DNA from: Adhaeribacter aquaticus DSM 16391
Lineage (GTDB): Bacteria > Bacteroidota > Bacteroidia > Cytophagales > Hymenobacteraceae
Assembly: GCF_000473365.1 (NCBI RefSeq)
Contig: NZ_KI421517.1
Span: forward strand, 2,104,745 to 2,168,744
Reading direction: 5' to 3'
Length of the DNA: 64,000 nucleotides
Part shown: piece by piece, positions 1 through 64,000 of the stretch
How positions within the stretch are numbered: position 1 is the first letter of the stretch
Layout of the letters: each line of letters begins with the position of its first letter
The notes under the pieces: model-generated
The model's input: only the letters and a program-made list of their open reading frames with translations
Told to the model about the DNA's origin: nothing
Database searches by the model: none
Program-made: the position numbers and the translations under genes

Positions 1-591
1 ATAATGCTGTATGTTATAAATGTATAAATTATATAATATCCTTTAAAATAACAACCTTCATCAGCGAATACACCTTTCCAAAAAATTTATAGTTTATATA
101 TTAACTGAATATCAGCCATATTGTATAAAATACAGGGTAAAGAATACCATCTTTAGTTCTGTATCCTGCAAAATTACCTGAAATGAAGAAGATGCTCTGC
201 CGCAGTTCCTCCATCCCTCTCCTATAATGGTTAGTTTATTTGATTATACTTATGACAGCAAGAGACCCAATTGTGATAAGATCAATCTACTACAACCTAT
301 TATAGGCAACATAAAAGTATTATTTTCTAATTCTTAGAATTGTAGTTGCTAAAAACCAGCTTAAAAAGTAAAAGCCTGGCTTTTTGTTTCTCCCCACTTA
401 TTAAACATATTCCTGCAATAGGTATGTCATTTTATAAAAGTAAGGCTCTAATTTTGAATTAAATTATTAGAATTTCCCTAAATCTTTCTAACCAAAAATC
501 AGTATAATTAAAAGAATCCACCGGCCGGAAATACGGACACAAAAAACTAAATTACTACTAATTTTAAAATTAAAACATACCTGCGGCTGCC
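1..591. other. AT-rich non-coding left edge
   Basis: No convincing gene is seen. The longest start-to-stop stretches are a dozen or so codons. Around 356-395 there is a weak CCAG/CTGG arm pair followed by a T run, which could be a poor terminator for a gene left of the window, but the stem is too short to call. The bases directly before 592 are A/T-rich, as is usual for Bacteroidota leader regions. Confidence 0.5.
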
Positions 592-930
592 ATGAGTACC
601 TTTACATTTTATTTACCAGAATTAGATAATATTTACGAGCAGGAGGCTTATTATGCCTATATAAAAGATCTTGTAGAGGAATTTACCCAGGAGGAAGTTC
701 TAGATAAAAGAATCTTCCGGTTAATTTTTAAATTTGAAGGAATATTGGTAGTAGCTCAGGTTGGCGAAACATGCCCGGTTTACAAAAAACCAATATATGC
801 CATTTTTGAAACCCCACATACCTTTGTAGTGGTTTCCAAAGATAAAATTTATTGCCCTTTAGGCGTCCGCAAAGATGAGGTGCTGGAAATTATGGAATTT
901 GCTACACCTGAAACGTCCTCCACTTATTAA
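592..930 (+). CDS. hypothetical protein, 112 aa
   Basis: I do not recognise this family. The product is soluble and acidic, with no signal peptide or membrane segment. The N-terminal half is Tyr/Glu-rich and probably helical (EQEAYYAYIKDLVEEF). The second half alternates hydrophobic residues like a small beta sheet (LIFKFEGILVVAQVG, then AIFETPHTFVVVSKD). The ATG at 592 is the first start in the frame. It stands 81 bp before the zinc-ribbon gene on the same strand and may be cotranscribed with it, since the first terminator comes only after that gene. It looks like a real gene because codon use and length are coherent, but no function can be assigned. Confidence 0.55.
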   Translation: MSTFTFYLPELDNIYEQEAYYAYIKDLVEEFTQEEVLDKRIFRLIFKFEGILVVAQVGETCPVYKKPIYAIFETPHTFVVVSKDKIYCPLGVRKDEVLEIMEFATPETSSTY

Positions 931-1011
931 AAATACACACCAGTTAAAACTATTAAATACGCTACAAAATAAATACCTATTTTTGGCATCTACGTTTGCC
1001 GATATTTATTC

Positions 1012-1653
1012 ATGAACCAATATTTAAAGCCTAACGAACGCGAATTAATAAAACTTATTAAATTTTTCCAGAAGCGTGCCGACCATTTAATTAAGGAAGG
1101 AGCACTTAGTGAGGAACATCAGCAACTAGGAATTGCTTGCGAAAAATTAACTACGCAAATATTTAACCATGCCCAAGCGCGGGAGCACATAACGCAAAAG
1201 CGGGAAAAGCTTGGTTCCATTATCGTAGATAATGCCGCGTGCCCTAAATGCCACAAAAGCTCTCATATAAAATTAACGGGCACTGCTAAACACCAAAAAG
1301 GATGGAAAGCAAATAAATATAAATGCCGTCGCTGTAACATCGAGTTTATCTGGAATAAACCAAACAACCCTTGGGATATGGTTCTTTTTTTAGAACAATA
1401 TATAGGCGAAATGGAAGCTAATGTGCAGAATGAGACATTACCAGAAGAAGTTAGAAATCAATCCGGCCAGGTAATAGAACAGTTACAGGTAAGTTTAACC
1501 CAGCTAAAACCAGTACTAGAAGGCTCTGACAGTGAAATGGCTGACCTACAAGCGACCGAACTGGAAATGAGCAAAATGGTCCATCAGTTTAAAAACTACC
1601 TGCTCATTGAAAAAATCAAATTAGATACCTGGCAGGATCCAACCGAAAAATAA
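1012..1653 (+). CDS. zinc-ribbon domain protein, 213 aa
   Basis: The middle of the protein carries two CxxC knuckles, C77-P-K-C80 and C105-R-R-C108, separated by 24 residues containing Lys and Thr. This is a classic zinc-ribbon layout as found in transposase-like or transcription-factor-like nucleic-acid binding ribbons. The ribbon is flanked by long charged helices: residues 1-65 and roughly 120-205, the latter heptad-like and Leu/Glu/Gln-rich, suggesting a coiled coil and dimer. No catalytic residues are recognisable, so DNA or RNA binding is an inference from the ribbon only. It ends 17 bp before a strong terminator and may share a transcript with the small gene at 592. Confidence 0.65.
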   Translation: MNQYLKPNERELIKLIKFFQKRADHLIKEGALSEEHQQLGIACEKLTTQIFNHAQAREHITQKREKLGSIIVDNAACPKCHKSSHIKLTGTAKHQKGWKANKYKCRRCNIEFIWNKPNNPWDMVLFLEQYIGEMEANVQNETLPEEVRNQSGQVIEQLQVSLTQLKPVLEGSDSEMADLQATELEMSKMVHQFKNYLLIEKIKLDTWQDPTEK

Positions 1654-1670
1654 ACCTATTGAATTTGCAG

Positions 1671-1706
1671 AGCAGCTGTTTTAACAAGAACAGCTGCTTT
1701 TTTTTG
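1671..1706 (+). terminator. intrinsic terminator
   Basis: A perfect 10-bp inverted repeat (AGCAGCTGTT / AACAGCTGCT, loop 1681-1688) is followed directly by eight or more T. It closes the unit of the two genes to its left. The rest of the 309-bp gap up to 1963 is AT-rich and shows nothing else. Confidence 0.85.
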
Positions 1707-1962
1707 ATTTACTCCTTTCCTAACTGCATCCCCCCTACTCTCCATAAACAAAATTGTTTAACTAGCTTGAATACAACGGCTTTTTTTAAATTAATCTATA
1801 GCAGTAAAATCTAGCTTCTTATAGTATTCAGGAAGCTATACACCCATAAATTTTCCTGAAGTATGGCTAGTAATTAATAAAATAAACCAGCATATCCAAA
1901 CTGCAAACAACTTCTCCCGTTAAAAATAAAGATGTATTTTTTATATACTTAAATCTTAAGTT

Positions 1963-2844
1963 ATGAATAGAAGAGAAGATCAGAACGATTACCAAGACCG
2001 GAACAACCGGGGCGGTAACAGAGATATGGGACAAAGCAAAGATTCTATGTACAGAGGTGCCTACCGTTTTGAGGATCACCGTACGGCCCGTGACCAATAC
2101 GGCGACCGTCACGATAATCACCAGGACGACCGGGGCCAGGCAAACCAGCGGATTACACAAGGCGCCTCTAATAACTATGGCAACATGGGAAGTTACGGTG
2201 GCGCACAGGGCTATGGCTCAGCCCGGGGTGGTTACGGCCATCGGCATGAAGACAGAAGTGGCTTTGATGGCACCAGTGGCCACGGACGCGACACCATAAG
2301 AAGACCAGGCCATGAACGCCAGATTTACGGTGCTTATTGGGATAAAAACAGTTTTAGTGATAACGAAAATAGCCGTTTCGCTCAGGACCATCGCGAAAAC
2401 CGCCCTGATCCTAACCGAACCTATCGGAACGATAGAAACCGGGACGACGATAGCCGTTATGAAATATACGATGACGCCCAAAGCCATTATAATCGTGGGG
2501 AGTACGGCAATGTCAGCCAACAAAATCCATCTTTTGACTTTAATCGCAACATGGACGACCAGCCAAATGAACAACGGCATTATGGTTCTAACCAAAGACC
2601 TAAAAACCGGCAAGGCAGCGGCAACGATCAGGATCGTAACTACAGCTACGGTACCGATTATAACGAAGGCAATATGGCTGGCTCCTTAAGCTATGGCTAT
2701 GATGGCCATCGTGGCTATCCGGACGATGACCGAGATAGACGCTATGATCCACAAACCGGAAGAATCAGAAACGAGCGGGACAGACCTCGGGGTGGCTATG
2801 ACTACAATAGCCATGACCGTGACAATGATAATAACCGTTATTAA
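1963..2844 (+). CDS. intrinsically disordered Gly/Arg/Asp/Tyr/Asn-rich protein, 293 aa
   Basis: The whole protein is low in hydrophobic residues and made of irregular repeats of R, D, N, G, Y, H, Q and S, such as NRGGNRD, YGGAQGYGSARGGYG and DDDRDRRYD. No signal peptide, membrane segment or folded domain is visible. The composition (Arg and Tyr spaced by Gly/Asp/Asn) matches sticker-and-spacer proteins that form condensates with nucleic acid. Similar hydrophilic proteins in bacteria are often stress or desiccation related. Both functions are inference. The start ATG lies in a typical A/T-rich leader, and a terminator follows the stop after 20 bp, so it is a single-gene unit. The reading frame is real: it stays open for 293 codons with no stop in G/C-rich sequence, and its amino-acid composition is coherent throughout. 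Confidence 0.7.
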   Translation: MNRREDQNDYQDRNNRGGNRDMGQSKDSMYRGAYRFEDHRTARDQYGDRHDNHQDDRGQANQRITQGASNNYGNMGSYGGAQGYGSARGGYGHRHEDRSGFDGTSGHGRDTIRRPGHERQIYGAYWDKNSFSDNENSRFAQDHRENRPDPNRTYRNDRNRDDDSRYEIYDDAQSHYNRGEYGNVSQQNPSFDFNRNMDDQPNEQRHYGSNQRPKNRQGSGNDQDRNYSYGTDYNEGNMAGSLSYGYDGHRGYPDDDRDRRYDPQTGRIRNERDRPRGGYDYNSHDRDNDNNRY

Positions 2845-2864
2845 TAACAACTAGAAATTAAGCT

Positions 2865-2900
2865 AAGACCACAGTAAATAATTTATTGTGGTCTTTTTTT
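2865..2900 (+). terminator. intrinsic terminator
   Basis: A 15-bp stem with one G-T wobble (arms 2865-2879 and 2881-2895, core GACCACAGTAAA) is followed by a run of T. It ends the disordered-protein gene. The remaining gap to 3175 holds no gene that I can see. Confidence 0.85.
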
Positions 2901-3174
2901 CTTCCTTTTTAAAGCTCTCTACCAGACTAAAGAAAATTAACCAAATCTTGTTATTCTGGCACAAGGAAAATTTTTAGTTATTCTAATTGCTTACTCAATA
3001 ACTTAAAATTCTATTTGTGCTATCCATTATATTTTCCAGGTTTAAGGAATCAGAAGAGCAGGCACTAATTATATTTTCCAGTAACATCACCAGGAATTCT
3101 AAGTTAAATATAGGGAAATCTTAATCCTTTTTATCTTCAGGTCGTACTGCATCATATAAACTATTAGTAAAAAT

Positions 3175-3744
3175 ATGCAGGAAGAAAAAGAAATTTCAGG
3201 GCATAACGAAGATGATGTTTGGAGCCAGATTGAAGCAGATTTAAGCCAGCAGGAAGACTTGCTCCAGTACCGGGCTGTTATTCACCAACAGAATAAAACG
3301 ATTCATTTAGACATAGATATTGATTTAGGAGGTGGCTTTGAAGGCGGTTATGCTACTACTATTTTCAGTGCGCCTTTTACCAACCGCAGCGGATTTAGAT
3401 TTGCCGTACACGAAGAAAGCTTCTTTGATGATCTAGGGAAAATGCTGGGCATGCAGGATATATCAATAGGGTACCCACATTTTGATGATAAACTTATTAT
3501 CAAAACTAATGACGAATCAAGAGTCCGGACCCTATTTACCGATGATAACATTCGGGAGGTACTTTTAAGCTTATCGGATTTTACTTTTGAAATAGTATTA
3601 CCTGAAAATACAGGCGATGAAACGTCTGATGACTCCCGGTTAGAATTAATAATAGAAGAAGGAATTACCGATCCTGTACGTTTACGCCAGTTATACCGGA
3701 TATTTTTTAGTACCCTAACTTTAATTGAGCCATTTGGATTCTAA
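3175..3744 (+). CDS. hypothetical protein, 189 aa
   Basis: Unrecognised soluble acidic protein (many Asp and Glu), without a signal peptide. The central part (about residues 30-145) alternates hydrophobic and polar residues in beta-strand style, with a Gly-rich turn (LGGGFEGGY) and a segment reading IGYPHFDDKLIIKTND. That pattern recalls conserved small alpha/beta proteins of Bacteroidota that bind or sense something at a beta sheet, but I cannot name the family. The C-terminus is helical and hydrophobic. It is a single-gene unit with a terminator 24 bp after the stop. Confidence 0.6.
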   Translation: MQEEKEISGHNEDDVWSQIEADLSQQEDLLQYRAVIHQQNKTIHLDIDIDLGGGFEGGYATTIFSAPFTNRSGFRFAVHEESFFDDLGKMLGMQDISIGYPHFDDKLIIKTNDESRVRTLFTDDNIREVLLSLSDFTFEIVLPENTGDETSDDSRLELIIEEGITDPVRLRQLYRIFFSTLTLIEPFGF

Positions 3745-3768
3745 ACTCATTTTTAACCTAAAAAAAAA

Positions 3769-3800
3769 CAAAGGCCGGATTACTCCGGCCTTTGTTTTTA
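3769..3800 (+). terminator. intrinsic terminator
   Basis: Perfect 11-bp stem (arms 3769-3779 and 3784-3794, core AAGGCCGGA, loop TTAC), flanked by A8 on the left and T5 on the right, so it can work in both directions. It follows the gene ending at 3744. Confidence 0.9.
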
Positions 3801-3908
3801 ACTAAATTTAATAGTATTTATCTATTTTACATTAGTTACACCACAACAAATTCTAATTTTTTTAGCAATTATTTTGTTTATATTTTCTTCTTTCTCTACT
3901 TTTAAGGG

Positions 3909-4973
3909 ATGGAAGCAGCAGGTAATTATCTCAAGGGCCGGGGTGCCCAATTTAATCCAGCCAATAAATTTTTAAAAAATGAATATGTAACCGAACATAT
4001 AGAAGGCTTGGATGAACCTTTACTAAACAGCACACCAACTGAATACTTTTCCGAAAATCCTAAAAAAATAATTAATTCTGTAGACAGCCCGGACCTAGGC
4101 TTATCTTATTCTATGAACCCTTATCAGGGCTGCGAACATGGCTGCATATACTGCTATGCCCGAAACTCGCACCAATACTGGGGCTATGGTGCCGGCTTAG
4201 ATTTTGAGCGAAAAATAATTATTAAAGAAAATGCGCCTGAAGTACTAGCTCAACAGTTAGAAAATCCCAAATGGGAAGTCCGCCCGATAATGTTAGCCGG
4301 CAATACGGATTGCTACCAGCCTATTGAACAAAAAAAGGAACTTACCCGGCAGATGCTAAAAGTATTATTGCAATACCGTCACCCGGTAAGCATTATAACC
4401 AAAAATGCCCTTATTCTCCGCGACCTGGACCTCCTGAAAAAACTAAATAAATTAGATCTTGTCCACGTAAATATCAGCATTACTACCCTGGATGAAAAAT
4501 TGCGCCAGACTTTGGAGCCGCGTACAGCGTCTGCTCCAAAACGCCTGGAAGTAGTAAAAAAATTAGCAGAAGCTGGTATTCCGGTTAATGTAATGATTGC
4601 TCCTATTATTCCCGGATTGAATGATCATGAAATTCCGGCCATTATAAAGAAGGTAGCCGAGCATGGAGCCTCTTCAGCCGCCTACAATATAGTGCGCCTA
4701 AATGGAGAAGTTGGAGATATATTTACCGATTGGATTAAAAAGAATTACCCGGATCGGGCTGATAAAGTATTAAAACAGATTGCTGCCTGCCATGGAGGAG
4801 ATCTAAATGACAGCCTGTTTGGAAGACGTATGTCTGGTGAAGGTCAGTTTGCCGAAGCAATTGGTAATTTGTTCCGGATGAGCAAGCAAAGGTATTTAGG
4901 CGGGCGCAGCATAAAACCATTTAATTATGGTTTGTTTTGTACCAAGGCTGGTAAGCAGCTCCCGCTCTTTTAA
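3909..4973 (+). CDS. PA0069-family radical SAM protein (SplB-related)
   Basis: The 354-aa protein carries the radical SAM cluster motif in the form C75-x3-C79-x2-C82, inside GCEHGCIYCYAR, followed by a His-Tyr-Trp-Gly-Tyr-Gly patch that is typical of the PA0069/COG1533 group. These proteins use a 4Fe-4S cluster to cleave S-adenosylmethionine. They resemble the spore photoproduct lyase superfamily, but their substrate is not established. The strand MLAGNTDCYQP and the later PVNVMIAPIIPGLND segment are family hallmarks. Length is normal for the group. The start is the first ATG after a T-rich leader. It converges with the small membrane-protein gene at 4993, with only 19 bp between the stops. 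Confidence 0.88.
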   Translation: MEAAGNYLKGRGAQFNPANKFLKNEYVTEHIEGLDEPLLNSTPTEYFSENPKKIINSVDSPDLGLSYSMNPYQGCEHGCIYCYARNSHQYWGYGAGLDFERKIIIKENAPEVLAQQLENPKWEVRPIMLAGNTDCYQPIEQKKELTRQMLKVLLQYRHPVSIITKNALILRDLDLLKKLNKLDLVHVNISITTLDEKLRQTLEPRTASAPKRLEVVKKLAEAGIPVNVMIAPIIPGLNDHEIPAIIKKVAEHGASSAAYNIVRLNGEVGDIFTDWIKKNYPDRADKVLKQIAACHGGDLNDSLFGRRMSGEGQFAEAIGNLFRMSKQRYLGGRSIKPFNYGLFCTKAGKQLPLF

Positions 4974-4992
4974 CCTAAACAAAACCTGTTGA

Positions 4993-5244
4993 TTAGGATT
5001 CAGATGTACTGCTATGTTCTAGATATTCCCAAACCCATTCTTCGCCAGCACCCAGATAAACCGCATATGCCAGGGTAATGGTATAAACAGTTGCAATCAG
5101 AATACATAAAGGTATATTAAAAATGATAGCAAATAATGTGGTATGAACCGGATTGAATTTGTTTTTCATTTTAGTGGAGGCATATAAAAAGAACAACAAG
5201 TTAAACGCCACCGCAGCACCAATAAAGTTAATCAGATCAAGCAT
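4993..5244 (-). CDS. small integral membrane protein, 83 aa
   Basis: Two hydrophobic helices can be read: one at about residues 5-22, and a longer one at about 38-66 that may be one or two passes. A basic loop (KMKNKF) separates them, and the C-terminus is acidic (GEEWVWEYLEHSS). No family is recognised. The start ATG is the first in the frame. The gene stands alone on the minus strand, convergent with the radical SAM gene. Small two-helix proteins of this kind are often subunits or regulators of larger membrane proteins, but nothing nearby suggests a partner. Confidence 0.55.
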   Translation of the reverse strand: MLDLINFIGAAVAFNLLFFLYASTKMKNKFNPVHTTLFAIIFNIPLCILIATVYTITLAYAVYLGAGEEWVWEYLEHSSTSES

Positions 5245-5583
5245 GAGAAGTAAGGATCAGTATTTTTAAATATCAATAAACAAACCAACTACACTAGTAC
5301 AAGAGTTCCCCTTATTTTAGTATAATCTTAAGAAACTACTAGCACTTAACAAATATAATATAAAAAAGGCTTTATTTTCAAAACCCTTTATAGAAAAATC
5401 AACGTATACTATCGCCGTTAATTATAACACAATCAAATAAATAAGCTTAAAAAGAAAAAAAACTTCCGCTGATTTTTTTTTAGCCATTAAAAAAAGATGG
5501 TTTAAAGAATAACAGCATATAAGTATTGTAAAAATATAAAAGCTCCTATATATTTAGAGATCTGTGTTAACTTAAACTATTCT
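5245..5583. other. AT-rich intergenic region between divergent genes
   Basis: 339 bp separating the divergent starts at 5244 (minus) and 5584 (plus). It must hold both promoters. It is very A/T-rich with A and T runs, and no clear hairpin or coding stretch was found. Confidence 0.5.
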
Positions 5584-6906
5584 ATGATCTCTCCTCCACA
5601 AAAATTAAGATTTACCCAACTCTGGTTCCTACTCCTGCTGAGTTTACTCTTGAGCTTCAGTACCTGGGCTCAACCAACCGAAAAAATTGTTAAAGTAATT
5701 GTTGCTCCCGATCATGCCAACTGGGAGTATAAAACAGGAGAACCGGTAAAATTCACTATTTCGGTATTACAGTATGGCAATCCGGTTAAAAATGCGAAGG
5801 TCAAGTATGAAATAATGCCAGAAAAAATGGATCCGGTAAAAACGGAGACCTTAACATTTGCGTCGGGCGAGAAAACAATTGATGGCGGCACATTGAAAAC
5901 TCCTGGCTTTTTACGGTGTATTGCGACAGCCACTGTAGACGGCAAAGAATACCGGGGCTTAGCTACAGCAGGCTTTGAACCATCCAAGATCCAACCTACC
6001 ACGGATGTTCCAGCTGATTTTAAATCGTTTTGGGACAATGCCAAAGCAACAGCAGCCAAGATACCTATGGATGCCCGCATGACTTTACTGTCCGAACGGG
6101 GTACCGAAACAGTAAATGTTTACCACGTGAGTTTACAGAACTATGCTCCTAATTCACGGTTGTATGGCATCTTATGCGTGCCTAAAAAAGAAGGAAAATA
6201 TCCGGCAATATTAAAAGTGCCTGGCGCAGGTGCCCGCCCCTACAATGGCGATATAGCATCTGCCGAAAAAGGATTTATTACATTTGAAATTGGCATTCAT
6301 GGCGTACCGGTAAATCTAGATCCCAGTGTATATAGTAATTTGATGGCGGGGGCCATCAGCAATTATTGGACTCATGGCTTGGACGACAAAGACCGCTATT
6401 ACTACAAGAGGGTTTATTTAGGCTGTGTTCGGGCCAACGATTTTATTGTAGGCTTACCCCAGTTTGATGGTAAAAACCTGGCCGTAACCGGCGGCAGCCA
6501 GGGTGGTGCCTTAAGTATTGTTACAGCAGCCTTAGATCCTCGCGTAAAATATTTGGTTGCCTACTACCCTGCTCTGAGCGATTTAACTGGCTATCTGCAC
6601 AACCGCGCCGGGGGCTGGCCCCATTTGTTTGATAAAAACAATTCCAGCTTTAACGCCAAAAAAGATAAAATTGAAACATCTAAATATTACGATGTAGTAA
6701 ACTTTGCCCGTTTGGTAAAAGTACCAGGCTACTACTCCTGGGGCTTTAACGATGAAACTTGTCCGCCTACTTCCATGCATGCCGCCTATAATTTAATTAC
6801 CGCCCCGAAAGAATTATTCCTGGCCCTGGAAACCGGCCACTGGACTTACCCGGAGCAATATGAAAAAACTAACCCTTGGTTGTTTGGCAAATTACAGGGC
6901 AAATAA
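5584..6906 (+). CDS. secreted acetylxylan esterase-family protein
   Basis: The 440-aa protein starts with a signal peptide ending near WAQ-PTE (about residue 30), then a beta-rich N-terminal domain, then an alpha/beta hydrolase fold of the acetylxylan esterase (AXE1, CE7-like) family. The nucleophile is S305 in GGSQGG; D390 in FNDETCPP and H419 in ETGHW complete the triad. Family members remove acetyl groups from xylan or other acetylated sugars, here in the periplasm or outside the cell. The N-terminal extension makes it about 100 residues longer than cytosolic CE7 esterases, as is common in Bacteroidota. A hairpin terminator follows at 6994. The pectin-related enzymes at 25.9-29.8 kb suggest that plant polysaccharide esters are the substrate, which is inference. 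Confidence 0.87.
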   Translation: MISPPQKLRFTQLWFLLLLSLLLSFSTWAQPTEKIVKVIVAPDHANWEYKTGEPVKFTISVLQYGNPVKNAKVKYEIMPEKMDPVKTETLTFASGEKTIDGGTLKTPGFLRCIATATVDGKEYRGLATAGFEPSKIQPTTDVPADFKSFWDNAKATAAKIPMDARMTLLSERGTETVNVYHVSLQNYAPNSRLYGILCVPKKEGKYPAILKVPGAGARPYNGDIASAEKGFITFEIGIHGVPVNLDPSVYSNLMAGAISNYWTHGLDDKDRYYYKRVYLGCVRANDFIVGLPQFDGKNLAVTGGSQGGALSIVTAALDPRVKYLVAYYPALSDLTGYLHNRAGGWPHLFDKNNSSFNAKKDKIETSKYYDVVNFARLVKVPGYYSWGFNDETCPPTSMHAAYNLITAPKELFLALETGHWTYPEQYEKTNPWLFGKLQGK

Positions 6907-6993
6907 ACTCATCTATCATTTAAAGATTCACAAGTTGCTTATCCAGGATTACCCCAACTCCAAAGAGATAAACTAGTTAGCTTTACCTTAAAC

Positions 6994-7045
6994 AAAAAGT
7001 GTTGGTAGCCATATGTTTCTATCAAAAAGGCTACTAACACTTTTT
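6994..7045. terminator. bidirectional terminator between convergent genes
   Basis: 17-bp stem with one G-T wobble (arms 6994-7010 and 7029-7045, core AGTGTTGGTAGCC), with A-run and T-run at its ends. It serves the esterase on the plus strand and, after the tetranucleotide repeat, the serine hydrolase on the minus strand. Confidence 0.85.
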
Positions 7046-7057
7046 TATTAAATAAGC

Positions 7058-7117
<60 letters not shown>

Positions 7118-7123
7118 AGCCTA

Positions 7124-8395
7124 CTACATAGGCTTGTATTCCCCGTACACCGCATCCCGGAAGCTTTTATGAATTTTACCATAAAAAGGCATTTGTTGTA
7201 AAAACAACACCGCCGTTACTTCATTCACCGGATCCACCCAAAATAACGTACTGGCAGCTCCATCCCAGAAGAACTCACCCACAATTCCGTGATTCTCTTC
7301 TTTGGAAGCCGGATGACGAAGACGCACCGCGAAATCAATACCAAAGCCAACCTGGCCTTTGCTAGGCAACCACATGCGTTGCGTAATATCTTCTGACAAG
7401 TGATTAGTAGCCATTAACTTTACGGTTTCAGGCTTTAAAATGGTGGCTTTGCCTAATTTACCTTTATTTACCAGCATCCTAGCAAACTTCATGTAATCAT
7501 CTAACGTGGAGGTAAGACCAAAACCACCTGGCTTTAAAGGGTAATTTTTAATGTTAAAAGAAGTTTCATCATCAGAAACTCGGGTTAATACTCCGTCATC
7601 GCTTCTCCGATAGGTAACAGCCAATCTTTTCCTGTCGGTTGCCGGAAGCACATACCGGGTATTGGTCATGCCCAAGGGAGTAAAAATATTTTCTTGTAAA
7701 TACGTATCAAAAGGTTTACCCGAAAGACGCTCCACCAAATAAGCTTGCACATCAACTGACGGGCCATACGCCCATTGCTCACCTGGCTGAAACTGAAGCG
7801 GCAGGCTTGCCAACTTTTTCGCCATTTCGCTTAGCGTATTATTAGGATTCATAGCATCCTTTTCCTTAACCAACTCACTTAGTCCCGGCAAATTCAAATC
7901 AACTGCAAAGCCGGCTGTATGGCGGGTAATGTCGCGAATGGTAATTGGACGCCTGGCCGGTTCCAAAAGTATGTTTCCGGAAGCATCCACGCCCTTATAA
8001 ACTTTCATATCAGCAAACTCCGGCAAGTATTTAGCTAACGGATCATCCAACTGAAAAGCACCTTTTTCAAAAAGCTGCATCAGGGCCGTACCGGTAATTG
8101 GCTTGGTCATGGAGTAGATGCGCACCAAGGTATTCCTACCCATAGCCACTTTTGCTTCCCGGTCAGCGTAACCAAACGCATTCTGATAAACCTCTTTATT
8201 TTTCTCAAAAATCAAGGCCGATACGCCGGCTACTTTACCAGAATCCACGAAGCTTTTTAGGGTAGCATCAATTCGGGCTTTCACAGATTTATCAACTACA
8301 ACTGGAAGTTTTCTGGCTTTATTGTCTGGTCCGGGAATTTGAAAGGCCGAAGCAAATAAAAAAATTCCAAATATGGCTATGAGGTGCTTATTCAT
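7124..8395 (-). CDS. secreted serine hydrolase, beta-lactamase (class C) family
   Basis: The 423-aa protein has a signal peptide (hydrophobic residues 4-18) and a class C beta-lactamase/DD-peptidase fold. The SxxK motif is S95-M-T-K98, and Y210-G-P stands where the family has its Tyr motif. The conserved TRHTAGF and GTxxYxKPF-type segments of esterase-like members are present (ITRHTAGFAVD, LSGKPFDTYL). Such proteins act as esterases, D-amino-acid peptidases or carboxypeptidases in the periplasm; resistance to beta-lactams cannot be inferred. It is in its own unit, convergent with the esterase, with a 56-bp ACTT tract in the 3' region. Confidence 0.87.
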   Translation of the reverse strand: MNKHLIAIFGIFLFASAFQIPGPDNKARKLPVVVDKSVKARIDATLKSFVDSGKVAGVSALIFEKNKEVYQNAFGYADREAKVAMGRNTLVRIYSMTKPITGTALMQLFEKGAFQLDDPLAKYLPEFADMKVYKGVDASGNILLEPARRPITIRDITRHTAGFAVDLNLPGLSELVKEKDAMNPNNTLSEMAKKLASLPLQFQPGEQWAYGPSVDVQAYLVERLSGKPFDTYLQENIFTPLGMTNTRYVLPATDRKRLAVTYRRSDDGVLTRVSDDETSFNIKNYPLKPGGFGLTSTLDDYMKFARMLVNKGKLGKATILKPETVKLMATNHLSEDITQRMWLPSKGQVGFGIDFAVRLRHPASKEENHGIVGEFFWDGAASTLFWVDPVNEVTAVLFLQQMPFYGKIHKSFRDAVYGEYKPM

Positions 8396-8652
8396 TGGTT
8401 TTTATATTTTTATAAAAGGTACTAGTTGAATTGTGGTGGATAATTGTAAAAATAACAAAAACAGTAATTAAAATATATAGGAAAAAGTTGATTGCAAAAG
8501 TTTATGTATGTTCAAAACAAGCTTTAATACGTAATAAGATCTGTCCAGAATCAACTTATTTAATACACAAAATTCTTAGATTGGCTTTGGAAACTTTAAA
8601 TTTATTAAGAATTGGAAATTTTAATTTAACGTTTTCCCAGCCATCCAAATAG

Positions 8653-9435
8653 CTACTTCTTTAAAAAATCCAGGATGTAATTATTTATTTCTTTTCGCTG
8701 CTCAGCATTAGCGTGATCGTCCATATGATCATGAATTGTATTAGGTAATTTTACAATGGTAATCGCAAATTGCTTTTGCTCTTCGGCGGTAGGCAATACA
8801 CCCTCGTCAGCAGCCTGATCGCTGGATCGTATAGAATAAACTTCAGGATTTGTTTTGGTTATGGGAAGTGCCATTCTTCGGTTATCCAGCGTAATAATTT
8901 TTTTTACCACATTCGGGTACTTTTGCGGAAACAGAGCCACCATATCCCCTCCGTTTGAATGTCCTATCAAAGCAAGATCAGTGAAATCCAAGCCAGGTTT
9001 TAGTTTTTTAAGTTGGATTATAACAAACAAAATATTATCCACTCCTCTTTCCCAAAAAGGCCGCCGGACAACCTGAGGAATACCTGTTCGTGGCATTAAA
9101 CTGTCAGTTGGCAACTCATGCTGAATACTTGCCACAAAATATCCACTTGCAGCCAGGTTCTCCGTTAGGTAAGAATAGGCCAGATAATCACCTCCTTTGT
9201 TTTGCCCGTACCCGTGGCTGAATATTATTACTTTTTGTTTTTCTGCTTGGGGCACTACAGGAGGAGCATAAAAAGCTACCGGAATTTTACGGTTTCTGGT
9301 TAAATCAACCAATGTGAGGGTATCAACATTCACAGCATACTCCTGACCACTCTCCTCCTTAAAGCTGGTTCTTTTTCCTGGTACGCAATAAAAAGTAAGC
9401 GAAGAAATAATAGCCAGGATCAAAAGCTTTTTCAT
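8653..9435 (-). CDS. alpha/beta hydrolase, exported
   Basis: 260 aa with an N-terminal hydrophobic signal and a Cys at position 17 (LTFYC), so it may be a lipoprotein with a relaxed lipobox. The fold is chlorophyllase/dienelactone hydrolase-like: IFSHGYGQN forms the oxyanion region, and the nucleophile is S160 in GHSNGG. A His near the C-terminus (NTIHDHMDDH) completes the site. Function is an esterase or lipase of unknown substrate. The start ATG is preceded by an A/T-rich leader. It is separated from neighbours by 257 bp and 159 bp, so it is probably monocistronic. Confidence 0.82.
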   Translation of the reverse strand: MKKLLILAIISSLTFYCVPGKRTSFKEESGQEYAVNVDTLTLVDLTRNRKIPVAFYAPPVVPQAEKQKVIIFSHGYGQNKGGDYLAYSYLTENLAASGYFVASIQHELPTDSLMPRTGIPQVVRRPFWERGVDNILFVIIQLKKLKPGLDFTDLALIGHSNGGDMVALFPQKYPNVVKKIITLDNRRMALPITKTNPEVYSIRSSDQAADEGVLPTAEEQKQFAITIVKLPNTIHDHMDDHANAEQRKEINNYILDFLKK

Positions 9436-9594
9436 GGTATAATAAAGTATTTAAAATTTATACTTTCGACAAGGTCAAAGATAATCCTAGAAATAGAAAT
9501 GATCTTGTACTGCTATTTTACTAAAATAATAAAAACACAAATTTTTCCTCTTAGTTAGGTTCTTTATGCTCTTAGCTTTAAGCGTGTAATCGGG

Positions 9595-10050
9595 TTAATT
9601 TAAATTATAGTAGTAAACAGGAGATCTAAATACCCCATAACCGGTGGCTTTGAATTTAGCGGCTAAAGAAGAATAATCACCGGTTGTAAGAGTATCTATT
9701 TTACCTTGGGCTATTAAGAGCAATAATACGCTTGGATGCCTTGCTCCCACAACAAGTCCCCGGGAAATATCAGCCACATCAACACCGGTATGAGCTGGAA
9801 CATCAATGTAAAAAGTTGTGGTATCTAGCCAAGCAACAAAACCCCTTGCCTTCCAAACTCCCAATGTTTGCTTTTTCATGGTAGTTGTCTCAAAGAAATC
9901 TACCTTGTTCGGTAGTTTATCAAATTGCCGGCGATCAACCAAAGTACATTGGAGCCGAACTTTTTCAGAAGATAAGTTTTGAAAAAATATTTTTGCAGGA
10001 ATGGTACAGCCTGCCAGACATATAATAATAAGCAGCAGTAGCTTTTGCAC
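9595..10050 (-). CDS. putative lipoprotein, 151 aa
   Basis: I set the start at a GTG (10050) because it gives a perfect lipoprotein signal: MQKLLLLIIICLAGC with the lipobox L-A-G-C15. No ATG exists in frame; the only other choice is TTG at 10107, which would put 19 charged residues in front of the signal. After the Cys, the mature part (about 137 aa) is mixed alpha/beta with a hydrophobic stretch (HPSVLLLLIAQG). I do not recognise a family. It is probably anchored in the inner or outer membrane facing the periplasm. It stands alone between two hydrolase genes. Confidence 0.6.
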   Translation of the reverse strand: MQKLLLLIIICLAGCTIPAKIFFQNLSSEKVRLQCTLVDRRQFDKLPNKVDFFETTTMKKQTLGVWKARGFVAWLDTTTFYIDVPAHTGVDVADISRGLVVGARHPSVLLLLIAQGKIDTLTTGDYSSLAAKFKATGYGVFRSPVYYYNLN

Positions 10051-10250
10051 AACATCTTTTTTATTTACCCGGCACAGCTTTAAGCAAGTAATAAAATTGA
10101 TTTTCAATTAAATTAATAATTTAAGACAATGGCAAAGTTGTTTACTGAGGTTAATACCACTGGTCGTTGAAAAGAAAATTTATTGTATCACTAAAATATC
10201 CTGTTGCCACTATTGCCCAATTCTGTTACGGGCTTACCAAGATGTATATA

Positions 10251-11189
10251 TTAGCTATCTGTTGCCTTATTTAAAGGCAAATTTACTACGGCCGAAAGCC
10301 ACCGTTCAATATCCTGATACACTTGCAATTTTATCTCTTCATTCAATATTTCGTGGCGCATTCCCGGGTATAACTTCATAACAATATTTTCAAAGCCCTC
10401 TTGCCGCAACGCTTCTACCGTTTCGCGTACCCCTTTGCCAAAGTTACCGATCGGATCGTCTTCCCCGCTCACAAAAAGCAGAGGCAACTTTTTAGGTATA
10501 GCCTTAGCCCAACCTTTTTCTGTTGCCTGTACTACCAAGGAAAGCAGCGTGTAAAATCCATTGTTGGTAAAGTCCTTTCCGCAGAGGGGATCTTGCAGAA
10601 AATTAGTTCTGTTTTCTTTGTTAACACTCAACCAGTTTGTACCATCATTGGGCTTTTCATTCCTAAAACGGAGGTTATTTATCCAACGGAAACCCTTATT
10701 CATTAACCAGCTTTTTTGCTTAGGAGCTATTTTATTTAGAAATCCAAAAAGAATTTGCCAAACTTTGGCACTATCCATATAGCCACCTGTACCTACCAGC
10801 ACTGCTCCGGCGAACCCACTGCCTGCCTGTTGCAAAAGACAACGAGCCACAAACGAACCCATGGAATGCCCCAGGAGAAAAAGCGGTACTTGCGGATATA
10901 AATTTTGTAGGTAATCAGCTATTTGCCGGGCATTAGTAACCAATAGAGCGGTAGGGTCTTGCAAATGAAAAAAGCCTAAATCATCAGCTTGTTTTGCCGT
11001 AAGGCCGTGGCCCAAATGGTCATAAGTCAGCACAGCAAAACCTTGCACAGTTAGATAGTGAGCAAAATCAGCATAGCGACCGCTGTGCTCCTTCATACCG
11101 TGTAAAATTAAAACACACGCTTTTACTTCCTGATTAGGTGGTTTAAATAGCGTAAAGTGCAAATTTTCTACAATACCTTCTACTGGCAT
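10251..11189 (-). CDS. alpha/beta hydrolase, monoacylglycerol lipase-like
   Basis: 312 aa, cytosolic, with the Hydrolase_4 (serine aminopeptidase S33-like) pattern of monoglyceride lipases and lysophospholipases. The oxyanion motif is ILHGMKEHSGRY, the nucleophile S109 lies in LLGHSMGS, the acid is in SGEDDPIG and the His in PGMRHEILNE. Length is usual. It begins 29 bp after the tartronate semialdehyde reductase stop on the same strand, so it is likely the last gene of the aldaric acid operon. Why a lipase-like enzyme belongs there is unclear; a sugar-acid ester or lactone substrate is possible. Confidence 0.85.
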   Translation of the reverse strand: MPVEGIVENLHFTLFKPPNQEVKACVLILHGMKEHSGRYADFAHYLTVQGFAVLTYDHLGHGLTAKQADDLGFFHLQDPTALLVTNARQIADYLQNLYPQVPLFLLGHSMGSFVARCLLQQAGSGFAGAVLVGTGGYMDSAKVWQILFGFLNKIAPKQKSWLMNKGFRWINNLRFRNEKPNDGTNWLSVNKENRTNFLQDPLCGKDFTNNGFYTLLSLVVQATEKGWAKAIPKKLPLLFVSGEDDPIGNFGKGVRETVEALRQEGFENIVMKLYPGMRHEILNEEIKLQVYQDIERWLSAVVNLPLNKATDS

Positions 11190-11218
11190 GTTGTATTGTT
11201 AGTGGTACCAATATTTTT

Positions 11219-12088
11219 TTACTGGGAAAGCTGTTCTAAAAACAAAGCTATAGAACTATGATCTAATTCGCCATTTCCCTGAGCAATAAGTGCATCCATG
11301 TGAGCGGCTACCTGAGCTGTTCCGTAAAGTGGTACCGAGAATTCACGACCGGCTTGTAAAGCAATGTTCATGTCTTTGCGGTGCAGTTTTACTTTAAAGC
11401 CAGGCTTAAAATTTTGCTCAATGATTCGTTTCCCGTGCAAATCCAGAATGCGGCTTTGGGCAAAACCACCCAGCAAGGCTTCGCGCATTTTCTCCAGGTC
11501 AACGCCGGCTTTTCTGGCTAAGGTAAAGGCTTCAGCTACGGCATTAATGGTCATCCCTACAATCATTTGGTTGCAAGCTTTAGTAGTTTGGCCAGCACCG
11601 GGTTCGCCGATATGTACAATATTCTTACCCATGGCCTGGAATAACGGCAAAGCTTTTTGGAAAGCAGCTTGGCTACCCCCAACCATTATAGAAAGACTAG
11701 CCGATTCAGCACCCACCTGGCCACCTGAAACCGGGGCATCCAAAGCTTCTACTCCTTTTTGCTGTAATACCTGGTGGATCTTTTTAGCCGTAGCCGGAGC
11801 AATGGTAGACATATCAATAAACAAAGCACCCTCTTTGATACCTTCCAAAACGCCATCTGCTCCTAAAACTACTTCTTCTACTTGCGGCGAATCGGGCACC
11901 ATGGTAATTATAACATCGGCTTTTTGGGCTATTTCTTTATTTGTAGCACAAGCCTGGGCGCCCGCAGCTACCAATTCATTAGCAGCTTTATTTTTTCCCA
12001 GTACCAGTATTTCGTAACCTGCTTTAGATAAATTCAGGGCCATGGGTTTGCCCATGATGCCTAATCCAATAAATCCTATTTTTTTCAT
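11219..12088 (-). CDS. garR: 2-hydroxy-3-oxopropionate (tartronate semialdehyde) reductase
   Basis: 289 aa of the beta-hydroxyacid dehydrogenase family. The N-terminal Rossmann motif is GFIGLGIMGKPMALNL, the substrate loop DAPVSGGQVGAE is the family signature, and the catalytic Lys lies in TTKACNQMIVG. Length matches GarR/GlxR (about 290-300). It reduces tartronate semialdehyde to D-glycerate with NAD(P)H. The neighbours fix the role: the aldolase upstream in the operon yields tartronate semialdehyde plus pyruvate from 5-keto-4-deoxyglucarate. The glycerate kinase that would follow is not in the window. Paralogues acting on 3-hydroxyisobutyrate look similar, but context favours GarR. Confidence 0.88.
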   Translation of the reverse strand: MKKIGFIGLGIMGKPMALNLSKAGYEILVLGKNKAANELVAAGAQACATNKEIAQKADVIITMVPDSPQVEEVVLGADGVLEGIKEGALFIDMSTIAPATAKKIHQVLQQKGVEALDAPVSGGQVGAESASLSIMVGGSQAAFQKALPLFQAMGKNIVHIGEPGAGQTTKACNQMIVGMTINAVAEAFTLARKAGVDLEKMREALLGGFAQSRILDLHGKRIIEQNFKPGFKVKLHRKDMNIALQAGREFSVPLYGTAQVAAHMDALIAQGNGELDHSSIALFLEQLSQ

Positions 12089-12123
12089 ATTATGAGAATC
12101 TGCAAAACAATTTTACTTATTAC

Positions 12124-13587
12124 TTATATCAAGGGGAAGAACTGAGCGGCAATCATGATAGCCACTAATCCGGCAAAAGCCATTACCACCAACATGGGAG
12201 AAAAAGTCTTGAGGGCTTCCTGCTCCGTTAGGTTACTCATTTTACACACAATCCAGAAACCGGCGTCATTCATCCAAGGGATTATTTTAGAACCACAACC
12301 TATGGCCAAGCCCAGATACACCGGATGAAACTCTAAATGCGCACTGGCTGCCATACCGGCTAAAATACCCGAAGCCGTAATTAAAGCCACAGTAGCTGAG
12401 CCCTGTGCCGTCCGGACAACAGCAGCAATAAAAAAAGACAAGGGAATTAATGCCATCTGGTATTCTTTGGTCATGTCGGCAATGCGGGCGCTTATACCGG
12501 TTTGCTGTAACATACCTCCAAAAGCGCCACCGGCTGCGGTAATTAAAATTATGCCCCCGCCACTTAGTAAAGCAGCCTGCACAAAAGATGTCATGCCTTC
12601 TTTACTTTCTTTTTTGTGTTGGGCTAATAAAACTAAACCCACTAACCCCCCAGCAACCAGGGCTATATTTTTATCACCAAAAAACTGGATCAAGGCCAGT
12701 ATCTTATTTAGAAAACCAGATTGCGTAATAGCTCCATTAGAAGCAGCATAGGAATCCAAAAAAGTATCAGCACAAATAAATACCAACGGAATCAAGGCTG
12801 GTAATACGGAAAACCACAGCGAAGGCAATTGGGTATCAGCTTTCGCAGCGGTGTTTTTAATATCTTCCAGACGGGCATCCAAAGAATCACGCAACGTTAT
12901 GGGCATTTTTTTATTTGCCCAAAGCGCAAAGATGTATCCTGCTGCGATAGTAATTAGCCCCAGCAACGTGCCCGTTACCATCATTAAACCAATGGGTATT
13001 TGCATTTCGCTGACCAGAAACAAAGGTCCGGGAGCGGGTGGCACGAGAGAATTAGCCATTACGGCTCCGGCAGTAATACACAGAACCAGCAAAAGGTAAT
13101 TTTTGCCAATGCGCATGGTCATGGCTTTTGCCAGCGGCATCATCAGAAATATAACGGTATCAAAAAAAACCGGTACTCCCAGAAAAAAACTACCAATCAG
13201 AAAGGCGAAAGGTGCTTTTTCGGTACCGGTTATTTTTAACATAGACCGGATTATTTTTTCGGCAGCCCCACTTTCGAGCATGCATTTTCCGATAATGGCG
13301 GCCATGGCAATTAAAATACCAATGCGGCCGCAGGTGTTACCAAACTCGGTAGCAATGCGCTCGCCCACACTTTTATTGGCGGCCTGGGTTGCCGCCGCCT
13401 GGCTTAAGCCTTTGCTCAGATTAAATTGCTCAATGGCTGAAGCCGGTGTTAAGAGTGCTACTGCAAAAGCGCCTAACAACAGCGCTAAAAAAGGGTGCAA
13501 CTTAAGTCCGATAATGCCTCCAACTACAATCAAAACACCAACTAGTAAAATAAAAATAGGATCAGTAGTAAAAGTGGGTAAGGTCAT
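12124..13587 (-). CDS. GntP-family (gluconate:H+ symporter type) permease
   Basis: 487 aa with about 12-14 hydrophobic segments and family signatures GNTCGRIGILIAMAAIIGK, a conserved FFDTVIFLMMPLAK segment and MANSLVPPAPGP. The GntP family imports gluconate and related sugar acids by proton symport across the inner membrane. Its ATG overlaps the aldolase stop (ATGA at 13584-13587), a sign of translational coupling. Since the dehydratase upstream carries a Tat signal, the transported substrate may be 5-keto-4-deoxyglucarate or an aldarate rather than gluconate; this is inference. Length is slightly above the usual 440-450. Confidence 0.88.
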   Translation of the reverse strand: MTLPTFTTDPIFILLVGVLIVVGGIIGLKLHPFLALLLGAFAVALLTPASAIEQFNLSKGLSQAAATQAANKSVGERIATEFGNTCGRIGILIAMAAIIGKCMLESGAAEKIIRSMLKITGTEKAPFAFLIGSFFLGVPVFFDTVIFLMMPLAKAMTMRIGKNYLLLVLCITAGAVMANSLVPPAPGPLFLVSEMQIPIGLMMVTGTLLGLITIAAGYIFALWANKKMPITLRDSLDARLEDIKNTAAKADTQLPSLWFSVLPALIPLVFICADTFLDSYAASNGAITQSGFLNKILALIQFFGDKNIALVAGGLVGLVLLAQHKKESKEGMTSFVQAALLSGGGIILITAAGGAFGGMLQQTGISARIADMTKEYQMALIPLSFFIAAVVRTAQGSATVALITASGILAGMAASAHLEFHPVYLGLAIGCGSKIIPWMNDAGFWIVCKMSNLTEQEALKTFSPMLVVMAFAGLVAIMIAAQFFPLI

Positions 13588-14372
13588 GTAGTTTTAATGT
13601 TTTCGGCGGCAGATCTGGAAGCATTTAGTTTATGAGCCATAGCCCGGGCACCATCGGCTACAAAAGTGGCATCGGCACCGCAGGCAATAAACCTTATCCC
13701 CATGCTGTGGTATTTCTGATACTCGTCCGGATTAAAGAACAGTATCCCGGTTGCTTTGCCTGCTTTTTCAGCTGCATTTACCGTGGCCTCTACCGCTTCT
13801 AAAAATAAAGGATGATCGAACTGCCCGAATATTCCTAATTCCATGGTTAAATCGGCGGGACCAATAAACAGTACATCCACGCCATCCAAAGCGGCTATCT
13901 CGTCCAGATGCTTCATTACTTCCTGTGTCTCAATCTGAACTACTCCCAGAATTGTATCCTGCGCATCGCGGTGATACTGATCGAAGTTTTTACCGAACTG
14001 GGTAGCCCGCACCATTTTGGCTACTCCCCTTTTGCCATGAGGCGGGTAATGCAACCCTTCCACCACATTTCTGGCTTCAGTAGCATTATTAACTTTAGGG
14101 CACATAATTCCCACCGCGCCCATATCCAGCACCCGGTGTATTCGTTGCGGCGCCGCACTTTCTACCCGAATTATAGGAGCCACGGGCGTATGTTCTAAGG
14201 CCTGCAACTGAAACAACACATCTTTCTCCTCGCCTGCCCCGTGCTCTAAATCAATCAGTACCCAATCAAATCCGGCTAAACCGACTATTTCGGCCGTTAA
14301 AGAACTACCCAGATTTAACCAGCAGCCATTAACTGTTTCGCCCTGCTGGAGGCGCTTTTTTATGTTCTTCAT
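13584..14372 (-). CDS. HpcH/HpaI-family aldolase, probable 5-keto-4-deoxyglucarate aldolase
   Basis: 262 aa, matching the class II pyruvate aldolases GarL and HpaI. The motifs are WVLIDLEHG near residue 40, the Arg of IIRVES, the metal-binding Glu of VQIETQE and the Asp of FIGPADLTMELG. GarL splits 5-keto-4-deoxyglucarate into pyruvate and tartronate semialdehyde. The paralogue HpaI splits 4-hydroxy-2-oxo-heptanedioate. Sequence alone cannot separate them, but a glucarate dehydratase-like gene 77 bp upstream and garR downstream argue for the GarL reaction. The stop overlaps the permease start by four bases. Confidence 0.86.
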   Translation of the reverse strand: MKNIKKRLQQGETVNGCWLNLGSSLTAEIVGLAGFDWVLIDLEHGAGEEKDVLFQLQALEHTPVAPIIRVESAAPQRIHRVLDMGAVGIMCPKVNNATEARNVVEGLHYPPHGKRGVAKMVRATQFGKNFDQYHRDAQDTILGVVQIETQEVMKHLDEIAALDGVDVLFIGPADLTMELGIFGQFDHPLFLEAVEATVNAAEKAGKATGILFFNPDEYQKYHSMGIRFIACGADATFVADGARAMAHKLNASRSAAENIKTT

Positions 14373-14449
14373 GAAGTTATTTTATTTTTTAATCCGGCAC
14401 AGGAGCTACTAAAGCATTTCCCCTCCAATTAAAAGTTAGAGTAACATTT

Positions 14450-15913
14450 TTACCAGCGGTCGTTTTTGAACACCCAGCCTGGCTGCACTTTTTGCATTTC
14501 TTTAGCATCATCGCGTTTAGTTAAGCCGCTATCCAAGTAATTTTTATGCAAAAGGGCCAAGGCTTTTTTGTCCAGTTCTACTCCTAAGCCCGGTCCTTGC
14601 GGTACCTGCACCGACCCTTCTTCAAATTTTAAGCGACCTCCCGTAATTACTTCCTCTGACTGCCAGGGGTAATGCGTATCTAAAGCGGTGGTTAAGTAAG
14701 GCAACGCACCCCCTAAATGCACCATTGCGGCCAACGATATGCCTAAATGGCTATTGGAATGCATTGAAATACCCCGCCCAAATACTTCACAGATACGACC
14801 TACATCCATAGAAGCCTTTAAGCCGCCCCAATAATGATGATCAGTTAAGATGATATCTTCGGAACCTAAAGCGATACTGCTGGGAATATGTTCGAAAGCG
14901 GTGGTACACATATTAGTGGCCAAAGGTGTTTTAATCTCTTTTCTTACCTTAGCCATGTTTTCCTGACTTCTTACCGGATCTTCTAAATATTCCAGCAGCC
15001 CGTCCATCATTTTGCCGTATTTAATTCCAGTTTCAACTTTCCATAAAGCATTAGGATCAACCCGGAGCGGCACGTCTGGCCCGAACGCTTCCCGGAGCGC
15101 AAACATGGCATCCACTTCTTTCTGGGGCTCAAATACGCCGCCTTTTAATTTTATAGATTTAAAGCCAAATTCTTCGCACATTCCTTTCGCTTCGGCCACA
15201 ATCCCGGCTGGATCTAAGGCTTTCGCCTGGCGTACCGCGGCCCAGCCCTTTGCGTTATTATCGGTTTTAAATCCTAATTTGCCGCCGGCTCCTTCGTACT
15301 TATAAAACAAATAAGCTGCAAAAGGCACCTGTTCACGCATTTTACCGCCCAACAGGTCTACTACAGGTCGGCCTGTAATTTTACCCATAATATCTAAACA
15401 GGCTACCTCCACTGCTCCAAAAACAGTAGATAACTGCCCATTATTCCAGTAAGCGGCATCGCCTCTTTTTTGCGCTTCTTCTTTCCCAAAATGAGTTTGC
15501 AGCGTACGTTTTATTTCGTTTAGCTGGAAAGGGTCTTTCCCAATAAGTAAACCTTTAGCAGCTTCTAAAGCATTCGTATTGGCAATGCCGCCGTGCATTT
15601 CACTTATACCCGAAATATTATCATCGGTGATAACTTCTACAATATTGCGGAGCGCATAAGGTGCATGTAAGCCAGCGGCATTTAGTACCGGTGGATCGGT
15701 AAAGGCAATTGGCGTTACATTTATCTGTTTTATTTTGGGACCGGTCTTAAAGGTCTTTTTGGTATTCTGGGCAATTACTTTCTCATCAGGCAAAAAAAGC
15801 ATACCACCCATACCCAAGGCTCCCAAACCAGCTTTTTTAATAAAATCCCGACGGTTATCTGCGCTAAGCGCCTCTTTTGCTTTTTCTCTGTTATGCTTAT
15901 TTTTATTGATCAT
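14450..15913 (-). CDS. glucarate dehydratase-like enolase-superfamily enzyme with Tat signal
   Basis: 487 aa. Residues 20-50 form a Tat signal: the twin Arg R21-R22 in DNRRDFIKKAG, then a Gly/Ala/Leu hydrophobic stretch. The rest aligns by eye with glucarate dehydratase (GudD): the KxK pair K255-L-K257, metal ligands D286, E311 and N334, and the Asp/His dyad D358 and H385 in HSNSHLGIS. The C-terminal GLGVELD and PGWVFKN segments also match. The expected reaction is D-glucarate (or a related aldarate) to 5-keto-4-deoxyglucarate plus water. Known GudD enzymes are cytosolic, so periplasmic placement is unusual. Galactarate or another acid sugar is also possible as substrate. Confidence 0.84.
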   Translation of the reverse strand: MINKNKHNREKAKEALSADNRRDFIKKAGLGALGMGGMLFLPDEKVIAQNTKKTFKTGPKIKQINVTPIAFTDPPVLNAAGLHAPYALRNIVEVITDDNISGISEMHGGIANTNALEAAKGLLIGKDPFQLNEIKRTLQTHFGKEEAQKRGDAAYWNNGQLSTVFGAVEVACLDIMGKITGRPVVDLLGGKMREQVPFAAYLFYKYEGAGGKLGFKTDNNAKGWAAVRQAKALDPAGIVAEAKGMCEEFGFKSIKLKGGVFEPQKEVDAMFALREAFGPDVPLRVDPNALWKVETGIKYGKMMDGLLEYLEDPVRSQENMAKVRKEIKTPLATNMCTTAFEHIPSSIALGSEDIILTDHHYWGGLKASMDVGRICEVFGRGISMHSNSHLGISLAAMVHLGGALPYLTTALDTHYPWQSEEVITGGRLKFEEGSVQVPQGPGLGVELDKKALALLHKNYLDSGLTKRDDAKEMQKVQPGWVFKNDRW

Positions 15914-15996
15914 TTATTTAATGCTTTTATCTGTGGTGGTAAAGTATATAGGCAATAAAATTATATCGTCTGGTTTATAAATTAAAAAGCAGAGAT

Positions 15997-16941
15997 TTAC
16001 ACCTTGAATTTAAATAATCGTGCGGCATTACCACCCATTATTCTAGCTTTTTCAGCCGCAGAGAGATTGGTTAAAAAGCTTCGGGCATAGGCTTGGTCTT
16101 GCTGGTATTTTGCGCCGGTATAAGTATGGTTAAAGCCTCCTCCCCAAATCATACGATCTGGGCCATATGCTTTTATCATTTGCTGTACATAAGGCATTAT
16201 TGCAGGATCAGGAGAGGCTTGTACCGGACTTAAATTAGAGAACTTAATAATGGTATTGGGGTAATTTGCCCAGCTTTCTATCAGCTTATACTCCAGTGGA
16301 GAAGTAGCCTGTAAGGGCCTTCCTAAATGATCAAGAATTACATGGGTTTGCCTGAATTCTTTTAAGTATGGTTCAAATCCGCTGGCATATTTAGGCTCAA
16401 AATGCAGTTGCATAGCCAAGCCATTATCAGCAGCTAACTTCCAAAGTTGGCGCATTTCCGGTTTTCCAAAGGGCGGTAGCCGGTCTGGTAAATACGCATG
16501 CACCCGCACAGCAATAACATCGCCGCGTTTGGCCAGACGAGATAATTGATCCATTGAACCTATTCGGTCGGCGAAGACAAGGATAGTACCTTTCAACTTT
16601 CCCTTTCCTACATCCAAGCAATGCTCTAAATACCGATTGTCGTCCTGGTAAGGTTCGGGATGTACAATAACTGCATAATCAACACCTCCCTCCTGCATAC
16701 ATTTCAACAGGAATTCCGGAGTAGCCGTAATGTCAGGTTTATAAGTAGCCCGGGCATGATAAGGAAACCGCGTATCAGCAGGACCAGCAAAACAATGGAT
16801 ATGGGTATCCACAACAGGAGAATTGCCGGAAGCAGCAAAAAGATCAGGCCATGGTGAAAGCATCGTAGCCCCAAAACCTAAAGCTGCTTTCTGCGAAAAG
16901 GTTCTTCGGTTTATGCCATTAATATTATCTGTTGCCGACAT
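15997..16941 (-). CDS. Tat-exported amidohydrolase family 2 protein, possible aldarolactonase
   Basis: I chose the ATG at 16941 (314 aa) because AGGAG stands 9 nt upstream and it puts the Tat motif INRRTFSQKAALG at residues 10-22. An upstream ATG at 17004 would add 21 residues. The mature protein is a TIM barrel of the PF04909 type with the metal motif DTHIH, the strand LHFEP and the loop LDHLGRP. Relatives hydrolyse lactones (L-fuconolactone, pyrone dicarboxylate lactone). Opening of an aldarolactone before the dehydratase is the likely job, inferred from context. Oddly, the usual W-G-S/T-D motif near the C-terminus reads WGGGFNHT, so the expected catalytic Asp is missing. It is the first gene of the operon, 83 bp before the dehydratase. 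Confidence 0.78.
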   Translation of the reverse strand: MSATDNINGINRRTFSQKAALGFGATMLSPWPDLFAASGNSPVVDTHIHCFAGPADTRFPYHARATYKPDITATPEFLLKCMQEGGVDYAVIVHPEPYQDDNRYLEHCLDVGKGKLKGTILVFADRIGSMDQLSRLAKRGDVIAVRVHAYLPDRLPPFGKPEMRQLWKLAADNGLAMQLHFEPKYASGFEPYLKEFRQTHVILDHLGRPLQATSPLEYKLIESWANYPNTIIKFSNLSPVQASPDPAIMPYVQQMIKAYGPDRMIWGGGFNHTYTGAKYQQDQAYARSFLTNLSAAEKARIMGGNAARLFKFKV

Positions 16942-17469
16942 TTTTATTTTCTCCTGAAGAGAAGATAAATCCGGCACTTTACTTATCATATTGAAATTCC
17001 TCATTGGTGGTGGTCAAATTTTCGGAATTATAACTAACAGGCTTCTTCTCAAAACTGATTTGAAATCAGCTAAGTATATTTTAAACCTCTAATTGGGCAT
17101 TAGTAAACTCTAAGTTTTTAGCTTAAGATTTCTTTTTGTAAGTAACCAAAAAATCTTGCTTAAACAAACATCAGAATTTCCGAATTTTAATATTTTTATA
17201 ATTTAAGCTAGACTAAAGGAAAATAAACCAGCAGAGTTAAAGAGAACACTCTCTCTTCTTTTAAATTTTTCAATACTAAAAGCACTTTAAAAATTTAGAA
17301 ATTGAAAAATTTATTTCTTTGATGGAGGCAGGAGAAATAGGTACAGCCCTATTACATATATGCTATAGAAAAACAGAATAAGCATCGATCATTTTTAAAA
17401 GAAAAGGTTCATTGGGATTTGTTTCGGTTCAGTTTATAAATAATTCTTTCAAAAAATTTATAACTCACC
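16942..17469. other. intergenic region upstream of the aldaric acid operon
   Basis: About 530 bp, A/T-rich, holding the promoter region of the minus-strand operon and the tail of the SusCD unit. I find no gene. The longest plus-strand reading frame near 17330 is about 19 codons. Confidence 0.5.
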
Positions 17470-17506
17470 TAAAAAAAATAACCCACGGCACCTGGTACCG
17501 TGGGTT
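17470..17506 (-). terminator. intrinsic terminator downstream of susCD
   Basis: A 9-bp stem AACCCACGG / CCGTGGGTT (17480-17488 and 17498-17506), with two further inner pairs. On the minus strand it is followed by a T8 run. It lies 233 bp beyond the SusD stop, the second stop signal for that unit. Confidence 0.7.
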
Positions 17507-17689
17507 CTGACCCTTTGTGGCCTCTTTAGCAAATAGTATTTTCCTGAAGTGAGCCCCCACACTAACAGAAAAATTTGCTTGGATTTTCCACAAAATAGCC
17601 AGCTAGTTTTCTTTCTTTTTTGATGTATTAATAATAACTGTTTTCAGGATTAGAACCAATAAACCTTTATTCAATTTTAATAAAAATAA

Positions 17690-17732
17690 TTGCCCGCCCA
17701 ATCCCTCTTGATTCCAGGTACTAAGCGGGCAA
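17690..17732 (-). terminator. possible terminator just after susD
   Basis: TTGCCCGC / GCGGGCAA arms (17690-17697 and 17725-17732) with a 27-nt loop; on the minus strand the distal arm is followed by ATTATTTTTATT. It starts 7 bp beyond the SusD stop. The loop is long, so it may be a weak terminator or a 3'-end stabilising hairpin. Confidence 0.5.
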
Positions 17733-17738
17733 ATTATA

Positions 17739-19307
17739 TTATTGTTTATCCCAGAAAACCCGGGTGGCCAAATTATCAGTTCCTCCCATAAAGCCTAACG
17801 CCGCCTTATATGCGTCCGCATTAATTTGCGTTTCTCTTAGTGGTAAAGGCAACTTTCTGATAAAGGCTCCTTTTACTGAAGGATCTTCAAAAGGAAAATT
17901 TATTGGATTTAATTGTGGGAATCCAGTTCTCCGGAAATTAGCCCAAGCCTCGTTCCAGATACGGAAGGATGCAACCCAGTACTGCTCGTTTATCTGTTGA
18001 ATTGCCTTTGTTGGATCGAAAAGAATACTTGACTGCATGATATAAGCATTTTGCTGTTCAGGAGTAATGGTTGCAGAAGCATCAAATAATCTTAACTGAT
18101 TCATATGAGCTCTGATACCATTTTCATAATAGGTTTTAGCTGCTACCATATCAGGTGCTCCAGTAATAAACCCTCTCACAGCGGCTTCAGCTAAAAGCAA
18201 ATTAGTTTGGGCAGCAGTTACAAGAAACTCAGGTGCATCATTTCTAAGTACCGTTTCCCGGTTAAACTGAGAATACCGATACTCTGCACCTGCTCTTCCT
18301 GGAAATCCAGGGGCAGTTACAATGGTTGTTTCATCAAAACCAAATGGCATTCCTATCTGCTCCGCCGGATTTGTATTTTTGGCTCCTACGGCATTTAAAG
18401 GTTGTGCTGGTTTTTCATATTTAACAGCAATATGGCGCAAACGTGGGTCATTATTGCTCTGTAAATAATCTATGAATGCTTTACCTGCATAATAATTTGA
18501 ACGCTCATTCCCCTGCATTACACTGGAGGTAGGGTTAATAAACGTAGTATTATATCTGATAAAAGCGTCATCAGAATTATTTATGTTAGTAATAACACCA
18601 CTTGGCGCTGCTAATGCCCTTTTCACAATTTCAGCCGCCTTGGTCGGGTTTACTTTAGTATAGCGCATCCCAGCCCTTAACAACAAAGAATTAGCAAACC
18701 GTTGGTTTTTTACGACATCGCCGGCATATACTAAATCACCGGTAATTCTACCTCCGGTTGTGGCATTTAAAGATTTAGAGGCATCTTCCAGCTCCTTTAT
18801 TAAATCTTCATAAATAGCATCATCGTCGTCGTATTCAGGCCGGAAATTACTATCCAGGAAACCTCTTGCTGCATCAAAATAGGGCACCGATCCATAGGTA
18901 TCTACTAAAGTCATGTAGTCATAGGCTTTCCAGATGCGGGCCAGATTACGCACATTGCTTAACTCCGGCTTATCTTTGGTTTGCTCAATTATCTGAACCA
19001 GCTGCCTTACACTATTCAGGTAAATTTCGTTGAAGGGTGGGTTAATATTATTTTCAATAGCCGTATTACGGTTACCTCCTTCCAATACCCCAGATAAAGC
19101 CGTATTTACTTGTTGCACAATAGACCCTTCGTACCGAAAAGTAGTTACCGATGCTTTTCCGATCTGGGCCTGGGTTAATAAGTAATTTGCATCCAGGTTA
19201 GTCGGTAATAATTTATTGGTATTTATATCTTCAAAATCTTTATCGCAGCTAGTTGCGCTTCCAAGAAGCACCGCAAATAATGCGACGTATATATATTTCT
19301 TCTTCAT
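17739..19307 (-). CDS. SusD/RagB-family outer-membrane lipoprotein (SusD-like 2)
   Basis: 522 aa with a lipoprotein signal and lipobox S-A-T-S-C21, directly followed by DKDFEDINTN, a hallmark of the SusD-like 2 subfamily. The helical body contains TPR-like segments (NVRNLARIWKAYDYMTLVDTYG). SusD proteins sit on the cell surface as a lid over the SusC channel and bind the nutrient, commonly a glycan or peptide. It follows susC by 20 bp in the same orientation, the standard pair order. Neither the substrate nor a regulator can be read from the adjacent genes, since no anti-sigma or hybrid two-component gene is next to it. Confidence 0.93.
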   Translation of the reverse strand: MKKKYIYVALFAVLLGSATSCDKDFEDINTNKLLPTNLDANYLLTQAQIGKASVTTFRYEGSIVQQVNTALSGVLEGGNRNTAIENNINPPFNEIYLNSVRQLVQIIEQTKDKPELSNVRNLARIWKAYDYMTLVDTYGSVPYFDAARGFLDSNFRPEYDDDDAIYEDLIKELEDASKSLNATTGGRITGDLVYAGDVVKNQRFANSLLLRAGMRYTKVNPTKAAEIVKRALAAPSGVITNINNSDDAFIRYNTTFINPTSSVMQGNERSNYYAGKAFIDYLQSNNDPRLRHIAVKYEKPAQPLNAVGAKNTNPAEQIGMPFGFDETTIVTAPGFPGRAGAEYRYSQFNRETVLRNDAPEFLVTAAQTNLLLAEAAVRGFITGAPDMVAAKTYYENGIRAHMNQLRLFDASATITPEQQNAYIMQSSILFDPTKAIQQINEQYWVASFRIWNEAWANFRRTGFPQLNPINFPFEDPSVKGAFIRKLPLPLRETQINADAYKAALGFMGGTDNLATRVFWDKQ

Positions 19308-19327
19308 AAAATCTTCAAAATGATTGG

Positions 19328-22300
19328 TTACAACTTAATATTAACATTTAATCCATAGCTACGGGTTGTAGGCAACGCGTGCGCCTCTAAACCAGTTAAA
19401 GCATCACTGGTTGAATATTGTGTTTCTGGATCTATGTTAGGCGTGTATTTTTTAATAAGCATCACGTTATTAATAAAGGCGTTAACATTTAAGCCTTTAA
19501 TAAAGGTTTTATTTACAAACCGGGAGAAGTCATAGCCCAATGAAAGGGTTCTCCAACGCACAAAAGAAGCATTATAAACAAATGGCGTAGATAAGTTTCT
19601 GCCACGATATAACTGATAGAAAGCATCGGCCTCCACAGCTGTAGTATTAGGAGATCCATCCGTGTTTACACCGTCAAACACTACGCCTGTTTCCCGACCA
19701 ACCAATGTACTCTTTAGTAAGCCATGGCGGTTCCAGTTAAAGTTAGAGTTTGAAATAAGTTTATGACCAGCTTTAAAATCTATTTGCGTAAACAAACGGA
19801 TACCTTTATAAGTGAAAGTATTTAACCAGCCACCAGTATGGGTTGGAATAGCGCTTCCATAAGTAATGGTATTACCTGCCTGGAATTGTCCTCCGATAGT
19901 TATGATTCTACCTTGAGCATCACGTCTGTAGTCTACTCCTCTTAATGAAGCCAATGGTTTTCCTACCTCATGCCATACAGCACCAATAAATTCGCCGGTA
20001 CCAACCTGAATACCCGTTTGTCCCTGAGCTAATTGTAAAACTTCACTCTTATTATAGGTAAAGTTGAAGGCACTTTCCCAGTTGAAATTTTCTGACCGAA
20101 CTGGCACTAAGGTTAATAACATTTCTACACCCTGGTTTCTAAGTTTACCAACGTTTACTCGCGTTTGGCTAAACCCTGATGTATTCGTGATATCAATGTT
20201 TAGAATTTCATCTACTGTATTTTTCCGATAAGCCGATAAATCTAAGTTCACCCGGTTATCCAAGGTTTTTAATTCTATACCAACCTCTAATTCTTTAACT
20301 TTCAAAGGACGTAAATTAGGATTAGGGGCTACGTTAGTATTAAAATTACCAATAGGCAATCCGTTAAAGGTATTCGCATTTAAGCTATAGTACAGGGCAT
20401 TTGCATAAGCTCCTGTTCCCTGCCCTACCTCGGCATAGCCTGCGCGAAGCTTACCATAATTTAACCAGGTTGGCAAAGAGCTAAAGGCCTGGCTAAAAAT
20501 GAAGCTGGTACTTACCCCTGGATATAAATAACTGTTAGACTTTGGATTTAAAGTTGAATACCAGTCGTTACGAGCTGATAAGTTTAAAAACAAGTAATTA
20601 TTCAGGGAAAGGTCAACTGTACCATATAATGAGTTAATCATGATGCGGCTAAAATCATAAGTTGGAACCTTGTTCTGCCCGTTACCTATGGTATATAAAT
20701 CCCGGATATAAAAGTTCTCAACCCCAGTTCCTAAGGTTTCATTACGCTGATCCATGGTGTTACCGCCAAAAGTAGCATCAATACCAAAAGAACCAAATTC
20801 ACGGTTGGCACCAATCATGAAGTCATAATTTTGTTCTCTGAAGGTATTAATACCCTGAAAATACCGACCATTAAACACGTTACCAGAAGGAATTGGTAAA
20901 CCCCCACTACCACGTGGATTATTAACTTCGGTATTTCGGCTAAAATAATCCATACCAGCGCGACCTTGTATAAACATCCAAGGTAAAATCTGGTACCGTA
21001 AAGAAGCATTACCAAACAACCGGTCTCTTTTAATATTTTCGAAACGCTTGTTAATCGTAAAATACGGGTTGGTCCGGTTCCGGAAAGCCGAAATAATTAA
21101 TTCCGTATCATCCGCAGCCGGATCAGTATAATTATCTCTTAACCAGTTTATATCAATACTATTCGCCATGGTATAAAGCGTAGAGTTGATATTATGATCT
21201 TGTACAGATAACTGCGTAGGATTATGATTAAACTCGTTTGAATAGTTAAAATTTAACTGGGTAGAAAGTTTTTCTGTCAGGTTATAAGTTAAGCCCAGGT
21301 TCAAAATTTTTCTATGGTAATCGGAATTAGGTATAATGGCGTTTGCATCCGTATTTGCAAATGATAAACGGAAGTTACCTTTCTCATTACCCCCAGAAAC
21401 TGCCACCGAATTGGTAGAGGTTGTTCCTGTTCTGTAAAAGTCTTTCACCCTGTTCGGATAAGCCTGATAAGGATGCGTTTGCCCATCTACCTGCGGTGTA
21501 GGGGAACCATCTAACTTAGATCCAAAGCTCCAAACCCCACTGGAACGAGCATCTGCCACACTTGTAGGCTTCTTACCGTTTCTTCCCTGGCCGTATTCAT
21601 ATTGGAAATCTGTATAATCTAATGCCTGATCGGCTTGGAAGTTAGAGTTCAACTCTACGCCCATGCCATTTTGGCCACGACCCGATTTAGTTGTAATCAG
21701 AATTACCCCGTTCAAGGCCCGGCTACCATACAACACAGAAGCTGCAGCGCCTTTCAACACGGTCATCGCCTCAATATCATCTGGGTTGATACTTTGCAAA
21801 CCATCACCCTGGTCGGATCTTCCTGACCAGGCATCGCCACCGGCCTGGTTACCACCACCTGCTGGGGTATTATTAATAGGCACCCCATTTACCACAATTA
21901 ACGGAGAGTTATTTCCGCCAAAAGTTGCCTGGCCGCGAATCCGGATTTTGGAAGACCCACCTGGGCCAGAAGGTGGTGCCTGCACCTGCAACCCTGCCAC
22001 TTTACCAACTAAGGCGTTACCTACGTTGGTGGTTCTTTGGGCGGTTAAGTTTTCGGTACTTACCGTAGCAGTAGAATAACCTAATTTACGAGCTTCTTTT
22101 TTGATACCTAAAGCCGTTACTACAACTTCTTCTAAAGCTTTGGAGTCATCGGCTAAGGTAATGTTTATTGTTCCTGCTCCCGAATAAGGTCGCTCCTGTG
22201 TTGTATAACCGATATAAGAGAACACTAAGGATCCTGCTCTTTCCGGCACATTTAAAGTAAAATTACCATTAGCATCCGTAGTTGCACCATTGGTAGTACC

Positions 22301-22528
22301 TTTTACCAGAACGGTTACACCGGGTAAGGCTTCACCTTTATTTGACACTACTCTACCAGTGAGGCGCCAGTCAAGTAACAGGTTTGAATTGATTCTTCTT
22401 GCAACAGCGTTATGAGTCACGTTGTTCGCTCCTTTTGGAGCAGCTACTGCTTCAGTAGCCACTGTAAAGGCAGAGAGCAACGACATACCCAAAACAGCTT
22501 TTTGCAGCTTGTGAGTAAAGTTTTGCAT
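19328..22528 (-). CDS. SusC/RagA-family TonB-linked outer-membrane transporter
   Basis: 1066 aa. A signal peptide (about residues 1-29) is followed by a carboxypeptidase D-like regulatory domain (TGRVVSNKGEALPGVTVLVKG), the TonB-box-like EEVVVTALGI near residue 135, the plug domain (TTNVGNALVGKVAGLQV, SKIRIRGQATF) and a 22-strand type barrel to the end. No STN domain is present, so it is probably not tied to an anti-sigma factor. SusC imports oligomers through the outer membrane using TonB energy, with SusD as partner. Length is normal. Upstream is a 0.4-kb AT-rich stretch that must hold its promoter. Confidence 0.95.
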   Translation of the reverse strand: MQNFTHKLQKAVLGMSLLSAFTVATEAVAAPKGANNVTHNAVARRINSNLLLDWRLTGRVVSNKGEALPGVTVLVKGTTNGATTDANGNFTLNVPERAGSLVFSYIGYTTQERPYSGAGTINITLADDSKALEEVVVTALGIKKEARKLGYSTATVSTENLTAQRTTNVGNALVGKVAGLQVQAPPSGPGGSSKIRIRGQATFGGNNSPLIVVNGVPINNTPAGGGNQAGGDAWSGRSDQGDGLQSINPDDIEAMTVLKGAAASVLYGSRALNGVILITTKSGRGQNGMGVELNSNFQADQALDYTDFQYEYGQGRNGKKPTSVADARSSGVWSFGSKLDGSPTPQVDGQTHPYQAYPNRVKDFYRTGTTSTNSVAVSGGNEKGNFRLSFANTDANAIIPNSDYHRKILNLGLTYNLTEKLSTQLNFNYSNEFNHNPTQLSVQDHNINSTLYTMANSIDINWLRDNYTDPAADDTELIISAFRNRTNPYFTINKRFENIKRDRLFGNASLRYQILPWMFIQGRAGMDYFSRNTEVNNPRGSGGLPIPSGNVFNGRYFQGINTFREQNYDFMIGANREFGSFGIDATFGGNTMDQRNETLGTGVENFYIRDLYTIGNGQNKVPTYDFSRIMINSLYGTVDLSLNNYLFLNLSARNDWYSTLNPKSNSYLYPGVSTSFIFSQAFSSLPTWLNYGKLRAGYAEVGQGTGAYANALYYSLNANTFNGLPIGNFNTNVAPNPNLRPLKVKELEVGIELKTLDNRVNLDLSAYRKNTVDEILNIDITNTSGFSQTRVNVGKLRNQGVEMLLTLVPVRSENFNWESAFNFTYNKSEVLQLAQGQTGIQVGTGEFIGAVWHEVGKPLASLRGVDYRRDAQGRIITIGGQFQAGNTITYGSAIPTHTGGWLNTFTYKGIRLFTQIDFKAGHKLISNSNFNWNRHGLLKSTLVGRETGVVFDGVNTDGSPNTTAVEADAFYQLYRGRNLSTPFVYNASFVRWRTLSLGYDFSRFVNKTFIKGLNVNAFINNVMLIKKYTPNIDPETQYSTSDALTGLEAHALPTTRSYGLNVNIKL

Positions 22529-22944
22529 AGGGGTATTGTTTTAAGGTTTGTGATGGAGGTTAAATGAGCGTTGTAATAATTAAATCTAAAACACAATTTA
22601 GTAAAAATTCAGCAAAACCCTAATAAAAATTAAATTTTTACATTATTTACTTATTTAAAAGACTTTAATTAAAATTCATTTACTAATTATCAATTTAATA
22701 TGAAATTTTTAAAATATATAGCCTATTCTATTCAGAATTAAATTTTATTAAAAATCCCTTAACAAATAATTCCCTTCAAAAAATAATTTTATTAATTAAT
22801 CGATTAACTAATAAAATATTTTAAGCATATAAATTATTGAGGATTTACTTAAACTACTTTTAAAGTAAAAAGTCTTACACAATAAGACTATTTGGTTAAA
22901 GCCAGCCTAAAGCATAAATAATCAACACCTTTTTTTACCATTCC
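22529..22944. other. AT-rich region upstream of susC
   Basis: About 416 bp, very A/T-rich with repeated AATTAAT-like words. It must contain the minus-strand promoter of susC. I could not fix promoter boxes with confidence, and no coding stretch is present. Confidence 0.5.
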
Positions 22945-22990
22945 CTTAAAACAAAACAGCCCATCAAAAGATGGGCTGTTTTGTTTTAAG
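22945..22990. terminator. strong bidirectional terminator
   Basis: Perfect 21-bp stem (arms 22945-22965 and 22970-22990) with an AAAA loop and core ACAGCCCATC. On the minus strand it ends the dipeptidyl-peptidase gene, 12 bp after its stop, and separates it from susC. Confidence 0.92.
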
Positions 22991-23001
22991 GTATGAATAT
23001 G

Positions 23002-25239
23002 CTATTCCTGATCGCTTCCGACTACTGGGTTTATGAGGTTTTTCTCTAAGAAGTTTGTCATCATGGTAAACCGGTGTAATAAGGTTGGCCCTCCAGCCAC
23101 ACCATGATTCCGGTTTGGGTAATAAAAACTATCAAATTGCTTATTAGCACTAATTAAAGCATCCTGCATAGCTACTGCATTCTGAAAATGCACATTATCG
23201 TCACCGGTACCATGGATAAGCAATAATTTCCCCTGCAGGTTATTAGCAAAGAATAATGGACTGTTCTGATCATAGCCCGCAGCATTTTCCTGGGGTGTCT
23301 TCAGGTACCGTTCGGTATAAATACTATCATAATACCGCCAATTGGTAACGGGTGCCACGGAAATTCCTGCCCGGAAGAGACCGTTGCCTTTCGTTAGTGC
23401 GAGCAGCGTCATGTATCCGCCAAAGCTGTGCCCCCAAATACCTATGCGACCTTTATCCACGTAAGGCTGATTACCCAGATACTTGGCTACTTCTATCTGA
23501 TCCTGAATTTCGTATTTTCCTAAGTTAGCATAGGTAGCTCTTTTAAAAGCAGCACCTTTGCCGGGCGTTCCACGATTATCTACACAAACTATAATTATAT
23601 CTTTAGTATTGGCTAAATACTGATACCAAAGAAAAGTAGAATTTCCCCATTTGTTTAAAACTTCCTGCTTACCTGGTCCGCCATAAACAAACATGAGCAC
23701 CGGGTACTTTTTAGTTGCATCAAAGTTTAATGGTTTTATGGTATAACCATCTAACTTGGCACCATCACTGGTTTTTAAAGAGAAGAACTCCTGTTTGCTT
23801 ATTTGGTAATTAGCTAAAGTATTTTGTAAAACTTTATTATCCTCCAAAACCTTTATAAGCTTACCATCTTTAGCCGTATGCAAACTCACTACCATGGGCG
23901 TATTTGCAGTACTTACATAATCCAGGTAATACTTAAAGTCTAGACTCATATTTATAGTATGGGTACCAGCACCAGCAGTTAACTGTTTCTTATTTTGCCC
24001 GGTATTACTAATTCGGTAAAGGTGTTTATCCAGCAGCGCTGCTTCTGTAGATTCATAATAGAAGGTACTATTTTTTTCATCATATCCCAGGAAGCGACTA
24101 ACCTCCCAGTTGCCTTTTGTAATCTGCCGATCCAGCTTTCCTGCCATGTTATATAAATACAGATGGTTATAGCCGTCTTTCTCGGAGGTAAAAATAAATT
24201 GCTTGCCATTCTCCAGATAGGTCAGGTCATCGGTAATTTCTATATAAGCCGGGTTAGTCTCTTTTAAAATCACACTGGCCTTACCGGTGGTAGCATCTGC
24301 ATGTAAAATCTCCAGGTTATTCTGTAACCGGTTCATGCGCTGGATTGAAACCAGATTAGCGTTTTTGGTCCACTGCATGCGGGGCAGGTAAATATCGGCT
24401 TCTTTCCCGGTATCCAATAGTACTGTTTTACCTGAACCTAAATGATAAACAGAAACCGTAACCACTGAATTAGCCTCGCCAGCTTTAGGATACTTAAACC
24501 GATAATCCTGCGGATATAACTTGCCCCATACCTGCATATTATATTCTGGCACCCGGTTTTCGTCAAATGTATAAAAAGCTATTTTGGAGCCATCCGGCGA
24601 CCAGGCAAACCCTTGCGCAAAACTGAATTCTTCTTCGTAAACCCAATCGGCATAACCATTAATAATCTGGTTGAACTTACCATTGGTAGTTATTTGGGTT
24701 TCCTGCATAGTAGCTAAATCCACAAAGAACATATTATTCTCGCGGGCAAAAGCAACTCGTTTAGCGTCCGGCGAAAATGTGGCACACATTTGTTTCCCAC
24801 CGTTACTTAACTTGGTTAAGTTCTTACTTTTAACATCATAAACATAATATTCAGCCCGAGCAGAATGGCGGTAAATAGGTTCTGTGCCCACAGCAAAAAG
24901 TACTTTTTGTTCATCAGCGTTAAAGCTATAGCTGTTAAATTTAATAGGCACATTACTACCAGCCGGCTTCAGATCTTCGCCTTCTATAATAGTATTAACA
25001 GCTTTGCCAGTAGTAACATCAAACCTAACTACATCTACTACTTTATTTTTTTCGTCGGCTACTTCAGAGGTGTAAAACTGGCCATTCTTCATCCAGTTTA
25101 CCCCCCTAACTGTTTTAGGAGTAAATGTGCCATTGCGGTAAATATCTTCGAGGGTTATTTGTTTTCGCTGCTGGGCCTGCGCTCCCAAAAAGATCAGAAA
25201 AAGCAGTATTGCCAGCCAGTTTCTAGAGGTAAAAAGCAT
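23002..25239 (-). CDS. S9-family dipeptidyl-peptidase IV
   Basis: 745 aa with a signal peptide ending about AQAQ (residue 23). The N-terminal beta-propeller (DPPIV_N) carries the glutamate motif E202-E-E204 in DWVYEEEF that holds the substrate N-terminus. The C-terminal hydrolase has S605 in WGHSFGGYM (the family more often has GWSYGG), D680 in GTGDDNVHF and H712 in RNHGV. It removes dipeptides after Pro or Ala from exported peptides in the periplasm. It has its own terminator, so it is not part of the SusCD transcript, but peptide feeding could link them (inference). Confidence 0.93.
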   Translation of the reverse strand: MLFTSRNWLAILLFLIFLGAQAQQRKQITLEDIYRNGTFTPKTVRGVNWMKNGQFYTSEVADEKNKVVDVVRFDVTTGKAVNTIIEGEDLKPAGSNVPIKFNSYSFNADEQKVLFAVGTEPIYRHSARAEYYVYDVKSKNLTKLSNGGKQMCATFSPDAKRVAFARENNMFFVDLATMQETQITTNGKFNQIINGYADWVYEEEFSFAQGFAWSPDGSKIAFYTFDENRVPEYNMQVWGKLYPQDYRFKYPKAGEANSVVTVSVYHLGSGKTVLLDTGKEADIYLPRMQWTKNANLVSIQRMNRLQNNLEILHADATTGKASVILKETNPAYIEITDDLTYLENGKQFIFTSEKDGYNHLYLYNMAGKLDRQITKGNWEVSRFLGYDEKNSTFYYESTEAALLDKHLYRISNTGQNKKQLTAGAGTHTINMSLDFKYYLDYVSTANTPMVVSLHTAKDGKLIKVLEDNKVLQNTLANYQISKQEFFSLKTSDGAKLDGYTIKPLNFDATKKYPVLMFVYGGPGKQEVLNKWGNSTFLWYQYLANTKDIIIVCVDNRGTPGKGAAFKRATYANLGKYEIQDQIEVAKYLGNQPYVDKGRIGIWGHSFGGYMTLLALTKGNGLFRAGISVAPVTNWRYYDSIYTERYLKTPQENAAGYDQNSPLFFANNLQGKLLLIHGTGDDNVHFQNAVAMQDALISANKQFDSFYYPNRNHGVAGGPTLLHRFTMMTNFLEKNLINPVVGSDQE

Positions 25240-25349
25240 AATCTTATTTAAAGTTCTAAGTCAAAATTACAAGGATTTTTTTAATCAATTTAACCCTAAT
25301 AAATAATCCATTTAAAGTAGTTAATTTAAACCACTATTTTAGGTAGCAT

Positions 25350-25862
25350 ATGAACATCCACGAAGCACTTTTGCAGGAACATTCCAAGAGACAAACAACT
25401 AAAATCGTAGCATTTATCGGTACCAACCCGGATAGATTTGCCGATTTGATGCAATTGTTCTTCAGTAGTGAAAGCCGGATCACGCAACGTGCCGCTTGGG
25501 TAGTTAGTACCTGCGCAGCAAAACATCCTTATTTGATAGATCCGTATTTGAACCTTTTAATCGCAAACCTGGAAAAACCAGTACATGCCGCTGTAAAACG
25601 AAATACTTTGCGCCTATTACAAGAAACAGAGATACCGGAGACCTTACAAGGTGCGCTGGCGAATATTTGCTTTCAATTCTTATTAGAGGATGAGCCTACT
25701 GCTATAAAAGCTTTTGCAATGACTGTTTTAAGCAATCTCGTAAAAAGAGAACCAGACTTAAAAAATGAATTACAGGTAATTTTGGAAGACCAACTTCCTT
25801 ATGGTTCACCTGGTTTTGTTTCACGGGGAAGAAAAATATTGAAAGAGCTAAAACTTTTGTAA
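25350..25862 (+). CDS. HEAT/ARM-repeat-like hypothetical protein, 170 aa
   Basis: All-helical soluble protein with paired helices that read like HEAT repeats: ADLMQLFFSSESRITQRAAWVVSTCAAKHPYL, then LNLLIANLEKPVHAAVKRNTLRLLQ in the next pair, and a third pair around residues 115-145. Proteins of this kind are common in Bacteroidota as adenylosuccinate-lyase-adjacent or stand-alone genes of unknown role. They may bind a partner protein. No catalytic site is visible. It is divergent from the peptidase gene at 25239 and convergent with the rhamnosidase at 25942. Confidence 0.62.
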   Translation: MNIHEALLQEHSKRQTTKIVAFIGTNPDRFADLMQLFFSSESRITQRAAWVVSTCAAKHPYLIDPYLNLLIANLEKPVHAAVKRNTLRLLQETEIPETLQGALANICFQFLLEDEPTAIKAFAMTVLSNLVKREPDLKNELQVILEDQLPYGSPGFVSRGRKILKELKLL

Positions 25863-25941
25863 ATTTTATTCAAAAGCAATAAATAAATAGCACCTGAATT
25901 ACATTTAAGGGGACCTTTACTTAACTTGGAAAATAAAATTA

Positions 25942-28335
25942 CTAAAGCGTTACCATTATCTCTTTTCCACCCTTGATGGCCTTTTCTTTTCCTTGCCACA
26001 AAATCACTCCATCTATTCCAACCGGTAATAAAATTTTAGCATCCAAACTCCCACTTTTATTCACCTTATAATTTACCTGTACCTTGCCATGAGGATGTGG
26101 AATTTCGCCGCTTGCTTGTTTTAAGTTACCTAAATTAGGTGCAATTTTTACTTTAGAAAAACTAGGCGCATCGCTATCGATGCCCAGAACTAAGCGGTAA
26201 AATTCAATGTTTGGACTAGCTCCCCAGGCATGACAGTCAGAACGAGTTGGTTCGGGCTGCTCGGCCCAAGTAGTTAAACCCTGGGCTAATTGTTTGCGCC
26301 ATTCTGTTAATAAATCTAAATACCTGTCACCTAAACCCGCTTTGGCTACTGCCTGGTGCACGTAATATTTAAAATAAATAGTAGCCTGGGTTAAGCTTTG
26401 GTCGGCTAATACTTTTTCCATCACCTTTCTTGCCTCTTCGCCTTCAACCACTCCTGCCAGCACAGCAAAAGTATTAGCATGTTGTGAAAAGCTTTTCTTT
26501 TCCGGGGTATCGGCCAATAAACCCTTGTTACTATCCCAATACAAAGCCCGGATATTATTTTTTAGTTTAGCAATTTGTCTGTCATAATGGTCAGCAAAAC
26601 CAGGCATGCCAGCAGCTTTTTCGAGTGGAGCTGCTGCTTCATAAGCTAGCAGCAATTGCAAATCCAGGTTAGCGGCTTGTCCTTCTGCTGCTTGAGGTGG
26701 CATACCGGCTTTCCAGCCTGGTGCAGTAGCCCAATCCGTAAAATTCCAATAAGGAACTAAGCCTAAAGCCCCATCGGGCAATAATTTCGACTCAAAGAAA
26801 CTAATAATGGCACGCGATACCGGTAGCTGCTCTCTGATAAAGGCAGCATCGCCGCGGTATTTCCAATAATCGTTTACCATACCAATCCACCAAAGCGAAA
26901 AAGGTGCAATATATTGAGGATCTTTAGAAGGAAACCGGCTTTGTGTAATACCACTTAACCCATGAGAGTTTTTAATAGCAGTAATAGCTTGCCGTACTAA
27001 TCTATCATCCGACGTATTATATAAGGTTACTAAAGCCTGAATGCGGGTATCGCCAATGTACTGTAATTGCTCATAATAGGGGCAATCCATGTAGGTTTCG
27101 TGGGCACAAAGGCGGGCAGTTCGCCACCCCACCTCTAATATTTTATTTAATTCTGCATTTTGAGTCACAAAGCGGGCTTCTTGTTTAAAAGGATAACCGG
27201 TATAAATACCATACACATCCTGCACTATCAAGGGCTGATCATGGGTTTCAATGGCCACTTCTATATAGCGAAATGTGCGCCACCAAAGCGGCGTAAAGGT
27301 TCTATTGGCTCCCCCATCACTAATTATCCTGTCTTCGTAACCTATAAACTTTTTGCCTGCTACTTCATTCCGGTTGCCTTTATTTTTAGTTTGTCCTACT
27401 GGTTTGCCTTCATCTACAAATAACGATTCGGCGTACCGCAAGGCAACAGTTGCCCCTTTTCCGCCACTGGTAATAAGCACCGGATAAGCTGTTGTTTCAA
27501 ATCCCTGATCTAATAACAAAGTAGCTTTTGTATTGGCAGGAATCGTAAAACTATTTGCCTGCTTCGGAAATGTTTTTGATACTTTAACACCATCAACCTT
27601 ACGAACACTACTTAATCGCTGAGGCGTCATTTCCATACCCGGAATAGTACGCGGGGTAAGAACCCAATTATAAAAATAAGGTTCAAACAAGCCGCCCAAC
27701 AAACCTGGCGAAATAGTCACCACTTCTTTCCAGGCTGCATCATTAAATAACGGTTCTTCCCATCCAAAGGTATACTGGTTATAATCTACGTTTTCGCCGG
27801 GACCTACTACGAAATATGTATATAAGTTTGTATTGATGGGGGAATAAGCCAGGTTCTTTATACCTTTCCAGGATTTCCCGGTATTAACCACCTGCTCAGC
27901 AACACCATTCCCCTGCATGATAAAGCCCGTTTGAAGGGACATTTGCGGTACCGCTTTATGAGCTCCAAAATTCCAAACCACCGCTGCTAACGTATTTTTA
28001 CCTTCTTTTAAATAAGGTGCTAAATCTACCGTTTCAAATACCCAATGATTAACATCGCTTCGCGCTGGCCCCAAACAAACAATCTTTCCGTTCACATACA
28101 GTTTATACCGGTTATCGCCGGAAACATGCACCAGGAAGGTTGCGGGCTTGTGAGGTAAATCAAAAGATTTCCGGAAGTGATACACCCCATAATCCTGACC
28201 CGACTCTCCGGCCACAGCTATCCATTGCGCTGCCCACGGTTTATTAATCAGTTCTTTTGGCAGTACCGGATTGGGAATTTGTGCTTGCAGCAGCAATGGG
28301 AAAAGCAAATAAAGCAGCCAAATAAGTTTTTTCAT
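25942..28335 (-). CDS. alpha-L-rhamnosidase-type glycoside hydrolase (GH78)
   Basis: 797 aa with a signal peptide ending at about LLLQAQ. N-terminal jelly-roll domains (residues about 25-370; YHFRKSFDLP, SGDNRYKLYVNGK) precede an (alpha/alpha)6 barrel. The barrel carries the family motif D417-C-P-Y-Y-E422 followed by QLQYIGDTR, with E422 as the likely general acid. A C-terminal beta domain (SFSKVKIAPNLG) ends the protein. Such enzymes release L-rhamnose from plant glycans such as rhamnogalacturonan or from flavonoid glycosides, in the periplasm. It lies 44 bp downstream of the GH140 gene on the same strand, so the two are probably cotranscribed. Confidence 0.88.
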   Translation of the reverse strand: MKKLIWLLYLLFPLLLQAQIPNPVLPKELINKPWAAQWIAVAGESGQDYGVYHFRKSFDLPHKPATFLVHVSGDNRYKLYVNGKIVCLGPARSDVNHWVFETVDLAPYLKEGKNTLAAVVWNFGAHKAVPQMSLQTGFIMQGNGVAEQVVNTGKSWKGIKNLAYSPINTNLYTYFVVGPGENVDYNQYTFGWEEPLFNDAAWKEVVTISPGLLGGLFEPYFYNWVLTPRTIPGMEMTPQRLSSVRKVDGVKVSKTFPKQANSFTIPANTKATLLLDQGFETTAYPVLITSGGKGATVALRYAESLFVDEGKPVGQTKNKGNRNEVAGKKFIGYEDRIISDGGANRTFTPLWWRTFRYIEVAIETHDQPLIVQDVYGIYTGYPFKQEARFVTQNAELNKILEVGWRTARLCAHETYMDCPYYEQLQYIGDTRIQALVTLYNTSDDRLVRQAITAIKNSHGLSGITQSRFPSKDPQYIAPFSLWWIGMVNDYWKYRGDAAFIREQLPVSRAIISFFESKLLPDGALGLVPYWNFTDWATAPGWKAGMPPQAAEGQAANLDLQLLLAYEAAAPLEKAAGMPGFADHYDRQIAKLKNNIRALYWDSNKGLLADTPEKKSFSQHANTFAVLAGVVEGEEARKVMEKVLADQSLTQATIYFKYYVHQAVAKAGLGDRYLDLLTEWRKQLAQGLTTWAEQPEPTRSDCHAWGASPNIEFYRLVLGIDSDAPSFSKVKIAPNLGNLKQASGEIPHPHGKVQVNYKVNKSGSLDAKILLPVGIDGVILWQGKEKAIKGGKEIMVTL

Positions 28336-28379
28336 GAGGTAAGGTAAAGGTACAATACAAAGAAATACTTTATAGGGTA

Positions 28380-29783
28380 TTAAGATTTAGCCTGACTCCA
28401 TTTTACAGGTGCTTTGTAATTCTTAGCGGCATCATCCAGTATTAAAACCCAATCGTTATCGGTACCATTGGTTGGAGGGGTAAAGGTTTGCGGCCCGGTA
28501 TTCTTATATTTTCCTATACTTTTTGAAGCACCGGTTCGAGGATCGAACCAGGTAGCGTTTACATTGGCGCCTGTGATTTTGCCCATATTTACTTGTATGG
28601 GTTTTCCGGCAGTGCTATAAATAAAGGCGTAATCTTTACCTCGGGTGGCCTGTATTCGCTCGCCGCCACTATAAGCTTCAGTCACCAGGCCCTGATCTGG
28701 CACCCGCTCCAGAAAAGGCCGCGCTTCCATTAAGGTACGCACGTGGCTCATCTGACTTCCACCGGGCAAATTAATAGCTTCGTACCAGGGCTTTGGGGGT
28801 GCATTTACTGGCTTGCGCTTACTGGGATCGTACATTTGCCAAATATCATGCGACCCGTAAGTATGCCCATGCGCCCCGGCAAATAAATCCAGGTAAGCCG
28901 ACCGGCGCACATCATATGCAGCAGAATAGCCTAATTCTTTCGCGTTAAAACACACCGGATGATCTTCATAAATAGGTTCGCCATCCATGGTAGGTTTAGT
29001 TAAGGCTAAGTTATAATCGTGTGTTATTTTATTATAGATATCTGTATTCCGGCAATGCCCGGTTTGAAACATGTTAAAATCTATCCAACTATCCTGATGA
29101 AACCAGGTAGAAGAACCTCCACCTTCTTTGGTGGGCTGCGGATGGTAAGTCATCATTACCTTATCAGGATCACCATCCCCGGCACCCGCAATGATACCCT
29201 CGGCCATGGCCCGCCAAATAGCAATATCCTGCTCATGCCTCGGATTACGGTCGCCACCTAATATCCAAATAATGGGTTTATTTTTATAGCGTTTACCAAT
29301 AAATTCTCCATACACCCGGGCATTTTGCGGATTAAAAATTTCCGGACCCACTCCCCAGTTATGTTTAAATATTTTATCGCCCCAGGTAGGCAACATGCCA
29401 ATATATAAACCTAACTGCTGAGCTTTATTTACAATATAATCTATGTGCTTAAAATAAGACTCATTGGGTTTTGCCGGATCGTCATTTAGTAAAGGCAAAT
29501 CGCCATATGGGTTTGGATCATGCAACCCATCTAATTCGGCTAAGGCCACTGCCTGAATAACGGTAAATCCTTTATCTGCCCGGTTTTTTAAATAAGTATC
29601 GGCCTCTTCCCGGTTTAACCGGTGAAATAATTCCCAAGCAGTATCTCCTAAATAAAAAAATGGCTTCCCATTTTCCCGCAGTAAAAATCTTTTATTCGGA
29701 CTTACCTGTAACCGATATTGCCCTACTACCGAATAATGCAGAAACACGAGGCATAGTCCAAAAAGCAGTTTAATTTTAAACAT
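28380..29783 (-). CDS. DUF4038 glycoside hydrolase (GH140-like) with C-terminal collagen-binding-like domain
   Basis: 467 aa with a signal peptide (to about VVGQ, residue 21). The TIM barrel of the DUF4038 family is clear: FFYLGDTAWELFHRLNREE near the start, then GLYIGMLPTWGDK, then IIWILGGDRNPRH. The last 90 residues form the small beta domain called putative collagen-binding (FIYSTAGKPIQVNMG, WFDPRTG). GH140 members remove apiose or act on rhamnogalacturonan II side chains; related DUF4038 proteins have other sugar substrates. Together with the GH78 gene it suggests pectin side-chain breakdown, which is inference. Confidence 0.85.
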   Translation of the reverse strand: MFKIKLLFGLCLVFLHYSVVGQYRLQVSPNKRFLLRENGKPFFYLGDTAWELFHRLNREEADTYLKNRADKGFTVIQAVALAELDGLHDPNPYGDLPLLNDDPAKPNESYFKHIDYIVNKAQQLGLYIGMLPTWGDKIFKHNWGVGPEIFNPQNARVYGEFIGKRYKNKPIIWILGGDRNPRHEQDIAIWRAMAEGIIAGAGDGDPDKVMMTYHPQPTKEGGGSSTWFHQDSWIDFNMFQTGHCRNTDIYNKITHDYNLALTKPTMDGEPIYEDHPVCFNAKELGYSAAYDVRRSAYLDLFAGAHGHTYGSHDIWQMYDPSKRKPVNAPPKPWYEAINLPGGSQMSHVRTLMEARPFLERVPDQGLVTEAYSGGERIQATRGKDYAFIYSTAGKPIQVNMGKITGANVNATWFDPRTGASKSIGKYKNTGPQTFTPPTNGTDNDWVLILDDAAKNYKAPVKWSQAKS

Positions 29784-30037
29784 AATGTAGATCGCTTTAT
29801 CGTTTAAGCCTACAATATAAATTTATTTTACTATATAAGAAAGTATACAAACTCACTAAAATTTAATCCAGCTTGCAGCAGGCAGAAAAGAGAACAGTAC
29901 TGAAAAAGATGAATAATCTTTATTCAGCCGGATATTATTCATTATTAAACTATCAAGTTTTTGTAAACTTATTGGAAATTTAGATTGCAATATTTAATTT
30001 GGAAGAAGTTTCAACTGGAATAAAACAGACAGCTACG

Positions 30038-30991
30038 ATGAGGAAAATATACTTGAAGCTATTCTTACTTATTACTTTCTCTTTTTCTCTAACTATTCCC
30101 GTCTGCGCCCAAAATAAAGATCGCCGAGCATTACGGGTATTAAATAATGGGAAATATGCCTACTCACAAGGATGGAGAAAAACGGCTCTTAAACGATTTA
30201 ATAAAGCATTGCAATTAAAGCCTGATCTGGATTCTGCTTTTCATCTTCGGGCAAATACAAGGGTTTTACTTGATGACTTTAGCGGTGCTATTACAGATTA
30301 TACCAGCGCCATCAACATCAACCCTAAATTTGATTTAGCTTATTTTGACCGGGGCACGCTTTTTTTACAATATGGTTATTTTGATAAAGCCCTTTTGGAT
30401 TTAGATAAAACATTAGAACTAAATCCAAAACATTTAGATGCTTTAAATAATAAAGCCGTTATTTTAAACGAGCGCAAACAGTATGAAAATGCATTAGTAA
30501 TTTATGATACCCTCGTGGCCAAACATCCCAAAGGAAGCCGTTATTATTTTAACCGAGGTTTAACAAAGCGGCAACTATTACATTTAGAAGATGCACTGAA
30601 GGATATAGAAAAAAGCTTAGAACTAAGCCCATATGATTATAGCGCCCATTATTATAAAGGTGAAATACTGATTCAATTAAATCGTACCAGGGAGGCACTA
30701 TTTGCTTTTGAAACAGCCCGACGGATTTTCCCAAAAATGTTTTACGGGTATCTTAACCTAGGTAAAGCCTATGCTGAAGCAGGTTTTAGCCGAAGAGCCA
30801 TTTCCGTTTTTACTCAAGCCATTCGCAAAAACCAAAAAAACGGGGAAGCTTATTTCTTAAGGGCCAACGAAAGAATAAAACTCAGAAAAATAGATTCGGC
30901 GTATACAGATTTACAAGTTGCCAAAATGTTAGGTTATTCCGCAGCTCAAGCAAAACTAGAGCAACTTCAGCAACAGAAAAGTAATTTATAG
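30038..30991 (+). CDS. secreted tetratricopeptide-repeat protein, 317 aa
   Basis: I use the ATG at 30038, which gives the signal peptide MRKIYLKLFLLITFSFSL ending near VCAQ. A TTG 39 bp upstream is unnecessary. From about residue 30 to the end there are about seven TPR units (for example ALLDLDKTLELNPKHLDALNNKA and AISVFTQAIRKNQKNGEAYFLRA). TPRs make protein-protein contacts, here in the periplasm. There are no catalytic residues. It is a single gene, with a small inverted repeat (31039-31062) but no T run downstream. Confidence 0.8.
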   Translation: MRKIYLKLFLLITFSFSLTIPVCAQNKDRRALRVLNNGKYAYSQGWRKTALKRFNKALQLKPDLDSAFHLRANTRVLLDDFSGAITDYTSAININPKFDLAYFDRGTLFLQYGYFDKALLDLDKTLELNPKHLDALNNKAVILNERKQYENALVIYDTLVAKHPKGSRYYFNRGLTKRQLLHLEDALKDIEKSLELSPYDYSAHYYKGEILIQLNRTREALFAFETARRIFPKMFYGYLNLGKAYAEAGFSRRAISVFTQAIRKNQKNGEAYFLRANERIKLRKIDSAYTDLQVAKMLGYSAAQAKLEQLQQQKSNL

Positions 30992-31129
30992 TCCTAGTAA
31001 ATAACCATAAACTATTGATTGGTGGTGATACTCTTAAATTAGCTGATTATAATATCAGCTAAAACAGATAGAATTTTATAATTCTTCTATATTTGCATTT
31101 CAGCAAATAATATTTACAAACCCATCATC

Positions 31130-31594
31130 ATGTATAATTTTCTACTGACTGTACACTCCATCAACAGGTGGCTTGTTTTACTTACTGGACTTATTGTGAT
31201 TTTTAAAAGCCTTTCCGGCTGGAAAAGCAACCGGCTATATACCAAGGGCGATGGAGCTGTTCATGGTGCTTTTGTAGGCTTTACTCATCTTCAGTTTTTA
31301 ACTGGTATATTGCTTTACTTTGTTTTTAGCCCCATTACGGAGCAGATTTTTGCCGATTTTGGCGCTGCAATGAAAAACAGCTCTTTACGTTTTTGGGCAG
31401 TAGAACATACATTAGGTATGTTTATTGGCACAGTGCTAGTACAGTTAGGTCGCACGTTTTCTAAGAAAGCACCAACTGATAACTTAAAATTTAAACGTGC
31501 TTTTGTATATTCTTTAATTGCGTTAATAATAATTTTATTAAGCATTCCTTTTGGTATAATTAATCCCGAAACCCGTCCGCTTTTCAGGTTTTAA
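31130..31594 (+). CDS. four-helix integral membrane protein with conserved histidines
   Basis: 154 aa with four hydrophobic helices at about residues 13-29, 48-66, 88-107 and 124-144. Histidines H9, H45, H53 and H93 lie in or near the first three helices (HSINRWLVLL, GFTHLQFLTG, VEHTLGMF). This layout is like small b-type cytochromes, and Bacteroidota homologues are often labelled cytochrome B. Heme binding is inference. It is monocistronic and has a terminator 40 bp after the stop. A short tandem duplication overlaps its stop codon. Confidence 0.72.
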   Translation: MYNFLLTVHSINRWLVLLTGLIVIFKSLSGWKSNRLYTKGDGAVHGAFVGFTHLQFLTGILLYFVFSPITEQIFADFGAAMKNSSLRFWAVEHTLGMFIGTVLVQLGRTFSKKAPTDNLKFKRAFVYSLIALIIILLSIPFGIINPETRPLFRF

Positions 31595-31634
31595 TTAATA
31601 TAAATTTTAAATAAATTAATATAAATTTTAAATA
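31593..31634. repeat. 2 x 21-bp AT-rich tandem repeat
   Basis: Two identical adjacent copies of a 21-bp A/T-only unit (31593-31613 and 31614-31634, beginning AATTAATATAAATTTT). The first copy includes the last bases of the stop codon of the membrane protein. It looks like a recent small duplication between the stop codon and the terminator. Confidence 0.9.
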
Positions 31635-31670
31635 AAAAAGCCGGAGTTACTTAAAGTACTCCGGCTTTTT
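31635..31670. terminator. intrinsic terminator
   Basis: 13-bp stem (arms 31635-31647 and 31658-31670, core GCCGGAGT), with flanking A and T runs, so usable in both directions. It closes the gene ending at 31594. Confidence 0.88.
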
Positions 31671-32036
31671 TATGACCGCTTTTTTATTTCTATTATTCGA
31701 CTTCATGGTTTATTTAACTTGAATAACCATATGGCTTGAATACAGGTAAAACTATAATTTCAATTTGGTACTACAGAGCCATTTACTAATTGCAACTTCT
31801 CCGGCAATATTTAAACTTCTTCATCCTTTTTAAAAAGTAATGCAACTCCTACTATAAATTGATATTGCCTTTTAATGCAAAACGCTAAAATAGCAGCTGA
31901 AAAAATTAAAATTAAGGTTTACATATGTTCACACTGGAAATAGAGCTTACCAGTTATTAATCCATATAATAAAATTATAATGGATAAACACCAGAATATA
32001 CTCCCTCTGCTTGATTAGAAAAAAGATGCTGATTTG
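31671..32036. other. non-coding stretch
   Basis: About 366 bp, A/T-rich, without a reading frame of note or a clear hairpin. Nothing further can be supported. Confidence 0.5.
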
Positions 32037-32252
32037 TTATTGTTTTTGTTTTTGCTTTGTTGGCAATAAGTAGCCAATGAAAATTATACCTACTGCTAAC
32101 CAGGAAAATAAGGAGCAAACAAATACGGTGGCTTGCCAATCAGAATCCCATTCTGAATCACCTGCTATTTTTTTACTAAAGATTTTTAGTAATGAAAAGG
32201 CTAACACTACGCCAAAGATATACCCGTTTAATAAATGTAGAAAAGTCCCCAT
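32037..32252 (-). CDS. small two-helix membrane protein, 71 aa
   Basis: Two hydrophobic helices (about residues 6-25 and 43-63) separated by an acidic, Trp-containing loop (AGDSEWDSDWQA), with a basic C-terminus (PTKQKQKQ). That topology is more protein-like than the overlapping plus-strand reading frame, which I rejected. No family is recognised. Next to it lies a long gene-free region, and it begins from ATG without a visible Shine-Dalgarno sequence. Confidence 0.5.
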   Translation of the reverse strand: MGTFLHLLNGYIFGVVLAFSLLKIFSKKIAGDSEWDSDWQATVFVCSLFSWLAVGIIFIGYLLPTKQKQKQ

Positions 32253-33390
32253 ACCAAATCTATGCGTTTCGTCTTTTTACGGTATTTCATATAAAAAGGG
32301 TTACTTAATAATTAATTTTTTTCAATTTTTATTATTTTTTTCGCATGTATATAGAATTTACTATATTAAATTCGTGTCTAAATTGCAATTTTGATAAATA
32401 AAAAGAAAATACCTATTAACAAAGGTACTGGCAACATTTCCTTTTAATCAACTTACTTACAAAGTCATTTAGAAATCTTTTATCTTTTTAATAATCAAAT
32501 TCTTCAACTAATAAAATCTAAGCAACTACTTCTTCCTTATAACATCAGTTACCATAAGTATACATGCTTCTAGTTTCTAGATTGGTTAATTTTATATTTA
32601 TTTATTAAACTTTTGCAATAATTAACTTTATAAGTCAGACCGAGTTTATTTAAATTGAATAACAAATAGAAATTTTTGGAGCAATTAAGAGCCTTGTTTC
32701 ATTAGCAATTATCTCTTGCTTGGTAGCAATAGAGTATATTAGTTTTAGAAACTTGAAAAGAAAAAGCCTGATCCGAGACAGGTGGTACAATTTTTCTAAT
32801 TATTTTAATTAGAAAAATAAACCTTGCCTTAGAAATAACCTGCTACTAACCTCCACATGAATTAAGCCTCTAATTAATATTGAAAGCACAAAAGGTATTC
32901 TCACTATAACTGGCTATAAGTTGTTTGGATCTTCTTTAAAAGGAAAGCTTAACACATCCCTTAACAGTAGCACCTAAAAGAATAAGATGGGCACCTAATC
33001 TAAACCCTTATTCTTCATTCTTAGCTTTTGATTTTAATAAATAAGGGCGCAAATACCTTAAATGGTAACTTCCTTAAAATTTACCCATACAACATCCAGC
33101 ATCGCACCCATATTCTGATAGACTAAAACCCGGAAAATAAATTTAGGTAAACTTCTTTCAAAAACTCATTTTTAAAATTACTAACTAAAACCTTAAACCT
33201 TTAAAAGTTCTTTAAAGAAAGAACCTTGTTATACTCTAGGAAAATTTATTAGCTATAGCCAAAATACTTGAATTCTTTATTCAAAATTTGATTCTAAAAC
33301 AAGAAATGGCTTTAGAGAAAGGCTAGTTGCTAATCTATAGAAGTCAGTTAAAAATGGCATAACTTAGCTAAGGCAGGGTGACATAAAAGA
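32253..33390. other. gene-free 1.1-kb stretch
   Basis: No reading frame, tRNA or repeat family is recognisable over about 1.1 kb, which stands out in this otherwise dense region. It contains one AT palindrome (32791-32817). It may be the remains of a decayed gene, house an unrecognised small RNA, or be spacer. Confidence 0.5.
32791..32817. repeat. AT-rich perfect inverted repeat
   Basis: 12-bp arms TTTTTCTAATTA and TAATTAGAAAAA around a TTT loop. It has no G/C-rich core, so it is unlikely to be an efficient terminator; a protein-binding palindrome or cruciform is possible. Confidence 0.7.
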
Positions 33391-33391
33391 A

Positions 33392-33424
33392 AAAAGCCCC
33401 TTAGGATATTCCTAAGGGGCTTTT
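33392..33424. terminator. terminator of the tRNA gene
   Basis: Perfect 15-bp stem (arms 33392-33406 and 33410-33424, core GCCCCTTAGGA, 3-nt loop) with a T run on the minus strand. It begins 1 bp beyond the tRNA discriminator position, so the tRNA is its own transcription unit. Confidence 0.92.
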
Positions 33425-33425
33425 G

Positions 33426-33539
33426 CTGTAGGGGAAGGAGTCGAACCTTCACGGAGTAGTTAGACAAGTAGCTTGCTTTATTCTATTGATCTCCACCCCC
33501 GAGAGAGGAGGGCTTGTCTGCCAGTTTCAACACCCTACA
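33426..33539 (-). tRNA. class II tRNA-like gene, anticodon CTC, 45-nt variable region
   Basis: Read on the minus strand: acceptor TGTAGGG/CCCTACA (7 bp; C before and G after could make an eighth), T8-G9, D arm TTG-AAACTGGCAGA-CAA, anticodon stem CCCTC/GGGGG, loop CTCTCTC giving anticodon CTC after U33, then 45 nt of variable region closed by GGAG/CTCC, and T arm GAAGG-TTCGACT-CCTTC. The D loop is of the tRNA-Leu kind, and A15-T48 fits the class II core. Yet position 73 is G, not the A that leucyl-tRNA synthetase needs, CTC is a glutamate anticodon, and position 37 is a pyrimidine. CCA is not encoded. It could be a serylated or otherwise reassigned tRNA, a regulatory tRNA-like RNA, or a decaying gene. 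The body, promoter and terminator look intact. Confidence 0.75.
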
Positions 33540-33556
33540 GTGTTATTTTGATATTG

Positions 33557-33588
33557 TAAAACTACAACAGATCCGGAAAGTTTCAAAA
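33557..33588 (-). promoter_or_regulatory. predicted promoter of the tRNA gene
   Basis: On the minus strand, TTTTG (33584-33588) and TAGTTTTA (33557-33564) are 19 nt apart and match the Bacteroidota -33 TTTG / -7 TAnnTTTG pattern loosely. They point to a start a few bases upstream of the tRNA 5' end. Confidence 0.4.
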
Positions 33589-33673
33589 TTTATTAAATAT
33601 TTTCATTAAAATTTATGCTATTTTAAATTTTATATTACATTTGTTAAATCAAATCAAAATTAGGGCAAAAAAT

Positions 33674-34138
33674 ATGCTTAAAAATTTAGAAATTGACAAT
33701 ACCGATCTGCGTATCCTCTCTTTATTAATGGATGATGCAAAAATGGCATATGCTGATGTTGGAAAAGAAGTGTTTGTTTCGGGTGGAACAGTACACGTTC
33801 GGATGAAGAAAATGGAGCAGATGGGTATTGTTACCGGCACCCAATTAAAACTTAATTATGGCAATTTAGGCTATGATGTAAGTGCATTCTTAGGTATTTA
33901 TTTAAAGAAGAGCTCGATGTACAATGAAGTATTGGAGCAGCTTCGGAAAATACCAGAAGTAGTTAATGTAAACTATACTACCGGCGAGTATAGCATGTTC
34001 GCGAAACTTATCTGTAAGGACACCACCCATTTAAAAAATGTGTTGACTGATAAGATTCAGAAAGTGAATGGTATTCAGCGTACTGAAACCTTTATTTCGC
34101 TGGAAGAAAGTATTAACAGACCAGTTCAGTTACTGTAA
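33674..34138 (+). CDS. Lrp/AsnC-family transcriptional regulator
   Basis: 154 aa from the ATG at 33674; a TTG 33 bp earlier would add only a basic tail. The N-terminal winged helix-turn-helix (IDNTDLRILSLLMDDAKMAYADVGKEV, then VSGGTVHVRMKKMEQMGIVTG) is followed by the RAM/AsnC ligand domain (LGIYLKKSSMYNEVLEQL, VVNVNYTTGEYSMFAKL). Such proteins form octamers and sense amino acids. The neighbours do not fix the ligand. It is divergent from the tRNA gene, with about 135 bp between them, and its own terminator follows. Confidence 0.9.
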   Translation: MLKNLEIDNTDLRILSLLMDDAKMAYADVGKEVFVSGGTVHVRMKKMEQMGIVTGTQLKLNYGNLGYDVSAFLGIYLKKSSMYNEVLEQLRKIPEVVNVNYTTGEYSMFAKLICKDTTHLKNVLTDKIQKVNGIQRTETFISLEESINRPVQLL

Positions 34139-34150
34139 GCTTTTAATAAA

Positions 34151-34196
34151 TCAGGCTTATGGTCATCAATAAATTTATTGGTGACCATAAGCCTGA
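34151..34196. terminator. bidirectional terminator between convergent genes
   Basis: 23-bp stem with one wobble and no unpaired loop (arms 34151-34173 and 34174-34196, outer sequence TCAGGCTTATGGTCA). It serves the Lrp-type gene and, from the other side, aspS. Confidence 0.88.
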
Positions 34197-34222
34197 TACT
34201 TTCTTTTTATCTTTTTAAAAGA

Positions 34223-35974
34223 CTATTTTGTTCCTAATTGAATTTGCAATTCATTTAATTGCTCCTGCGCAATAGGCGATGGTGCGTCAATCATAACATC
34301 GCGTCCAGAATTATTTTTCGGGAAGGCAATAAAATCACGAATTGAATCGGCACCGCCGAATAAAGAGCAAAGTCGGTCGAAACCAAAAGCTATACCACCA
34401 TGAGGAGGCGCGCCATATTCAAAGGCATTCAGCAGAAAGCCAAATTGCGCCTGTGCTTCTTCTTCGGTAAAGCCTAATAATTTAAACATACGCTCCTGAA
34501 TTGGCCGCTCATAAATACGAATTGAGCCTCCTCCCACTTCTACACCATTTATTACCATATCGTACGCATTGGCCCGCACAGCCCCCGGATTGGTAGCTAT
34601 TAATTCTATATCCTCTGGCTTAGGCGACGTAAACGGATGGTGCATAGCAAAAAAGCGTTGGGCGTCATCATTCCATTCCAGTAATGGAAAATCTACCACC
34701 CACAGCGGCGAAAAAGTATTTTTATCGCGCAAACCTAAGCGCTCACCCATTTCTAAACGCAGTTCTGATAAAGCTTTCCGAGTCTTGTCCTCTGCCCCTG
34801 CTAAAATTAAAAGTAAATCCCCTGGATTAGCCGCAAAAGCCTGTGCCCATTGCTGCAGATCGTCTTGGCTAAAGAATTTATCTACGGATGATTTAACCGT
34901 GCCATCTGCTTCTACGCGGGCATAAATAAGCCCAGTAGCCCCTAACTGAGGACGCTTTACATATTCTGTTAATTCATCTATTTGTTTACGGGTATAGCTG
35001 GCGCAATTGTTGGCATTTATACCTATCACTAATCCTGCCTCATCAAAAACTTTAAAGCCTTTGCCTTTTACCTGGTCGTTCAGCTCCACAAATTTCATTT
35101 CGAAACGGGTATCCGGCTTATCGTTACCATAATATTTCATGGCATCCGCATAAGTCATACGGGGAAGTTTCTCAATTTCTATTCCTTTTACTTCCCTAAA
35201 CAAATGTTTCACCAAACCTTCAAAAGTATTTAGAATATCTTCTTGGGTAACAAATGAAAGTTCGCAATCTATCTGCGTAAATTCAGGCTGACGGTCAGCA
35301 CGTAAATCCTCGTCCCGGAAACACTTTACAATCTGGAAATACTTGTCGAAACCAGAAACCATCAGCAATTGCTTAAATGTTTGGGGCGATTGGGGCAGAG
35401 CATAAAACTCACCCGGATTCATGCGGGAAGGCACCACAAAATCACGTGCCCCTTCTGGCGTTGACTTTATTAATACAGGAGTTTCTACCTCAATAAAATT
35501 TAGTGTGTCTAAATAAGCACGGGATTGCTTCATCATCTGATGGCGCAATTCCAGGTTTTTACGAACAGCATTTCTCCTTAAATCCAGGTAACGGTACTTC
35601 ATCCGTAAATCATCGCCACCGTCTGTTTCGTCTTCAATCAGAAATGGAGGTAATTTGGCCGGATTAAGGACTTCAATAACAGTAACCTGTATTTCTACAT
35701 CGCCGGTTGCCAGTTTATCGTTTTTAGAGATACGTTCAATTACAGTACCACTCGCTTTTATTACAAATTCACGACCTAGTTCACGAGCCGATGCCATCAC
35801 TTCCGGAGCGGTTACTCCTTCTTCTAATTTTAACTGAGTAAGTCCATAACGGTCACGAATGTCGACCCACATCATACCACCTTTATCCCGGGTTTTATGC
35901 ACCCAGCCGGTTAAGGTTACTTCTTGTCCAACATGTGCACTTCTTAATTCGCCGCAAGTGTGTGTTCGTAGCAT
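34223..35974 (-). CDS. aspS: aspartyl-tRNA synthetase
   Basis: 583 aa, the normal bacterial length. An N-terminal OB-fold anticodon-binding domain ([20 protein letters not shown]) is followed by the class II core with motif 2 ([18 protein letters not shown]) and motif 3 (GIAFGFDRL). The GAD insertion domain lies between them (about residues 290-400). It charges tRNA-Asp in the cytosol. It begins from ATG with a plain A/T-rich leader. It stands alone, convergent with the Lrp-type gene. Confidence 0.97.
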
Positions 35975-36209
35975 AGAAATCTGCCAAATAAATTCAGAGT
36001 TTTATTAAAAGATTAATTAAAGAACCAAACTTATAAAAAATAGATAACACTTTTATAGGATTGTTACTAATACCTACAAAAGTGTTAAAAATAATTAAAT
36101 AATTAAAAGGAATTTAATTAGAAGAACTTAGAACAAAAACCACAAAAGAATTTGGGTTTTCAAGAAAGGAATGATCAATAAGTAAAGAAAGGTAATCAAT
36201 AACCTTTTA

Positions 36210-36416
36210 TTAATTGGCTATACTCACAAAGAACGTACCACTAGGTTTCGTTCCATCCTGCTTAGCACTTTCAGCTTTGTTTTTGGCAGTGTTGTCGTCG
36301 TTTGAATCAGTACCCAGTGAAATAAGCAAAACAATGAATACAAGCAAATGAAACAAGAGAGAGGATAAGCTATAAAGGTCTTTCCTCCGTTTTGCACTAA
36401 TTCTCCTCATACGCAT
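36210..36416 (-). CDS. small membrane-anchored protein, 68 aa
   Basis: A very basic N-terminus (MRMRRISAKRRKD) precedes one hydrophobic helix (about residues 18-34), then a hydrophilic tail rich in Asn, Lys and Ala that ends VSIAN. The layout fits a single-pass protein with the tail outside. No family is known to me. Weak points are its small size and a lack of context, so it may be an unused frame. Confidence 0.4.
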   Translation of the reverse strand: MRMRRISAKRRKDLYSLSSLLFHLLVFIVLLISLGTDSNDDNTAKNKAESAKQDGTKPSGTFFVSIAN

Positions 36417-36800
36417 CCCTTAAATTTATTGACTGTAAACATTTAACTAAATTCAAAAAAAACAAGTTTTGAATAAAAAAGTTGCAATACTATATAAATA
36501 TCCCTGAATAAAACGAACGGAAAACCTTATTTCAAAGAATATTTAATTAGAGGAGTAAAGATAGTAGTACCTATAATGAAAAACAAAGTTTAAAGTAGAT
36601 AAAGTAAGAAAATACCGGAAATTAGGTATATAAAGAGGGTGTCTATTTACTGGAGTAAGTATTTCACGAACTATTTAAGCCTTCTCTTTTTGCCCAAGTA
36701 CCTAAAATTATCTGAACAGAAACCTTAAATCTCTCTATTTTTGTTTTCTAGACTCATCTCTGGCAGAAAAATTGCCTTAGCCAAATGAGAAATTACTATT
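36417..36800. other. intergenic region
   Basis: About 384 bp between divergent genes, A/T-rich, with no hairpin terminator or coding stretch that I can support. It presumably holds the promoter of the plus-strand gene at 36801. Confidence 0.45.
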
Positions 36801-37361
36801 ATGAGATATTTTGCAATAACCTTATGCGGGCTTTTTGTATTAGCAAGCTTTGTTATCCCTAAATTAAAGGATATTAAAATTAATCCGAACTTAACTGTTT
36901 CTTTGCCCAAAAACTTTGTAGTAATGCCAGATGATGCAATTGCCATGAAATATCCGGCACCTCGCAAACCCTTGGCTGCTTACACCAGTCCTGATGGCCA
37001 AATAGATTTTGTAGCCAGTGAACGAACAAGTACTTTTCAGGGAGCAGATTTAGCTGTGCTTAAGGAATTTTATAAAGCTTCTATCACTAGCAGGTATTCA
37101 GAAGTAAAATTTATTCAGGAAGAGATTAAAACTTTGAATAAGCGCAACTTCATTGTATTTGAATTCACGTCTAGTTTACGTGACGAAGGACGCAAGACAA
37201 ACAAATTAGCCCCCATTCGTAAATATACCATTATTCAATATACCATGGTAAATGATAAGTTAATGGTCTTTACATTTAATGCTCCCATAGATTTACAAGA
37301 AGCATGGAAAGTTACTGCCAATAAAATTATGCAGTCTATAAAAATAAGTGATCCCTCTTAA
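36801..37361 (+). CDS. exported hypothetical protein, 186 aa
   Basis: A short N-terminal hydrophobic signal or anchor (RYFAITLCGLFVLASFV) is followed by a beta-rich domain that reads like the PsbP/Mog1 type of fold: VSLPKNFVVMP, then FVASERTSTFQGADL, then FIVFEFTSSLRDEG and YTIIQYTMVNDKLMVFTFNAP. That similarity is a guess from strand patterns. It ends 7 bp before tadA and is probably cotranscribed with it, though their functions need not be linked. Confidence 0.65.
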   Translation: MRYFAITLCGLFVLASFVIPKLKDIKINPNLTVSLPKNFVVMPDDAIAMKYPAPRKPLAAYTSPDGQIDFVASERTSTFQGADLAVLKEFYKASITSRYSEVKFIQEEIKTLNKRNFIVFEFTSSLRDEGRKTNKLAPIRKYTIIQYTMVNDKLMVFTFNAPIDLQEAWKVTANKIMQSIKISDPS

Positions 37362-37368
37362 ATAAAAC

Positions 37369-37818
37369 ATGATGCTATCTGTTTTCAGCGACGAACATTA
37401 TATGAAAGAGGCTTACAAACAAGCCCTGTATGCCAAAGAAGAAGGAGAGATACCTATTGGTGCCGTGGTAGTTTGTAATAACAAAATTATTGCCCGGGCC
37501 TATAACCAAACCGAGAAACTTAACGATGTAACGGCCCATGCTGAAATCCTGGCCATTACGTCTGCCTCTAATCATTTAGCTAATAAATACTTACAGGATT
37601 GCACTTTATATGTAACGGTAGAACCTTGTGTTATGTGTGCAGGAGCCAGTTATTGGGCTCAACTGAAGCGGATTGTGTTTGCTACCACCGATCCTAAACG
37701 AGGGTTCAGGCGCTTTGGCAGTCAGTTATTGCACCCTAAAACGGAAATGGAAAGTGGCATAATGGCACATGAATGCAGTAACCTTATGACGGAATTCTTT
37801 TTGAATAAAAGGATTTAG
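37369..37818 (+). CDS. tadA: tRNA-specific adenosine deaminase (nucleoside deaminase)
   Basis: 149 aa with the zinc deaminase motifs H57-A-E59 (TAHAEILAI) and PC87-V-M-C90. It converts A34 of the tRNA-Arg(ACG) wobble position to inosine and is normally essential. Length and the N-terminal helix MKEAYKQALYAKEEGEIPIGA match TadA. A second ATG directly after the first is equally possible as a start. A guanine deaminase is the main alternative, but the spacing fits TadA better. Confidence 0.88.
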   Translation: MMLSVFSDEHYMKEAYKQALYAKEEGEIPIGAVVVCNNKIIARAYNQTEKLNDVTAHAEILAITSASNHLANKYLQDCTLYVTVEPCVMCAGASYWAQLKRIVFATTDPKRGFRRFGSQLLHPKTEMESGIMAHECSNLMTEFFLNKRI

Positions 37819-37872
37819 CTTCTATCTTTGAAATATTACGTAAACAAGTGTCTAACCTAAAAAAATAAAACT

Positions 37873-38481
37873 ATGGCTTTTGAACTTCCTCAACTTCCTT
37901 ATGCTTACGATGCGCTGGAACCACACATCGACCGCCAGACAATGGAAATCCATCATACCAAACACCATCAGGCATATGTAACCAACCTGAACAATGCCAT
38001 TCAGGGAACTGAGCTGGAAGGTAAATCTTTAGAAGAAATTCTGCAGAACATTAGTAAAGCTCCGGCTCCTGTACGCAATAATGGTGGTGGTCATTACAAT
38101 CACTCTTTATTCTGGACATTGCTTTCCCCTAATGGTGGCGGCGAACCAACCGGCCCGGTAGCAGAAGCTATAAATAATGCTTTTGGTTCTTATGAAAAAT
38201 TTAAAGAAGAATTTACCAAAGCTGCTACTACCCGTTTCGGTTCTGGCTGGGCTTGGTTATGCAAAGTAGAAGGTGGTGCGGTACAAATTTGTTCTACTGC
38301 TAATCAGGATAACCCTTTAATGGATATTGAAGGCCACTGCGGTGGTACGCCAATATTAGGATTAGATGTTTGGGAGCATGCTTATTATCTTAAATATCAG
38401 AACCGTCGTCCGGACTACATAGGAGCCTTTTATAATGTTATTAACTGGGACGAAGTAAATCGTCTTTACACTGCAGGTTAA
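37873..38481 (+). CDS. superoxide dismutase, Fe/Mn family
   Basis: 202 aa, the full family length. The metal ligands are visible: His in [12 protein letters not shown], His in NHSLFW, and the Asp/His pair in [14 protein letters not shown]. It turns superoxide into hydrogen peroxide and oxygen in the cytosol. The metal (iron or manganese) cannot be read with certainty. It begins from ATG after AAAATAAAACT, a typical Bacteroidota leader, and ends in a long terminator. Confidence 0.95.
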
Positions 38482-38498
38482 TAAATCTGAAATCCTTT

Positions 38499-38550
38499 AT
38501 TTAAAATAAAAAGCCCCATCAAAATTTTGATGGGGCTTTTTATTTTAAAT
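38499..38550. terminator. bidirectional terminator after superoxide dismutase
   Basis: A perfect 26-bp palindrome with no spacer (arms 38499-38524 and 38525-38550, core AAGCCCCATCAAAA), with A and T runs on either side of the G/C core. Confidence 0.92.
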
Positions 38551-38595
38551 AAATTAACAAAAAATGTTTGGTTTAAAAGATAAATTTTATTTTAA

Positions 38596-38625
38596 TTTGT
38601 GCCATAATACACTTTCCTACTTTTA
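38596..38625 (+). promoter_or_regulatory. predicted promoter of the met leader
   Basis: TTTG (38596-38599) and TACTTTTA (38618-38625), 18 nt apart, match the Bacteroidota primary sigma pattern. The predicted start falls at the first base of the riboswitch P1 stem, which supports both calls. Confidence 0.5.
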
Positions 38626-38632
38626 AGGATTG

Positions 38633-38733
38633 ATTTATAAAGAAGAGGCGAGAGAATAGGCTCTAAGACCCTCTGGCAACCGCAAGCAAACTGAAAGGTG
38701 CCAAATCCTATCCCAACTGAGGGAAATATAAAT
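38633..38733 (+). promoter_or_regulatory. SAM-I (S-box) riboswitch
   Basis: The conserved core is clear: P1 ATTTATA (38633-38639) pairs with TATAAAT (38727-38733). P2 runs from AGAGGCGAGAGAATAGG to CTCT, with the kink-turn bases. P3 starts with CTGGCAACC and closes with AAGGTGCC, followed by AAATCC, and P4 TCCC/GGGA completes it. SAM-I binds S-adenosylmethionine and represses methionine genes. Unusually, no terminator follows. The 3' strand of P1 ends 9 nt before the ATG of a short Cys-rich reading frame, so ligand binding would block initiation there. Confidence 0.92.
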
Positions 38734-38742
38734 TAATTAATA

Positions 38743-38862
38743 ATGAAAAACCACTTTATTGCCCCTAGCCTTTTTGTAGCTAATCCTAGCGTTTTAGCTT
38801 CATTGTGCGTTTCCAGCACCTCTCCCATTAGCTGTTGTTGCTGTTGTATCAGCATGTGCTAA
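38743..38862 (+). CDS. 39-codon Cys-rich leader reading frame before metY
   Basis: ATG at 38743, stop TAA at 38860. The 39-residue product has seven Cys, five of them in a row (C31-C35), then ISMC at the end. It starts MKNHFIAPSL and has no resemblance to a folded protein. It lies between a SAM riboswitch and the O-acetylhomoserine sulfhydrylase gene, where cysteine supply matters. The likely role is a regulatory leader peptide: ribosome stalling at the Cys codons when Cys-tRNA is scarce would alter RNA folding before metY. This is inference. It is too short to be found by ordinary gene callers. Confidence 0.65.
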   Translation: MKNHFIAPSLFVANPSVLASLCVSSTSPISCCCCCISMC

Positions 38863-38948
38863 GAGCATTCTACGAAATAAAGTTTCTTCGAACTTAATGC
38901 CAGCTAATAAAGAGCAGGCCCGGGTATAACTTTTTCATTTAACCTTAA

Positions 38949-40292
<1,344 letters not shown>

Positions 40293-40343
40293 TTATAAAT
40301 TATTAGCTAAGGCAAATTACCTTAAATTATTACAGCTTTGTAG

Positions 40344-40378
40344 TTTCAACAGTGAGAAAATGAACCTCGCTGTTGAAA
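40344..40378 (+). promoter_or_regulatory. intercistronic hairpin between metY and metX
   Basis: 13-bp stem with one wobble (arms TTTCAACAGTGAG 40344-40356 and CTCGCTGTTGAAA 40366-40378, 9-nt loop), then TTATGTTTT. The T run is broken, so it may be a partial terminator, a processing site or a stability element that makes metX expression lower than metY. Confidence 0.55.
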
Positions 40379-40412
40379 TTATGTTTTATCTTTGCAGAAA
40401 TTATTGAATAGC

Positions 40413-41441
40413 ATGAGTCAGGAAGTTTTAACGTACCCGTACCCATTTAACCTGGAGTGTGGGCAAAGTTTACCCGAGCTCCAGATTACGTATCATACTT
40501 ACGGGAAATTAAATCCTGAAAAAAATAACGTGGTGTGGGTGTGTCATGCCCTAACCGCAAATTCTGATGTACTGGATTGGTGGAAAGGCTTATTTGGGGA
40601 TAATAGTTTATATAATGCAGAAGAATATTTTATAGTTTGTGCTAATATTCTAGGCTCTTGTTACGGTACTACTGGTCCTTTGTCCATGAATCCGGAAACT
40701 GGCCAGCCGTATTACCAAAATTTTCCGGCTATCACCATTCGCGACATGGTGCAGGCGCACGAATTACTTCGCCAGCACCTGGAAATAAATCAAATTCACA
40801 CGGTAATAGGAGGCTCTTTAGGGGGGCAACAGGCAATGGAGTGGGCTATTCAGAAACCAACCATTATTCAGAACTTAATTATTGTCGCCACTAATGCTTA
40901 TCATTCTCCGTGGGGCATTGGTTTTAATGAAGCTCAACGCATGGCCATTCAGGCCGATCCTACTTTTTACCAGAATACCCCAGACGGCGGCAGAAATGGA
41001 CTGAAAGCAGCCCGGGCCATGGCATTATTAAGCTATCGAAACTACGATACGTATACCAAAACCCAACGCGAAGAAGACTTAAATAAAACCGACAATTACA
41101 AAGCTAGCTCTTACCAAAAATATCAGGGAGAAAAACTGGTTAATCGTTTTGATGCTTATGCCTATTTCTCACTGAGTAAAACCATGGACTCCCATAATGT
41201 GGGGCGTAACCGTGGCAGTGTAGAGGCCGCATTAGCCCAAATAAAAGCGAAAACTTTAGTTATTGGTATTAATTCGGATGTTTTGTTTCCGGTTTCAGAA
41301 CAAAAGTTCTTGGCAGCCAATATTAAAAATGCGGTTTATGTAGAAATTGATTCTTTTTACGGACATGACGGATTTTTGATTGAAACCCCCAAGCTTACTC
41401 AACTTATTGAATCTTTCTATGAATTACCAGTGGCAAAATAA
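40413..41441 (+). CDS. metX: homoserine O-acetyltransferase
   Basis: 342 aa from the ATG at 40413 (a TTG 21 bp earlier is not needed). Alpha/beta hydrolase fold with S135 in GGSLGGQQAMEW as nucleophile. The homoserine-binding segment WVCHALTANSDVLDWW and the final Asp/His (GINSDVLFP, GHDGFL) are family marks. It acetylates homoserine from acetyl-CoA, the first committed step to methionine. A succinyltransferase with the same fold cannot be fully excluded. It lies 121 bp after metY in the same unit, so metY and metX supply and use O-acetylhomoserine together. Confidence 0.93.
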   Translation: MSQEVLTYPYPFNLECGQSLPELQITYHTYGKLNPEKNNVVWVCHALTANSDVLDWWKGLFGDNSLYNAEEYFIVCANILGSCYGTTGPLSMNPETGQPYYQNFPAITIRDMVQAHELLRQHLEINQIHTVIGGSLGGQQAMEWAIQKPTIIQNLIIVATNAYHSPWGIGFNEAQRMAIQADPTFYQNTPDGGRNGLKAARAMALLSYRNYDTYTKTQREEDLNKTDNYKASSYQKYQGEKLVNRFDAYAYFSLSKTMDSHNVGRNRGSVEAALAQIKAKTLVIGINSDVLFPVSEQKFLAANIKNAVYVEIDSFYGHDGFLIETPKLTQLIESFYELPVAK

Positions 41442-41508
41442 CTTTTAGCCTAATTATTTTTAGCTATAAGTTGTTTTATTACTGGTAAATACCTTTCTAT
41501 TTTGCAGC

Positions 41509-42417
41509 ATGATTGCACCTTTAAAACCTGGTGATACAATAGCAATTTGTGCGCTGGCCAGAAAAGTATCTATATCCGAACTGGAACCAGCTATTTCTAT
41601 TTTTAAGGAATGGGGATTAAAAGTTGTTTTAGGTGCCTCCCTCTCGCTTGAATTTCATCAGTTTGCCGGAACAGACGAGGAACGATTAGCCGATTTTCAA
41701 AATTTGCTAGATAACCCCGAAGTAAAAGCTATTATCAGTGCCCGGGGTGGCTACGGCACCACCCGTATCTTAGATAGAATTGATTTCTTTACTTTTAAAC
41801 TAAACCCGAAGTGGCTCATTGGGTTTAGTGATATTACGGCTCTACTTTGCCAAGTTCATAATTTTAGTATTGAAAGCATTCATGCTACCATGCCCGCTTT
41901 ATTTGCTAAACCAGGCGCAGAACCGGCAATTCAAAGCTTACGAAAGATCTTATTTGGCCACTATGACCCCTATACCTGTTTAGCTCATAAACTTAACCGT
42001 CTTGGCAAAGCTAAAGGCACTTTAGTAGGAGGTAACTTAAGTATTTTGATAACTTGTTTAGGAACTTCATCCGAAATCGACACAGCGGGGAAGGTGTTAT
42101 TTTTGGAAGACCTAGACGAATACCTTTACCACATAGACCGCATGATGGTACAACTGGACCGAGCTGGCAAATTAAAAGATTTAGCCGGTTTAGTTGTGGG
42201 CTATATGAGCGACATGAAGGATAACACCATTCCTTTTGGCAAAAGTGCTTATGAAATTATTGCGGAACATGCAGGCAAATACAACTATCCAATTGCCTTT
42301 GGCTTTCCTACCGGCCATGAGCCAGAAAACCTTGCTTTAATTTGTGGAAGAGAAGTGTTCCTTTCTGTTGATTCTACTGGTACAACTCTGGAATACACCT
42401 CTCCCCTAATAAATTAA
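41509..42417 (+). CDS. LD-carboxypeptidase (S66 family, MccF/LdcA type)
   Basis: 302 aa. S66 peptidases use a Ser-Glu-His site: here S107 in GFSDITALL, a Glu in the middle (LFLEDLDEY) and His near the C-terminus (PTGHEPEN). The N-terminal LKPGDTIAICALARKV and GGYGTTRILDRID segments are typical. It trims murein tetrapeptides during recycling, or clears microcin-like compounds. No signal peptide is visible, so it acts in the cytosol. It is 67 bp after metX and converges with the M28 gene, their 3' ends overlapping by 4 bases. Confidence 0.9.
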   Translation: MIAPLKPGDTIAICALARKVSISELEPAISIFKEWGLKVVLGASLSLEFHQFAGTDEERLADFQNLLDNPEVKAIISARGGYGTTRILDRIDFFTFKLNPKWLIGFSDITALLCQVHNFSIESIHATMPALFAKPGAEPAIQSLRKILFGHYDPYTCLAHKLNRLGKAKGTLVGGNLSILITCLGTSSEIDTAGKVLFLEDLDEYLYHIDRMMVQLDRAGKLKDLAGLVVGYMSDMKDNTIPFGKSAYEIIAEHAGKYNYPIAFGFPTGHEPENLALICGREVFLSVDSTGTTLEYTSPLIN

Positions 42418-43421
42418 ACAGCTAATTGGCTATAAATAACTTGTATAACGGTTTGCCCAACCGCTTTTAAAGTTCTCCGATCAATAACCGACATATTATC
42501 AGAGTGACGGTGGTGGTATTTACCAAAGGTGCCATCCGGACTGGTAGGATCATAATCCAAAATATCTATTGTTGGCACACCTCCCTGCATCATGAACACA
42601 TGGTCATCTGTTATCGGGCCATTTTCAGTATAAATAAAATAATCAGAATAGCCTAATTGGTTAGCTATTTTCCAAACGCTATTCAACGTTTGGGGAGCAA
42701 ACTGTTTAGAATAGACTTCCTGGGCAAACTTGGCATTTTTTGCGCCAACCATATCCAGTAAAATACCAAAGTTGGCGCCATAGTTTGCCTGATGTTTATT
42801 TTGAGCCCAATGCTGCGACCCTAAACACCAGGTATTTTCTCCTCCCCCATCCGGATCACCATAATCTTCACCATCAAAGAAAAAAATATCCACACCTACA
42901 TTTGGGTTAGCCTGGGCGGTGTGCAACAAACGACCAATCTCTAATAATACACCTACGCCACTGGCACCATCATTGGCACCATCGGGTGGTGTTGTCGGGT
43001 TGGTATCATCTTTATCTGCCCAGGGGCGGGTGTCCCAATGCGAGGCTAACGCAATACGATTAGCGACTTTGGGATTATACGATCCAATTATATTTCGCAA
43101 CTTTAATCTTTTCCCATCAAAAGAAGTAGCCTCAAATTCCTGCACTTTTACATCGGCACCTAATTCTTTTAATTTTTGAATCAGGTAATCGCCACATGCC
43201 CGATGAGCGGTGGAATTAGGCACTCTTGGTCCAAAACTTACCTGCTTTGCAATATATTGGTAAGCAGAATCAGCATTGAAGGTTGGTGCTGTAGAAACTT
43301 CTTTGGTGGCAACCTGGGTATCTGGTTCTGTGACCGTTGTTTCTTTTTTCTTAAAATCACAGCCATACAATAACCCAACTACCAACCAGGTAGCCCAAAT
43401 ACTAGTCCAACTATTCTTCAT
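42414..43421 (-). CDS. M28-family glutaminyl-peptide cyclotransferase-like lipoprotein
   Basis: 335 aa from the ATG at 43421; a TTG 12 bp earlier is possible. A lipoprotein signal ends at L-Y-G-C21. The body matches Bacteroidota type II glutaminyl cyclases: FGPRVPNSTAHRACGDYL, the zinc ligands in SHWDTRPWADKD, NDGASGVGVLLE, FFDGEDYG and a final His in YHHRHSDNMS. These enzymes cyclise N-terminal Gln of exported proteins in the periplasm; some M28 relatives are aminopeptidases instead. It overlaps the cysS 3' end by 11 bp and so is coupled to it. Confidence 0.88.
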   Translation of the reverse strand: MKNSWTSIWATWLVVGLLYGCDFKKKETTVTEPDTQVATKEVSTAPTFNADSAYQYIAKQVSFGPRVPNSTAHRACGDYLIQKLKELGADVKVQEFEATSFDGKRLKLRNIIGSYNPKVANRIALASHWDTRPWADKDDTNPTTPPDGANDGASGVGVLLEIGRLLHTAQANPNVGVDIFFFDGEDYGDPDGGGENTWCLGSQHWAQNKHQANYGANFGILLDMVGAKNAKFAQEVYSKQFAPQTLNSVWKIANQLGYSDYFIYTENGPITDDHVFMMQGGVPTIDILDYDPTSPDGTFGKYHHRHSDNMSVIDRRTLKAVGQTVIQVIYSQLAV

Positions 43422-44898
43422 AAGCCCAGTCAATTCCGGTTTTCATATCTTTGATTACAATGCCTTGTTTTTTAAAAGTAGTTCTTATTTCATCTACCCG
43501 GGCATAATTTTTAGCTTCTTTAGCTTCTTTATAAAAAATTAATAACGCATTTACATACTCTTCCTGATTGGTAGTTTTCTCTTCTTTCAATCCTAAAATA
43601 TCTAATACCAAAGCCTGGTAAGTATCTCTTACGAAATTAAAAGTGTCCAAGCTGATATTGGCTAAACTGAGGGCACCAGTATAAAGACTATTCACCTTTT
43701 TCAGGAGGTTAAATAATGATGCAATGGTACGGGCTGTATTTAAATCATCATTCAAACCGGCAAAGCAATCAGTCGTTAATTTTCTTAATTCGGCATCTTG
43801 CTCCGGTACAACAGCCGCTTCGGCCGGATACGCTAGTTTATCTAATACGTGTAAGCCATTTATTAATTTAATATATCCTTTACGGGCAGCAATTAAAGCT
43901 TCATTCGAAAAATCTAATGTACTGCGGTAATGCGCCTGTAGCATAAAGAACCGGACTGTCATGGGGCTATAAGCCTGCTGTAATAACGGATGATCACCAG
44001 TAAATAATTGTCCGGGCAAGAAAGAATTTCCTTTTGATTTAGACATTTTTTCCCCGTTTACAGTTAGCATATTGGCATGCATCCAGTACCGAACCGGTTC
44101 TTCCCCGTTTACTCCTACTGCCTGGGCTATTTCGCATTCATGATGCGGAAACTTTAAATCCATGCCGCCGCCATGAATATCAAACTGTGTTCCCAGATAT
44201 TTGGTACTCATAGAGGTACACTCAATGTGCCAGCCAGGAAACCCAATTCCCCATGGCGATGGCCAGCGCATAATATGCTCGGGAGAAGCATTTTTCCAAA
44301 CTGCGAAATCCAAAGGGTTGCGTTTCTCAGCCTGACCATCCAACTCCCGTGTTTCGTTCTGCAAATCCTCAATGATTCGGCCCGATAATTTGCCGTAATC
44401 GTGGCTCTCATTATATTTCAACACATCAAAATAAACAGATCCGCCTGATTCATAAGCTAAACCTTTTTCGATCAGTGTCTCTATACTTTTAATTTGTTCA
44501 ATAATGTGGCCTGTGGCAGAAGGCTCAATGCTGGGCGGCAATAAATTAAACTGGCTAAGCACCTCATGAAAATCATTGGTATACCTTTGCACAATTTCCA
44601 TCGGTTCTAACTGCTCCAGCCGGGCTTTTACGGCAATCTTATCTTCTCCTTCATCACTATCATTCTCCAAATGCCCTACATCTGTTATATTTCGCACATA
44701 CCTAACTTTGTATCCCAGGTGTTGAAGGTATCGGTATAAAATATCAAAAGTCAGAAAGGTCCGCACGTTACCTAAATGCACATTACTATAAACAGTAGGT
44801 CCACAAACGTACATACCCACAAAAGGCGGCTGCAAGGGTTCAAAAACCTCTTTTTTACGACTAAGGGTATTATATAAAGATAATTGCTGTTGTTGCAT
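43411..44898 (-). CDS. cysS: cysteinyl-tRNA synthetase
   Basis: 495 aa, class I. The HIGH motif is in [11 protein letters not shown], and KMSKS appears as [10 protein letters not shown]. The zinc-binding Cys/His set includes [18 protein letters not shown] and [10 protein letters not shown]. The C-terminal DALR helix bundle ends at AYEE. It charges tRNA-Cys in the cytosol. It is upstream of the glutaminyl cyclase, overlapping it by 11 bp. Note that charged tRNA-Cys would be the signal for the Cys-rich leader before metY, 5 kb away, though this is only inference. Confidence 0.96.
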
Positions 44899-45025
44899 GC
44901 GGCAAAAGTAGCTGTTTTTAACTAAGATGTAAAATAAGTAAAAACTAAAAGAGTAGCCGGAAAGTTATAAGGGGCATATTAATTACTATAACCGTGCATA
45001 CTAAAAATTTATGGTAAGCAGGCTT

Positions 45026-46123
45026 TTAAGGTTTCACTAGCCGGTAAGTGGCCATTATGGGAAAATGATCGGAATAGGCTATGGAGTCAATTAAATTAAA
45101 GTTTAAAACCTCAAATTTTTTACTACAAAATTGGTTATCTATACGCACAAAAGGTAGTTTGCCATTATAGGTCGCACCTATTCCCCAACCTCTTTCGGTA
45201 AAAGCATTCAAATACTGTTTGTTCAATTGCTGATAGGTGTAGCTATAAGGCAGGTCATTTAAATCGCCACATAAAATTACGGGATAAGGACACTGCTCTA
45301 CATGGTCCATTAATATATTTACCTGATCGCTGCGCTTTACAAACCCTTTTTTAAACCGAAGCATCAGGTTTCTTCCTTGTTTTTTAAAATTATCCTGGTT
45401 TTTATACGATTGTACTATTTCTTTTTCTTCAATGCTCATTGATTGAAAGTGAAAATTATATACTCGAACAGTATCTGTATCTAAAATCACATCGGCAAAC
45501 ATCGCATGATTTTGTGTTAGCTTGCCAAAGCTAATAACCCCTCTATTTACTATAGGGTATTTTGAAAAAATAGCCAGCCCAAATTCAGCCCCTATTGCGT
45601 TTACTAAACTCGTAGAAAGAAAAGTATATTTATTCTGCTGCCGCCCTATTTTGCTAACCGAGTTATAAACTGGCGATTTTTTATCATTATAAAACTCCTG
45701 CAAACAAAATATATCGGCCGGGTTCTGAGCTATCCATCTTATCATATTTTTAGAAGAACTCAGATCATTATCCTGCAGATGAGCATAGGTGTTAAAAATA
45801 CGAACATTATAACTTAATACCTGAACTCCATTTTGATCACGGGCATTGATGGCCTCCTCAGCAGCATCTGAATTAAATGCCACACCCCGTTCATAGTATC
45901 CCCAAGCTAGAAAAGTCACTAAAATGGGCAAAACCACTTTTGGTGACAGGCGCAAAAGCCAGACACTCAAAAATAACAGATTAAATGCAAGAGCAACGGG
46001 CAGGGTAAGTACAATAAATGCTGCCGGCCAGAAAGTAGTTGGCGGCACGTGCATAAAAAGAATGGCTATTATTAGCCACACCATTACTAAGCTATAAATC
46101 CCTAAAGAAAACTTTTTACGCAC
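45026..46123 (-). CDS. membrane-anchored endonuclease/exonuclease/phosphatase family protein
   Basis: 365 aa with about three N-terminal hydrophobic helices (residues about 8-75), followed by an exonuclease III-like domain: FCLQEFYND (metal Glu), then ICGDLNDLPYSYTY and finally IAYSDHFPI (catalytic Asp-His). The domain faces the periplasm or cytosol depending on helix number; odd numbers favour periplasm. Substrates in this family range from DNA to inositol phosphates and sphingomyelin, so none is assigned. The start is GTG at 46123, which keeps a basic N-terminus; an ATG 39 bp later is possible. Confidence 0.82.
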   Translation of the reverse strand: MRKKFSLGIYSLVMVWLIIAILFMHVPPTTFWPAAFIVLTLPVALAFNLLFLSVWLLRLSPKVVLPILVTFLAWGYYERGVAFNSDAAEEAINARDQNGVQVLSYNVRIFNTYAHLQDNDLSSSKNMIRWIAQNPADIFCLQEFYNDKKSPVYNSVSKIGRQQNKYTFLSTSLVNAIGAEFGLAIFSKYPIVNRGVISFGKLTQNHAMFADVILDTDTVRVYNFHFQSMSIEEKEIVQSYKNQDNFKKQGRNLMLRFKKGFVKRSDQVNILMDHVEQCPYPVILCGDLNDLPYSYTYQQLNKQYLNAFTERGWGIGATYNGKLPFVRIDNQFCSKKFEVLNFNLIDSIAYSDHFPIMATYRLVKP

Positions 46124-46342
46124 CTTACAAGAAGCTATTGGGCAAACTTACAAATTCTGATTAGAACCAACTAACATGAAAAGTGTGAATTTTATTTAAT
46201 TTATCTAGGTAAATAATTTCTTTTTTAATCAAAAAAAAACGTCAGGTTGTATCTTAAGGAAAAATATTGTATTTTTGCAAAAGTAAACAATGTAGAAGAG
46301 GGGACAGCAGTCCCCTATTTTATTTTCTTATTTTTCCAAAAC

Positions 46343-46816
46343 ATGGTTTTTAAGGAAGAAAACATCCGGCAGTTGCTTACAGGAACAATACCTGAAAATG
46401 ATCTGTTTATAGTAGGTGTTCACGTATCAGACTCAGCCGTAAAGCAAAAAGTTACAATAATTTTAGATGGCGATAATGGCGTTAGTATTGACCAATGTGC
46501 TATTGTTAGTCGTCGGTTAAGCAAGCGCATTGCAGAAGCCTATGGCGAAGAAATTCCATATACTTTGGAAGTAACCTCTCCGGGTGCCGATCAGCCGTTG
46601 TTATACCCCCGGCAATATAAGCGTCACGTTGGCCGCCGGTTAAAAGTAACCTTAAAAGATGGTTCTGAGAAAACAGGAAAATTAGAAGAGGTTACTTCTG
46701 CCGGTTTAACCCTGTTAGAAGAAACCAAAGAAAAAGGCAAGAAAATAACCATTACACCGGCACAACTTGCTTTTGAAGAAATAGATAAATCGCATATTGT
46801 AATATCATTTAAATAA
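46343..46816 (+). CDS. rimP: ribosome maturation factor RimP
   Basis: 157 aa from the ATG at 46343; a TTG start 96 bp earlier would add an unlikely hydrophobic stretch. The N-terminal domain holds GDNGVSIDQCAIVSRRLSK, and LEVTSPGADQPL is the family core motif, followed by an SH3-like C-terminal domain (RRLKVTLKDGSEKTGKL). It helps mature the 30S subunit. It is 6 bp before nusA, in the widespread rimP-nusA-infB operon. Confidence 0.93.
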   Translation: MVFKEENIRQLLTGTIPENDLFIVGVHVSDSAVKQKVTIILDGDNGVSIDQCAIVSRRLSKRIAEAYGEEIPYTLEVTSPGADQPLLYPRQYKRHVGRRLKVTLKDGSEKTGKLEEVTSAGLTLLEETKEKGKKITITPAQLAFEEIDKSHIVISFK

Positions 46817-46822
46817 AACAAA

Positions 46823-48073
46823 ATGGATAGTTCAGTTCTGATCGAATCGTTTGCGGAATTTGCCAAATTCAAGAACATTGATCGCCCCACTATGATGCGT
46901 ATTTTGGAAGACGTTTTCCGGACCATGATTCGTAAAAAATGGGGTACCGATGAAAATTTCGATATTATTCTGAATGTGGAGAAAGGTGACCTGGAAATCT
47001 GGCGTAACCGTGAAATTGTAGACGATAATTCTGAAGATATCTGGGATCATGATAAAATTCCGTTAGCTGAAGCCCGCAAAATTGAACCTGATTTTGAAGT
47101 AGGAGAAGAAGTTTCGGAAGAAATCAAATTAGAGGATTTTGGTAGAAGAGCCGTTTTAACAGCTCGTCAAACCTTAATACAAAGAGTAAAAGACCTGGAA
47201 AAGGATTTAATGTACCAGAAATATAAAGATCTGGTAGGTGAAATTATTTCGGGTGAAGTATACCAGGTATGGAACCGGGAAGTAATGCTAATTGACCCAG
47301 AGGATAACGAATTAATAATTCCGAAGTCAGAGCAGATCCCTAAAGACCGTTACCGCAAAGGAGATGTAGTACGGGCAGTAGTACATCGGGTGGATATCGT
47401 TAATGGAGCACCAAAAATTATTTTATCACGTACATCTCCGGTATTTTTAGAACGGTTATTTGAAAACGAGGTTCCGGAAATTTATGATGGTTTGATTATC
47501 ATCAAAAATATTGTCCGGGAACCGGGTGAGCGGGCTAAAGTAGCCGTAGAATCGTATGATGACAGAATTGATCCGGTTGGTGCTTGTGTGGGCATGAAAG
47601 GATCCAGAATTCATAGCATTGTACGTGAACTGGAAAATGAAAACATAGACGTTATTAACTATACCGATAACCTGGAACTTTATATTCAGCGTGCGCTTAG
47701 CCCAGCTAAGATTACCAGCATGAAAATTAATGAAGAAGAAGGACGCGTTTCGGTATTCTTAAAGCCTGACCAGGTTTCTTTAGCTATAGGTAAAGGTGGT
47801 CAGAATATAAAATTAGCTAGCCGTTTAGTTGGTTTAGAAATAGATGTATTCAGAGAACAAGAAGAATACGAAGAAGATATTTCACTGGACGAATTCTCTG
47901 ACGAGATCGAAAATTGGGTAATTGAAGAATTAAAACGAATTGGTTTAGACACTGCCAAAAGTGTATTAGCTGTAACGCGTGAAGATTTAGTTCGTCGGAC
48001 AGAATTAGAAGAAGAAACCGTTGATGAACTTCTTTCTATAATTCGTCAGGAATTTGAAGCAGATAATAGTTAA
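46823..48073 (+). CDS. nusA: transcription termination/antitermination factor NusA
   Basis: 416 aa. The N-terminal RNA polymerase-binding domain (residues 1-130) is followed by an S1 domain (GEIISGEVYQVWNREVMLIDP), two KH domains (GACVGMKGSRIHSIVREL; LAIGKGGQNIKLASRLVG) and a short acidic helical C-terminus. It lacks the extra acidic repeats of E. coli NusA, as is usual in Bacteroidota. It lies between rimP and infB. Confidence 0.95.
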   Translation: MDSSVLIESFAEFAKFKNIDRPTMMRILEDVFRTMIRKKWGTDENFDIILNVEKGDLEIWRNREIVDDNSEDIWDHDKIPLAEARKIEPDFEVGEEVSEEIKLEDFGRRAVLTARQTLIQRVKDLEKDLMYQKYKDLVGEIISGEVYQVWNREVMLIDPEDNELIIPKSEQIPKDRYRKGDVVRAVVHRVDIVNGAPKIILSRTSPVFLERLFENEVPEIYDGLIIIKNIVREPGERAKVAVESYDDRIDPVGACVGMKGSRIHSIVRELENENIDVINYTDNLELYIQRALSPAKITSMKINEEEGRVSVFLKPDQVSLAIGKGGQNIKLASRLVGLEIDVFREQEEYEEDISLDEFSDEIENWVIEELKRIGLDTAKSVLAVTREDLVRRTELEEETVDELLSIIRQEFEADNS

Positions 48074-48088
48074 TTTGGAATGTATTTG

Positions 48089-48122
48089 GTGCTGCAGCTG
48101 TTAAAAAATTGCAGCACTTTTA
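48089..48122 (+). terminator. possible terminator or attenuator between nusA and infB
   Basis: GTGCTGCA / TGCAGCAC arms (48089-48096 and 48110-48117), then TTTTAAATTT. Being inside a conserved operon, it may act as a NusA-sensitive attenuator rather than a full stop. Confidence 0.5.
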
Positions 48123-48215
48123 AATTTATCATATAATTTTACGAGGTAATTAAATAATTTAAACTTTAAAAGAGAATTACCTCTTATAATAATAAAAAAC
48201 AACAGCATATTGAGC

Positions 48216-51200
48216 ATGGCAGAAGAAAAAACGATGAGGCTTAAACAGGTAGCAACAACCTTGAACATTAGTACGTCCACGGTTGTGGATTACTTAGCGG
48301 GCAAAGGTTTTGATATCGAAAATAAACCTACTTCTAAAATTACATCGGAGCAGTTCGATATGCTGATGAAAGCATTTGAATCGTCGTTGCAGGACAAAAA
48401 CCTGGCCGATGCATTAAGTATTGGAAATAAAAAACCTGCCCCAGAACCTGAGGCGCCAAAAGCGCGTGAACCAGAAGTACTTAAAACTGAACCAGCTGTT
48501 CCGGTTCAGAAACAGGAAACACCTGTAGTTAATCAACCAGAATCTAAAGAAGAAGATCCGATTTCTACAGGAATCAAACTTCAAGGCATTAAAGTTTTAG
48601 GTAAAATACAATTGGATGCTAAAGGCAATCCAGTTACAAAACCAGCCGAGCCAACGCCAGCTCCGGCAGCAGCTCCTACACCTACTCCGGTACAAGAAAA
48701 ACCAGTAGAAACACCTGTTGCGGCAGCACCGGAACCGGAGAAACCAGTTTCTCCAGCTGAAAAACCAGTTCCAGCTCCAGCTCCAACTCCAACTCCTGAG
48801 GTTGTGGCTGCGTCAAAACCAGAAGAAGTTGCAGAGACTAAACCAGTTGAACCGGAAGCTCCAGTTCAACCAGCTCCAAAACCGGTTGAAGCGCCTGTAG
48901 CCACTGCACCAGAACCAACTCCAGCTCCAGCTCCTGAACCAGAGGCAATTCCGGCGCCAGTAACAGCACAGGCTCCTGCTCCGACACCAATAGCACCGAC
49001 TCCGGCACCAGTTCAGGAAACTCAGGAACCAGTAGCACAGGAGAACCCGGCAACACCTGTCTCAACAGAGGAGCCTGCTGCTGAAGAAGATGAAGCAGTT
49101 GAAACAATTGTGGCTCGGGCTAATACATTAAAAGGTTTAACTGTATTAGGTAAAATAGAATTACCTAGTAAAGATGCTCCTAAGCCCCAGGGTAAAAAAG
49201 GATTTAAAGGTGGAGAGGGCGATGGAAAAGGTCGTCCAACTCAGAACCAAAGCCAAAATCCTAATCAGAACCAAAATCAGAATCAAGGGGCTAACAATGC
49301 CGCTGGAGATAAAAATAAAAAGAAACGGAAACGTATAATTGTTCAAAACAATACTACTGCTCCTGATACCAATGATCGTCCGGTAGTTGTAAGAGGTGAC
49401 CGTAAGGATTTCTCTCAGCAAGGCCCAGGACAAGGCGGTGGAAACAGATTTAACAATAACCGAAATCAGGGCGGTGGAAACCGACCTAATACAGCTCCGG
49501 GAGGACCTAAACCAGAAGTTAGCGATAAGCAGATTCAGGATCAGATTAAAGCCACTTTGGCTCGTCTGAGTGGAAACAAAGGTAATCAAGGAAACCGGGC
49601 TAAATACCGTCGTGAAAAACGTTCTGCTATTGCAGATGCGGAAGATCAGCGCCGGATGCAGGAACAGTCAGAATCTAAAACACTTAAGCTTACAGAATTT
49701 ATCTCGGCTAATGATTTAGCTTCTTTAATGGATGTTTCTGTTAACGAGGTTATCAAAGTTTGTTTAGGTTTAGGCATGTTCGTCTCTATCAACCAACGTT
49801 TAGATGCAGAAGCGATCACTATTATAGCCGATGAATTTGGCTATGACGTAGAATTCTTATCTGCTGAAGACGAAGAAATTGAAACAGAAGATGAGGATAA
49901 TGAAGAGGATTTAGCAGAACGTGCTCCTATTGTTACCATAATGGGTCACGTGGATCATGGTAAAACATCTTTGCTTGATTATATCCGGAATTCTAAAGTT
50001 ACGGCAGGTGAAGCAGGAGGTATTACACAGCACATTGGAGCCTACGATGTATTAACTGACACAGGAAAACGAGTTACATTCCTGGATACACCAGGTCACG
50101 AAGCCTTTACCGCCATGCGTGCGCGGGGTGCTAAAATTACAGATATTGTAATTATTGTAGTAGCCGCCGATGATGATGTGATGCCACAAACTAAAGAGGC
50201 TTTAAATCACGCGCAGGCAGCCGGTGTACCTATTGTAATTGCGATTAATAAAGTAGATAAACCGTCTGCTAACCCAGATAGAATAAGGGAACAATTAGCA
50301 GCTATTAACATATTAGTAGAAGAATGGGGCGGTAAATACCAGTGCCAGGAAATTTCAGCTAAAACCGGACAAGGTATTCCAGATTTATTAGAAAAAGTAT
50401 TACTGGAATCTGAATTATTAGAACTTAAAGCTAATCCGAACCGTCGCGCTGTTGGTAGTGTAATTGAAGCTTCCTTGGATAAAGGACGTGGTTATGTAGC
50501 TACCATTATGGTACAAACTGGTACATTACGGGTTGGTGATATTATGTTAGCAGGTTCTCATTATGGCCGTGTTAAGGCTATGACTGACCATCGTGGTAAA
50601 CGGATGAAAGAAGCAGGACCTTCTACCCCAGTACAGGTATTAGGTTTAGATGGTGCGCCACAAGCCGGTGACAAGTTCCAGATTTACGAAACGGAACGTG
50701 AAGCCCGCGAAATTGCATCCAGCCGTTCGCAGTTACAACGGGAACAGAGCATGCGTACCAAGAAACACATTACTTTAGATGAAATTGGTCGTCGTTTAGC
50801 CATTGGTTCATTTAAAGAACTTAACGTTATTGTAAAAGGTGACGTGGATGGTTCAGTTGAGGCACTATCTGACTCTTTACTGAAATTATCGACTAGCGAA
50901 GTACAGGTAAATATCCTTTCTAAAGGGGTAGGCGCCATTTCGGAATCAGACGTATTGTTAGCTTCGGCTTCCGATGCCATCATTATTGGATTCCAGGTTC
51001 GTCCATCAGGCAACGCCCGTAAACTGGCCGAGCAGGAACAAATTGATATTCGTCTTTACTCAATCATTTACAACGCCATAAACGAAGTAAAAGACGCAAT
51101 GGAAGGTATGTTGGCTCCAACTGTACAAGAAGTAATTACTTCTAACGTGGAGGTTCGGGATGTATTTAAGATTACGAAAGTGGGTACAATTGCAGGTTGT

Positions 51201-51425
51201 ATGGTTACCGATGGTACCATTACCAGAAACACGAGAGTGCGGATTGTCCGGGAAGGTATTGTGGTACACTCTGGCGATATATTAGCCTTGAAACGTTTCA
51301 AAGATGATGTTTCAGAAGTAAGACAAGGCTACGAATGCGGTATCAGCATTAAAAACTTTAACGATTTGCAAATAGGAGACATAATTGAAGGATACGAAGA
51401 GAAAGAAGTTAAGCGTACACTTTAA
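48216..51425 (+). CDS. infB: translation initiation factor IF-2
   Basis: 1069 aa from the ATG at 48216. An N-terminal IF2N domain ([26 protein letters not shown]) is followed by a long, disordered Pro/Ala/Glu/Gln-rich segment (residues about 70-300) and an Asn/Gly/Lys-rich part (about 320-480). A second IF2N-like helix set follows ([17 protein letters not shown]). The GTPase has G1 GHVDHGKTS near residue 577, DTPGHEAF and NKVD. It brings fMet-tRNA to the 30S subunit. The extreme length of the N-terminus is known in Bacteroidota. A strong terminator closes the operon. Confidence 0.97.
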
Positions 51426-51440
51426 TAAAATTGATTTTAA

Positions 51441-51480
51441 TAAATGAAAAAGGCAGCTTGTTAGCTGCCTTTTTCATTTA
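51441..51480. terminator. bidirectional terminator after infB
   Basis: Perfect 18-bp stem (arms 51441-51458 and 51463-51480, loop TGTT, core AGGCAGCT) flanked by A and T. It ends infB on the plus strand and mscL on the minus strand. Confidence 0.93.
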
Positions 51481-51486
51481 TTAAAT

Positions 51487-51906
51487 TTACAAATTCCTAT
51501 TCCGAAGTAAATCTCTTATTTCAGTAAGTAAAATTTCCTCTTTAGAAAGGGTTGGTGTTGCAGGGGCAGCCTCTTCTTTGCGTTTTAAAGAATTAATGGA
51601 TTTTACCATAGCAAAAATGGCTAGTGCAATAATTAAAAAATTAACTATAGTTTGAATAAAGTTTCCATAATTAATTGAGGCGCCTTCTTTGATAACCTTT
51701 TCTCCCTCCATGACAGGATTCGATAATTGAATCTTAAGCTCTGTAAAATCAACGCCACCAGTTATCATTCCAATAGGAGGCATAATTAAATCGTTTACTA
51801 AGGATGTAACAATAGACCCAAAAGCAGCACCAATAACAACAGCAACTGCTAAATCAATAACATTGCCTTTTACGGCAAATTGTTTAAATTCTGAAAAAAA
51901 GCTCAT
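51487..51906 (-). CDS. mscL: large-conductance mechanosensitive channel MscL
   Basis: 139 aa. The N-terminal helix [23 protein letters not shown] and pore helix [20 protein letters not shown] are diagnostic, with a second membrane helix ([19 protein letters not shown]) and a charged C-terminal bundle. It opens on membrane tension to release solutes during hypo-osmotic shock, in the inner membrane. It is a single-gene unit convergent with infB. Confidence 0.96.
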
Positions 51907-52270
51907 GGTTTAAATTATGTTTAAAGCCCAACTAAGAACAAATAATTTTACTTTAGTCGCTAAGAAGTATTATTCATTAAAATTATGGTTAAATAAATTT
52001 TTTCATAGCTAAAGCATCGATACGTTTATATATTAGAATAGTTAAATATAACTGTAAGGATAAAGAGTAGTACGCATACTTGCTCTGGTTACCAGCGTTA
52101 TTCGTTGATTACAATACTTAATAAAGTTTTTAGTTATTTCAGACCGTAAAAATTTCTTTTCCGGATAATTTGGAATATCTTATTTTAAGCTGCTAGCGCA
52201 TTTTTGCAGATTAATGAACCCTTTTGTTTATATTTGTCACTCATAATTATTGTTACCAGCTAACGCTGAA
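51907..52270. other. intergenic region
   Basis: About 364 bp between divergent genes (mscL and the crotonase), A/T-rich. It must hold both promoters, and no coding stretch or hairpin stands out. Confidence 0.45.
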
Positions 52271-53053
52271 ATGATGTCATTTAACAACCTGAAAACCAGC
52301 CTAGAAGGAGGCATTTTAACAATAACAGTAAGTCGCATTTCAAAATTAAATGCTCTGGATACGGAAACCATTGACGAAATCGGCTCGGCAATGCAGGAAG
52401 CATTTGATAATGATGAGGTGCGGGGCATTATATTTACCGGAGAAGGTGATAAAGCGTTTGTAGCGGGCGCAGACATTGCGGAAATATCGGGCTTAAACGA
52501 AATGATAGGCCGCCGTTTCTCTGAAAGAGGACAGGATATTTTTAGCATGATAGAAGAATCACCTAAGCCAGTAATAGCTGCGATAAATGGCTTTGCTTTA
52601 GGCGGAGGATGCGAATTAGCCATGGCCTGCCATATCCGTATTGCCAGTGAAAATGCGCAATTTGGTCAGCCGGAGGTAAAGCTAGGCTTAATTCCTGGTT
52701 TTGGCGGAACGCAGCGTTTAACGCAATTAGTAGGAAAAGGCAAAGCTATGGAATTAATGATGACCGGAGACATGATTACAGCCCAGGAAGCTTTGCGTTT
52801 AAGATTAGTTAACCATGTAACTACATTTGCTGATTTAATGCCAAAATCCAGAGAAATTATGAGCAAAATTGTTTCAAAAGCTCCTTTGGCTGTTGGTCTG
52901 ATTGTAGATTGTGTGAATGCCTGGTACGATAAAGAAGAACATGGGTACCAAACAGAAGCTAATGCATTTAGCCGCTGTTGTGGGTCAGAAGATTTTGTGG
53001 AAGGAACGCATGCGTTTTTAGAAAAACGCAAAGCTAATTTCAGGGGTCAATAA
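52271..53053 (+). CDS. enoyl-CoA hydratase/isomerase (crotonase) family protein
   Basis: 260 aa. I use the ATG at 52271, with an adjacent ATG as an alternative; a TTG 21 bp earlier is unlikely. The oxyanion loops KAFVAGADIAEI and GGGCELAMACHIRIASENAQFG, and the Glu of QPEVKLGLIPGFGGTQRL, are complete. Both catalytic Glu are present, so hydratase activity on short- or medium-chain enoyl-CoA is expected, in fatty acid or amino acid breakdown. No other beta-oxidation gene is adjacent. The next gene starts 51 bp later. Confidence 0.9.
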   Translation: MMSFNNLKTSLEGGILTITVSRISKLNALDTETIDEIGSAMQEAFDNDEVRGIIFTGEGDKAFVAGADIAEISGLNEMIGRRFSERGQDIFSMIEESPKPVIAAINGFALGGGCELAMACHIRIASENAQFGQPEVKLGLIPGFGGTQRLTQLVGKGKAMELMMTGDMITAQEALRLRLVNHVTTFADLMPKSREIMSKIVSKAPLAVGLIVDCVNAWYDKEEHGYQTEANAFSRCCGSEDFVEGTHAFLEKRKANFRGQ

Positions 53054-53104
53054 CTAATCCTGCTCACTTCAAAATTTTGCTTCAGCCAAGAAAAACCTGG
53101 ACGG

Positions 53105-54601
53105 ATGAGTGTTGCTAAAAAATTGGTAGGGCAAACGGCTGCCTATGGCATCAGCAGCATAATTGGGCGCCTGCTCAATTTTATGTTATTCCCATTGTAC
53201 TTGGGCATCTTTGCGCCTGAGGACTATGGTGTTATAAACGGCCTTTACGCTTATGTTGGATTTTTTAACATCCTATATACATTTGGCCTGGAAACCGCCT
53301 TTTTTCGGTTTGCTAATAAGGCCGGAGCAGATCAGCAACAATTATATAACCGCGTTCTAACTTTTATTATAGTTACCAGTGTTGCTTTCACCGCCTCCAT
53401 ATTTATTTTAATTGACCCCATATCCCGTTTAATCGGTTTTCCGGAACAACAATTATTTATAAAGTGGTTGGCTTTGATACTTGCCATTGATGCCATTACG
53501 GCTATCCCCTTTGCCCGGCTCCGGCTACAAAACAAAGCGAAAAAATTTGCCAGTCTAAAAATGGCGAATATTTTACTTACTGTTTTTGCCAACGTCTTCT
53601 TTTATTATTTTTGCCACAATATTTACCAAGGCAACTTCTTACCTGAATTAAAACCAATAGTAGAGAAAATCTACTTCCCCGAATGGCGGTTGGGCTACAT
53701 TTTTTTAATAAACCTTATTGCTAACTTTCTTTTATTGCCCCTCTTGTGGCGGGAGCTTATAGATTTCCGGTTTAAGCTGGATATTAGTTTTATGAAATCA
53801 CTTTTCCAGTACTCCTACCCTATTATGTTTATGGGATTTGCTGGAATGGTGAATGAGCTATTGGATCGGATACTACTTATAAAAATATTACCAGAAAATT
53901 TCTATCCTAATTTAAGTAGTAAAGGCGCTTTAGGAGTGTATGGAGGCTGTTATAAGCTAGCTATGTTCATGACACTTACCATTCAGGCATTCCGGTACGC
54001 CGGCGAACCGTTTTTCTTTTCGCATGCTAAAGAAAAAAATTCTCCTACCACCTTTGCCCTGGTAATGAAATGGTTTGTTTTGGTATGTACTTTTATTTTC
54101 TTATTTGTAAGCGTTAACCTGGAAGACTTTAAGATTCTATTACGGAATCCTGAATATTACCAAGGCATGGGAGTTGTACCTATCCTTCTTTTAGCCAATT
54201 TATTTTTAGGGATTTATTACAATCTATCTGCCTGGTTTAAACTTACCGATAAAACGTATTTTGGCACAATTATCAGTTTTGGCGGAGCTGCTATAACTAT
54301 TATTTTAAATGTGGCGCTCATTCCAGTTTTAGGCTTTATGGGCTGCGCCTGGGCCACCTTAGCCTGTTATTTTAGCATGGCATTTACCTGCTACCTCTTG
54401 GGCCAGAAATATTATCCTATTCCCTACCCGGTTACTTCTATACTGGCTTATATTTTGTTTGCTATTCTTCTGGTTTTAGCGGCTTTGTATGTTCCCATTA
54501 CAGATACAATACTCCGTCATCTTTTCCACTTCGGGCTTTGCGTATTTTTCCTTCTGGTGGTTTATATAATTGAAAAACCAAAGTTTAAAACTAAATTTTA
54601 A
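53105..54601 (+). CDS. polysaccharide biosynthesis flippase (Wzx/MOP superfamily)
   Basis: 498 aa, almost wholly hydrophobic with about 13-14 helices. The first segment KLVGQTAAYGISSIIGRLLNF is typical of oligosaccharide flippases, and the mid-protein FQYSYPIMFMGFAGMVNELLD fits too. It would move lipid-linked sugar units across the inner membrane. No glycosyltransferases are adjacent, so the glycan is unknown. It begins from ATG 51 bp after the crotonase and precedes dut. Confidence 0.88.
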   Translation: MSVAKKLVGQTAAYGISSIIGRLLNFMLFPLYLGIFAPEDYGVINGLYAYVGFFNILYTFGLETAFFRFANKAGADQQQLYNRVLTFIIVTSVAFTASIFILIDPISRLIGFPEQQLFIKWLALILAIDAITAIPFARLRLQNKAKKFASLKMANILLTVFANVFFYYFCHNIYQGNFLPELKPIVEKIYFPEWRLGYIFLINLIANFLLLPLLWRELIDFRFKLDISFMKSLFQYSYPIMFMGFAGMVNELLDRILLIKILPENFYPNLSSKGALGVYGGCYKLAMFMTLTIQAFRYAGEPFFFSHAKEKNSPTTFALVMKWFVLVCTFIFLFVSVNLEDFKILLRNPEYYQGMGVVPILLLANLFLGIYYNLSAWFKLTDKTYFGTIISFGGAAITIILNVALIPVLGFMGCAWATLACYFSMAFTCYLLGQKYYPIPYPVTSILAYILFAILLVLAALYVPITDTILRHLFHFGLCVFFLLVVYIIEKPKFKTKF

Positions 54602-54704
54602 TTCCTATTTTTACCTGCCTCTATAATAGGTTTTAAATTATATTTAGCTATTTGATGGCTTTTGTAACCCATCTACCCCAGAATCAGTAAGGAATTTTCC
54701 AGAA

Positions 54705-55139
54705 ATGAAAGTAAATATTATTAACCAATCCAAGCATGCTCTTCCGTCTTATCAAACTTCCAGTTCGGCGGGGATGGATCTACGGGCTAATTTAGAAGCC
54801 AGTATCCTCTTAAAGCCCTTACAACGGGTACTCGTACCAACTGGCTTATTTATAGAATTGCCGGATGGCTTTGAAGCTCAAATCAGGCCCCGGAGCGGAT
54901 TAGCTTATAAACATGGAATATCTATTGTGAATAGCCCAGGAACTATTGATGCCGATTACCGTGGCGAAATAAAAGTATTATTAGTTAACCTCTCTGACCA
55001 GGAATTTACCGTAGAAGATGGTGAACGGATTGCCCAAATGGTTGTTGCCAAACACGAAACCATTGAATGGCAGGAGGCAAATGCCTTATCGGCCACGGAA
55101 CGGGGAGCTGGAGGCTATGGCAGTACCGGTGTAAAATAA
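54705..55139 (+). CDS. dut: dUTP diphosphatase
   Basis: 144 aa with all five trimeric dUTPase motifs: [43 protein letters not shown] and the flexible [11 protein letters not shown] tail. It hydrolyses dUTP to dUMP, keeping uracil out of DNA. It leads a row of five same-strand genes common in Cytophagales (nucleotidyltransferase, TPR, DUF4292, EnvC). Confidence 0.97.
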
Positions 55140-55269
55140 GATAGATCACTTTTTTAAATTGTTTTAGATCAATTATATTAAAAAACAGTATATTTCTAAC
55201 AATACTTAAAAGGTTTTATATTAATTATTTATAAATACCTCAGACTTAAATCAAATAAAAAATAAAACT

Positions 55270-56277
55270 ATGAGAATTATTGTTCCAATGGCTGGCATGG
55301 GCAAACGCATGCGTCCACATACTTTAACTGTTCCAAAACCACTGGTACCTATTGCGGGAAAACCAATTGTACAGCGGCTTGTAGAAGATATTGCAAAAGT
55401 TTGTCAGGAGCCTATTGAGGAGGTTGCTTTTATTATTGGCAACTTCGGGGAAGCTGTAGAAAAAAGTTTGATACAAATTGCTGAATCAGTAGGTGGAAAA
55501 GGAACAATTTATTATCAGGACCAGCCATTAGGTACAGCTCATGCTATTTTATGCGCTAAAGAGTCTTTAGAAGGTAAATTGGTAGTTGCATTTGCTGATA
55601 CTTTGTTTAAGGCTGATTTTACGCTGGATACGTCTGCTGATGGCACCATTTGGGTACAGCAAGTTGAAGATCCTCGTCCTTTTGGCGTAGTAAAACTAAA
55701 CGATCAGAATGTTATTACTGATTTCGTGGAAAAACCAGAAACATTTGTTTCTGACTTGGCTATTATTGGTATTTATTACTTTAAAGATGGTGCCTATTTA
55801 CGCGACGAACTTCAGTATTTATTAGACAACGATATCAAAGATAAAGGAGAGTTTCAGCTTACCAATGCCCTGGAAAATATGAAGACTAAGGGTACCACTT
55901 TTATTCCAGGAAAAATTTCGGAATGGTTAGATTGCGGAAATAAAGATGCTACTGTTTATACAAACCAACGTTATTTAGAATACCTAAAAGATGAACAAGG
56001 TTTAGTAGCCTCTTCCGCAAAAATTACTAATTCTGTTATTATTCCTCCATCATTTATTGGAGAAAATGTAGTTCTGAACAATGCCGTAGTAGGTCCGCAC
56101 GTTTCAATTGGAAATAACACGCAGGTTCACAATTCAGTAGTAAGTAATTCTATTGTGCAGGAAAATACCGTAGTTAAATCTGCTAACATAACTAATTCCA
56201 TGTTGGGTAGTTTTGCTGTTTTTCAAGGTACTCCTGCCGATTTAAGTGTAGGCGATTACAACGTGCTGAAGCAATAA
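55270..56277 (+). CDS. sugar-1-phosphate nucleotidyltransferase family protein
   Basis: 335 aa. The N-terminal Rossmann-like domain has the pyrophosphorylase loop IVPMAGMGKRMRPHTLTVPKPLVPIAGKP and the uridylyl/thymidylyl signature KGEFQLTNALENM. The C-terminal third is a left-handed beta helix of hexapeptide repeats (VVLNNAVVGPHVSIGNN, TQVHNSVVSNSIV). It activates a sugar phosphate with UTP or dTTP; the exact sugar is unknown. An acyltransferase function is not obvious. It sits 8 bp before the TPR gene. Confidence 0.9.
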   Translation: MRIIVPMAGMGKRMRPHTLTVPKPLVPIAGKPIVQRLVEDIAKVCQEPIEEVAFIIGNFGEAVEKSLIQIAESVGGKGTIYYQDQPLGTAHAILCAKESLEGKLVVAFADTLFKADFTLDTSADGTIWVQQVEDPRPFGVVKLNDQNVITDFVEKPETFVSDLAIIGIYYFKDGAYLRDELQYLLDNDIKDKGEFQLTNALENMKTKGTTFIPGKISEWLDCGNKDATVYTNQRYLEYLKDEQGLVASSAKITNSVIIPPSFIGENVVLNNAVVGPHVSIGNNTQVHNSVVSNSIVQENTVVKSANITNSMLGSFAVFQGTPADLSVGDYNVLKQ

Positions 56278-56285
56278 ACTTTTTA

Positions 56286-58073
56286 ATGATTTTATCTAAA
56301 TACTTTTTCGTTCCTTGTCTGGGCCTGGCTTTACTTTTAGCCGGGCCAGGCTATGGACAAAAAAAGCAAAAAAAAAATAAGGCCGAAACACCTGCCGAAC
56401 AGCCTTTATCCTTTGCCCAAAAAGATAAAAAGCTGGATAACCGGGAAAAAGAGGCAAGTGAATCTTTTTTTATTGAAGGAATGAAGTACATGATGCTCGA
56501 AGACTTTCCTAAAGCCTTGGAGCGTTTCCAGAGAGCCTACGCCATCAATTCTTCTAATGCAGCTCTTAATTATAAGATTGCTCAAACCATTATGCAGATG
56601 GGGCGGGCCAATGAAGCACTTCCTTTTGCTCAGGCTGCAGTAAACATAGATAGCTCCAACCCTTATTATTATTTATTATTAGCCCAGCTTTTTGGTGGAC
56701 AAAATCGCTACGATGATGCAATCAAGGTATTAACAAAGCTTACCAAGGAATTGCCTAATACAGACCAATACCTGTTTCAGTTAGCGGATTTGTATTTGGC
56801 ACAAAATAAATATGAAGACGCACTAAAAACGTACGACCGTATTGAAAAGCAATATGGTTTCATAGAGGAAATAGCTTATAAAAAGCAGCAAATATACCTT
56901 CGTCAAAATAACCTGGAAAAAGCTCTGAAAGAGGGGGAACAACTAATTTCCAGCGACCCGAATGAAATAAGATTTACGTTAGCTCAGGCAGAGATGCTGG
57001 CTAATAACAAAAAAACTGATGAAGCTATAGTTCTAGTAAATAAAGCCTTAAAAGCAGAAAAAAATAATGCACAGGCCCATTTGATGTTAGCCGAACTTTA
57101 CCGGCAAAAAGGAAATCTAGCCGAATCTGAAAAAGAACTAAAATTAGCCTTTGGTAATCCAGGTTTGGAAATTGATACCAAAGTAAAAATATTAATAGAT
57201 TATATCCGGCAAATGCCGGTACCTCCGGCTAAAGCCGATCCGGATTTACAAGACACTGCCCTTGAACTTGCCGATTTAACTATAAAGACGCACCCTACTG
57301 AAGCCAAAGCGTATGCCGTAGCCGGTGATGTACAGGCGCTGGCTCAAAAAAAGACTGACGCCAGAACAAATTATCTAAAGGCATTAAAGCTGGATAATTC
57401 CCATTTTAAAATTTGGCAGCAGGTAATCTTCCTTGAAGCAGAATTAGCGCAGACTGATTCGCTGGTGGTACATACCGAAAAAGCGCTTGAACTTTTCCCG
57501 AACCAGGCCATGCTGTGGTTCTACAATGGCACTGCCTACATGCTTAAAAAAGAACCGGCCCGGGCCATTAAATCTTTAGAGTATGGTAAAAAACTAACCA
57601 TTGATAATGCTGAGCTACAAAACCAGTTTAACATTCAGTTAGGTGATTCTTATCAATCCCTGAAGGATTATCCAAAGTCGGATGCCGCTTATGAAAGCGT
57701 ACTGGCCGCCGACCCTAATAACCCCCATGTGCTCAATAACTATAGCTATTATTTATCCTTGCGAGGGCAAAACCTAGATAAGGCAAAATCCATGTCGGAA
57801 AAGCTAGTAAAGCAAAACCCAAAAGAAGCTACTTATTTAGATACCCACGCTTGGGTGTTATATAAATTAAAAGAATACAAGGAGGCCCGTAAATATTTAG
57901 AAGAAGCTGTTTCTTTGAAAAAAGATGCCGATATTTTGGAACACTATGGGGATGTATTGTATCAGTTAGGAGAGAAAGAATTAGCCTTGGAGCAATGGAA
58001 AAAAGCTAAACAGATTGGAAAAGCGTCTGACCTAATTGACAAAAAGATAAAAGATAAAAAGCTTTATGAGTAA
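56286..58073 (+). CDS. exported TPR protein, 595 aa
   Basis: A signal peptide (about residues 1-24, to GPGYGQ) precedes a basic linker and at least ten TPR units (for example FPKALERFQRAYAINSSNAALNYKIAQ). It may act as a periplasmic scaffold for envelope assembly, a role suggested only by its neighbours DUF4292 and EnvC. The stop overlaps the start of the next gene by 8 bp, so the two are translated together. Confidence 0.85.
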   Translation: MILSKYFFVPCLGLALLLAGPGYGQKKQKKNKAETPAEQPLSFAQKDKKLDNREKEASESFFIEGMKYMMLEDFPKALERFQRAYAINSSNAALNYKIAQTIMQMGRANEALPFAQAAVNIDSSNPYYYLLLAQLFGGQNRYDDAIKVLTKLTKELPNTDQYLFQLADLYLAQNKYEDALKTYDRIEKQYGFIEEIAYKKQQIYLRQNNLEKALKEGEQLISSDPNEIRFTLAQAEMLANNKKTDEAIVLVNKALKAEKNNAQAHLMLAELYRQKGNLAESEKELKLAFGNPGLEIDTKVKILIDYIRQMPVPPAKADPDLQDTALELADLTIKTHPTEAKAYAVAGDVQALAQKKTDARTNYLKALKLDNSHFKIWQQVIFLEAELAQTDSLVVHTEKALELFPNQAMLWFYNGTAYMLKKEPARAIKSLEYGKKLTIDNAELQNQFNIQLGDSYQSLKDYPKSDAAYESVLAADPNNPHVLNNYSYYLSLRGQNLDKAKSMSEKLVKQNPKEATYLDTHAWVLYKLKEYKEARKYLEEAVSLKKDADILEHYGDVLYQLGEKELALEQWKKAKQIGKASDLIDKKIKDKKLYE

Positions 58074-58827
58074 TCGCCTCGCGTTGTTTTTGGCATTAAA
58101 TTTATTATTTTTTATTTCCTCTTGTAAAAAGCAAACCATACCTGTTGCTTCCTCTACACCTACTCCTCCTTCAAGTAAAGTTGGCGCCCGAAACCTGGAA
58201 TTCGATTACTTTTCTGCCCGCGGCAAGATACAGGTAGATGGAGGGAAAGAGAAAGTTTCATCCGCCATGTCTATGCGTATCCGCAGAGATAGTGTTATCT
58301 GGATTTCGGTAGTTCCGGCCTTAGGCATTGAAGTCGCCCGCATGCGCATTACCCAAGACTCGGTGCACATGATTAACAGGCTACAGAAGTACTATTTTGC
58401 CGGCGATTATTCTTTTCTTAAGCAACAGTTTAAGGTAGATGTAAATTACAATATGCTCCAGGCAATAATATTAGGCAATTATATAGCTGGTACGCCTGGT
58501 CAGGAGACAGTGGTTTCTGAAAATCCACAACCTCACATTCAACAAAGACAAAATAACTTAATACTAAATCAGTTTCTGGATGTGACTACTTCTAAATTAC
58601 AAAAGGTAACCATTCAGGACGAAGCTTCTAAAAATAATTTAACGGCTACCTATTCGCAATTTAATCAGGTGATGAATAAACCTTTCGCTAAAACAGTTTC
58701 CATTACGGTACAACAAGGCGGAACAACCACTAATACTGGGGCTGTAATTGAGTATAGTAAAGTTGGCATTGATGAAGGCAAATTATCATTCCCGTTTGCG
58801 ATACCGGAAGGCTACACCCGCAAGTAA
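58066..58827 (+). CDS. DUF4292 lipoprotein
   Basis: 253 aa with lipobox I-S-S-C20. The mature part is beta-rich and reads like the LolB/LppX fold: FSARGKIQVDGGKEKVSSAMSMRIRRD, then VIWISVVPALGIEVARM. DUF4292 proteins always lie next to a TPR gene and an EnvC-type gene in Bacteroidota. A lipid- or lipoprotein-carrier role is inferred from fold resemblance. The start overlaps the TPR gene by 8 bp. Confidence 0.87.
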   Translation: MSNRLALFLALNLLFFISSCKKQTIPVASSTPTPPSSKVGARNLEFDYFSARGKIQVDGGKEKVSSAMSMRIRRDSVIWISVVPALGIEVARMRITQDSVHMINRLQKYYFAGDYSFLKQQFKVDVNYNMLQAIILGNYIAGTPGQETVVSENPQPHIQQRQNNLILNQFLDVTTSKLQKVTIQDEASKNNLTATYSQFNQVMNKPFAKTVSITVQQGGTTTNTGAVIEYSKVGIDEGKLSFPFAIPEGYTRK

Positions 58828-58910
58828 TCTTAAATAAATTAATCTTATTAGTTTTTTAGCCAATAGATTTATGATATTTGTAAATCTATTCGTGGTGAGT
58901 TTTATTGTTA

Positions 58911-60170
58911 ATGCAGAGTTTCCTCAAATACTTTTTTCTAATTCTTCTTATTTCTGTCGCTAATCCAAGTTTCGGGCAGCAGCGTGGCAAAACTAAATCT
59001 AAAGCACAACTGGAACGGGAGAAAAGAGAAAACCTGAACAGAATAAAAGAAGCGAACCGTATTTTACAGCAAACAAAACAACAAAAAGAAGCCTCTATTG
59101 GGCAATTAAATGCTATTCAAGAGAAAATAACAGTTCAGAAAGGCCTTATCCGAAATATTTCCTCTGAGCTTACTTACATAGAAACCGATATGAAACAAAC
59201 AGAATCAACGGTTTCTTCCTTGAAAACAGACCTGGAAAAATTAAAGGCAGAATACGCAGCAATGGTTTATGGTGCTGCAAAAACGGCCAATAGCTACAAT
59301 AAAATGATGTTTTTATTTGCTTCCGATTCTTTCAACCAATTTGTAAGACGGTTAAGTTACCTGCGGCAATATTCAGAAGCACGTAAAAAGCAAGTAGCTC
59401 AAATAAACAATGTACAAACCTCTCTGGAACAGAAAATAGCCATTTTAAGCACCAGAAAACAGGAAAAGAAAAACCTACTGCATGTACAGGTAAAAGAAAA
59501 CAAGAATTTACTCTCCTTAAAAAATCAGCAAAGCACGGTAATTACCCAATTAAGCCGGCAGGAAGAAAACTTACGGCAAGAAGTAGTACAGCGCCAACAG
59601 GCAGTACAAAAACTTAATAACCTGATTGCCGATATGGTGCGGGAAGAAATTGCCCGTTCCGCCCGGGCTGCTCGGGCCAACGCAGCCAAAAATCCGGAAG
59701 CAGCTGCAAACACCCGCGTTAACCGGGTTACGCTAACACCCGAAACCGCCTTGCTTTCTAGCTCCTTTGGAGGAAACAGAGGCCGCTTTTCCTGGCCCGT
59801 GGAGCGAGGGTTTATTTCGCAACGATTTGGCGTGCATCCGCATCCGGTGCTAAAACAAGTGAGCACCCAAAATAATGGCATCGAAATTCAAACCAACAGT
59901 GGGGAGCGAGCCCGTGCTATCTTTAAAGGCAAAGTAACTGCAGTGGCAAATATTGCCGGGTTAAACAACATTGTTATGATCCAGCACGGGGAGTATTTTA
60001 CCGTTTATGCCAAGTTAAAGTCTGTTAATGTTTCCGAAGGACAAGCTATAAATGCCCATGATGTAATTGGAAATGTATATACCAATTCCGAAGGAACAAC
60101 TGAATTACATTTTGAAATCTGGCGAAACGGAACTAAGCTAAATCCTGAAGGCTGGTTATTAACTAAGTAA
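58911..60170 (+). CDS. EnvC-like murein hydrolase activator (degenerate M23 domain)
   Basis: 419 aa from the ATG at 58911. A signal peptide (to SFGQQ) is followed by a long coiled coil (residues about 25-245), and a LytM/M23 domain from about 290. The zinc ligands are altered: the HxxxD position reads NNGIEI, and the HxH motif reads ELHFEI with Glu for the first His, so the domain is probably inactive as a peptidase. That is the state of E. coli EnvC, which activates amidases during cell division. The same function is likely here. Confidence 0.88.
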   Translation: MQSFLKYFFLILLISVANPSFGQQRGKTKSKAQLEREKRENLNRIKEANRILQQTKQQKEASIGQLNAIQEKITVQKGLIRNISSELTYIETDMKQTESTVSSLKTDLEKLKAEYAAMVYGAAKTANSYNKMMFLFASDSFNQFVRRLSYLRQYSEARKKQVAQINNVQTSLEQKIAILSTRKQEKKNLLHVQVKENKNLLSLKNQQSTVITQLSRQEENLRQEVVQRQQAVQKLNNLIADMVREEIARSARAARANAAKNPEAAANTRVNRVTLTPETALLSSSFGGNRGRFSWPVERGFISQRFGVHPHPVLKQVSTQNNGIEIQTNSGERARAIFKGKVTAVANIAGLNNIVMIQHGEYFTVYAKLKSVNVSEGQAINAHDVIGNVYTNSEGTTELHFEIWRNGTKLNPEGWLLTK

Positions 60171-60406
60171 TCATTTTCAAAATTATTTCCCGCTCTTGCT
60201 AATCTTTTTCAACGGCTCAAAATCTTACTCTACAGCGGCCGTTTTACCTATTAGACGCTTATTTATGGCTTTATCCATTTAAAAAATAAATGGCTTACAA
60301 AGCTCTTTCGGAAATATTTCGCTAACTTTTTAAACTTTATAGGTAATCTTTATCTTATATTAAAAATAAGTCTAAATTTGTAATTCTAACTTTTAATTAA
60401 AAAATT

Positions 60407-60619
60407 ATGTTACTTAACAATGTTCTTGCTTTTATTGGTGGCTTAGGTAGCACTGAAGTATTAGTTATCCTTGTAGTTATCTTATTACTTTTCGGTGCAA
60501 AACGTATCCCGGAATTAGCGAAAGGTTTAGGCCGTGGTATTCGTGAATTTAAAGACGCTACCAAAGAAATAAAAAGCGATATTGAGAAAGCTGCCAACGA
60601 CGAAACTCCTAATAAATAA
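60407..60619 (+). CDS. tatA: twin-arginine translocase subunit TatA/TatE
   Basis: 70 aa. Short N-terminal segment, one membrane helix ([16 protein letters not shown]), the hinge [19 protein letters not shown] and an amphipathic helix with a charged tail. It forms the protein-conducting part of the Tat system. The window itself contains two probable Tat substrates (the dehydratase and amidohydrolase at 14.4-17 kb). tatC is not nearby. Confidence 0.93.
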
Positions 60620-60631
60620 TTAGTGGGTTTT

Positions 60632-60802
60632 ATGAAAGTTGCAGCACTTGCCTTCCTGAGTGCAGGTGAGGCCTTTCTTATTATTGCAGTTTTATTACTC
60701 TTTTTTGGAGCAACCCGCATTCCAATAATTGGTCGCAACCTGGGTAAAAGTATCCGGGAGTTTAAAGACGCATCCAAAAAAGACGACCAAGAAAAAAAGT
60801 AA
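60632..60802 (+). CDS. second TatA/TatE-family protein, 56 aa
   Basis: A short gene 12 bp after tatA. The protein has one membrane helix (EAFLIIAVLLLFFGATRIP), the Tat hinge and an amphipathic helix with the shared REFKDASK motif seen in tatA (REFKDATK), then a short charged tail. It is probably a tandem duplicate that diverged, working as TatE or TatB-like. Bacteroidota usually lack a recognisable TatB, so a second small Tat protein could fill that part. Confidence 0.85.
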   Translation: MKVAALAFLSAGEAFLIIAVLLLFFGATRIPIIGRNLGKSIREFKDASKKDDQEKK

Positions 60803-60831
60803 AACAACCTTTTATTAGCTTAAAATAAGTT

Positions 60832-62265
60832 TTGAAGCGCTATAATAGTCTTGAAGACGTTCATCAGGATATTAAGGCCGGCTTAGTTACGTGCCGCGAC
60901 CTGGTGAATTATTATCTGAAAAATATTGAGCAAAAAAAACATCTGAATGCATATTTAGAAGTATTTGCTGAGGAAGCCCTAGCCCAGGCTGAAGTAGTAG
61001 ACCGCAAAATTGCGGCAGGCACGGCAGGTCGGCTGGCTGGGATGGTAGTAGGTATAAAAGACGTTCTGGCGTACAAAGACCATTCGCTCCAATCATCAAG
61101 TAAGATTTTGGATGGCTTTAAATCTTTATACACAGCTACAGCCGTTCAACGGGTACTGGATGAGGATGCAATCATTATTGGGCGGCAGAATTGCGATGAA
61201 TTTGCGATGGGTGCCTCTAATGAGACATCTGCATTTGGCCCTACCCTAAATGATTTTGATAACACACGAGTGCCCGGAGGTTCTTCAGGTGGTTCTGCAG
61301 TAGCAGTACAAGCTGATTTGTGTTTGGCATCCCTTGGCTCAGATACCGGTGGTTCAGTAAGACAACCAGCGGCTTTTTGCGATATTATCGGCTTCAAACC
61401 CACCTATTCCCGTATTTCGCGATACGGCCTAATTGCTTACGCTTCTTCTTTTGATCAGATAGGCACATTAACCCGAAGTGTAGAAGATGCGGCCTTGCTT
61501 TTAGAAATTATGGCAGGAGCTGATGAAAATGATAGTACCGTCAGCCATAAGCCTGTTCCGAGTTATACCGCAGAACTAAACAATAACCGTTCCTACCGCA
61601 TCGGTTATATCAGCGACTCAATGGAAAGTGAAGGACTGCAGCCTGAAATAAAAGATGCTATGAATAATGCCATAGATCGTTTACGGGCAGAAGGACATAC
61701 GGTAGAATCGGTTGATTTCCATTATTTAGATTACATAGTTCCTACTTATTATATTTTAACTACCGCCGAAGCCAGTTCTAATTTATCGCGCTATGATGGC
61801 GTAAAATTCGGTTACCGTAGTCCGGATGCTACCGACTTGGTTTCGATGTACAAAAAGACCCGAGCTCAGGGCTTTGGCCACGAAGTACAGAAGCGTATTA
61901 TGTTAGGTACTTTTGTATTAAGTGCTGATTACTATGACGCATATTATACCAAGGCTCAACGTGTACGCCGCTTAATTAAAGAAAAAACCGAAGAATTACT
62001 GAGCCAATACGACTTCTTAATTACACCAACTACTCCTACAACAGCATTCCCGCTTGGTGGAAATGATGCTGATCCGTTAGCCATTTACCTGGCCGATATA
62101 TTCACAGTTCAGGCTTCCTTATCAGGAGTACCGGCTATTTCTGTTCCGGCTGGCTACGACAACAAAGGTTTATCTATTGGTTTACAAATAATAACAAAAC
62201 CATTTGCCGAATCACAATTATTTGCTTTTTCTAAATTAGTTAACGAAACGATTGTAGCAGTTTAA
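60832..62265 (+). CDS. gatA: Asp-tRNA(Asn)/Glu-tRNA(Gln) amidotransferase subunit A
   Basis: 477 aa, normal length. The amidase triad is K76 (VGIKDVLAYKD), S151 in the GGSSGGS loop and S175 in DTGGS. The start must be the TTG at 60832: a TAA lies two codons upstream in frame and the next in-frame ATG is at codon 71, inside the core. It makes Gln-tRNA (or Asn-tRNA) from the misacylated form, together with GatB and GatC, which are not in this window. It follows tatA2 by 29 bp and precedes the transglycosylase by 2 bp. Confidence 0.94.
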   Translation: MKRYNSLEDVHQDIKAGLVTCRDLVNYYLKNIEQKKHLNAYLEVFAEEALAQAEVVDRKIAAGTAGRLAGMVVGIKDVLAYKDHSLQSSSKILDGFKSLYTATAVQRVLDEDAIIIGRQNCDEFAMGASNETSAFGPTLNDFDNTRVPGGSSGGSAVAVQADLCLASLGSDTGGSVRQPAAFCDIIGFKPTYSRISRYGLIAYASSFDQIGTLTRSVEDAALLLEIMAGADENDSTVSHKPVPSYTAELNNNRSYRIGYISDSMESEGLQPEIKDAMNNAIDRLRAEGHTVESVDFHYLDYIVPTYYILTTAEASSNLSRYDGVKFGYRSPDATDLVSMYKKTRAQGFGHEVQKRIMLGTFVLSADYYDAYYTKAQRVRRLIKEKTEELLSQYDFLITPTTPTTAFPLGGNDADPLAIYLADIFTVQASLSGVPAISVPAGYDNKGLSIGLQIITKPFAESQLFAFSKLVNETIVAV

Positions 62266-62267
62266 TT

Positions 62268-63866
62268 ATGAAACAACCTTTAAAAGTTCTTTTTCTCTTT
62301 TTAACATTTATCTCGGTTCCCTATTTTTCCTCATTTGGTTCCAATAAATTATATCAAGGGAAAAAGTTCTTTTTAAGCGATTCCATAAAACCTGCCTTTG
62401 CAGATACCAGTAATTTTCTAACCCTTCCTATTTTTGTTCGGCAGGATACCGTTCCGGTTATACCAAATGAATTGGTTCAAGACCGGTTATCCTGTTTACA
62501 AAGCACTATGCCCTTACATTACAATAGCTATGTACAAGCTATTGTAAATTATTTTACCATCCGGAACCGTAAATACACCCGGCGAATTTTGGAACGGCAA
62601 AATGTTTACTTTCCGCTATTTGAAAAATACTTAGCTAAATATAATTTACCTGACGAGTTAAAATATTTATCGGTAGTAGAATCCGCATTAAATCCAAAGG
62701 CAACTTCCTGGGCAAAAGCCGTTGGGTTATGGCAATTTATGTCTCCTACCGCCAATGATTTCAAACTGGTCATGAATCCGTACATTGATGAAAGGATGGA
62801 TCCGGAGAAATCTACGGAAGCAGCCTGTAAATTTCTGACGCAGTTGTATCGCATTTTTGGAGATTGGGAATTAGCCCTGGCCGCTTATAATTGCGGACCA
62901 GGAAATGTAAAAAAAGCTATTGCCCGCTCGGGTGGCAAAAAAACATTTTGGGAAATATTTAATTATTTGCCTAAAGAAACCCGTAGTTATGTTCCGTCTT
63001 TTACGGCAGTAATGTATACCATGAACTTTGCACCGGAACACGAAATTTTTCCGGATACCTTATTATTTGCTCAGGAACTGGATACGGTACTTATAAACCA
63101 ATCCTTAGATTTAGCTAAGCTTTCTGTACAGTTAAGTTTGCAGCAGGATGCCATAAGTAAACTGAATCCGGCAGTCCGGAAAGGTTATTTACCTGAAAAC
63201 ACGAAAGCTTATCCATTAAAAGTACCAGCTCAAAAAAGAGAAATTTTAGCTTTTAACCGCAGTGCTATTCTTGATTCTTGCCGGATGCCAGTTGTGGCTC
63301 CTGTTGTTCCGGCAACTATGTTGGCTTCAACTGCAGCTACTCTTCAAACGGCTGTTGCTTCTACCAACAGCACCACCAAACGAAAAAATGTTATTGCCAT
63401 AACTCATCCGGCAGATTCTGTTTCCCGCGACTCTTTACAAAGAACCATCTACGTGGTGGCTAAAGGAGACAACTTATATAAAATAGCCCGACAACACGAA
63501 GTAACAGTTGATCAATTAAAAGCTTGGAATAAACTAGGAGATGCCGGTTTATTAGTAGGGCAATCATTACTTGTTTTTACACCTGTACCGGTAAAAACTG
63601 AATCAGAAAGAGCTATGGTTGCTAAAGCACCAGAACCTACTACCGAACAACCTAAAACTACATCAGTGGCAGAGCCGCTTAAGCAGTCAACCAAAAATAA
63701 AAAATCTACGGTAGAATCGTTTAAAGTTATTCATGCTGTGCAACCTGGAGATACACTATGGAATATCTCAAAGAGGTACAATAATATTTCAATAGAGCAA
63801 ATTAAGAAATTAAATAAACTTAAAACCAACGAAATAAAGCCTGGACAAAAACTTGTTCTGGGCTAA
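62268..63866 (+). CDS. lytic transglycosylase with two LysM domains (MltD-like)
   Basis: 532 aa with a signal region (KVLFLFLTFISVPYF). The SLT domain (residues about 115-260) has catalytic E138 in SVVESALNPKATS and the family GLWQFM and AYNCGPGNVKKA. Two LysM modules follow at about residues 388-435 and 485-532 (VVAKGDNLYKIARQHEV; AVQPGDTLWNISKRYNN), joined by a Thr/Pro/Lys-rich linker. It cuts murein glycan strands without hydrolysis and acts in the periplasm. Only 2 bp separate it from gatA. Confidence 0.93.
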   Translation: MKQPLKVLFLFLTFISVPYFSSFGSNKLYQGKKFFLSDSIKPAFADTSNFLTLPIFVRQDTVPVIPNELVQDRLSCLQSTMPLHYNSYVQAIVNYFTIRNRKYTRRILERQNVYFPLFEKYLAKYNLPDELKYLSVVESALNPKATSWAKAVGLWQFMSPTANDFKLVMNPYIDERMDPEKSTEAACKFLTQLYRIFGDWELALAAYNCGPGNVKKAIARSGGKKTFWEIFNYLPKETRSYVPSFTAVMYTMNFAPEHEIFPDTLLFAQELDTVLINQSLDLAKLSVQLSLQQDAISKLNPAVRKGYLPENTKAYPLKVPAQKREILAFNRSAILDSCRMPVVAPVVPATMLASTAATLQTAVASTNSTTKRKNVIAITHPADSVSRDSLQRTIYVVAKGDNLYKIARQHEVTVDQLKAWNKLGDAGLLVGQSLLVFTPVPVKTESERAMVAKAPEPTTEQPKTTSVAEPLKQSTKNKKSTVESFKVIHAVQPGDTLWNISKRYNNISIEQIKKLNKLKTNEIKPGQKLVLG

Positions 63867-63895
63867 TAGCATACCTTATTGTAAATTAAACAAGA

Positions 63896-63921
63896 ATCTC
63901 AGGAATCTCCTGAGATTTTTG
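63896..63921 (+). terminator. intrinsic terminator
   Basis: 10-bp stem (AATCTCAGGA 63896-63905, TCCTGAGATT 63909-63918), then TTT-G-TTT. It closes the unit ending with the transglycosylase. Confidence 0.85.
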
Positions 63922-63960
63922 TTTATATTGCCTTTCATTTAGATCTGAAACAGAAATGTT

Positions 63961-64000
63961 ATGAACAAAATAAATAAGCAAGACGCCTTAAATTACCACC
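63961..64000 (+). CDS. 5' end of a gene cut by the window edge, possible malic enzyme
   Basis: ATG at 63961 opens a frame to the edge: MNKINKQDALNYH. Bacterial NADP-dependent malic enzymes commonly begin with KxxxxDALxYH, so this is the likely product, but thirteen residues are too few for certainty. Confidence 0.45.
   Translation, partial: MNKINKQDALNYH

Follow-up and report, generated by a model that had tools for sequence, protein, structure and literature searches.

Mycobacteria reportedly carry leaderless short open reading frames (ORFs) with poly-Cys that act as a cysteine-responsive attenuator; they were reported by Canestrari in 2020, belong to another phylum and are not known to involve a riboswitch. 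To our knowledge, the control of sulfur assimilation in Bacteroidota has been little studied. The mgtA and corA leaders of Salmonella and E. coli combine a Mg2+-responsive RNA with a codon-sensitive upstream ORF (uORF; MgtL or CorL), and Rho-dependent termination has been reported for them (PMC11552253, in excerpt). A leader with tandem Cys codons, uORFC-8-2, precedes cysS in Rhodobacterales (PMC8632094, in excerpt), and the B12 riboswitch of M. tuberculosis ppe2 controls a translated uORF that the downstream gene requires (PMC11260477, in excerpt). Tandems of SAM-I and a Met T-box respond to two inputs including SAM, with metX and metY among their targets (PMC9481103, in excerpt). Leader-peptide attenuation has also been proposed for Flavobacterium, ahead of amino-acid operons (PMC9723704, in excerpt). 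Among the titles and abstract openings listed in searches of mainly open-licence literature, none described SAM-I in tandem with a Cys-codon leader. Here we analyze such an arrangement in 64,000 nucleotides of DNA from Adhaeribacter aquaticus DSM 16391 (the window).

The SAM-I aptamer and the leader frame upstream of metY

Rfam indicated a SAM-I aptamer (RF00162) at positions 38632 to 38734 of the forward strand, on which the promoter elements, leader, metY and metX described below are also located, with a score of 69.9 bits (E = 2.8e-14) against a gathering score of 44.4 bits. It was the sole match in the window to reach gathering score, and no T-box was found by the same standard. A complete SAM-I core had been claimed in an earlier, sequence-only reading of the locus, and the score of 69.9 bits places the element within the family. 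The P1 helix could be extended to 12 pairs (10 Watson-Crick and 2 G-U) between a 5′ strand at 38628 to 38639 (GATTGATTTATA) and a 3′ strand at 38727 to 38738 (TATAAATTAATT), the latter ending 4 nt 5′ of the leader ATG, a spacing that is kept in relatives. The gap between P1 and the ATG had been put at 9 nt; measured from the extended P1 it is 4 nt, and measured from the end of the Rfam match it is 8 nt; the earlier coordinates were correct to within a few bases.

Possible promoter elements were identified by eye upstream of the aptamer. The TTTG at 38567 to 38570 is a possible −33 element by its likeness to the Bacteroidota −33 consensus. A possible −7 element at 38592 to 38599 (TTAATTTG) has one mismatch to the −7 consensus TAnnTTTG quoted in PMC9723704 (in excerpt). 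The window was also scanned with a sigma-70 promoter consensus, which is unsuited to Bacteroidota. Farther upstream, a perfect 30-nt palindrome at 38510 to 38539, with TTATTTT immediately past it, is located 3′ of what we take to be a superoxide-dismutase-like gene. The palindrome is probably the terminator of that gene and was not listed by the terminator scan.

The ATG at 38743 opens a 39-codon frame, 38743 to 38862, that encodes MKNHFIAPSLFVANPSVLASLCVSSTSPISCCCCCISMC, with Cys at positions 22, 31 to 35 and 39. Frames at the same position were found in 81 nonredundant loci, one of which, from Akkermansia, was judged to be due to chance. The five consecutive Cys codons (31 to 35) occupy 38833 to 38847, and a 98-nt spacer, 38863 to 38960 (C, 20.4%; G, 14.3%), separates the leader stop from metY. 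The metY gene (O-acetylhomoserine sulfhydrylase, 38961 to 40292) scored 674.5 bits against an NCBIfam cutoff of 495.1 (TIGR01326), and metX (homoserine O-acetyltransferase, 40416 to 41441) scored 351.5 bits against a cutoff of 331 (PRK00175) but fell under the cutoff of TIGR01392 (371 of 500). The metX start at ATG 40416 was chosen by eye, and the listed frame begins at TTG 40392. The terminator scan indicated no terminator-like site in 38400 to 39100. The frame with its Cys at C31 to C35, the metY start 98 bp past the leader stop and the absence of a terminator between them had each been claimed before, and all were found as described. The leader thus has one mark of an attenuator, a short ORF rich in codons for an amino acid of the pathway, and the other mark, an intrinsic terminator or antiterminator 3′ of the leader, was absent from the window.

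The pattern (TGY)5 occurred at five distinct places in the 5.17-Mb genome, and only the window's copy belonged to a frame complete from start to stop and situated ahead of a gene. Two of the other four copies were inside genes and two had no in-frame start codon; the reversed pattern was absent from the genome. We reject chance as the source of the Cys run on the basis of this count and of the contrast in frames between Bacteroidota and other phyla given below.

Two further SAM-I elements are present in the genome. One of these (L001, G000:C1:972014-972114) is located immediately 5′ of the start of a gene named by eye as a metB/metZ-like PLP enzyme, with no leader between them. The L001 aptamer is nearly identical to that of the window, and the distance from P1 to the start codon is almost equal. 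The third element (L003) precedes a gene named by eye as metH-like and is without a Cys leader. Within the genus, SAM-I was present in all eight genomes, one of which is 78% complete, and in each it was followed by a Cys-containing leader of 36 to 40 residues and then by a metY-like gene. Five Cys in a row were found in four of the leaders, CCCSC in one, CC plus CC in one and a single CC in two, and the remainder of the peptide drifts. One genus member (G005) and A. rhizoryzae (L148) have identical leaders. The expectation that the Cys run would be kept while the rest drifts held largely in the genus, in the family and across five orders, but the length of the run ranges from CC up to nine Cys, and three of the eight genus members have only CC.

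Distribution of the leader and the genes behind it

To classify SAM-I loci, one script was applied to 141 of them (Rfam-derived loci plus 40 regions chosen by hand), sorting each by P1 type and by the presence of a short frame with at least three Cys in the last 16 residues. The set consists mainly of best-scoring matches from related genomes, and its members are not independent of one another. Over all 141, a Cys leader was found in 42 of 50 loci with a UUUAUA P1 5′ strand, 1 of 58 with xUUAUC, 1 of 30 unclassified and none of the last 3. Because 15 of the hand-chosen regions were picked for a short match resembling L048, a known Cys-leader locus, counts are also given without the whole hand-chosen batch to which these 15 belong: 27 of 34 for UUUAUA and 1 of 55 for xUUAUC. 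The sole xUUAUC leader, L240, was judged spurious. The longest Cys run in 42 leaders from the Rfam route was at least four in 21, three in 14, two in 6 and one in 1. Leaders in genera g3 (which we take to be, probably, Hymenobacter) and g6 mostly start with GTG, and a g6 leader (L257) is identical to that of Solirubrum (L132).

Eight UUUAUA loci were exceptions. Two of them, L263 with CCC and L241 with CC, carry these Cys in frames that the filter missed; L001 is without a leader, L041 is degenerate, and no leader was found at L247. The remaining three, L054, L068 and L072, have metY leaders of 31 to 51 residues that belong to other families and are without a Cys run, as though the leader outlasts the cysteine input. 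In a class-wide sample taken by hand, neither of two UUUAUA loci passed the filter, one being L241 with its CC and the other L247.

A second SAM-I class in the same bacterial family has CUUAUC in P1 (L019 to L022, L028, L029, L032, L039, L040 and L042 to L045). Its members have a T run past the aptamer and no Cys leader, and a terminator consisting of a hairpin plus the T run was seen by eye in L019, L028 and L032. The genes behind L032, L042, L044 and L045 encode an odd N-terminal extension with a common CCL motif, beyond which the L032 product appears by eye to be cysteine-synthase-like.

Named genomes were scanned for a SAM core followed at a set spacing by five Cys codons, with the reading frame left free, and at least 119 stretches were returned. 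As the pattern requires the Cys run, what is informative in these stretches is the frame, the start position and the taxonomy. Stretches were called leader-like when an in-frame ATG was present 55 to 105 nt past the core and the peptide was 28 to 50 residues long, which was true of 67 of the 119 among the matches listed. Leader-like stretches, again among the matches listed, made up 65 of 70 in Bacteroidota, 1 of 47 in other named phyla and 1 of 2 unassigned; the orders named were Cytophagales, Sphingobacteriales, Chitinophagales, Saprospirales and Flavobacteriales. Thirty-seven of the 67 were put through Rfam, which indicated SAM-I in 36 of 36 apart from Akkermansia and none in the leader-like Akkermansia locus (L130). 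Among 19 of the 52 non-leader-like loci, Rfam indicated SAM-I in one, the GTG-started L132, and in none of the other 18. The architecture is present in named strains of Pontibacter, Mucilaginibacter and Adhaeribacter and is therefore directly testable.

A reverse scan searched 59 Cytophagales genomes for Cys5-TAA with no SAM condition. It returned 23 sites in 12 genomes, and a control pattern gave none in each genome listed. Seven of the sites were within one repeat array (G217:C5:11211-14270), in which Cys5-TAA recurs at multiples of 234 bases, six times without an in-frame ATG and once at the end of a 76-residue frame. Outside the array, nine sites end ATG-started frames of 33 to 49 residues, eight of them behind SAM-I, and none of the seven sites without an ATG was behind SAM-I. 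The ninth, a 33-residue leader ending in six Cys (L270, genome G207), precedes a gene named by eye as TonB-receptor-like and has no SAM-I, which indicates that a Cys leader can occur on its own. Between that leader and its gene, a strong hairpin was seen by eye, with a T run close to it.

Judged by eye and among the matches listed, the gene behind the 67 leader-like loci was metY in at least 32, cysH in 5, sulfite-reductase-like in 4, an ATP-grasp gene in 3, metX in 2 and ferredoxin in 2. One gene of each kind was checked against NCBIfam. The window's metY, the cysH of L073 and the ferredoxin of L106 passed a curated cutoff, and the MetX of L105 fell just under its own (326.6 of 331). The names of the sulfite-reductase-like L088 product (best family NirA, 245 of 523) and of the ATP-grasp L125 product (RimK, 62 of 143) hold at the family level only, because their scores are well below cutoff. 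In Pontibacter, cysH-, cysD- and cysN-like frames follow a leader in that order (L151; by eye), and genome G254 has four Cys leaders with metY-, sulfite-reductase-, TonB-receptor- and cysH-like genes downstream (by eye).

A RimK-like ATP-grasp enzyme is encoded behind SAM-I and poly-Cys leaders at L035, L046, L125, L162 and L175 in Pontibacter and its kin, and this position suggests that the enzyme may be tied to sulfur metabolism. A TonB-dependent-receptor-like gene follows SAM-I and a poly-Cys leader at L121 (Thermoflexibacter) and at L287, where the leader peptides are identical; its product is a candidate sulfur-compound transporter.

Leader anatomy and the output step

Leader anatomy was compared over the 81 nonredundant leaders, which come mostly from the pattern scan (67 of 94 source leaders) and include the Akkermansia one. 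The median leader was 38 residues long, with about 32 residues before the Cys run and 0 to 6 after it. Of 74 leaders in which the distance could be measured, 53 had the start codon 10 to 12 nt past the P1 motif, distances being good to about 1 nt as the motif was matched with alternatives; 7 more leaders were without the motif. Over 77 loci the distance from AUG to run was tight (95 ± 12 nt; coefficient of variation, 0.13) and that from run to gene was loose (coefficient of variation, 0.52). A Cys cluster is thus kept at a similar spacing from P1, and other parts of the peptide drift.

Cys was encoded by TGT 266 times and by TGC 169 times. Both codons were used within 68 of the 71 runs that have at least four Cys, most of these loci having come from the run-requiring pattern, and we conclude that the amino acid is kept rather than a DNA repeat, an origin that we reject.

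One way in which the Cys codons could matter little is if the leader ORF is simply a translated platform through which SAM-I controls Rho or coupling. Such a switch responding to SAM alone would account for the runless metY leaders behind UUUAUA aptamers at L054, L068 and L072, for the half of the 42 Rfam-derived leaders in which the longest run is three or less, and for L001, where SAM-I directly precedes an enzyme start in the same genome. It would not account for the recurrence of Cys clusters at one position in 27 of 34 UUUAUA loci, for the third-base mixing in the 68 runs, which were drawn mostly with the run-requiring pattern, or for the C-terminal run that occurs without SAM-I at L270, and we regard it as improbable.

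The poly-Cys peptide might instead be a sensor of metals, thiols or redox state, acting either while still nascent or once finished. The C terminus is indeed Cys-rich, and in the copper-responsive CruR (DUF2946) uORF a Cys motif can act via Rho (PMC9426467, in excerpt). CruR has a conserved CXXC and a C-terminal RAPP (PMC9426467, in excerpt), but RAPP was not seen by eye in the window peptide, and CXXC is trivial in any run of four Cys. Moreover, similarity of the pre-run peptide was at the median no higher than that of shuffles, unlike an arrest peptide, with 2.8% of 3,160 pairs above the shuffled 99.5th percentile, and the downstream genes are mostly sulfur genes. We consider a sensor of this type very improbable indeed. 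Of 10 leader peptides, NCBIfam assigned 9 to no family and gave the tenth a weak match far below cutoff, and on these two grounds a conserved arrest peptide was rejected. Related genomes have common leader starts such as MKKGI. Acidic residues were near absent from the leaders (D plus E, 1.8%) and were rare in the other two frames also, which indicates that the bias sits in the RNA.

The leader RNA is rich in C and poor in G. In the window, the part of the ORF before the run (38743 to 38832) is 28.9% C and 14.4% G, and over the class the pre-run leader is 25.6% C and 14.9% G, and 97% of the 77 leaders have more C than G. The corresponding share was 96% in spacers, 70% at gene starts and 42% upstream of the aptamer, and no C/G skew was present in the 5′ regions of 75 other genes taken as controls. 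The contrast was weaker when SAM-I regions lacking a Cys leader served as the comparison (skew, 0.17 versus 0.095; P = 0.006). By a test of composition only, the leaders are C rich and G poor in the manner of Rho leaders of the mgtA type, and rho is encoded in the genome. The composition has the look expected of a Rho-loading region and may reflect one, although composition is not proof.

Alternatively, the position of the ribosome on the Cys run could select among hairpins past the stop codon that set transcription or translation, as in a trp-type attenuator. Overall, RNA past the stop folded better than its shuffles did (mean z, −1.36; P = 2.6e-9; 80 loci), and in Mucilaginibacter-type loci an ACACG/AUACG...CGUGU-type hairpin was seen by eye in 11 of 11 single-sequence folds, with a competing pairing to the Cys codons that can be drawn by eye. 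A structural switch may therefore be used in some lineages. As a general feature, however, pairing between the Cys codons and post-stop RNA was rejected, being no stronger than in shuffles (mean z, −0.22; P = 0.16). The window's own spacer was not unusually folded (z, +0.16), the run-to-gene distance is loose, and RNAalifold on a MAFFT alignment of Mucilaginibacter loci indicated a helix around the Cys codons and, of the post-stop hairpins, recovered the second but not the first. Terminator-like sites were found in 11 of 81 spacers versus 1 to 6 in ten mononucleotide shuffles, and with none in the window an intrinsic terminator was rejected as the general output. We conclude that attenuation by alternative hairpins is unlikely as the general mechanism.

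The gene start region was less structured than shuffles, that is, open. Direct pairing between the leader start and the region before the gene, an idea that came from the window's minimum-energy fold (z of only −1.26), was rejected over 77 loci (mean z, 0.00; P = 0.42), and with a median spacer of 131 nt, coupling by termination and reinitiation is unlikely. We prefer a Rho step over a hairpin switch because of the composition, the presence of rho, the weak pairing of the Cys run, the small number of terminators and the open gene start. Taken by itself, the Rho step is put forward tentatively, at somewhat less than even likelihood.

A two-input model and its relation to known systems

The model that we favor is a two-input leader in which SAM would gate the start of the leader, Cys-tRNA would set how long the ribosome stays, and a Rho-type step would give the output. 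The 3′ strand of P1 is located just 5′ of the start codon of the short ORF, and SAM binding would stabilize P1 and block initiation there. A conserved cluster of Cys codons is located near the leader end, at which the ribosome would slow or stall when Cys-tRNA is scarce; when Cys-tRNA is plentiful, the ribosome would run to the stop and leave. Expression of the downstream sulfur gene would need a ribosome held on the leader. If the leader is unoccupied (SAM high) or quickly cleared (cysteine high), Rho would load on the C-rich, G-poor RNA and terminate transcription before the gene, and the gene would be expected to be expressed only under low levels of both SAM and cysteine. That scarcity of cysteine is the on condition is argued from the cysH and sulfite-reductase-like genes behind the same leader.

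Both inputs had been proposed for the window, and both receive comparative support from sequence. For a SAM gate on the leader start, the support comes from the P1-to-start spacing of 10 to 12 nt in 53 of 74 leaders and from the near-equal spacing at L001. For a cysteine input, it comes from the mixing of TGT and TGC in 68 of 71 runs and from the sulfate-reduction genes downstream. Against the model we count the weaker C-over-G contrast with other SAM-I leaders, the structured RNA past the stop and the 11 of 81 spacers with terminator-like sites, together with the three of eight genus members that have only CC, the runless L054, L068 and L072, and the absence of a filtered leader at both UUUAUA loci of the class-wide sample. 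On balance, the two-input leader is in our judgment reasonably probable.

A broader proposal would be that in much of Bacteroidota the direct target of SAM-I with a UUUAUA/UAUAAA P1 is a leader peptide and not an enzyme, and that a serial SAM and cysteine gate, with Rho as executor, governs the path from sulfate to methionine (cysH-D-N, sulfite reductase, metX and metY). We give this generalization a chance just short of even. If the model is true, a riboswitch and an amino-acid attenuator would act in series, and one RNA would weigh cysteine at the entry and SAM at the end of the path with no protein regulator. The locus would then be a clear test case both for SAM-I gating a leader peptide and for Rho as executor in Bacteroidota.

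The arrangement differs in distinct ways from each of the systems described above. It has in common with the mycobacterial ORFs a poly-Cys run in a short ORF, but the leaderless start is theirs; the window ORF is located behind a full SAM-I aptamer and thus appears not to be leaderless. In ppe2, the output is mainly termination and reinitiation at an overlapping stop and start, and the excerpted text mentions no sensing of an amino acid by the uORF (PMC11260477). In the SAM-I/T-box tandems, the second sensor is a T-box RNA, and nowhere does that paper use the terms leader peptide, uORF or attenuation (PMC9481103). The uORFC-8-2 leader has two Cys codons, an intrinsic terminator and cysS as its target, and a riboswitch is not mentioned in the excerpt (PMC8632094). 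Finally, the mgtA and corA uORFs are located within the switching leader itself, and mgtL operates on Pro and acidic codons (PMC11552253, in excerpt), whereas here a separate SAM-I aptamer is located 5′ of the ORF and the codons are those of Cys, in peptides in which D and E make up 1.8% of residues.
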